A DNA stretch of 34,957 nucleotides, from NCBI GenBank assembly GCA_016930855.1, contig JAFGFX010000388.1:1-34957 (forward strand), read 5' to 3'. Shown here one piece after another: positions 1 through 34,957 of the stretch. Below the pieces are notes generated by a model. It saw only the letters and a list, made by a program, of their open reading frames with translations. It was not told the origin of the DNA and did not search any database. A program made the translations under genes and the position numbers. The first letter of the stretch is position 1. Every line of letters begins with the position of its first letter. The stretch comes from Sedimentisphaerales bacterium. Lineage in GTDB: Bacteria > Planctomycetota > Phycisphaerae > Sedimentisphaerales > SM23-30.

Positions 1-152
1 GCCGGCGACTTGGGGAGACAGCTTACCGATCGGCTTACGTACAAATGCCGGCGACTTGGGGAGACAGCTTACCGATCGGCTTACGTATAAATGCCGGCGA
101 CTTGGGGAGACAGCTTACCGATAGGCTTACGTATAAATGCCGGCGACTTGGG
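1..152. repeat. Tandem direct repeat, 46-bp unit, 3 full copies (1-46, 47-92, 93-138) plus a 14-bp partial copy (139-152); may extend left of the window
   Basis: Unit gccggcgacttggggagacagcttaccgatcggcttacgta(c/t)aaat read directly; copies differ only by acaaat/ataaat and cgatcgg/cgatagg. Confidence 0.97.
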
Positions 153-189
153 AGTGAAAAGACATGCCAGAGGGCAGTGAGGAGATGAT

Positions 190-669
190 TTGCTAGGCAG
201 GCTGGCAAAGCTGGCGATCCAGGCGGCGGGACTGGTGCTCATGGTCGTGCTGCTTGCATCCTGGCCGAGCTATCGCTGGGGCGGCAGCGAGAACCTGCAG
301 GCGATGCTGGCCGGGGCGGGCTTGACCCTGGTGGTCAGCATCATCAGCCTGATCCCGATGGCCGCCGCCGTCCAGCGTCGGGCCGACTGGCTGGGCCAGG
401 CCTGCCTGGGGGCGACCGTGATTCGGCTGCTGGGGACCCTGGTAGCGGGGATGGGCTGGTACCTGCTCCTGCGGCCGCGCCTGGCGGCCTTCGCCCTCTG
501 GACGATGCTGTTTTACCTGATTCTGCTAGCCTGGGAAACGAAAACGGCCATGGGGTACATCCGGCTCGTGTACGGCGAGCCGAAAAAAACGCCGTACGGA
601 CCGGGCCAACATGAATCGAACAAACAACCGGACGACCGACTATCCGAAGCGCCGCGAAAGGAAACATGA
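190..669 (+). CDS. atpI: ATP synthase subunit I-like membrane protein
   Basis: Small hydrophobic multi-TM protein immediately upstream of atpB with ATGA overlap; TTG start in the ORF track. Confidence 0.65.
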   Translation: MLGRLAKLAIQAAGLVLMVVLLASWPSYRWGGSENLQAMLAGAGLTLVVSIISLIPMAAAVQRRADWLGQACLGATVIRLLGTLVAGMGWYLLLRPRLAAFALWTMLFYLILLAWETKTAMGYIRLVYGEPKKTPYGPGQHESNKQPDDRLSEAPRKET

Positions 670-1463
670 CGCAACCGACCCTAGCGATTCTGGCCTCCTC
701 CAATCCGCTGGATCATGTGGTACAGCATGAGCTGTTCCAGGTGGGACCGGTGCTCGTGACCAACCACATGCTCATGCTGATCCTGGGGGCGCTGCTGCTG
801 CTGCTGATCGTGCCCTTGATCGCCCGGCAGCGGTCGATGGTGCCCTCGGGGCTGCGGAACTTCTTCGAGGCGATCTGCGTCTTCCTGCGGGAGGAGGTGG
901 CCCGGCCGGTCCTCGGCGAAAACACCGACCGGTTCATCAAGTTCATCTGGACGACGTTCTTCTTCATCCTGTTCTGCAACCTGATCGGCATGGTCCCCGT
1001 GGACGGGATCCTGGTGCTGGCCTCGCTGGGGCATCTCAAACACTTCGGCGGCACGGCCACGTCCAATATCTGGGTGACCGGCACCCTGGCGGCCTGCGCC
1101 TTCCTGATGATCCACGTCTCGGGGATCCGCCAGCAGGGCCTCTGGCGGTACCTCAAGAACTTCATCCCCCACGTGCCCTGGCCGCTGATCCCGGTGATGT
1201 ACGCCCTGGAGTTCATCGGGGCGCTGGTCAAGCCCTTCGCCCTGGCGATTCGTCTGTTCGCCAACATGATGGCGGGCCATACGGTCCTGGGGGCCCTGAT
1301 CGGCATGGGACTGGCCGCCCGCAGCATCCCCATCGCCGGGGTGACCGTCTTCGGCTGCGCCGCCCTGAGCCTGCTGGAGTTGTTCGTGGCGTTCCTGCAG
1401 GCGTATATCTTCACCTACCTGACGACGCTGTTCATCGGGGCGGCCGTGCATCCGGAACACTGA
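666..1463 (+). CDS. atpB: F0F1 ATP synthase subunit a
   Basis: Hydrophobic; conserved KPFALAIRLFANMMAGH and LLELFVAFLQAYIFTYLTTLFI regions; operon position. Confidence 0.96.
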   Translation: MTQPTLAILASSNPLDHVVQHELFQVGPVLVTNHMLMLILGALLLLLIVPLIARQRSMVPSGLRNFFEAICVFLREEVARPVLGENTDRFIKFIWTTFFFILFCNLIGMVPVDGILVLASLGHLKHFGGTATSNIWVTGTLAACAFLMIHVSGIRQQGLWRYLKNFIPHVPWPLIPVMYALEFIGALVKPFALAIRLFANMMAGHTVLGALIGMGLAARSIPIAGVTVFGCAALSLLELFVAFLQAYIFTYLTTLFIGAAVHPEH

Positions 1464-1550
1464 GAATTCCCGACACGGGAATAACGTGATACAAGAGGAC
1501 ACCTGCAAACCGGAAAACAGAGGTTTTCGTTCAAAACTGGAGGTCATACA

Positions 1551-1823
1551 ATGTTGGATCCTATGATTCTGGCGGAAGGCACGCAACTGTTCGGCGATCA
1601 GGGTTTGGCCATCCTGGGAGCCGCCGTGGGCGCCGGCCTGGTGGTCATCGGCGCGGCCAAGGGGATCGGCCATATCGCGGGCAACTCGGTCGACAGCATC
1701 GCCCGCCAGCCCGAAGCCGGCGGGCGCATCTTCACCAGCATGATCATCTCGGCGGCCCTGATCGAGGGATTCACCTTCTTCGCCCTGGTGGTCTGCCTGC
1801 TGGCGGCGAACAAACTCGGGTAA
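1551..1823 (+). CDS. atpE: F0F1 ATP synthase subunit c
   Basis: 90-aa hairpin proteolipid with ARQPEA loop and conserved Glu in AALIEGFTFFAL. Confidence 0.97.
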   Translation: MLDPMILAEGTQLFGDQGLAILGAAVGAGLVVIGAAKGIGHIAGNSVDSIARQPEAGGRIFTSMIISAALIEGFTFFALVVCLLAANKLG

Positions 1824-1870
1824 GGACGCGACGGGGAACTAGCTGTCTGGCATCAGACGAGGAGAAGGCC

Positions 1871-2518
1871 ATGATACGCCGATCCTTACTATGGTTGGCT
1901 TGCGTAGGGCTGCTGGCGGCGCTGCCGGTCCGGGCGGCCGAGGAAACCGCCCCGCCGCCCGATCAGGCCGCCAGCCACGAGGACGCCGCCAGCCACGAAG
2001 GCGGACACGACGCCCCCGGCGAGTCCCCGGACATCTTCTCGGGAACCTGGGGGACCGCCATATTGACCCTGGCGATCTTCATCGTGCTGCTGGCCGTGCT
2101 GGGCAAGTGGGCCTGGGGGCCGATCCTGTCCGGCCTGCAAAAACGCGAGGAACACATCCGCCGCTCAATCGAGGACGCCGAGCACGCCCGCGCCCAGGCC
2201 GAAGAGGCGCTGGCCCAGTACCAGGAGCAGCTCGCCCAGGCCAACCGCGAGGCCCAAGGCATCATCGACCAGGGCCGGTCCGACGCGGCCAAACTCGCCG
2301 AGCAGCTCAAACAGAACGCCCAGGCCGAGGCCCAAACCCTCCGCCAACAGGCCCAGCAGGACATCGAGTCCGCCAAGCAGCAGGCCCTGCGGGATCTGTG
2401 CGACCAAACCTGCGAGTTGGCGACGGACATCGCCGGCAAGATCCTCAAACGCAGTCTGAATCCCCAGGACCATCGCGATCTGCTCAACGACGCGATCAAC
2501 CACCTCCAATCCAACTGA
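1871..2518 (+). CDS. atpF: F0F1 ATP synthase subunit b with N-terminal signal-like extension
   Basis: TM helix followed by long charged coiled-coil (EEHIRRSIEDAEHARAQAEEALAQYQEQ...); operon position. Confidence 0.92.
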   Translation: MIRRSLLWLACVGLLAALPVRAAEETAPPPDQAASHEDAASHEGGHDAPGESPDIFSGTWGTAILTLAIFIVLLAVLGKWAWGPILSGLQKREEHIRRSIEDAEHARAQAEEALAQYQEQLAQANREAQGIIDQGRSDAAKLAEQLKQNAQAEAQTLRQQAQQDIESAKQQALRDLCDQTCELATDIAGKILKRSLNPQDHRDLLNDAINHLQSN

Positions 2519-2700
2519 CCTGGGCCACTTGAGCCGAAAGGCGGTTGGGCCAACAGGCCAATGGGGCGGCGGGCGAAGGGGCTGACTGTTGAATGGGGCA
2601 GCGGGTGAATAATTAGAAAAAACGGTTGACGACAAGCGGCATGCCTTTGCCAAGCATAGATAACAGGGCAAACCATACCTGCCCCGCCTTCAACTAAGGC

Positions 2701-3315
2701 GTGACGTCAGAAACGGGAGAAGAGAAGTTGGCATCGGATCGAAGTCAGGCCATCGCCCGGTTGTACGCCGAGGCGCTCTTTGAGATCGCCCGCGAGCGAG
2801 AGCAGGCGGCGTCCATCCGCCAGGAGTTGTCGGCCCTGGCCGAGCTGATCCGCCAGAACGACGAGTGGCGGGTCTTCCTGGAAACGCCCGCCCTGCGGCG
2901 GGAGACCAAGGCCGAAACGCTCGCGAAGGTGTTTCAAGACAACCTCAGCGACCTGGTGATGGACTTCCTGATGGTCGTGGCCCGAAAGGATCGCCTGGCG
3001 CTGCTCGGCGAGATCGAGCAGGCCTTCGGCGCGCTGGACGATCAGGCCGCCGGCCGCCTGCGGGGCACGATCACCACGGCGATCGACCTGGACAAGAAGG
3101 AACAGGCCCGCCTGGCGGAACGGATCTCCCGGGCGCTGCGCCAAACGGTCACCCTGGAAAACCGCACCGATCCGGCCATCCTGGGCGGCATGATCCTGGC
3201 CATCGAGGATACCGTGATCGATGGCTCCGTGTACAAATCCCTGCGACAGTACGCCCGGCAGATCAAACGGCGGACCGAGCAGAGCCTGGACGCCGGCCGG
3301 ATACTCACCGAGTAA
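2701..3315 (+). CDS. atpH: F0F1 ATP synthase subunit delta
   Basis: RLYAEALFEIA N-terminus and C-terminal GGMILAIEDTVIDGSVYKSLRQ motif; GTG start. Confidence 0.94.
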   Translation: MTSETGEEKLASDRSQAIARLYAEALFEIAREREQAASIRQELSALAELIRQNDEWRVFLETPALRRETKAETLAKVFQDNLSDLVMDFLMVVARKDRLALLGEIEQAFGALDDQAAGRLRGTITTAIDLDKKEQARLAERISRALRQTVTLENRTDPAILGGMILAIEDTVIDGSVYKSLRQYARQIKRRTEQSLDAGRILTE

Positions 3316-3375
3316 AATGCCGCAGCGCAGGGACGAGACGAAATCCGAGAGTTGCTTTTGACGGGATGGATTCTC

Positions 3376-4899
<1,524 letters not shown>

Positions 4900-4929
4900 T
4901 CCAAACCAGAACCATCATGACGGGAATCC

Positions 4930-5832
4930 ATGGCCACCACGCGTGAAATAGTCAAGCGGCGGCGTTCCGTCGGGAACATCCGCAAGATCACCAAGACGAT
5001 GGAGATGATCGCCACGGCGAAATTCCGCAAGGCCCTCAACCGCGCGGTCGGATCCAAGCCCTATACCCAGAAGATCACCGAACTGGCCAGCGCCCTGGCG
5101 GCGGGCCTCGCCGATCAGACGTCTCATCCACTGCTCCAGCGGCACAGCGAGTCAAACCGCGTCGTGCTGCTGGCCCTGACCAGCAACCGCGGCCTCTGCG
5201 GCGGGTACAACGGCAACGTCATCCGCCTGACCGGCCAGCAGATCCGGATGCTGCGGGACGAACAGACCGAGATCGACCTGCGGGTCTCCGGCAAAAAAGG
5301 CATCTATGCCCTGCGCTTCATGGGCCACTCGATCCAGCAGCAGTACACCCACTTCGAAGACAAGGTCACCTTCGCCCAGGTGGCGGACCTGGCCGAGGAA
5401 CTGATGGATCTGTACTGCCGCAAACAGATCGACGGCGTGCGGGTGGTCTTTACCCGCTTCGTCTCGTCCGCTAGGCACTACGCCGACGTGCTGAACCTGC
5501 TGCCGATCCAGCCGGCGGCCCCGGCGGCCCAAACACCCGAATCAGCCGGCCACCCAACCGGCGGCCTGAACATTGAAGAGTACCTGTTTTCGCCCCCGGC
5601 CCGGGAGATCCTCGACGAGCTCATCCCGATCACGGTGAAGACCGAGTTGTTCCAGTGCGTTATGGATTCCGTGGTCAGCGAGCAGGTGGCGCGGATGAGC
5701 GCCATGAAGGCCGCCACGGACAACGCCCAGCAGATGATCCAGGCCCTGACGCGGCAATACAACCGGGCCCGCCAGAGCCAGATCACCAGTGAACTGCTCG
5801 ACATCCTCGGCGGCGTCGAAGCGCTGAAATAA
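4930..5832 (+). CDS. atpG: F0F1 ATP synthase subunit gamma
   Basis: RRRSVGNIRKITKTMEMIATAKFRKA, LTSNRGLCGGYN, C-terminal ALTRQYNRARQSQITSELLDILGG. Confidence 0.97.
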   Translation: MATTREIVKRRRSVGNIRKITKTMEMIATAKFRKALNRAVGSKPYTQKITELASALAAGLADQTSHPLLQRHSESNRVVLLALTSNRGLCGGYNGNVIRLTGQQIRMLRDEQTEIDLRVSGKKGIYALRFMGHSIQQQYTHFEDKVTFAQVADLAEELMDLYCRKQIDGVRVVFTRFVSSARHYADVLNLLPIQPAAPAAQTPESAGHPTGGLNIEEYLFSPPAREILDELIPITVKTELFQCVMDSVVSEQVARMSAMKAATDNAQQMIQALTRQYNRARQSQITSELLDILGGVEALK

Positions 5833-5887
5833 AAGGAAAGAGCCACGAAGTACATTGCCGGCCGTCTTCGGTCTGCGATACTTCTGA

Positions 5888-7366
<1,479 letters not shown>

Positions 7367-7472
7367 GACGCATCGAGCACGGGTCAGACGCCGATCGCGG
7401 CGACGTCAGCGGTGACGACGCCGCGAGGGCCGGTCGGCGAGCGGTCTGCTGCTCAAGGGCAATCGCGACACA

Positions 7473-7898
7473 GTGAGTGATAGCATGACGGACCACCAAA
7501 AGATACGCTGCATCGTCATTACCCCGGAACGCCAGGCGGCGGACGCCGAGGCGCTGGCCGTCGTTCTGCCGGCGCACGACGGGCTGGTGGGGGTCCTGCC
7601 CAACCACGCGCCCTTCCTCTGCAAGCTGGGCATGGGGCTGCTGCGCTACCGGGATATCCAGAACCGCGAGCACGCCCTGTTCATCGAGGGCGGCTTCGGC
7701 CATGTCCGCGATAACGAGGTGAGTATCCTGACCCAGACGGCGATCGCCGCGGACAAGATCACCACCGCCGAGGCCGATACGCAGGTCCGCCAGGCCGAGG
7801 CCCTGCCCGCCGCCACCATCGAGGAAGTAGACACCCGCCGACACGCGATCCGGCGGGCCAAGTACCTCCGACAGTTGACCGGCGCAACCGAATCCTGA
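7473..7898 (+). CDS. atpC: F0F1 ATP synthase subunit epsilon
   Basis: VLPAHDGLVGVLPNHAPFLCKLGMGLLRY and C-terminal helical region; operon position. Confidence 0.93.
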   Translation: MSDSMTDHQKIRCIVITPERQAADAEALAVVLPAHDGLVGVLPNHAPFLCKLGMGLLRYRDIQNREHALFIEGGFGHVRDNEVSILTQTAIAADKITTAEADTQVRQAEALPAATIEEVDTRRHAIRRAKYLRQLTGATES

Positions 7899-8041
7899 TC
7901 CGACCAAACCTCCGGCTAATGATAAAGCCGCCCCATTCCGACCAATTCGAATGTTGATCGGGCTAAACGCACAGCAGTTGCGTTTCAACCAACTGCCCAG
8001 GCATCCGAATCCCGATCCGGCAAAACGTACATTCTCCTTTT

Positions 8042-8683
8042 TTAACCGGCCGCGACCGAGCCGCCATGATAGAGTCGATGGTCGCGGATATAGTCGGCCA
8101 CCGCCTCGGGGACCAGGTAGCGGATCGAGCGGTTCCGGCGGACCCGGTCGCGGATGTCCGTGGCGGAGATCTCGATCCCCGGCGTGGCCAGGATGTGCCG
8201 GCGGATGCGGTCGATCTGGTCGGCCGGAAGGGAATCGAGCCGGCGGTCCAGATCGCCGGGCGAATACCCCGGCCGGGCGGCCGTGACGATGATGCATTCC
8301 TCGGCCAGCCGCTGGATCTGGTGCCAGCCGTTTAGCTCCGGGAGGGAATCCGCCCCGATCAGCCAGTACAGGACCGCCTCGAGGCCATAGAGCCCGCGGA
8401 AATGCAGTACGGTGTCCAGCGTATAGCTGGGCCCGGCCCGCCGCAACTCGCAGTCCGAGATTTCGAAGAGATCGTCTCCCGCGACGGCCAGTTGCGCCAG
8501 GCGCAGCCGATGGCCCGCCCCGGTCAGACGCCCGGCGTCCTTGTGCGGCGGCGCGGCCGAGGGGATCAGGATGACGCGATCCGCCTCCAACTGCTCGGCC
8601 GCCGCGCGGCAGGCGATCAGGTGTCCGTGATGGATCGGGTCGAACGTCCCGCCGAATAATACGATTCCTTTATCGCTGCTCAT
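8042..8683 (-). CDS. nadD: Nicotinate-nucleotide adenylyltransferase
   Basis: GIVLFGGTFDPIHHGHLIACRAAAEQL, PSAAPPHKD, YWLIGADSLPELNGWHQ, ISATDIRDRVRRNRSIRYLVPEAVADYI; start taken at internal ATG (MSSDKGIV). Confidence 0.96.
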   Translation of the reverse strand: MSSDKGIVLFGGTFDPIHHGHLIACRAAAEQLEADRVILIPSAAPPHKDAGRLTGAGHRLRLAQLAVAGDDLFEISDCELRRAGPSYTLDTVLHFRGLYGLEAVLYWLIGADSLPELNGWHQIQRLAEECIIVTAARPGYSPGDLDRRLDSLPADQIDRIRRHILATPGIEISATDIRDRVRRNRSIRYLVPEAVADYIRDHRLYHGGSVAAG

Positions 8684-9302
8684 GGTAGGCGCGTATCCCG
8701 TCAAACAGCAACTTGACCTTGTCCGGGTCCTTGCGGCCCGGTTCGCTTTCCACTCCGCTGCACAGATCGATGCCGTAGGTGCCGACGGCCAGGGCCGCCT
8801 TGATCGTTTCCGGGCCGATGCCGCCGGCCAGAAAGACCTTTTTGTCGCCGACCGACCGGACCCATCCCCAGTCGAAGCGGCGGCCCGTCCCGCCATAGAG
8901 GTCACCGCCAAAGGCGTCCAGCAGGATATACTCCGTCTCGAACCGCTCCACCCGCCGGATGTCCTCCGGACGGCGCAGGCGCAGGGCCTTGATCAGCGGC
9001 AGACCCAGCCGGGCCGCCTCCCGGCAGAAGGCCTCGTCCTCGTCGCCGTGCAGTTGCAGCATGGTCAGGGGGCACTGCCGCAATACCTCGGCAATACGGT
9101 CCAGGCCGGCATTGACGAACAGACCCACCCGCTCCGGGCCGTCGGCGGGCAGAACACCGATGATATCGGCCGCTATGGCCGGCTCGATGTATCGGGGACT
9201 GGATGGATAAAAATTGAAGCCCAGCAGATCGGCGCCGCACTCGGCGGCCCAGAGGCCATCGGCCCGGTTCGTGATGCCGCAAATCTTGATCCTGGCCCTC
9301 AT
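8670..9302 (-). CDS. trpF: Phosphoribosylanthranilate isomerase
   Basis: RIKICGITNRADG, GFNFYPSSPRYI, LDAFGGDLYGGTGRRFDW, VFLAGGIGPETIKAA, GIDLCSGVESEPGRKDPDKV; overlaps nadD start by 14 bp. Confidence 0.97.
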   Translation of the reverse strand: MRARIKICGITNRADGLWAAECGADLLGFNFYPSSPRYIEPAIAADIIGVLPADGPERVGLFVNAGLDRIAEVLRQCPLTMLQLHGDEDEAFCREAARLGLPLIKALRLRRPEDIRRVERFETEYILLDAFGGDLYGGTGRRFDWGWVRSVGDKKVFLAGGIGPETIKAALAVGTYGIDLCSGVESEPGRKDPDKVKLLFDGIRAYHEQR

Positions 9303-9493
9303 GTCCTCGCCTCAAGTTTTCGGGAACCTGCCCCGAAGGGCCGCCGGGCGAAATCCGCCGGAAACGGCCCGTTCGATGTCCGTAAACATCTATTCTGCCA
9401 AAAAAACGCCGACGGCGGTAGTTGAAATTCGCCGATACGCCGGAAGCCGGGATCGGCCGGCACAATCAATCCCTGGCCGCTGGCCCAATCGGA

Positions 9494-11362
9494 TCAATCC
9501 GCCGGCCACAGCCTCTGGGCAATCCGGTCCACCCGCCCGAAGGCGGCCGTCGTAAAGATCAGCGGATAGAGCCGTTCGTAATACCACAACCGGGCAAAAT
9601 ACAGGCCGATCGGCGCCGCCGGGAACACCTGCCCCTGTCGTGTATGCTCCAGCAGCCAATTCGTCCCCCGCCTCAGGGCATCGGCAACCGCTGTTTGGAC
9701 GGCATCCTGCCCGGCTGCCGCCGGCCGCTCGAACCAGGCGGCCAGGGCCTCGACGGCCAGGGCCGTCTCCTCGATCGAGCCTGCCACACCGGCCGCACCG
9801 CCCCAGCCGCCATTGTCGTTCTGGGCGTTCAGCAGCCAATCGACCGCCCGCCTTAGACACCCCGGCCACTGGATTTGACCGGCCGCCTCCGCCGGCAGAC
9901 GGCCGGCCAACAACAGCACCCGGCAGGTCCCGTAGGTCAAATTGGCCTGGTCGTCGGCGTGCTCGTTGCCGAACCACAGAGGCCGCCAGGAGCCGTCGGC
10001 CTGCTGCGCGGCGTCCAAAAACTCACTGCCCCGCCGGATTGCCCGTGTCATCTCCCGCCGGAAATCGTCGAACCCTATCTGCTGATCCCGCCAGGTGGCC
10101 AGTGCCGCCAGCGCGTGGGCGGTGATGTCGGGGCAGCTGCGATCGAACGGCAGCTTGGACCACCCCCGGCAAAACGTCGGGACACCGCCGTCGCGATTCT
10201 GCAGATCCAGCAGCCAGCGAATCCCCGCGGCGGCGGCCAAGACAACATCCGGCCGGTGCGGGCTCAAAGAATGCAGCGCCAGCAGGGCCCCGGCCGTATC
10301 GTCCGCGTCCGGCACGCCGCCGGGCCGATGGGTCCACGCCCAGCCGCCCGGCTCGGCATCGGTGTACGGATGCCTTTGGCGCATCTGCCGGCCCAGCAGC
10401 CAATCGCAGAGTGAGTCCCGCGCCTGTCCATCGAGCGACTCCGACAGAGCGCCGCCGCCGGTCAGGGCCCCCACTGAAAGGGTCGTCAGCCAGGTCGCCA
10501 GATCCGTATCGATAGGCCAACTGCCGTCGTCGCGCCGGGTCCGGGCCAGAAACTCTACCCCCTTTTGCACAACTACGTGCTGGCGGTATCCCGCCGCGGC
10601 CAGACTCATCACCACAAATCCCGTCAGCGGCGCCGCCTCCAGGAATCCCCCCCCTTCCGGCTGCATCGCCGCCAGGACCTCCAGTGTTTTCCCGCCCGCC
10701 AGACGGCGGATCAGGCGGGTAAGGGGATTGGCGGGCGGTCTCTTGCGGTAGCGCAACTGCCCCAAGGCGATCAGGGCCGGCAAGGCGTAGCTGACCACCG
10801 GCAACCGCAGCCGCCGCCAGAGCCCCTGCGGCAGGGCCGCCAGCTCGAACGGCAGCGCCTTAACCCGTCGGAAGCCGTCCGGTTCATCGCCCAGCCGCCC
10901 GCAGACGGCGGCGAGTGCCAGGATCGGCACGGAAAAGGTCCGGTCCCGCCCGTAGCGGTCATTTATCGCACGCACCAGGAAATCCGGCTCCAGCAATCCG
11001 ATTTGCGATTGCAGCCAGGCCCGGACCCGCTCAAGCAGGGGGCGATAGCGGGCCGGCTCCGCCATGATGCCGAAGGCCGACCAGGCCAGCAGGGTGGTAC
11101 TCAGATTGCTTTGGCTGATCTCACTGTCGCCCCAGCCGCCGTCGGCATTGACGTGACCGGCCAGCCAATCCAAACCCTGCTCGATTTCTCGTTGGAAACG
11201 CCGGTCGTCGACGCAGCGGAAGGCGACCACCGCGATCGCCGTCGCCAGGGCGCTGCTGGACAGGTGACCGGGCCAATAGCCGTCCACATGACGGTGGGCC
11301 AGCAACCGCTGCCGGCAGTTCGATAAGGCCGCTGCCAATCGCTCCCGTTGCGCTGGTTCCAT
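9494..11362 (-). CDS. Squalene-hopene cyclase family (type II terpene cyclase-like) protein
   Basis: DxDD motif VPDADDTAGALLAL, QW-type repeats (LQNRDGGV, QQADGSWRPLWFG, AQNDNGGWGG), alpha/alpha-barrel repeats; start at MEPAQRERL. Confidence 0.87.
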   Translation of the reverse strand: MEPAQRERLAAALSNCRQRLLAHRHVDGYWPGHLSSSALATAIAVVAFRCVDDRRFQREIEQGLDWLAGHVNADGGWGDSEISQSNLSTTLLAWSAFGIMAEPARYRPLLERVRAWLQSQIGLLEPDFLVRAINDRYGRDRTFSVPILALAAVCGRLGDEPDGFRRVKALPFELAALPQGLWRRLRLPVVSYALPALIALGQLRYRKRPPANPLTRLIRRLAGGKTLEVLAAMQPEGGGFLEAAPLTGFVVMSLAAAGYRQHVVVQKGVEFLARTRRDDGSWPIDTDLATWLTTLSVGALTGGGALSESLDGQARDSLCDWLLGRQMRQRHPYTDAEPGGWAWTHRPGGVPDADDTAGALLALHSLSPHRPDVVLAAAAGIRWLLDLQNRDGGVPTFCRGWSKLPFDRSCPDITAHALAALATWRDQQIGFDDFRREMTRAIRRGSEFLDAAQQADGSWRPLWFGNEHADDQANLTYGTCRVLLLAGRLPAEAAGQIQWPGCLRRAVDWLLNAQNDNGGWGGAAGVAGSIEETALAVEALAAWFERPAAAGQDAVQTAVADALRRGTNWLLEHTRQGQVFPAAPIGLYFARLWYYERLYPLIFTTAAFGRVDRIAQRLWPAD

Positions 11363-11391
11363 TCGATTTGCCCCACCCGAATTAACCGGGA

Positions 11392-12198
11392 TTACTCGTA
11401 GGTCAGGGCGGTCAAGAGGGCCTGGCCGTATAGCCGCCAGAGGGTCTGGGTGTCCTGCTGGGAGGCCGCGGACGGCATCTCCATGGTCACCACTGCTATC
11501 CCCAGATCGTCCCCGGCATAGGCGCCCAGCGAGCCGGGAAAGGTCCGCAGCTTCCGCACCGGCAGGGGGCATACCTGCGCCATTCGCCGGGCGAGGTCCT
11601 CCGCCGGGCCGTCGTAATCCATGCAGTTCAAAGGCTGATGCAGGGTGATGACGCGTTCGGGCCGATAGGTCAGCAGCAGCCGGTTCAGGTAACGGCTCTC
11701 CGGCTCCGACAGGGCGGCCGACCCCGAACGCGAGCCCGGCCGGAAGTTCGCGGAAGGGAAATTGCGGTTCAGATCGACGCCGTGGACGTTGGTTCGCCGG
11801 TTCCGGTCGAATCCGTCCGGATTGGCGCAGGGAACGACAACCACCTTCCAGCCGGTCAGAAACTCGGGGTGGTCCGGCAGGTACCGCAGCAGCTCATTTA
11901 AGAGATGCACGCCGGCCGGTTCGTTGCCGTGGATGGTACTTAGAAACAGGATGACCCGGCGGCCCTGCCCCAACACGTGGGTCGCGATCGGGGCGCCTTC
12001 CACCGAGACGGCCGACGAACTGGCGGCCGGCTGCCTGACGGCCGGTGCGGCAACGGGAGCCACGCGGGGCTTCGGCACGCCGGTCGATCGCGAGGCCGTA
12101 CCGGCACAGCCGCCGGCCGCCAGAATCAGCAATCCCAACAATGCCCCCGCGGCTCGCCTCCGGCCGGTCAGCTCGTGGTGTCTGATCCAGATGTCCAT
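11392..12198 (-). CDS. M14-family zinc carboxypeptidase / murein peptide amidase-like lipoprotein
   Basis: STIHGNEPAGVHLLNELL zinc motif, PCANPDGFDRNRRTNVHGVDLNRNFP, TLHQP; N-terminal lipobox-like LILAAGGCAG. Confidence 0.88.
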   Translation of the reverse strand: MDIWIRHHELTGRRRAAGALLGLLILAAGGCAGTASRSTGVPKPRVAPVAAPAVRQPAASSSAVSVEGAPIATHVLGQGRRVILFLSTIHGNEPAGVHLLNELLRYLPDHPEFLTGWKVVVVPCANPDGFDRNRRTNVHGVDLNRNFPSANFRPGSRSGSAALSEPESRYLNRLLLTYRPERVITLHQPLNCMDYDGPAEDLARRMAQVCPLPVRKLRTFPGSLGAYAGDDLGIAVVTMEMPSAASQQDTQTLWRLYGQALLTALTYE

Positions 12199-12461
12199 CG
12201 CGTCCTCCGTGCCTTCCTCTGTCATCCAATGACACAACGCCGCCGGGCCACTTAGGGCACGTCGTCCCGGTTAGCGACAGGATGGTCATTCTCGTCAAGG
12301 TGTATAATAACTCACGGGAATATTGCTGCCCTTTGTCCAAATTTTTATAGGAGAACCCCGCGCCGGGGGAAAGGAAAAAATGCCTCGCTCGTCATAAAAA
12401 CATATGATGCGATCACTTTTCCCAGACGGTTCGGATTGGGTCTTCGGATCAGGTAGGACAT

Positions 12462-13346
12462 TCAGGCCAGATGACCGATTGCCAGTACGCCGTAGAAGGT
12501 GTATTCGGCATCCAGGATCGGATCGGCCCAGTGGCCGTGGAAGCCCCCCCGCGGATTCCACAGGCTGTGGATATAATCCAGGGACGCCTCCCGCAGCGAT
12601 TGCAGGCAAACGCCCCGCTCGGCCAGGGCATGCAGGGCCGTGGCCGTGGACAGCAGATCGGGCACGGGTGCGGTTTCGGTGGCGTAAAAGCCGCTCTGGC
12701 CGTCGCCGCGGGCCCGCAGCCAGTCGATCGTCTCGGGGCAAACCGGCTGCTGCGCCTCATGCAGCAGGATCACCGCCGCCGCCGTGGTCGGCGTGGTGCC
12801 GGCCGGCAGGTTCGGCTGGTTGGCGAAGCCGCCGTCAGGACGCCGGCAGGATTGGACGAAACGGATGGTATCTGCCTGCGGCGGGATCGGAGGGGAAAGA
12901 CACTGACGGGCATACAGGGCCATGAAGCTGCCGTAGACGCTTGGCCCATCATCGGCGCGGTCCAGACGATACCCACCCCCGGAATCGTAGAACGCGCCAA
13001 GCCGCTCATCCGCCAATTTATCCGCCAGGAGAGCCGCTCCGTCCGCGCCCAGCAGTTTCGCACAGCGGATCCAACTGGCCAGGTGCACCAAATCCAGGCC
13101 GCTTGGATCGACGCACTCCGCCAGATACCCGAGAAGGCGGCCGGCATCCGGCGGCGCAGACAGGCCCGCCAGGGTTTCGGCGGCAAAGGCGGTATAATAC
13201 AGATCGCTCGTGGTGCTGCGGCCGCGAAAGCCCCCGTCGTCAATTTGCAGATCGGCCAGAAAGGCGATGATCCGATCCACCGTCTTACGGGGCAGATACC
13301 GGCCGGCCGCCTGAATCGCCTGGTCCATCGTTTGCCTGATAGTCAT
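12462..13346 (-). CDS. Prenyltransferase/squalene-oxidase repeat protein (Rab-GGTase beta-like alpha/alpha toroid)
   Basis: Repeats DDGGFRGRSTTSDLYYTAFAAETL, PDGGFANQPNLPAGTTPTTAAAVILL, GQSGFYATETAPVPDLLSTATALHAL, GGFHGHWADPILDAEYTFYGVLAIG. Confidence 0.82.
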   Translation of the reverse strand: MTIRQTMDQAIQAAGRYLPRKTVDRIIAFLADLQIDDGGFRGRSTTSDLYYTAFAAETLAGLSAPPDAGRLLGYLAECVDPSGLDLVHLASWIRCAKLLGADGAALLADKLADERLGAFYDSGGGYRLDRADDGPSVYGSFMALYARQCLSPPIPPQADTIRFVQSCRRPDGGFANQPNLPAGTTPTTAAAVILLHEAQQPVCPETIDWLRARGDGQSGFYATETAPVPDLLSTATALHALAERGVCLQSLREASLDYIHSLWNPRGGFHGHWADPILDAEYTFYGVLAIGHLA

Positions 13347-15042
13347 TGCAACAGCCCATGACCGGGACGTCCTGGAAGATCTTGCCGATCACCCGGCGGA
13401 GCATGCTCTTTAAAACAGGATTGTCCAGGCCGCTCAGGGTGCCGATGGCCTGATCCTGGTAGCCAGCCAGCAATTCCGCGGCCAGTTCATCCACCTGGTA
13501 GGTGTGCAGTAAGCGGCGTATCGCCGCGGCGCTCGAGCCGGCCGGTTCCGTATCCTGCCAGAGCCGCCGCAGGAGCAACTTGTCTGGTTCATCGGCCAGC
13601 TCATAGGCCAGGGACGCCAGCAGCGAAGGACCGAGAATCCGCCGCAGTCCCTGCGGATCCCCGGCGTCGGCGGATTGATCCGACCGGTCGAGTCCCTCGG
13701 CGTCCTGCAGATCGTCGCGGATCTGATAGGCGACGCCCAGCGCCTCGCTGTATCGGGATAGGACCGCCTGAAGGGGGCCATCGGCGCCAGCGGCGGCGGC
13801 GCCCAGGCAGAGGGCCACCTCGAAGGCCGGGGCGGTCTTCTGCCGGAAGATCTCACAGACCTGATCGGCCGAGAGCGGTTCGCGATGGCGCAGCCAGTAC
13901 AGCTCCGCCCCTTGACCGAAACACAACGTACGGTGGCCCCGGGCGGCGATGGTGAGCATCTCGGTGATCCGCTCGGAGTCAAAGGGGGCCTCGCCGATGA
14001 GACGGTATCCCTCGCCCAGCAGGAAGTCCCCCACGTTCAGGGCCAATGGGACGCCGTATTCCTCGTGAAGGGTTTTTTGGCCGTAGCGGACCGGGTCGTT
14101 GTCCTCGATGTCGTCGTGGATCAGGGAGGCCTTGTGGAAGCATTCCACCGCCAGCAGCAGCGGCCGGATCGCCTCGACCAGGGGTTCGGCCGGATCCGGC
14201 TGCATGGCCTGATGGACGCAGGCGGTCAGAAACGGACGCCACCTCTTGCCGGAGCGGGCCAGCCATTCGCGGCCGATCCGCTCGGTCTCATTTTGCACCG
14301 GCCCCAGCGCCGCTTCCAGTGCCTCTAGGGTGAACCAACCGTCGATTTGCCGCCGCAGGGAGCGAAAATCTAGATTGGCGACGCCCTCGGAGCCGCTCAG
14401 ATGAATCGCGTCCCAGACCCAGTCCTGATCCACATCGGTCCGGCGGCATCCGTCCCGCAGCAGCGGAATGGCGATCCCGGGAATCGCCGCCGCCTCCATG
14501 TAGGGAAAGACCTTTTCCAGGACCGCCAGGCAACTGACCCCCACGACCGCCTCGATCTGGCCCGATTCAATGAGGGCCATCACCATGGGCGAGCCTTCCG
14601 CCACCATCACCACGTAACCGAGCGACTCGGCCTCGGCCTGTAGGTCGCAAATCAGACAGTTGCCGCAGCGGGCACACACTAGGCCGTATTCGTCGATCCG
14701 GCCCCGGCAGAGGGTCGGATGACGCAGGCACTGGGGCAACAGCAGCAAGCGCCGGGAAAAGGGTATCCCCGCCAGCCGGTCGCGCCAGACCTCGTTGTTC
14801 AGCAGTACCGCGGCATAGCGCAGGAAGCGGGGATCGAGCTTCTCCTTCTGCAGGACGTCCCGGGCGCCGCGGCGCAATTGCTCGGCCGACAGGGGCCCGA
14901 TCAGACGTTCCTGCCTGACGTATCGCTGTGCAGCCTGCCGCAACCGGTTCCGCTGCGTCTTGCGGTTGCAGATATCCGCCTGCACTGAACGTACCGATTG
15001 CAGGGCCACGGACAGGGAAGATGGTGCCGGCGATTTATCCAT
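13285..15042 (-). CDS. Fusion protein: N-terminal DUF116-like Cys-rich domain + C-terminal trans-isoprenyl (polyprenyl) diphosphate synthase
   Basis: C-terminal half: GKRWRPFLTA, HKASLIHDDIEDNDPVRYGQKTLHEEYG (FARM) and GVAYQIRDDLQDAEG (SARM). N-terminal half: CLRHPTLC...CARCGNCLICDLQAEAESLGYVVMVAEGSPMV and GVSCLAVLEKVFPYMEAAAIPGIAIPLLRDGC, resembling DUF116. Confidence 0.88.
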   Translation of the reverse strand: MDKSPAPSSLSVALQSVRSVQADICNRKTQRNRLRQAAQRYVRQERLIGPLSAEQLRRGARDVLQKEKLDPRFLRYAAVLLNNEVWRDRLAGIPFSRRLLLLPQCLRHPTLCRGRIDEYGLVCARCGNCLICDLQAEAESLGYVVMVAEGSPMVMALIESGQIEAVVGVSCLAVLEKVFPYMEAAAIPGIAIPLLRDGCRRTDVDQDWVWDAIHLSGSEGVANLDFRSLRRQIDGWFTLEALEAALGPVQNETERIGREWLARSGKRWRPFLTACVHQAMQPDPAEPLVEAIRPLLLAVECFHKASLIHDDIEDNDPVRYGQKTLHEEYGVPLALNVGDFLLGEGYRLIGEAPFDSERITEMLTIAARGHRTLCFGQGAELYWLRHREPLSADQVCEIFRQKTAPAFEVALCLGAAAAGADGPLQAVLSRYSEALGVAYQIRDDLQDAEGLDRSDQSADAGDPQGLRRILGPSLLASLAYELADEPDKLLLRRLWQDTEPAGSSAAAIRRLLHTYQVDELAAELLAGYQDQAIGTLSGLDNPVLKSMLRRVIGKIFQDVPVMGCCNDYQANDGPGDSGGRPVSAP

Positions 15043-15082
15043 GCGCTCTTTGTAAACTCCTGTTCCCCGAAGGATTACCTCG

Positions 15083-16861
15083 TTATGTCTCATCCTGAGT
15101 CTGGTTTGCTGTCATCCTGGCGGCACAGGCCGCCAGCGGCGGATCGGAGTGCCGCGATCGAGACGCCGACGGATCCTGTCCCTTGGCATCGCTGGCCATA
15201 GGATGGAGCGGTTGGTCGTTATCCGCAGTCCGGGCGTCCGCGTCGGCCGCAAGCGGATCGGCCAGGGGTTCGCCGGCCAGGCGGTCAAACCGCTTTCGCC
15301 AGGAATGGATCTCGGTCTTGCCCAAAAGCCGCATGAGGACGCGCTTGGCCAGCGAGACGCCGCCGGCCCGCTGGTTGTCCCAAAACAGTTTCGGCACCCA
15401 GCGGAAATTGATCTCGTAACAGGTCGAATACAACTCGAGATGGTCGTGCCGGAAGCGGTCCATGCCGAAGCCCATCCCCTCTTGCACTTCCTCGCGGCGG
15501 TAGGGCTCGTAAAAGACCGGGAAGACGACCAGCGGGTGTTTCCGGCTGAGTTGGCGGACCAGTTGCAGGGTGCTTTGCACGTCGGCCGGGGTCTCGCCGG
15601 GCAGGCCCAGCACGATGCTGAGGACGGGGAAGAAGCCGCAGCGGTTCAGGCGATCGACGGTCTGGCGGACCATTTCGGACCAATCCTCCGGCCGGAAGGG
15701 GGCGATCTTGGCCCGGCTGGCGGCGGCGACGAGATGGCCGTTGGCGCTCTCGGCGCCCAGGTTGACCCAAAGGAACCGGCTGGGTTTTCGCCAGGTGAGC
15801 AGCGTACGGATCTCGCGGAGCTGTTCGTCGGTCAACTGCAAGACCGAGGAGACGTTGGCATGGTCGATCTGCATGAAGGAAAGACCGCGGATCCGCCGCA
15901 TCTCGCTGAGCAGGGCATGCAACGGCTCGTATTGGATCCGGACGCCGTCGCTGCCGTAGCGGAAGAAGTCCTCGCTGCCGCTGACGACGTTGGTGATCCC
16001 CGCGGCCAGGTTGGTCTCGATATCGGACAGGATCGTCTCGGTTGGTAGGTGCACCATGGGCTTGGTGGAAACCGTGCAGAAACGACACCCCCTGCCGCAC
16101 CCGCGGGACAGTTCAATGATGCCCATCAGGGACGCTCCCTTAATGGGACAGATCTTGCCGGCGGCCGTGCCGGCTTCCGACAGATGCGCCGGCGGCTGGG
16201 TGCCCTCCAGGATATCCCCGAACAACCGGACGCCGGCCGCCTCACTATAGCCCTCGAATACGGTATCGATCCGGTGGCGCCGGGTGCTCTCGGGGTCGGC
16301 GGCCCATTGCCAGGCGCCGGCGCCGCCGGCGACGACGCGAAAGCCGAAACGCTGCTTGGCCCGGCCGATTTGCTGCATCATCCGCTCGGTCCAGACCTTG
16401 GTATAGAGCTCGCCCTTCCAGAAGTTCTTCGTGGTGGTGTTGCTCATCCCCCGGCCCAGCGGGTCGCTGCTGCTGACGGCGACGATCCGGGTCCAGGGCC
16501 CCAGCAGGGAATCCAGCCGTTCCGGCGTCGTACAGACGACCTGGTCCGCCTCCAGACCAAGATGATCGATGAGGGCGGCCTCCAGGCGGCGAAGGCCCAG
16601 TGTCGCCGCGCGGGCCCGGCCGTACCGGTCCGTTTTCAATCGCGGAGACACCAGGCGGCGCATCACCGGTTCGGGCACCTGCGTGGTCTGCATGGTGGCG
16701 AAAATGCCCTCGAAGAGGATCTTGTAGCGGGCACTCAGGGTGCGGTCGGCCACCAGCACGACCGCCGGACGCGATGTTGGATTTTTTACGATGGCAACGA
16801 TCTCCTCTGGGACCGGGATACAAACACTAGCTCGCCCCGCGATCGGAACAACAAGACGCAT
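15083..16861 (-). CDS. Radical SAM protein (B12-binding-type architecture)
   Basis: [18 protein letters not shown] (CX3CX2C), [52 protein letters not shown]; start uncertain (ATG at 16861, overlapping the upstream gene). Confidence 0.88.
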
Positions 16862-17831
16862 CGTCCCCCTCGTCGCAGTCGCACTGGCAATCGCAGGGGC
16901 CGCCGCCGCACCGAGAAGACGAATCGGCTGCGGTTTCCGGCGTCGTCGCCGCCGGCGTGGCCGAACCGGACACCGACCGCTCGGTCGAACAACCGCCGGA
17001 CGGCTTTGTCGGGCAGGACCCGCAAGAGCAGGGACCAGAATCCACTCTATCGGAGGGGGTGTCGGTTGTTTCATCCGGTACGGCAAACCGCCCGCTGGCC
17101 GCCGCTATGCCCCTTTGACGCAGGGCGGCATAGATGTCGGTCTGTTTGATCCGGTCCACCTCGACGGCGAGATCCTTCCTCTGCTCATCCGCCGCCGTGA
17201 CCGGCGACCCGTTGATGGGCGCATGTGCCTCCTTGGGGAAGATGATCGCCACTTCCGGGCAGATCCGGGCGCAGGCCGGACAGTTGGTCTTGCAGTTTTC
17301 CGGCCGGGCCACCTCGACGCGCCCCTGGGCATCCAGGGCGAACACGCCGAAGAGACAAAAATTCATACACTGCTTGCATTGCCGGCAGCGATCGTAATCC
17401 AGCACGGGAAACCACGCTGTCCAGTCGTCCGCCCGCTCCCAGCGGAGATGACGATCATGTTGATGTCGTTGCGGTTCGCCCGATCCGGCGGCGGGAGCAG
17501 AGCGGGCCATTTCGGCCTGCAAAAGCTGGACCGCATCCTCGGGCGATTCGCTGCGCAGATTGATCACCCGCAGCGCGTCGGGCATCCCGACGCCCGCCCG
17601 CCCCAGCAGCCAGCGAATGGTGCGGGGGAAACAAGCCAGCAGGATCGTATCCGGCGTGATGATCTCGGGTAGCCGCCGGTCCCGCCGGGCCGCCAATCCG
17701 CACAGGTCCGCCACCTCCAGCCAGTCGACCGGGGATGCCTCCAGCAGGTCCAGGACGGCCTGCCGGGTTTGCTCCGGCGCCAACTGGGGATAATCACAAC
17801 GACAATAGATGATCCGGGGTAGGGCGTTCAA
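16827..17831 (-). CDS. 2[4Fe-4S] ferredoxin-domain protein with Cys-rich C-terminal tail
   Basis: [16 protein letters not shown] and [17 protein letters not shown] cluster motifs; tail with CSCGSC and [12 protein letters not shown]...SCC. Confidence 0.88.
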
Positions 17832-17911
17832 ATAAGCACTTCCTTGTCAGGGCCAAACAGCCGGCCGAACGCGATATATGCCTTTGCCGCGATTCCGCAT
17901 TTGCCTTCATT

Positions 17912-19183
17912 TTATTTGACGCCCTTGGCATCGATGCAGACCAGATGCCCGCGGGCGTTGCGGGCGTAGATCCGGCCGTTGGCCAGGACCGGCGCCGTCC
18001 AGCATTTGCCGGAGAGAACCTGGGCCTGCCGCAGCGGTTTGTAGCCGGCCGGCGCGGCCTCGGCGATCACCAGCGTACCACTTTCGCCGAGGATAATCAA
18101 CTTGCCGTCGGCCGCGATCAGGGAGCCGGTTCCCAGTCCCTTGTGCTCCCAGGCCGTCTGGCCGTTGCCAAAACGGATGCATTTGAGAACCCCGTCGCCG
18201 CCGACCTGGCCGTCGAAGCCGTAGAGGTTCTCCTGCCAGAGGACGCAGCTGTTGACCTGGTTCCTCATATCCTTGTTTTTCCAGAGCGGGCGGCATTCGC
18301 CGGGCTGGTTTTGCAGCAATGCGGCGCCGGTGCCGTAGCCGGAGGAGATGAACACCCGATCGCCCTGAAAGATCGGATCGGCGGAATTGATGTCATACGA
18401 TGTCTTCCAGGGGAACCGGCTCAGGACCTCACCGGAGGCAATATCGACCGTGAGGAATTGGCGATCGATAAAGAGGGCCATGGCCTCCCGGCCGCCGGTG
18501 GTACAGAGAACCGGCGTGGAATAACCGGCGCCCTTCTCGTCGGATTTCCAGAGGGTCTTGCCGGAACGCTTATCCAGGGCACAGCCGTTCGCGCCGATGT
18601 TCAGCAGCACCCGATCGCCGGCAATGCGGGCCGAGCCGGCGAAATTCCAGGTCGGCGGCTTCATGCCCTCCTCCTTCTGCAGGTCGCGGGACCAGACGGG
18701 CTTGCCCGTGGTCGCGTCCAGGCAATGGATTTGGCCGGCCTTGCTGACGGTATACACGCGATTATTCTCGACGGTCGGCGTCGCGCACGGCCCGCCCTCG
18801 TAGTTGCGGGGGATCAGCGGGCAGGCATAGTCGTATTTCCAGAGTTCCCTGCCGGTCTGGGCGTCGAGGCAGTAGATGATATCCCGCTGGTCGGCGTCCT
18901 TGTCGCCGGTGGCCGTGTTGCCCATGGTATAGACCTTGTTCTGCCAGACGGCGATGGAGGAAAATCCGGTGCCGACCTGGTGATCCCAGAGCTGCCGCGG
19001 GCCCGCAGCGGGCCATTCGCCCAGCCAATCGGTCTCGGGCGAGATCCCGTTGTGATCGGGTCCCCTCCAATGGGGCCAATCGGCCCCGGCGGCCGTCAGG
19101 CCGATGGCCAGGACGAACAGTCCGGCCAGGGCCATCCAATGGGTGAATCCAAATCGGTCTCGACGGTGAGTGCCTTGCATCAT
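17912..19183 (-). CDS. Secreted PQQ-like beta-propeller repeat protein
   Basis: Signal peptide-like N-terminus, DWPHWRGPDHNGISPETDW, repeated blade motifs (YCLDAQTGRELWKYDY, HCLDATTGKPVWSRDL, CALDKRSGKTLWKSD). Confidence 0.9.
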   Translation of the reverse strand: MMQGTHRRDRFGFTHWMALAGLFVLAIGLTAAGADWPHWRGPDHNGISPETDWLGEWPAAGPRQLWDHQVGTGFSSIAVWQNKVYTMGNTATGDKDADQRDIIYCLDAQTGRELWKYDYACPLIPRNYEGGPCATPTVENNRVYTVSKAGQIHCLDATTGKPVWSRDLQKEEGMKPPTWNFAGSARIAGDRVLLNIGANGCALDKRSGKTLWKSDEKGAGYSTPVLCTTGGREAMALFIDRQFLTVDIASGEVLSRFPWKTSYDINSADPIFQGDRVFISSGYGTGAALLQNQPGECRPLWKNKDMRNQVNSCVLWQENLYGFDGQVGGDGVLKCIRFGNGQTAWEHKGLGTGSLIAADGKLIILGESGTLVIAEAAPAGYKPLRQAQVLSGKCWTAPVLANGRIYARNARGHLVCIDAKGVK

Positions 19184-19329
19184 GGTTTCTCCTGGTTTTG
19201 CTGACAGTTTCCCTTCGGGATTGTCCTGGTTTGTCTGGCTCGATCAGTCCGCTACCGGCCGCGCCTGGCAGATGTTGGACCGGCAAACCCCCCTGCTGAT
19301 TCTCACATAGATTGAGACTGGATGACGTA

Positions 19330-19586
19330 TAACCCACATTTCACCATCGGTTTTGCGGAGTGGAAGTATAAACCTTTTGACATCATCAGGTTACGATGTC
19401 GAACGGTACTTCCCCTGGGATGACGGTCTGTTTTGAGCGCGATTGTTTTTTCGCCTTCGAGGCCGCAGGCCCTATTTTCCGCAGGCATATATGTTTTATA
19501 TTTGTCGAGGATAGATAGGGCTGAGAACGAAGAAGGCGGGAAATACCGGCCGCTCAAAACCAAAAGCGGGGGTGAAATGTGGGTTA
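19330..19586. mobile_element. MITE-like / IS-remnant element bounded by 16-bp perfect inverted repeats
   Basis: taacccacatttcacc (19330-19345) is the exact reverse complement of ggtgaaatgtgggtta (19571-19586); internal arms in register (gttttgagcg/cgctcaaaac, cgccttc/gaaggcg, gccctat/atagggc). Confidence 0.5.
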
Positions 19587-19864
19587 AGGTTGGAAGCATT
19601 TTTCTCGGTTCCTTCGGCACGCTTTGTCATTTTATATCCGATTTCGCCTCGCAAGTCAAATCGATTCGGCAGGCACAGCAGGGGCGCCTGCAAGGAAGAT
19701 CGGCGCAACTGATTATTTTACAGGAAGTTAAATAGAACGCTCCTGAAGAGTTCGAGCAATCCCCCGCATTTATACCTGCCGGATAGACCAGCCGCTACCC
19801 GGAATTGGCGCGGAGACCCCCCCTCCGGCAAAGCCACCGGCCCGGTCGGCGGGCGACCGAGCCG

Positions 19865-21517
19865 TCAGGGATCGGACGATTCATCCTGTTTGGCGGCGTG
19901 GTTCTCCCACATCCACAGGACCGCCGCCGTGAACCAGAGCAGGGTGACGGCTATCAACAGCGATTTGGCCCGATCCAGGCCCACACCGCCCATCAGGAAC
20001 AGAAACGGCAATCCGGCGGTGGCGATCAGGGCCGCCCAGCCGGCCAGTTTCGCAATCAGGCGGGCCCAGGGCTGCTCATGCATCTGCCGCTGGTAGACGG
20101 CGCTGCAGACGATATACAGGGTCGCGGCGATAAACCAGCCCGGCAGGGATACGAAGTAAATCTGAAACGGCTTGAATCCGCTTTTCAGGGTGTAATTGGA
20201 ATTCACCAGCCACAGGCAGATCACCAGCGTGAGAATCCACGCCAGGCCGGCCGCCCAATTGAAGTTCTTCCGGCCGGCCTCGGCGTAGCGGCTGCGCAGG
20301 CCGAATTTCCGGATCAGCCAGAAGTCGATGAAAATCACCGCCCCCATCGGCATCAGCAGCATCCCGTAGAGCATCACGAAGTCCAGCAATTTCATGGCGA
20401 TGGCCGGGAACATCCCCGCCAGCGTCGCCACCGCCCCGGTGATCAGGGTCACCTTGAAGCGCGAGGATTTGGGCGTGATGGCCTGGAAGGCCAAGCCGGC
20501 CCGATAGATCGTCGGATTGGCCGTCGTCCAGCCGGCGATGATCACGCAGACCAGCCCCGCCCAGCCGGCCGCCCGGTAGGCCAGCGGCCCCGGCAGCACG
20601 TCGCTATTGGCCGGATCCTGATGCAACTGCATGGCGTAGAGAATCGAGGCGCTCAGCCAGGCCATGAAATGGCCCACGTACATCCCGGCGGCGGAGGCGA
20701 CGGCGTACCAGGATTTCTTGGCGAAGCGAAAGACCGACAGATCCGACATGCCGATGTGCATCGCCATGTTGCAGAACCAGGCGAAGAACATCACGTGCAG
20801 GAAGGTCAGCTTGATCTTTCCCGGCTGCGGACTGCCGCCCGTCCAGATATGGGTCTTGGCCAACCGCCAGAGGTCCCCGGCCGACTGGACCTCCGTGCCC
20901 GTCGCGTTGACGAACTGCCGCAGGCCCACGAAGCCGAAGCCCAGGAAGATCAGCACCATCCAGGGCGCCGCGATGTTGGCGAACTTCGCCACGGTCTCGT
21001 AGCCGTAGGCGGCCACCAGGGCGATGGCGCCGCCGACGGCCAGCACGGCGATGACCCAGCCGACGCTGTTGGGATACAGGTCGTTCAGACCGGGCATGCG
21101 GAAATCGAACCAGACGCCCAGCGCCGTCGCCGAGACGGTGACCATCGCCCCGGCCAGGAAACAGAACATCACGCCGTTGGCCAGGTTGTAGAGGGTGACC
21201 AGCCGCCGGCCGCAGATCTTCTCCAATTGGTAATACAGCGTCAGCCGCGTCCGCGTGGCGATCGGGGCGCAGAGGAATATCCAGCTCAGCACCGCCAGGG
21301 CGTTGCCCAGGACCAATCCGCCCACCACGTCGACGGCGCTGACGCCGCCCGCCACGAACAGCGGCCCGATCATCAGCTCGGTCCCGGCGCAGTGCTCGCC
21401 GGCGTACATGCCGATAAAACTCTTGAATCCCAACAGCGCCTTTTTCGGGACCGGTTCGCGTTCGTATTCGCTGCCCGGCGGCGCCGGCGCCTCCTGCTGT
21501 GCCTGCTGATCCGTCAT
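19865..21517 (-). CDS. NCS1-like (purine/cytosine permease-type) multi-TM transporter, probably sugar or sugar-acid associated by context
   Basis: ~12 TM segments; GMYAGEHCAGTELMIGPLFVAGGVSAVDVVGGLVLGNALAVLSWIFLCAPIATRTRLTLYYQ; context of sugar isomerases. Confidence 0.75.
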   Translation of the reverse strand: MTDQQAQQEAPAPPGSEYEREPVPKKALLGFKSFIGMYAGEHCAGTELMIGPLFVAGGVSAVDVVGGLVLGNALAVLSWIFLCAPIATRTRLTLYYQLEKICGRRLVTLYNLANGVMFCFLAGAMVTVSATALGVWFDFRMPGLNDLYPNSVGWVIAVLAVGGAIALVAAYGYETVAKFANIAAPWMVLIFLGFGFVGLRQFVNATGTEVQSAGDLWRLAKTHIWTGGSPQPGKIKLTFLHVMFFAWFCNMAMHIGMSDLSVFRFAKKSWYAVASAAGMYVGHFMAWLSASILYAMQLHQDPANSDVLPGPLAYRAAGWAGLVCVIIAGWTTANPTIYRAGLAFQAITPKSSRFKVTLITGAVATLAGMFPAIAMKLLDFVMLYGMLLMPMGAVIFIDFWLIRKFGLRSRYAEAGRKNFNWAAGLAWILTLVICLWLVNSNYTLKSGFKPFQIYFVSLPGWFIAATLYIVCSAVYQRQMHEQPWARLIAKLAGWAALIATAGLPFLFLMGGVGLDRAKSLLIAVTLLWFTAAVLWMWENHAAKQDESSDP

Positions 21518-21556
21518 GGTTCGCTTCCTTTACGTACTACGAGGGTTGGTCAACCT

Positions 21557-21582
21557 CCGATCCGATGCATGCATCGGATCGG
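21557..21582. promoter_or_regulatory. 26-bp perfect palindrome 5' of the permease gene (candidate operator or RNA stem-loop)
   Basis: ccgatccgatgca|tgcatcggatcgg: the two 13-bp halves are exact reverse complements; ~40 bp upstream of the ATG at 21517 (- strand). Confidence 0.75.
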
Positions 21583-21760
21583 CCCGGAAAAACGGAAACG
21601 GTCCTTCCGCAAGAGGACCGGCCTACCCGCCGTGATTTTGGCGATCGGCCTCGTGTCCGGATGGACACGCCCCAAACGAACAATCCTCCGCGCCGTCGCG
21701 GCAGCGAGCGGGTTTCCGCCAACTCGTCGGGCCCGGCCGACGCCCCGTGCCAGGGCAATC

Positions 21761-23194
21761 CTACACCTCCTCGACCACGTTGAATCCCATCAGGACGCCC
21801 AGGTGCTTGATGTCCTCAAGATGGTCGCCGTAGAACACCACCCGATGCAGCCGGGTCATCACGCCGCCCTCCAGGACGCCGCCGCCCCAATGGTGAAACA
21901 TGCTGTCCGCGTCGGCCACCTGGGTGTAAAACTGGGTGCGGCAGCCCAGCTCGTCGTGGGTGACCTCGGTCACCTTGCCGGTCGAGATCAGCATGGTGTC
22001 GAGGTTGATGAACTTGGCGCAGGTGACCTCCTGGCCGATGCGCATCTCCACGTCCAGCGACACGCCCCGCTCGCTGTCGCTCTGGGTGCGGATGGTAAAG
22101 GGCAGCCGCTTGGAGCCGGGGCCGTCCATGCAGGTGGCGCAGGTGCAGTGGAAGTGGATCAGGGCGTTCTTGGCGGTGTCGAAGACCGGATCGGAGATGA
22201 AGCCCGGCACCCCGAAGGCATAGCCGAAGATCAGCATGGTCAAGGTGGAATCCATGTCGCCCTCGCAGGCGCCGACCAATCCCAGATCGTTCAGCCGGCT
22301 GAAGGTCAGGCAGCCCTTGGCGGGCTCGCCCATGCAGTGCGAGCTGGTGATGGCCCGGGCGTTGTAGCGCTGCATCAACTGCCTGACGCCCAGATACATC
22401 CGGGCGGAATTGATGATCTCCTCGCGGCTGGGCTCGACGATCCGCTGGGCCGGGCTGATCCACTGGCGTTCGGCCTCGGCCTCGGCCTGCTTCAGATCGA
22501 CCGCCTGGTGCGCCGCGATCACCTCGTCGTTGGCAATCGCGATCATCTCGGCGCCCAGCCGCTGCTTGATCTGTTCGGCGGTGCAGGCCGCCTCGGTCCC
22601 CTGGGGCCGGCCCACGGCGAGGATCCGGGTGGCCCGCATATGGGGCGCCACCCGCATCAGGCCGACCACCCGGTCGATCTGGCCCCAGTCGCTGGTGGGC
22701 AGGAGAACCACCTTGTGGCCTTCCTTCTGCCAGGCGGGGAAATACAGCCAGCCGTGGCCGCTGAAGGGCTGGCTGAACACGGCGGTCGCCAGTCCCTGAT
22801 CGACGATCTGTTTCATGGCCTGCATGGGAGCGTCGCCGCCGTGGCCGCACAGATGAAAGAGCAGGACGCCGTCGGCGTTCTTCAGGGCGGGCAGAATAGT
22901 GCCCACCTCCGTCGGCGGGATGACCTGGCCGCCGACGAACTTGACGTCGCCGAGTTGTTTTTCCAGGTCGGCCAGGTATTTCTCGAACTTTTGGATCTCC
23001 TCGGTCGGCCTAGACAGGTAGATCCCGCCGGTTCGGCCGATGTAGATCTGGTGAATCTTGACGGCCGGCATCGGCTCCGGCCAGTTGCGGCCCTGCTGGG
23101 CCCACGCCCAGGAGGCGCCGAATTGCGAGTGCAGCCACAAGCCGGCGCCCGCGGCGCTGACTCCCATGAATTGACGGCGATTGCATTCGGGCAT
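21761..23194 (-). CDS. Tat-exported L-fucose/L-arabinose isomerase-fold protein
   Basis: N-terminus MPECNRRQFMGVSAAGAGLWLHSQFGASWAWAQQ (twin-Arg); LGLVGACEGDMDSTLTML, ITSSHCMGEPAKGC, NALIHFHCTCATCMDGP, resembling the FucI/AraA family. Confidence 0.77.
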   Translation of the reverse strand: MPECNRRQFMGVSAAGAGLWLHSQFGASWAWAQQGRNWPEPMPAVKIHQIYIGRTGGIYLSRPTEEIQKFEKYLADLEKQLGDVKFVGGQVIPPTEVGTILPALKNADGVLLFHLCGHGGDAPMQAMKQIVDQGLATAVFSQPFSGHGWLYFPAWQKEGHKVVLLPTSDWGQIDRVVGLMRVAPHMRATRILAVGRPQGTEAACTAEQIKQRLGAEMIAIANDEVIAAHQAVDLKQAEAEAERQWISPAQRIVEPSREEIINSARMYLGVRQLMQRYNARAITSSHCMGEPAKGCLTFSRLNDLGLVGACEGDMDSTLTMLIFGYAFGVPGFISDPVFDTAKNALIHFHCTCATCMDGPGSKRLPFTIRTQSDSERGVSLDVEMRIGQEVTCAKFINLDTMLISTGKVTEVTHDELGCRTQFYTQVADADSMFHHWGGGVLEGGVMTRLHRVVFYGDHLEDIKHLGVLMGFNVVEEV

Positions 23195-23334
23195 GATCCA
23201 TCTCCTTATGACAAGAGTATCCGCGGCGGCCCGGCGAGAATCCTGCCGCCTTTGGTTGGTTGACCGACGACGCGACAAACCAGCCCTCCAGCCTCATCGT
23301 AAAAGACCGGAAGGGGCCTTCGATCTGCCCGGCG

Positions 23335-24600
23335 TCACGTTCGTTTACGTAAAACGTCCCGTTCGTACTGCCTGACCTCGTCCAGCCAGCCAGCGTCGGC
23401 CGGCACCCCGGACCGCTGGCAATAATACTCCCAGACCGCCGGGAAGGGAAGGGTCTTGGCCTCCTCCAGCAGGGCCAGCCGGCCGGTGTAATCGCCCTCG
23501 GCCTCCATCCGCTGCAATGGCGCCGTCGGCTCCAGCAGCGCCAGCAGCAGGGCCTTGAGCGTACAGCGGGTCCCGATCACCCAGGCGGCGACCCGGTTGA
23601 TGCTGGCATCGAAGTAATCCAGCCCGATGTGCACCCGCCCGAGGTAGTCGCCGCGGACCAGCTCCTGCATCAGATGGCGCAGCGGATCGGACAGGATCAC
23701 CACGTGGTCGCTGTCCCAGCGGACGCCCCGGCTGACGTGCAGCAGGATCTCGTCCAGGAACGCCAGCACGGCGGAGATCTTGTCGGCCACCTCCTCGGTC
23801 GGGTGGAAATGCCCGGTATCCAGACACAGCAGCGTCCGGTTTCGTACGGCGTAGCCCAGGTAGAACTCGTGGGAGCCGACGACATAGCTTTCCGAGCCGA
23901 TGCCGAAGAGTTTTCCCTCCAGGCTGTCGAGCAGATGGCGTCTCTCGAACCGCTCGGCGAGGATCTCGTCGAGGGAGCGCTGGAGGATCTCCCGCGGCCG
24001 GCGGCGGTCCGCCGGCAGGTCCTTGAAGCCGTCCGGGATCCAGATGTTGTGCACGCTGGCCGAACCGAGCTGCTCGCCCATGTGGGCGGCGATCCGCCGG
24101 CAGGCGATGCCGTGCTCGACCCAGAAGCGCCGGACCGCCTCGTCCCGGCTGGACAGGGTAAAGCCGCTGTCCGCCAGCGGATGGGCGAAATAGGTCGGAT
24201 TGAAATCCATGCCGACGCCGGCCGCCTTGGCCCAGTCGATCCAGGCGCCAAAATGCTCCGGCTGTAGTTGATTGCGATCCACCCGGCCGGCGGTTTCGGC
24301 GTACATGGCGTGCAGATTCAGCCGATGGGTCCCGGGGATCAGGCTGATCGCCTTGTCCAGATCGGCCCGCAGTTCGTCGGCGGTTCGGGCCTTGCCGGGG
24401 TAATTGCCCGTGGCCTGAATCCCGCCGCCGCTGGCCGCCGCGGTGTGCTCGAAACCGCCGACGTCGTCGCCCTGCCAGCAGTGCAGCGAGATCGCCACCG
24501 CCGCCAGGCGCTCCAACGCCCGCTCGGTATCCACGCCGCAGTCGGCATACCGCTGTTTGGCCCCTTCATACGCCTTGCTCACACCTGCCGTATCCGTCAT
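23335..24600 (-). CDS. rhaA: L-rhamnose isomerase
   Basis: AISLHCWQGDDVGGFE, TGNYPGKARTADELRADL, RLNLHAMYAET, GMDFNPTYFAHP, LGSASVHNIWIPDGFKD, SESYVVGSHEFYLGYAV, LCLDTGHFHPTE, HIGLDYFDASINRVAAWVIGTR. Confidence 0.94.
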   Translation of the reverse strand: MTDTAGVSKAYEGAKQRYADCGVDTERALERLAAVAISLHCWQGDDVGGFEHTAAASGGGIQATGNYPGKARTADELRADLDKAISLIPGTHRLNLHAMYAETAGRVDRNQLQPEHFGAWIDWAKAAGVGMDFNPTYFAHPLADSGFTLSSRDEAVRRFWVEHGIACRRIAAHMGEQLGSASVHNIWIPDGFKDLPADRRRPREILQRSLDEILAERFERRHLLDSLEGKLFGIGSESYVVGSHEFYLGYAVRNRTLLCLDTGHFHPTEEVADKISAVLAFLDEILLHVSRGVRWDSDHVVILSDPLRHLMQELVRGDYLGRVHIGLDYFDASINRVAAWVIGTRCTLKALLLALLEPTAPLQRMEAEGDYTGRLALLEEAKTLPFPAVWEYYCQRSGVPADAGWLDEVRQYERDVLRKRT

Positions 24601-24760
24601 GAACGAAGTTACCTCCTCAGCGAAGATCTCAGGTGGATGACCTCCCGCCGACGCCTGTGATCCTGCGAAATCCCTATCCTGTCTGTCAGCCATCCCGTCT
24701 GTCTGCTACGTTCCGGCCACACGAGCCGGCCCGACATGGTTCGGCCGGCCGGACGCGGCC

Positions 24761-26011
24761 CTAGGCGTCGCCCTGAAAGTCGGCCAGGTATCCGCCGGCC
24801 AGGAGCCGCTGGACATCCCGGGCGATATCCTCCTTGGTCACCTTCCAGCCGGTCTTCATGATATCGAAATATTTCGACGCCAGCACGGCGGCGATGACAT
24901 GCCGCGAGTGCGACCAGGTATAGATCAACTGGTCCAGGATCCGGGCGTCGCTGTACTGGGGGATATAGGTCAAGCCCAGCATCTCCAGTCGCTCGGCGGT
25001 CATCTCCTGAATGATGCAGGGAAAATTCATGACCCGCCCGCAGCCGAAGGGCAGCACGTTCGGGAATGTCCGCGCCGCCACGCACAACTCATGCTGGTTC
25101 CGGCGCGACAGCATCGTGACCAGAAACTTCACCTCGGTAAACTCCGCCGCCAGCTCCACCACGACGCCTACGTTTGCCTCGCCGATTCCGGCGCCGGGGC
25201 AATCCACCTCGCCGGCGATATCCGCCTGTCGGGGTTTGCCGATCATCAGGGCGAACGGCAGGCGGCATTCCTGGGCCACCGGCAGGGCGCACAATCGCAG
25301 CAGCCGGGCGCAGACGCTGCCGTCGTCCGAACGAAAATCGCCCGGCAAGGCAACGGCCAGGTATTCCGGCCGCAGCAGGTCGATCCAGGTCCGCAGAAAA
25401 TCCCGCCCGGCCTGGATGGTCTTTTCGTCCAGCGTCTCCGACATGGCAAAGCCCTGAGCGCGGACGGCCGCCAGGTTTTCCGCATACCCCCCCAACAGGC
25501 CGTCGAGCCGCAACGACGCCCGGAACCGCTCATCCCGGTGGCCATCCCGCTTCCTGACGCCCTGCTCGGCCCGGTCGAACGGATCGTTCGTCATGACCAC
25601 GTAGCGGATATTGGCCAGTTCGAACACCTTGTCGATATAGTCCGCCGGGGACATGTCCTGAAAATATCTCCGAATGACATTCAGGTCCTTTTCGCCGGTA
25701 TCCACGCCCAGTTCGTGCAGGACGGTCAGCACCCCCCGGGCCGCCTCGCTGAGCGGCGTATGGCTTACGAAGATCTCCTGCCAGACGCGTTCGGCCCGCT
25801 CGACTTTTTTCAGGGCGAAAAACGCCTTCGGGTCCAGGTCCGGCCGCAGGCGCAGCAGCTCCGGCGCCAGGCAGTGACTGGCCAGCAGCTCATCGATCCC
25901 CCAGCGCAGCCGGTCGCCGAACGCCTCGCTGTACAGGTGGGTGTGGACATCCACGATGGCCGTGTCGTTGACGATATTGGTCACCTGCTTGGTCACGGCG
26001 AGAAAATCCAT
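24761..26011 (-). CDS. Uronate (glucuronate) isomerase-like amidohydrolase-superfamily protein
   Basis: IVDVHTHLYSEAFGDRLRWGIDELLASH (HxH metal motif), VLHELGVD, VMTNDPFD, C-terminal LIYTWSHSRHVIAAVLASKYFDIMKTGWKVTKEDIARDVQRLLAGGYLADF. Confidence 0.75.
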   Translation of the reverse strand: MDFLAVTKQVTNIVNDTAIVDVHTHLYSEAFGDRLRWGIDELLASHCLAPELLRLRPDLDPKAFFALKKVERAERVWQEIFVSHTPLSEAARGVLTVLHELGVDTGEKDLNVIRRYFQDMSPADYIDKVFELANIRYVVMTNDPFDRAEQGVRKRDGHRDERFRASLRLDGLLGGYAENLAAVRAQGFAMSETLDEKTIQAGRDFLRTWIDLLRPEYLAVALPGDFRSDDGSVCARLLRLCALPVAQECRLPFALMIGKPRQADIAGEVDCPGAGIGEANVGVVVELAAEFTEVKFLVTMLSRRNQHELCVAARTFPNVLPFGCGRVMNFPCIIQEMTAERLEMLGLTYIPQYSDARILDQLIYTWSHSRHVIAAVLASKYFDIMKTGWKVTKEDIARDVQRLLAGGYLADFQGDA

Positions 26012-26144
26012 CGCGTCTCCCTTCGATGAGAAAGATCCATCCGCTCTTGTCCTGCCGTCCACGCAAAAAAAACGTCTTCGTCCGGCCCGCCGCGTCGCCG
26101 GGGCACGCACCGGGCGCCGTCCGGCGCGTCGGACGCCGCGGATG

Positions 26145-27596
26145 CTACACCGTATAGGTCGATGCCGACGTCTCGCCGCCGCGGCCGGTCCAGTTGGTAT
26201 GGAAAAACTCGCCGCGCGGCTTGTCGATCCGCTCGTAGGTGTGCGCGCCGAAGTAATCCCGCTGGGCCTGCAGCAGATTGGCCGGCAGGCGCTCGCTGCG
26301 GTAGCCGTCGTAATAGCTCAGCGCCGCGGTGATCGCCGGGGCGGGGATGCCCATCTCGACCGCCGCCGCCGCCACCCGCCGCCAGGAGGCCTGCGCCGCG
26401 GACATCGCCTCGGCGAAGAACGGATCCAGCAGCAGATTCACCAGCTTCGGATTGCGGTCGAAGGCCTGCTTGATCCGGCCCAAAAACGCCGAACGGATGA
26501 TGCAGCCGCCCCGCCACATCAGGGCGATTCCGCCGTAATTCAGGTTCCAGCGGTATTGCCCGGCGGCGGCCCGCATCAACTGGTAGCCCTGGGCGTAGCT
26601 GACGATCTTGGCGGCGTAGAGGGCCTGCTGCAGATCGTCGATGAATCCCTGCCGGTCGGAGCGGGGTACCGGCCGGGGGCCCGCCAGCACCTTCGAGGCG
26701 CTCAGCCGTTCGTCCTTGAGCGCCGAGAGGCAGCGGGCGAAGACCGCCTCGGCGATCAGCGTCAGGGGCTGGCCCTGATTCAGCGCCTCGATCCCCGTCC
26801 ACTTGCCGGTTCCCTTTTGACCGGCCGTATCCAGGATGCGATCGAGCACATGGCGGCCCTCCTCGTTGCGGTAGGCCAGGATGTCGCGGGTGATCTCGAT
26901 CAGGTAGGAATCCAGCGGCCCCCGGTTCCACGCGGCGAACACCTCGTGCATCTCCTGGTTGCTCATCCCCAGGCCGTCCCGCATCAGATGGTAGGTCTCG
27001 CAGATCAACTGCATGTCGCCGTACTCGATGCCGTTGTGCACCATCTTGACGAAGTGCCCCGCCCCGCCTTCGCCGACCCAGTCGCAGCAGGGCTCGCCCT
27101 CGGCGGTATGGGCGGCGATCTTCTGGAAGATCGGCTTGACATGCTCCCAGGCCGACGGCGTGCCGCCCGGCATGATCGACGGGCCCCTGAGGGCCCCTTC
27201 CTCGCCGCCGGAGACGCCCGTGCCGATGTACCGCTTGCCCCGTCCCTCGACGTAGGCGGCCCGCCGGATCGTATCGGGAAAATGGCTGTTGCCCCCGTCG
27301 ATGAGGATGTCGCCGTCGGCCAGGTGCGGCAGGACCAGATCGATGAACGCATCCACGGCCTCGCCGGCCTTGACCATCAGCATCACCTTGCGGGGCGTCT
27401 TTAGACTCGCCGTCAGTTCCTCGATGGAATGACAGCCGATGATCCTCTTGCCCTGCGCCCGGCCGGCGAGAAAGCGGTCCACCTTCGCCACCGTCCGGTT
27501 GAAGCAGGCCACGGTAAAGCCCTTGCTTTCCATGTTCAAAATCAGGTTCTCGCCCATCACCGCCAGGCCGATCAGGCCGATATCCGCCTTCGACAT
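26145..27596 (-). CDS. gnd: 6-phosphogluconate dehydrogenase (long, NADP-type)
   Basis: GLIGLAVMGENLILNMESKGFTVACFNRT, VMLMVKAGEAVDAFI, LIDGGNSHFPDT, GTGVSGGEEGALRGPSIMPGG, HNGIEYGDMQLI, GTGKWT. Confidence 0.97.
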   Translation of the reverse strand: MSKADIGLIGLAVMGENLILNMESKGFTVACFNRTVAKVDRFLAGRAQGKRIIGCHSIEELTASLKTPRKVMLMVKAGEAVDAFIDLVLPHLADGDILIDGGNSHFPDTIRRAAYVEGRGKRYIGTGVSGGEEGALRGPSIMPGGTPSAWEHVKPIFQKIAAHTAEGEPCCDWVGEGGAGHFVKMVHNGIEYGDMQLICETYHLMRDGLGMSNQEMHEVFAAWNRGPLDSYLIEITRDILAYRNEEGRHVLDRILDTAGQKGTGKWTGIEALNQGQPLTLIAEAVFARCLSALKDERLSASKVLAGPRPVPRSDRQGFIDDLQQALYAAKIVSYAQGYQLMRAAAGQYRWNLNYGGIALMWRGGCIIRSAFLGRIKQAFDRNPKLVNLLLDPFFAEAMSAAQASWRRVAAAAVEMGIPAPAITAALSYYDGYRSERLPANLLQAQRDYFGAHTYERIDKPRGEFFHTNWTGRGGETSASTYTV

Positions 27597-27662
27597 GCGA
27601 AAAACTCCTTTTTCGGTTCCGGTTTACTTCCTTTTTCCCGGCGCCGGCGCGGCGGGCCGCCC

Positions 27663-28940
27663 CTACAGCGCGTCGATATCCGGCACCGTGCCGTCGGCGA
27701 GGCGATACAACTGCTCGCCGGCGTGATGCACCACCAAAATGCCCTCGTCCCGGCGGCCCTCGAACCGCTCGATGCTGACTTCGGCCGGGTCCCGATAGTC
27801 CAGGTTGATTTTTTGGCAGCGCTGAGGGGGTATCCCGGTCGCCAGCACCACGCGGATCCGCGGCGTTTCCACGCCGTCGCGGTAGGTGCCGATCCCCTTG
27901 ACGTGGGTGCTGTGGGCCAGGATCCCGCGGCCGATCCCCTCGAACCGCTCCATGCGCTGGAGGAAATAATCCCGCGTATGATACCCGATCCGGTCCAGAA
28001 CCGCACCGTGCGTGTAGGACACCTCGGTGATGTGCGGGGCGTAGATGATCAGCGTGCCGCCGTCCGCCACAATCGGCTCGAGCTTGTACATCACCTTGCC
28101 GCCCACCCACAGGTCGTCGTACATCGCGGGCGCGATCCCCAGCACCGTCTGGTAGGGCCGATCCACCCGTCTAATATGCACCCGGCCGGACATCGCGGCC
28201 GCCTGCTCCCAGGCCGCAGTCACCGCGCCGATATAGATCCCGTGCAGGCGGTCCCGGACCGCCACCACGGCGAACAGCGTGCGCGGCAGATCGATATAGC
28301 CGGCCGCCTGCTCGACCAGGGCCCGGGTGGGCGTCCAAAGGTTGCCGTTGACCTTGGGATTGGTGATCACCGCCCCCAGCCAATGGAAGAAATGAATGAT
28401 CTCGTCGGCGGCGATGCCGGGGAAGATGTATTTGTGCCCGCCGGAGAATCCCACCACCTCATGGGGAAAGACCGGCCCCAGGATGAAGCACTCGTCGTAG
28501 TCGTAGATGATCCGGTTGACGGCGACCGGCACCTCTTCGTCGAACAAGCCGCCGGAGATCCCCCGAATCGTTTCGGCGGGGATCCGGCCGATCTGCCTAA
28601 AGGTGTCCGGCCGGTCCCAGTCGTGGTTGAAAAAATTCACCTTGGCGTAATCGCTGCGCCTCTCCTCGGGCGTCAGGCACAGCCGCCGGCAGATCTGCTC
28701 TTCGCTGAGCGGCTGATGCGTGCCCAGCGCCACCAGGACGTCCAGGGCCGCTGCCTTTTGGCCGACGGCCTCGAATATCATCCGGAAGACCTCGCCGATG
28801 GGGCCGCTGCGGGTGTTGTCCGGGACCAGCACGATCAGGCGCTTGCCCGCATAGTCGTTGCGGGCGAAATGTTCCCGCACCGCCTCCGCGGCCTGGTCCA
28901 GACTGACCCCCTGATCGCTGTCTTGCCGTGCAATCACCAT
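27663..28940 (-). CDS. LarA-family (nickel-pincer cofactor type) racemase/epimerase
   Basis: LVPDNTRSGP, ALGTHQPLSEEQ, FPHEVVGFSGGHKYIFPGIAADEIIHFFH, DRLHGIYIGAVTAAWEQAA. Confidence 0.87.
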   Translation of the reverse strand: MVIARQDSDQGVSLDQAAEAVREHFARNDYAGKRLIVLVPDNTRSGPIGEVFRMIFEAVGQKAAALDVLVALGTHQPLSEEQICRRLCLTPEERRSDYAKVNFFNHDWDRPDTFRQIGRIPAETIRGISGGLFDEEVPVAVNRIIYDYDECFILGPVFPHEVVGFSGGHKYIFPGIAADEIIHFFHWLGAVITNPKVNGNLWTPTRALVEQAAGYIDLPRTLFAVVAVRDRLHGIYIGAVTAAWEQAAAMSGRVHIRRVDRPYQTVLGIAPAMYDDLWVGGKVMYKLEPIVADGGTLIIYAPHITEVSYTHGAVLDRIGYHTRDYFLQRMERFEGIGRGILAHSTHVKGIGTYRDGVETPRIRVVLATGIPPQRCQKINLDYRDPAEVSIERFEGRRDEGILVVHHAGEQLYRLADGTVPDIDAL

Positions 28941-28994
28941 GGATGATCGTTTCCCTACGCCGCAACTGTGTTTTATCGTTACCCTCTAAGGCGG

Positions 28995-29900
28995 CTACCT
29001 GGCCCAGGGCGGATGTTCCGGCAGGCAGGCGTCGAACTCCGCGATTAGCTTATCCTGGTAGGCCCCGGCGTAGCTGCCCTCGCGGAAACGGTCGAACGCC
29101 TCCTCGCAGAGCCGCTGCCAGGACGCCTCCTCCGCGCCCGGGTTGATCGGGTAGAACAAGGCCCGGTTCGACTGGGCCGCCTTCTGGTCGCCCGGGGCAT
29201 CGCCGATCATGAGAATCTTCTCCGGCGGATACTTGCCCCCGGCGGCATAGCGGATATGCTCGGTCTTGGTGCCCATCTCCTGGCCGGCGATGATCTCCAC
29301 GTACTGGTCGATGTCGTGCTCCTGCCATTCCCGCGCCAGGGCCTCGGTGGGGGTCTGCGAGACCACGATCAGGTCGGCCCTTGGCTTCATCTTCTCCAGG
29401 CACTCGCGCACGTAGGGGAACGGCGGCATGCCCTTGACGATCTGGGCGATCGTCTCGTTGACCTTCTCGCTCCAGGCGAGGGCGTGCTCCAGTTCCCGTT
29501 TCGCCTCGGGGTCGCTCGCTCGGGCGATCGCCTGCTTGAGTCCGTCGTTGCTCAGCAGGCTTTCCGGATCATCCACCCAGGCGAAATAATGGGGAAAATC
29601 CGGCACGGTAAACCGCCGCGCCTTGACCAGCGGATGCGTCGGCAGCAGTTCGCGGATGATCCGCTCGGAGGTCTTGTGCCGGTTCGCCCCGCGGGTCTTG
29701 CTAAACAGATCCGCGAAATCCTTGCACTCCCGGGCGGCCAGCGCCACCGGCTGCAAGCCGAAATAGCCGATCAGCCAGGGGCAAAAGCACTCCCGCTGCT
29801 TGATCCCCATCGTATCGAACGCGCATCCGTCCGAATCGATGCCGACGAAAAACTCATGTCGCGGCCGGAACTCCTTCAACGGCCGGGCCGGATCCGTCAT
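28995..29900 (-). CDS. HAD-superfamily hydrolase/phosphatase
   Basis: FVGIDSDGCAFDTMG (motif I), VVSQTPTEAL (motif II-like), EKILMIGDAPGDQKAA (motif IV). Confidence 0.85.
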   Translation of the reverse strand: MTDPARPLKEFRPRHEFFVGIDSDGCAFDTMGIKQRECFCPWLIGYFGLQPVALAARECKDFADLFSKTRGANRHKTSERIIRELLPTHPLVKARRFTVPDFPHYFAWVDDPESLLSNDGLKQAIARASDPEAKRELEHALAWSEKVNETIAQIVKGMPPFPYVRECLEKMKPRADLIVVSQTPTEALAREWQEHDIDQYVEIIAGQEMGTKTEHIRYAAGGKYPPEKILMIGDAPGDQKAAQSNRALFYPINPGAEEASWQRLCEEAFDRFREGSYAGAYQDKLIAEFDACLPEHPPWAR

Positions 29901-30265
29901 GATTACTCCCATCTACTTCCAACGTGTAATTGTCACTACTTGATATTCCAGGCGCCGTACGAAACGACAAGGTCCTCGTTGCTCGGCAACGAATAATATC
30001 TCACGCAAAGGCGCAAAGACGCCGAGAATACCGACCACTGGTATGAGTCGCTTGCCGCGACCGGCAATTCGCCGCGATCAACGGGAAGCTTCGACGCTCC
30101 CGCTGGTCGCTGCCTCTTGGCGAGAAACGCAGCCTCCATTATATCAGTACTATATCTCCTCTTTCCGACTACCTCGTTACTCAATCAAACAGCCCATTAG
30201 CCCTCAGGCCATACCTTCTCGCTTGCTTTCTCTCGCCCAAAGCGGGGAGGTTAAATGGGCGGGGT

Positions 30266-30282
30266 CAGGGGCAGAGCCCCTG
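30266..30282. repeat. Short GC hairpin (caggggc-aga-gcccctg), REP-like
   Basis: 7-bp perfect stem with 3-nt loop in non-coding DNA; close to a separate cacgcaaaggcgcaaagacgccgagaa low-complexity tract at ~30002-30028. Confidence 0.55.
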
Positions 30283-30363
30283 GGGAATGCTGCCGCCGTA
30301 TCCGACAACGGCGCGACATCTGTTGGGTGGATCGCTTATTCTATGATTCATTTACGTTCCCAC

Positions 30364-31182
30364 CTACACGCCGCTAAAGGCCGCGAAGCCGCCGTCCACC
30401 GGCACGGTGGTCCCCGTGACGAACCGCGCCGCGTCGCTGATCAGCCAGATGGCGGTGCCGACCAGGTCGTCCGGCCGGCCGTAGCGGGCCATGGGCGTAT
30501 GCTCGAGGATGACCTTGCCCCGCGGGGTCTGCTGGCCGGTTTGCTCATCCACCAGGAGGAACCGGTTCTGGCCGGTCAGGAAGAATCCCGGCGCGATCGC
30601 GTTGACCCGAATCCTCGGCGAGTGCCGCTGGGCCATGTACACCGCCAGCCACTGGGTGAAATTCACGATCGCCGCCTTCGCCGCCGAATAGGCCGCGATG
30701 TTCGTCAGGGGCCGATAGGCGTTCATCGAAGCGATGTTGAGGATCACCCCCTCGCCGTTTTCGGCGAAGTGCCTGCCGAACACCTGGCAGGGCAGGATCG
30801 TCCCCAGGCAGTTCAAATCGAAGACCGCCCGGATGGCGTCCGTCGGCAGATCGAAAAACTCCGTCGGCGGCGCACACGTCGCCTCCTTCTTGTTGCCCCC
30901 CGCCCCGTTGATCAAAACGTCGATCCGGCCGAGGCTCTCGACGGCGCAGAAAAACGCCTCCTCGATCGCCGGTTTGGCCAGGACGTCCGCCTCGATCGGC
31001 AGGGCGAATCCCCCCTCCTTCTCGATCTGCCGACAGACCTCATTGGCCCGCAGGGCGTCGTAGTCCACCACGCACAGCCGCGCCCCGCGGCGGGCCAGGG
31101 CCTTGGCAAGCGCCCCGCACAACACACCCGCCCCGCCGGTGATCGCTATGGCCTTGTCCTTGATGCCAAACAACTCGTCCAT
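30364..31182 (-). CDS. SDR-family oxidoreductase, fructuronate reductase/D-mannonate oxidoreductase-like
   Basis: AITGGAGVLCGALAKALARRGARLCVVD Rossmann motif, NGAGGNK, IASM and YSAAK catalytic residues, insert GFFLTGQNRFLLVDEQTGQQTPRGKVILEHTPMARYG. Confidence 0.84.
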   Translation of the reverse strand: MDELFGIKDKAIAITGGAGVLCGALAKALARRGARLCVVDYDALRANEVCRQIEKEGGFALPIEADVLAKPAIEEAFFCAVESLGRIDVLINGAGGNKKEATCAPPTEFFDLPTDAIRAVFDLNCLGTILPCQVFGRHFAENGEGVILNIASMNAYRPLTNIAAYSAAKAAIVNFTQWLAVYMAQRHSPRIRVNAIAPGFFLTGQNRFLLVDEQTGQQTPRGKVILEHTPMARYGRPDDLVGTAIWLISDAARFVTGTTVPVDGGFAAFSGV

Positions 31183-31279
31183 AATACCCTTCTCATCCCC
31201 CCGCGGCATGCCCTCGAATTGACGCCAAACAAATCCCACCCCGGCCGACACCGCAGCGCCGGTTAGGCCGGCACGCCCA

Positions 31280-32551
31280 TCACATATACGTGGCGCACCT
31301 CGGCGGGACCGGCCGGCGGCCAAAGCGCACGTAGACCGGCAGGCCGTCCGCGGCGATCTTCACCCTGACCTGGCCCTGCACCAGCGGCCGGACGTAATCC
31401 TTCATCGCCTCGGTAATGTGATTGCCGGCCGGATGGATATACTCCGGCGGCACCTTCTTCTCGCCGTTGGCCACGTCGCGCAGCTCGGCCAGGCCGGTGG
31501 TGCATTCATAATGGTCGCCGTCCTGGCGCTGGAGGGTGACCATCTTGCCGTTGACGCCCGCCAGGGCCTGCCGGACCGCCGTCGCGCCGCACAGCCAGGC
31601 CTCGTCCACATCCGTCTGGCTGGCGAAGTGCATGGCGCTGCGCTGGTTGGTGCCGAGCTTGTTCCAGCGGGCCTTGATCCCCACCTCCTTCTCGATGACG
31701 ACCTTGAGCATGTCGGCAACCCCCCCGAGCTGCTGATGGCCGAAGCTGTCCTTGCTGAACGAGCCGCTGTCGGCCGTGACGTACTGGCCCTTTTCGTCCT
31801 TGATCCCCTCGCCGACGGCGATGAACACCCGGCCGAGCCGCTGGTGCACTTCCTTGACGTCCCGGACAAATTTCTCGAAGGTGAAGGCCGACTCCGGCAG
31901 GTAGATCAGGTGCGGGGCGTCCTCCGGCGTGCGGGCCGCCAGGCCCGTCGCCGCCGCGATCCAGCCGGCGTTGCGCCCCATGACCTCCAGGATCGTGCAG
32001 GTGTCCGTGGTGTAGAGGGCCTCGGTGTCCTTGCCCGCCTCCATGGCGCAGGTTGCCACGTACTTCGCCACGCTGCCGTAGCCCGGACAGTGATCGGTGT
32101 AGGCCAAATCGTTGTCGATCGTCTTGGGCACCCCCATGCAGGTCAGCTCGTAGCCGGTCTCGGCCGCCAGCCGGTTGACCTTGTCGCAGGTGTCCATCGA
32201 GTCGTTGCCGCCGGCGTAGAAAAAGTAGCGAATCTCGTGGGCACTGAACACCTCCAAAATCCGCTCGTAATCCGCCCGATTCTCGTCCAGCGAGCCAAGC
32301 TTGTACCGGCAGGACCCGAACGCCGCCGCCGGGCAGCGCCGTAGTTCGTTGACCTTGCGCTTACCCTCCGCGCCGATATCGAAGATTTCCTCCCGCAGCA
32401 CGCCCAGGATGCCGTTGATCGCCCCAAAAACCTTGCCGACCCTGCCGGATTCCAGGGCCTGCTGGACCACGCCGCAGACGCTGGCATTGATCACCGCCGT
32501 CGGGCCGCCGGACTGGGCCACCACCGCATTGGCTTTCGCTGTCATGGGCAA
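31280..32551 (-). CDS. 6-phosphofructokinase, predicted PPi-dependent
   Basis: VAQSGGPTAVINAS, FYAGGNDSMDT, GVPKTIDNDLAYTDHCPGYGSVAKY, EVMGRNAGWIAA. Confidence 0.92.
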   Translation of the reverse strand: MPMTAKANAVVAQSGGPTAVINASVCGVVQQALESGRVGKVFGAINGILGVLREEIFDIGAEGKRKVNELRRCPAAAFGSCRYKLGSLDENRADYERILEVFSAHEIRYFFYAGGNDSMDTCDKVNRLAAETGYELTCMGVPKTIDNDLAYTDHCPGYGSVAKYVATCAMEAGKDTEALYTTDTCTILEVMGRNAGWIAAATGLAARTPEDAPHLIYLPESAFTFEKFVRDVKEVHQRLGRVFIAVGEGIKDEKGQYVTADSGSFSKDSFGHQQLGGVADMLKVVIEKEVGIKARWNKLGTNQRSAMHFASQTDVDEAWLCGATAVRQALAGVNGKMVTLQRQDGDHYECTTGLAELRDVANGEKKVPPEYIHPAGNHITEAMKDYVRPLVQGQVRVKIAADGLPVYVRFGRRPVPPRCATYM

Positions 32552-33445
32552 CCTCCGAGATCCGATCGCATCGCAACAATCAGCAAATACAAGTAAAACC
32601 CTGTCAAAAAAGCAATTGCGCCGCTACCCTCTCCGGGAGCCAGCGCCGCCGGAATCCAGGGGAGTGGATTATCCAGGCTGCCCAAACCCATGTCAAGCAT
32701 TCGTTTAAGGCCGGATTCGGCCGCGTTCGTCCGCCGCTCGGCACGAGCAAATCCATTCCATCCAACAAGAAGAGACCTACCAGAAAACATCACACCGTCA
32801 AGGATACCGACGCAGAATCCCTCTGTCAGATAAGCCCGCCTCGAACATGGCCGACGACCGGCAAGACCGACCACGGAAAATCCCGCCCCAGCCCCAAGAA
32901 ACCGACCGGCCGCCAGATACGCCATCCGAATAGGTTTCACACCAACAGCACTAGGAGAAAATAAACCGGCGGAATCTGGTGAAAATGGACGTAACTTCCA
33001 ACAGGGCAATCTGTTACATCTTGCCTGCCCCGCCGGCGGCCCCTCCGGCGATTTTGGTCGATTTTCCCGGCCGGCCCGCGCTACGGACCGCACGGCCCCC
33101 AAAATCATAAAAATATTATTTACAAGCACTTACAAAATTTATCCGCCATTGCCGCATACCCGGCAACGCCTGCGGCCAAAACCATCCCTACCCAACTTTC
33201 AATACTGATACAAACCATAAATTTGATCCAGTCCGATAAAATGGTAAAGTTACAATAGCGTAAAAACCGAAAAACATACTAGCGAAGGTGGCACTTGTCG
33301 ATTTTGGACTGATCAAACATCGAATCGTGGGAATCGTAATCGTTTGGGGGCTGGATCCTAACGAAAACCAACATAGGTTCGCGAAAGTGCCAACAGCGGC
33401 ATGTCCATATGTTGATCCAGACGGTCAGGGGTGAAAGGGGATGGT

Positions 33446-34657
33446 ATGCGTACTATTGCTATCATCAATCAGAAGGGCGGTTGCGGCAAAACCACCGTCG
33501 TGATCAACTTGGCCGCCAGTCTGGCCCAACACGACAGACGCACCCTGCTAATCGATATAGACCCGCAGTCGCACTGCGCCGTGGGACTGGCGGTCCCGGA
33601 AGACCAGATCGAGCGAAATATCTATGACGTGCTGATTTCCGCCTTTTCCGACAGCAAGACCGACCTGAAGAGCATCATCTGGCAGATCGCCCAACATTTC
33701 GACCTGGCCCCCTCCGGCATCGAGCTGGCGGCCCTGGAACCGCAGCTGGCCGGCCAGGACCACCGGGAGGAATGCCTCAAAAACGTCCTCCAGGAACAGG
33801 CCGGCCATTACGACTACGTGGTGATCGACTGCCCGCCCAGCGTCGGCCTGCTGACCTTCAACGCCCTGCGGGCGGCGGACGAGGTGATCATCCCCGTGGA
33901 AACCGGCTACTTCGCCCTGCACGGGCTGGCCAAACAACTGGAAACCCTCACCGTCCTGCGCGAGCAGTGCCGCCAGGAGATCTGCTTTCGGGTCCTGGCC
34001 ACCATGTACGACGTCCGGACCAAACTGGCACGCGAGGTGCTCAACGAACTGCGCAAGCATTACGGGCCGGAGATGTTCCAGTCCGTCATCAACTTCAACA
34101 CCAAACTCAAGGAGGCCGCCAGTTTCGGCCAGGCCATCACCGAATACGACCCGGCCAGCAAGGGCATGCGCGATTTCATGGCCCTGGCGCAGGAAATTAT
34201 CCAAACGGAACCGGCCCAGAAAGAGCAGGAACGGATTGTCAGCGTCGAGGATCAGTTGAAGGCCATCAGCAAGAGCGCCGATGAGCTGCTCAGTGAATCC
34301 AAGAAATTGATCGGCGCCAAGCCGGCCGGTTCCCGGCCCCGACCCGCCGCCAGCATTCAGGAAAAGATCGACACCCTGTACGGCGTCCGACAGAATCAGG
34401 GACAGGTGGAGTTCGTCGCCCTTTACCCCTCGGCCACAAGCGTGCAGTTAGCCGGCGATTTCAACAACTGGGAGCCGGAGCAAACACCGCTGGCACCCGC
34501 GGGCGACAACGGACGATGGAACGTCCGTTTGCCCTTGCCGACCGGTCGTTATCATTACCGCTATGTCGTTGACGGCCGCTGGCAACCGGACCCCTACAAC
34601 GAATGCACCGAACCCAACCCCTTCGGCGAATACAACTCCGTCGTCGAAGTCAAATAA
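33446..34657 (+). CDS. ParA-family ATPase with C-terminal CBM48/AMPK-beta-type glycogen-binding domain
   Basis: ParA: IAIINQKGGCGKTTVVINLAASLA (deviant Walker A), LLIDIDPQSHCAVGL, YVVIDCPPSVGLLTFNALRAADEVIIPVE. CBM48: VEFVALYPSATSVQLAGDFNNWEPEQTPL...GRWNVRLPLPTGRYHYRYVVDGRWQPDPYNECTEPNPFGEYNSVVEV; ATG at 33446 (upstream GTG at 33431 also possible). Confidence 0.93.
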   Translation: MRTIAIINQKGGCGKTTVVINLAASLAQHDRRTLLIDIDPQSHCAVGLAVPEDQIERNIYDVLISAFSDSKTDLKSIIWQIAQHFDLAPSGIELAALEPQLAGQDHREECLKNVLQEQAGHYDYVVIDCPPSVGLLTFNALRAADEVIIPVETGYFALHGLAKQLETLTVLREQCRQEICFRVLATMYDVRTKLAREVLNELRKHYGPEMFQSVINFNTKLKEAASFGQAITEYDPASKGMRDFMALAQEIIQTEPAQKEQERIVSVEDQLKAISKSADELLSESKKLIGAKPAGSRPRPAASIQEKIDTLYGVRQNQGQVEFVALYPSATSVQLAGDFNNWEPEQTPLAPAGDNGRWNVRLPLPTGRYHYRYVVDGRWQPDPYNECTEPNPFGEYNSVVEVK

Positions 34658-34660
34658 CCG

Positions 34661-34712
34661 GGCCAACCGGGCCAACGGGAGCAGACAGGCCAAGGGGAGC
34701 AGACGGGCCAAG
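34661..34712. repeat. Degenerate ~18-bp direct repeats (ggagcagac(a/g)ggccaagg)
   Basis: cgggagcagacaggccaaggggagcagacgggccaaggggagca read directly 3' of the ParA-CBM48 stop codon. Confidence 0.7.
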
Positions 34713-34939
34713 GGGAGCAACAAAGATAGCGGTAGTGGCAGGTGCAACGAGGGTGTAAGGGCGTCTAACAAAACCGGTGCGCTAGACCAAACCAGGATGG
34801 TGTTATCCAGCGGCCGGCAGTTATGTTAGAGTTTATAGGTGTGCCAACGGCAGCAATGGGTCAGACGGAGCAAATCGGGTCGGCGGCTTATAGCGGGGCG
34901 ATAAAGGCGTTCCAACACCAAACGAAATAAGAGACACGG

Positions 34940-34957
34940 ATGTCAGACGTTCCTTCA
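34940..34957 (+). CDS. Possible start of the next gene (MSDVPS...), truncated by the window end
   Basis: ATG TCA GAC GTT CCT TCA runs open to the edge; only six codons visible. Confidence 0.2.

Follow-up and report, generated by a model that had tools for sequence, protein, structure and literature searches.

A ParA-type ATPase fused to a glycogen-binding domain is conserved across the Phycisphaerae and often adjoins a gene for an FlhG-like pseudo-ATPase

Results

A single gene joins a ParA/Soj ATPase to a CBM48 domain

The window (the whole 34,957-nucleotide stretch analysed here, contig C53) belongs to a 3.9 Mb genome in 406 contigs, 84% complete, from the Sedimentisphaerales, an order of the class Phycisphaerae in the Planctomycetota (PMC11266412). 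Close to its end, positions 33446–34657 of the forward strand form an uninterrupted reading frame that translates to 403 amino acids and a stop codon (protein P0001). This parA–CBM48 fusion gene, identified by translation, Pfam and its orthologues, is present in one copy in the genome. Its start is placed at a conserved ATG at 33446; an in-frame GTG at 33431 would lengthen the protein by five residues. Short tandem repeats (9 bp x 2.3 and 18 bp x 2.8) occupy 34656–34719, between the fusion stop codon and the contig end.

Residues 1–250 (33446–34195, forward strand, as for all features of the fusion below) form the ParA/Soj ATPase domain, with a Pfam AAA_31 match of 8.6e-52 over residues 1–179 and Soj/ParA proteins as the closest folds in Foldseek (target-normalised TM about 0.9). 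The protein carries the full ParA/Soj set of a deviant Walker A with its signature lysine (KGGCGKTT, 33473–33496), a Walker A' and a Walker B (DCPPS, residues 128–132, 33827–33841). The signature Lys10 and the P-loop Lys15 are invariant (112/112 ungapped at these columns, from 113 distinct proteins), as are D37, D39 and D128 in a 22-row alignment. The AlphaFold2 model (mean pLDDT 86) continues from the ParA domain into a single helix at residues 239–289 (34160–34312), which shows a conserved LLxxAxxLxxxAxxLLA pattern, then into a short disordered stretch and a confidently predicted beta-sandwich. This last module, residues 313–403 (34382–34654), is a CBM48/AMPK-beta glycogen-binding domain. 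Both Pfam families that describe it exceed their curated cut-offs: AMPK1_CBM (PF16561) at 1.3e-12 over residues 330–403 (48.2 bits against 26.8) and CBM_48 at 1.5e-9 (38.4 bits against 22.4).

An earlier note, made from the sequence alone, had read a continuous ORF with a complete ParA/Soj ATPase, a charged linker and a C-terminal CBM48. Each part of that description is borne out: the motifs it quoted are present where it placed them, and the charged linker falls inside the long predicted helix.

The AMPK-type sugar site is intact

The best PDB match of the C-terminal module is the AMPK-beta glycogen-binding domain, and its profile matches AMPK-beta chains at 1e-9. Alignment to 4y0g and 2f15 pairs Trp342 (34469–34471), Arg372 (34559–34561), Trp379 (34580–34582) and Asn397 (34634–34636) with W100, K126, W133 and N150 of AMPK-beta1, all four of them sugar-contact residues. 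The note's residue-level reading by eye, two Trp and the Asn kept with Lys replaced by Arg, therefore agrees with the alignment. Across the family the same residues are found in 112/113, 113/113, 111/113 and 106/113 proteins, respectively, and all four together in 105/113. Among 92 CBM positions ranked by conservation, R372 stands 3rd, W342 6th, W379 12th and N397 18th. The equivalent of AMPK T148 is Glu or Asp in most fusion members. In AMPK-beta, W100, K126 and W133 are all required for glycogen binding, and glycogen bound at this domain inhibits the kinase (PMC2642990, PMC6274970). Judged from this conservation, the sugar-contact Trp residues are not likely to have been kept so well without any ligand.

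CBM48 domains of this type are also found unfused. The window's genome (G000) encodes a standalone 93-residue AMPK-type CBM48 protein (Pfam 1.9e-17) on the reverse strand of contig C372 at about 17270–17540 (L200:9271–9552), and comparable single-domain proteins (ORFs of 119–129 aa) are found in several genomes of the class.

DNA-contact positions and the relation to ParB

For non-specific DNA binding by ParA, the best-supported basic positions are R195 and R224 of CcParA (PMC7229837). The first is kept in the fusion family as R191 in 98/113 proteins and the second as K/R220 in 106/113. Phe217 of the fusion occupies the DNA-contact position of HpParA K227 and CcParA R221. Nucleoid binding by the fusion ATPase is thus plausible from its residues and is made uncertain by the phenylalanine at this one position.

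The usual arrangement of a chromosomal ParA is a soj–spo0J pair. The earlier note saw no ParB or parS, which is true of the window, and considered the protein unlikely to be the canonical chromosomal ParA. The genome-level data agree with this assessment. ParB is encoded in 43/45 genomes, including that of the window, where it lies on another contig (C335); relatives have other ParA paralogues. In the complete genomes G061, G088 and G102, ParB is far from the fusion, and in G033 the two are about 145 kb apart. A canonical soj–parB locus was rejected on these grounds, ParB being elsewhere in the genome. Representatives of families f4 and f23 lack the fusion, yet keep ParB and another ParA.

Two observations bear on the general placement of parB in these genomes. 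In one locus (L222, genome G127) the fusion (7285–8733) and ParB (12675–13739) are about 4 kb apart, the only such case seen. In the complete genomes G033, G061, G088, G102 and G020, parB is adjacent to none of the ParA-type genes found.

A downstream partner gene encodes an FlhG/FleN-like pseudo-ATPase

The window's contig ends at 34957, 300 bases past the fusion gene, where a partner gene would begin; the partner was invisible to the earlier note because the contig stops there. A possible start of this gene (MSDVPS..., 34940–34957, forward strand), cut by the contig end, is suggested by comparison with relatives. In relatives of the same family with enough sequence, the next gene downstream is the partner, 386–587 aa long and mostly 4–9 bases away. 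Overall, the partner adjoins the fusion in 25/52 genomes searched, often with gaps of 0–12 bases, and it does so also in a locus outside the class (L198). It is not adjacent to the fusion in f2, f6 and f7 of the same order, nor in f9, f18 and f19.

Pfam returned nothing significant for the partner, which was identified through profile comparison, FlhG homology and structure. Its middle domain scores 43.7 against a ParA profile (best of 30 column-shuffled controls, 17.3) and matches the genome's own FlhG better, at 2e-22 by HMM. The genuine FlhG has its gene at another site, next to FlhF and FlhA. In the predicted structure (mean pLDDT 78), all top 10 PDB matches in Foldseek are FlhG/FleN proteins, with E values from 2e-7 to 3e-4. 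Because the Walker A GKGGVGK is replaced by a sequence without the P-loop lysines, we regard the partner as a pseudo-ATPase. On either side of this domain lie an N-terminal disordered arm with one short helix of the approximate pattern [ILV]xx[ILV][AS][HD]L[FYL]L[ST] (26/29 partners by a somewhat looser pattern) and a confidently predicted C-terminal alpha/beta domain with no recognised relative (e.g. L205 residues 336–478). In many families the gene downstream of the fusion is tightly linked to it and encodes an FlhG/FleN-like pseudo-ATPase whose disordered arm bears a conserved N-terminal helix.

In ParB, an N-terminal motif binds and activates ParA (PMC12462528). The true ParBs of genomes in the class carry LG[KR]GLxSL near their start, the LG[KR]GL motif being present at the N-terminus in all five that were read. 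By analogy, we infer that the N-terminal helix of the partner is an activator of the ATPase. The partner N-terminus at L198 (genome G414), KLGRGIEDFIGAF, closely resembles the ParA-binding motif of ParB.

The fusion is class-wide and mostly vertically inherited

Full-length matches at 54–71% identity were found in 33 of the genomes searched, and most of the other genomes have the same fusion with a longer linker. Since full-length fusion orthologues are encoded in most genomes of the order and also occur class-wide, both chance and artefact are ruled out; an assembly, binning or frameshift artefact and a chance ORF were accordingly discarded as candidates, as was restriction of the feature to the order. 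The CBM profile has matches in 255/348 genomes of the class. At 20 loci from other families the fusion is intact in 19; in the remaining one (L133) it is divided between two overlapping frames.

A class panel of 80 genomes contains at least 57 carriers of the architecture for which the earlier note had proposed a genome search, together with 22 non-carriers and one orthologue lacking the CBM (G117). Within f8 and f17, direct reading showed the CBM in four genomes (G060, G092, G069 and G086), and its presence was assumed for the remaining f17 members. Profile coordinates had suggested that f8 and f17 lack the CBM, and this was rejected when it was seen on reading the proteins. The non-carriers are f4 (Sedimentisphaera-type genomes), most of f11, f16 and f23.

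In a phylum sample of 393 genomes, strong matches to the full-length profile fall almost entirely within the Phycisphaerae. Of the two exceptions, G414 has a genuine fusion (39% identity) together with the partner gene, and G707 has a ParA only. The ParA domains of 115 fusion-family members form one clade (support 0.98), and nine other ParA proteins of the same genomes fall apart from it. The class-wide spread and the single ParA clade indicate that the fusion arose early and has mostly been passed on by vertical descent, with some losses. The ParA of L198 (G414) falls inside the class clade, which makes horizontal transfer possible in that case. The orthologue in G117 (L156) ends after the ParA domain and linker, and the sugar site has decayed in two proteins of f24, the sole clear cases of decay seen; glucan binding is therefore dispensable in some lineages.

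Beyond the phylum, plasmids, phages and, in one narrow pattern-based scan, genome contigs were covered. The plasmid search returned mostly ordinary ParA, with 10 records covering at least 80% of the query, the best of the ten at 37% identity; the phage search returned zero records covering 80% of the query. A plasmid or phage origin was rejected after these searches. Other matches of the pattern scan were a lipoprotein-like protein with tandem CBM48 (L036) and a weak match in the Bacteroidales (L037). In the open-access literature searched, we located no description of a ParA with CBM48, glycogen or the Phycisphaerae.

The fusion does not track storage-glycogen synthesis

The window's own genome encodes GlgB and MalQ together and two GlgP proteins, one of them next to GT4 and GH57 genes. 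In the 80-genome panel, which for GlgA included G063 in place of the window's genome, GT5 GlgA was found in 0/57 carriers and only in G020 and G024, both without the fusion. A GT3 synthase is present in 28/57 carriers vs 11/22 non-carriers (p = 1), and alpha-glucan phosphorylase in 48/57 vs 21/22 (no association; 70/80 class genomes overall). GH13 GlgB is weakly enriched (12/57 carriers vs 0/22, p = 0.017, uncorrected for relatedness). In 24 of the 57 carriers, the single-contig genomes G061 and G093 included, none of GT3, GT5 and GH13-GlgB was recognised; carriers may use a GT4 or GH57 glucan route that escapes recognition. Alpha-glucan is broadly available, but the fusion does not track the synthesis of storage glycogen. 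Classical glycogen synthesis was rejected as an explanation, with GT5 absent from carriers, GT3 and GlgP unassociated and GH13 GlgB weakly enriched. As a side observation, the GT3 (eukaryote/fungal-type) synthase is found with very strong scores in half of the sampled Phycisphaerae (e.g. L230, L231), where GT5 GlgA is almost absent.

Clustering the gene neighbourhoods of 61 loci brought out the partner and lineage-specific synteny, but no glg gene. A glycogen operon context was likewise rejected, as conservation does not extend to the neighbours seen in the window (PPi-dependent PFK, gnd, rhaA). The gene beside the fusion, at 31280–32551 on the reverse strand, encodes a PPi-dependent phosphofructokinase (PRK14072, 560 bits) and is not a conserved neighbour in relatives.

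Taken against the earlier note, a ParA-type ATPase fused to a CBM48 with an intact sugar site stands, and the positioning of glycogen granules, in the form proposed there, is not supported: no carrier has GT5, GT3 is unassociated, 24/57 carriers lack GT3, GT5 and GH13-GlgB, and no glg neighbour is conserved.

Discussion

By sequence and model, the fusion is an ATPase with all catalytic motifs and an intact AMPK-type sugar site, conserved vertically across a class. It shares with Soj/ParA proteins (T. thermophilus Soj 1wcv, H. pylori Soj 6iub, PDB 8ray) the deviant Walker A, the Walker B and the overall fold, at about 40% identity over 250 aa and a target-normalised TM of about 0.9. It differs from them in its added C-terminal helix and CBM48, in a partner that is not ParB and in the Phe at one DNA-contact position. 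Like McdA/McdB and other orphan positioning ParAs, it is a ParA-type ATPase apparently not tied to parS and with a linked partner gene, but its ligand module sits on the ATPase itself and its partner is a large FlhG-like pseudo-ATPase. The CBM resembles the AMPK-beta domain (CBM48; 1z0n, 4y0g) in fold, W100, W133, N150 and, as Arg, Lys126, and departs from it in the changed T148 and in being attached to a ParA ATPase rather than a kinase complex. The partner's middle domain is akin to the MinD-like ATPases FlhG/FleN (4rz2, 5j1j), whereas the partner has lost the Walker A and is extended by a helix motif at its N-terminus and a further domain at its C-terminus. A distant fold match to the cellulose-secretion regulators BcsQ/BcsR offers another ParA-like ATPase linked to polysaccharide biology, though at 15–17% identity, with no CBM and with no bcs genes seen near the fusion.

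We propose, tentatively and at somewhat short of even probability, a ParA switch made of two proteins, in which the ATPase binds alpha-glucan through its CBM48 and acts as a sensor or tether. In this scheme the C-terminal domain would recognise an intracellular alpha-glucan (glycogen or maltodextrin), and the fusion would work as an ATP-driven spatial switch. ATP-bound dimers may assemble on the nucleoid, since most members keep the two main basic positions through which ParA binds DNA. The N-terminal helix of the partner would dock at the ParA dimer and trigger hydrolysis, as the N-terminal peptide of ParB does. Glucan bound at the CBM could either tether the ATPase to the polysaccharide or shift its ATPase/dimer cycle, as glycogen acts on AMPK, and the position or activity of the system would thereby report carbohydrate status.

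Other explanations were weighed against the same data. The CBM could take glycogen granules as cargo, which a nucleoid ParA gradient would then space or segregate as McdA does with carboxysomes. The ParA/McdA-like fold, the intact glycogen-type site, GT3 in 28/57 carriers and the occurrence of GH13 GlgB in 12/57 carriers vs 0/22 non-carriers are consistent with such a role, but we judge it rather unlikely given that GT5 GlgA occurs in zero carriers, that GT3 is equally common without the fusion, that 24/57 carriers (G061 and G093 among them) lack recognised GT3, GT5 and GH13-GlgB, albeit with a GT4 route possible, that no glg neighbour is conserved, and that the cargo of known systems binds the partner and not the ATPase. 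The lack of association with glycogen synthesis genes would also fit retention of the CBM48 fold as a protein-interaction or other-glycan module whose ligand is not an alpha-glucan. So would the changed T148 equivalent, the Lys-to-Arg change at K126 and the small standalone CBM48 proteins in the same genomes. We nonetheless hold this to be unlikely, as both Trp, the Arg and the Asn belong to the best-conserved residues of the CBM, which is hard to explain without a carbohydrate ligand.

A role as the chromosome-segregation ParA of the class, acting with ParB and with the CBM adding minor regulation only, is in our estimate improbable. Three points argue against it: ParB lies far from the fusion in the majority of complete genomes (G061, G088, G102); the fusion is absent from f4 and from most f11, f16 and f23 genomes, with ParB and another ParA kept in the f4 and f23 representatives; and the fusion has its own linked partner. 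In its favour, the closest folds of the fusion are Soj/ParA, ParB (with the LG[KR]GL N-terminal motif in five read) is encoded in 43/45 genomes, and in the complete genomes checked the other ParA genes have no ParB beside them either. An assembly, binning or frameshift artefact that joined two genes has a negligible probability: nothing was found in its favour, although the assembly is fragmented (406 contigs), and independent orthologues of the same architecture are present in dozens of genomes, single-contig ones included.

We favour glucan sensing or tethering over obligatory transport of storage granules; the fusion's failure to track storage-glycogen synthesis weighs against the latter and is easier to reconcile with a sensor or a tether. 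Taken singly, the ATPase, CBM and FlhG fold are already known, and as far as we checked their combination, the class-wide retention and the pseudo-ATPase partner have not been described. More doubtful than probable, in our view, is the broader proposal of an undescribed, class-ancestral two-protein ParA system in which the ATPase binds storage polysaccharide, the FlhG-derived pseudo-ATPase activates it, and glucan reserves would be coupled to division, to the organisation of the nucleoid or to the inheritance of glucan.

A ParA ATPase usually engages its cargo by way of a separate adaptor. In this family the ATPase carries a polysaccharide-binding module of its own, the binding site of which is kept across a whole class. 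How the phylum to which this class belongs divides is poorly understood, and some members of the class are in culture. If glucan is sensed or carried by the fusion, the system would tie carbohydrate reserves directly and physically to spatial organisation in bacteria, in a manner comparable to glycogen sensing by AMPK.
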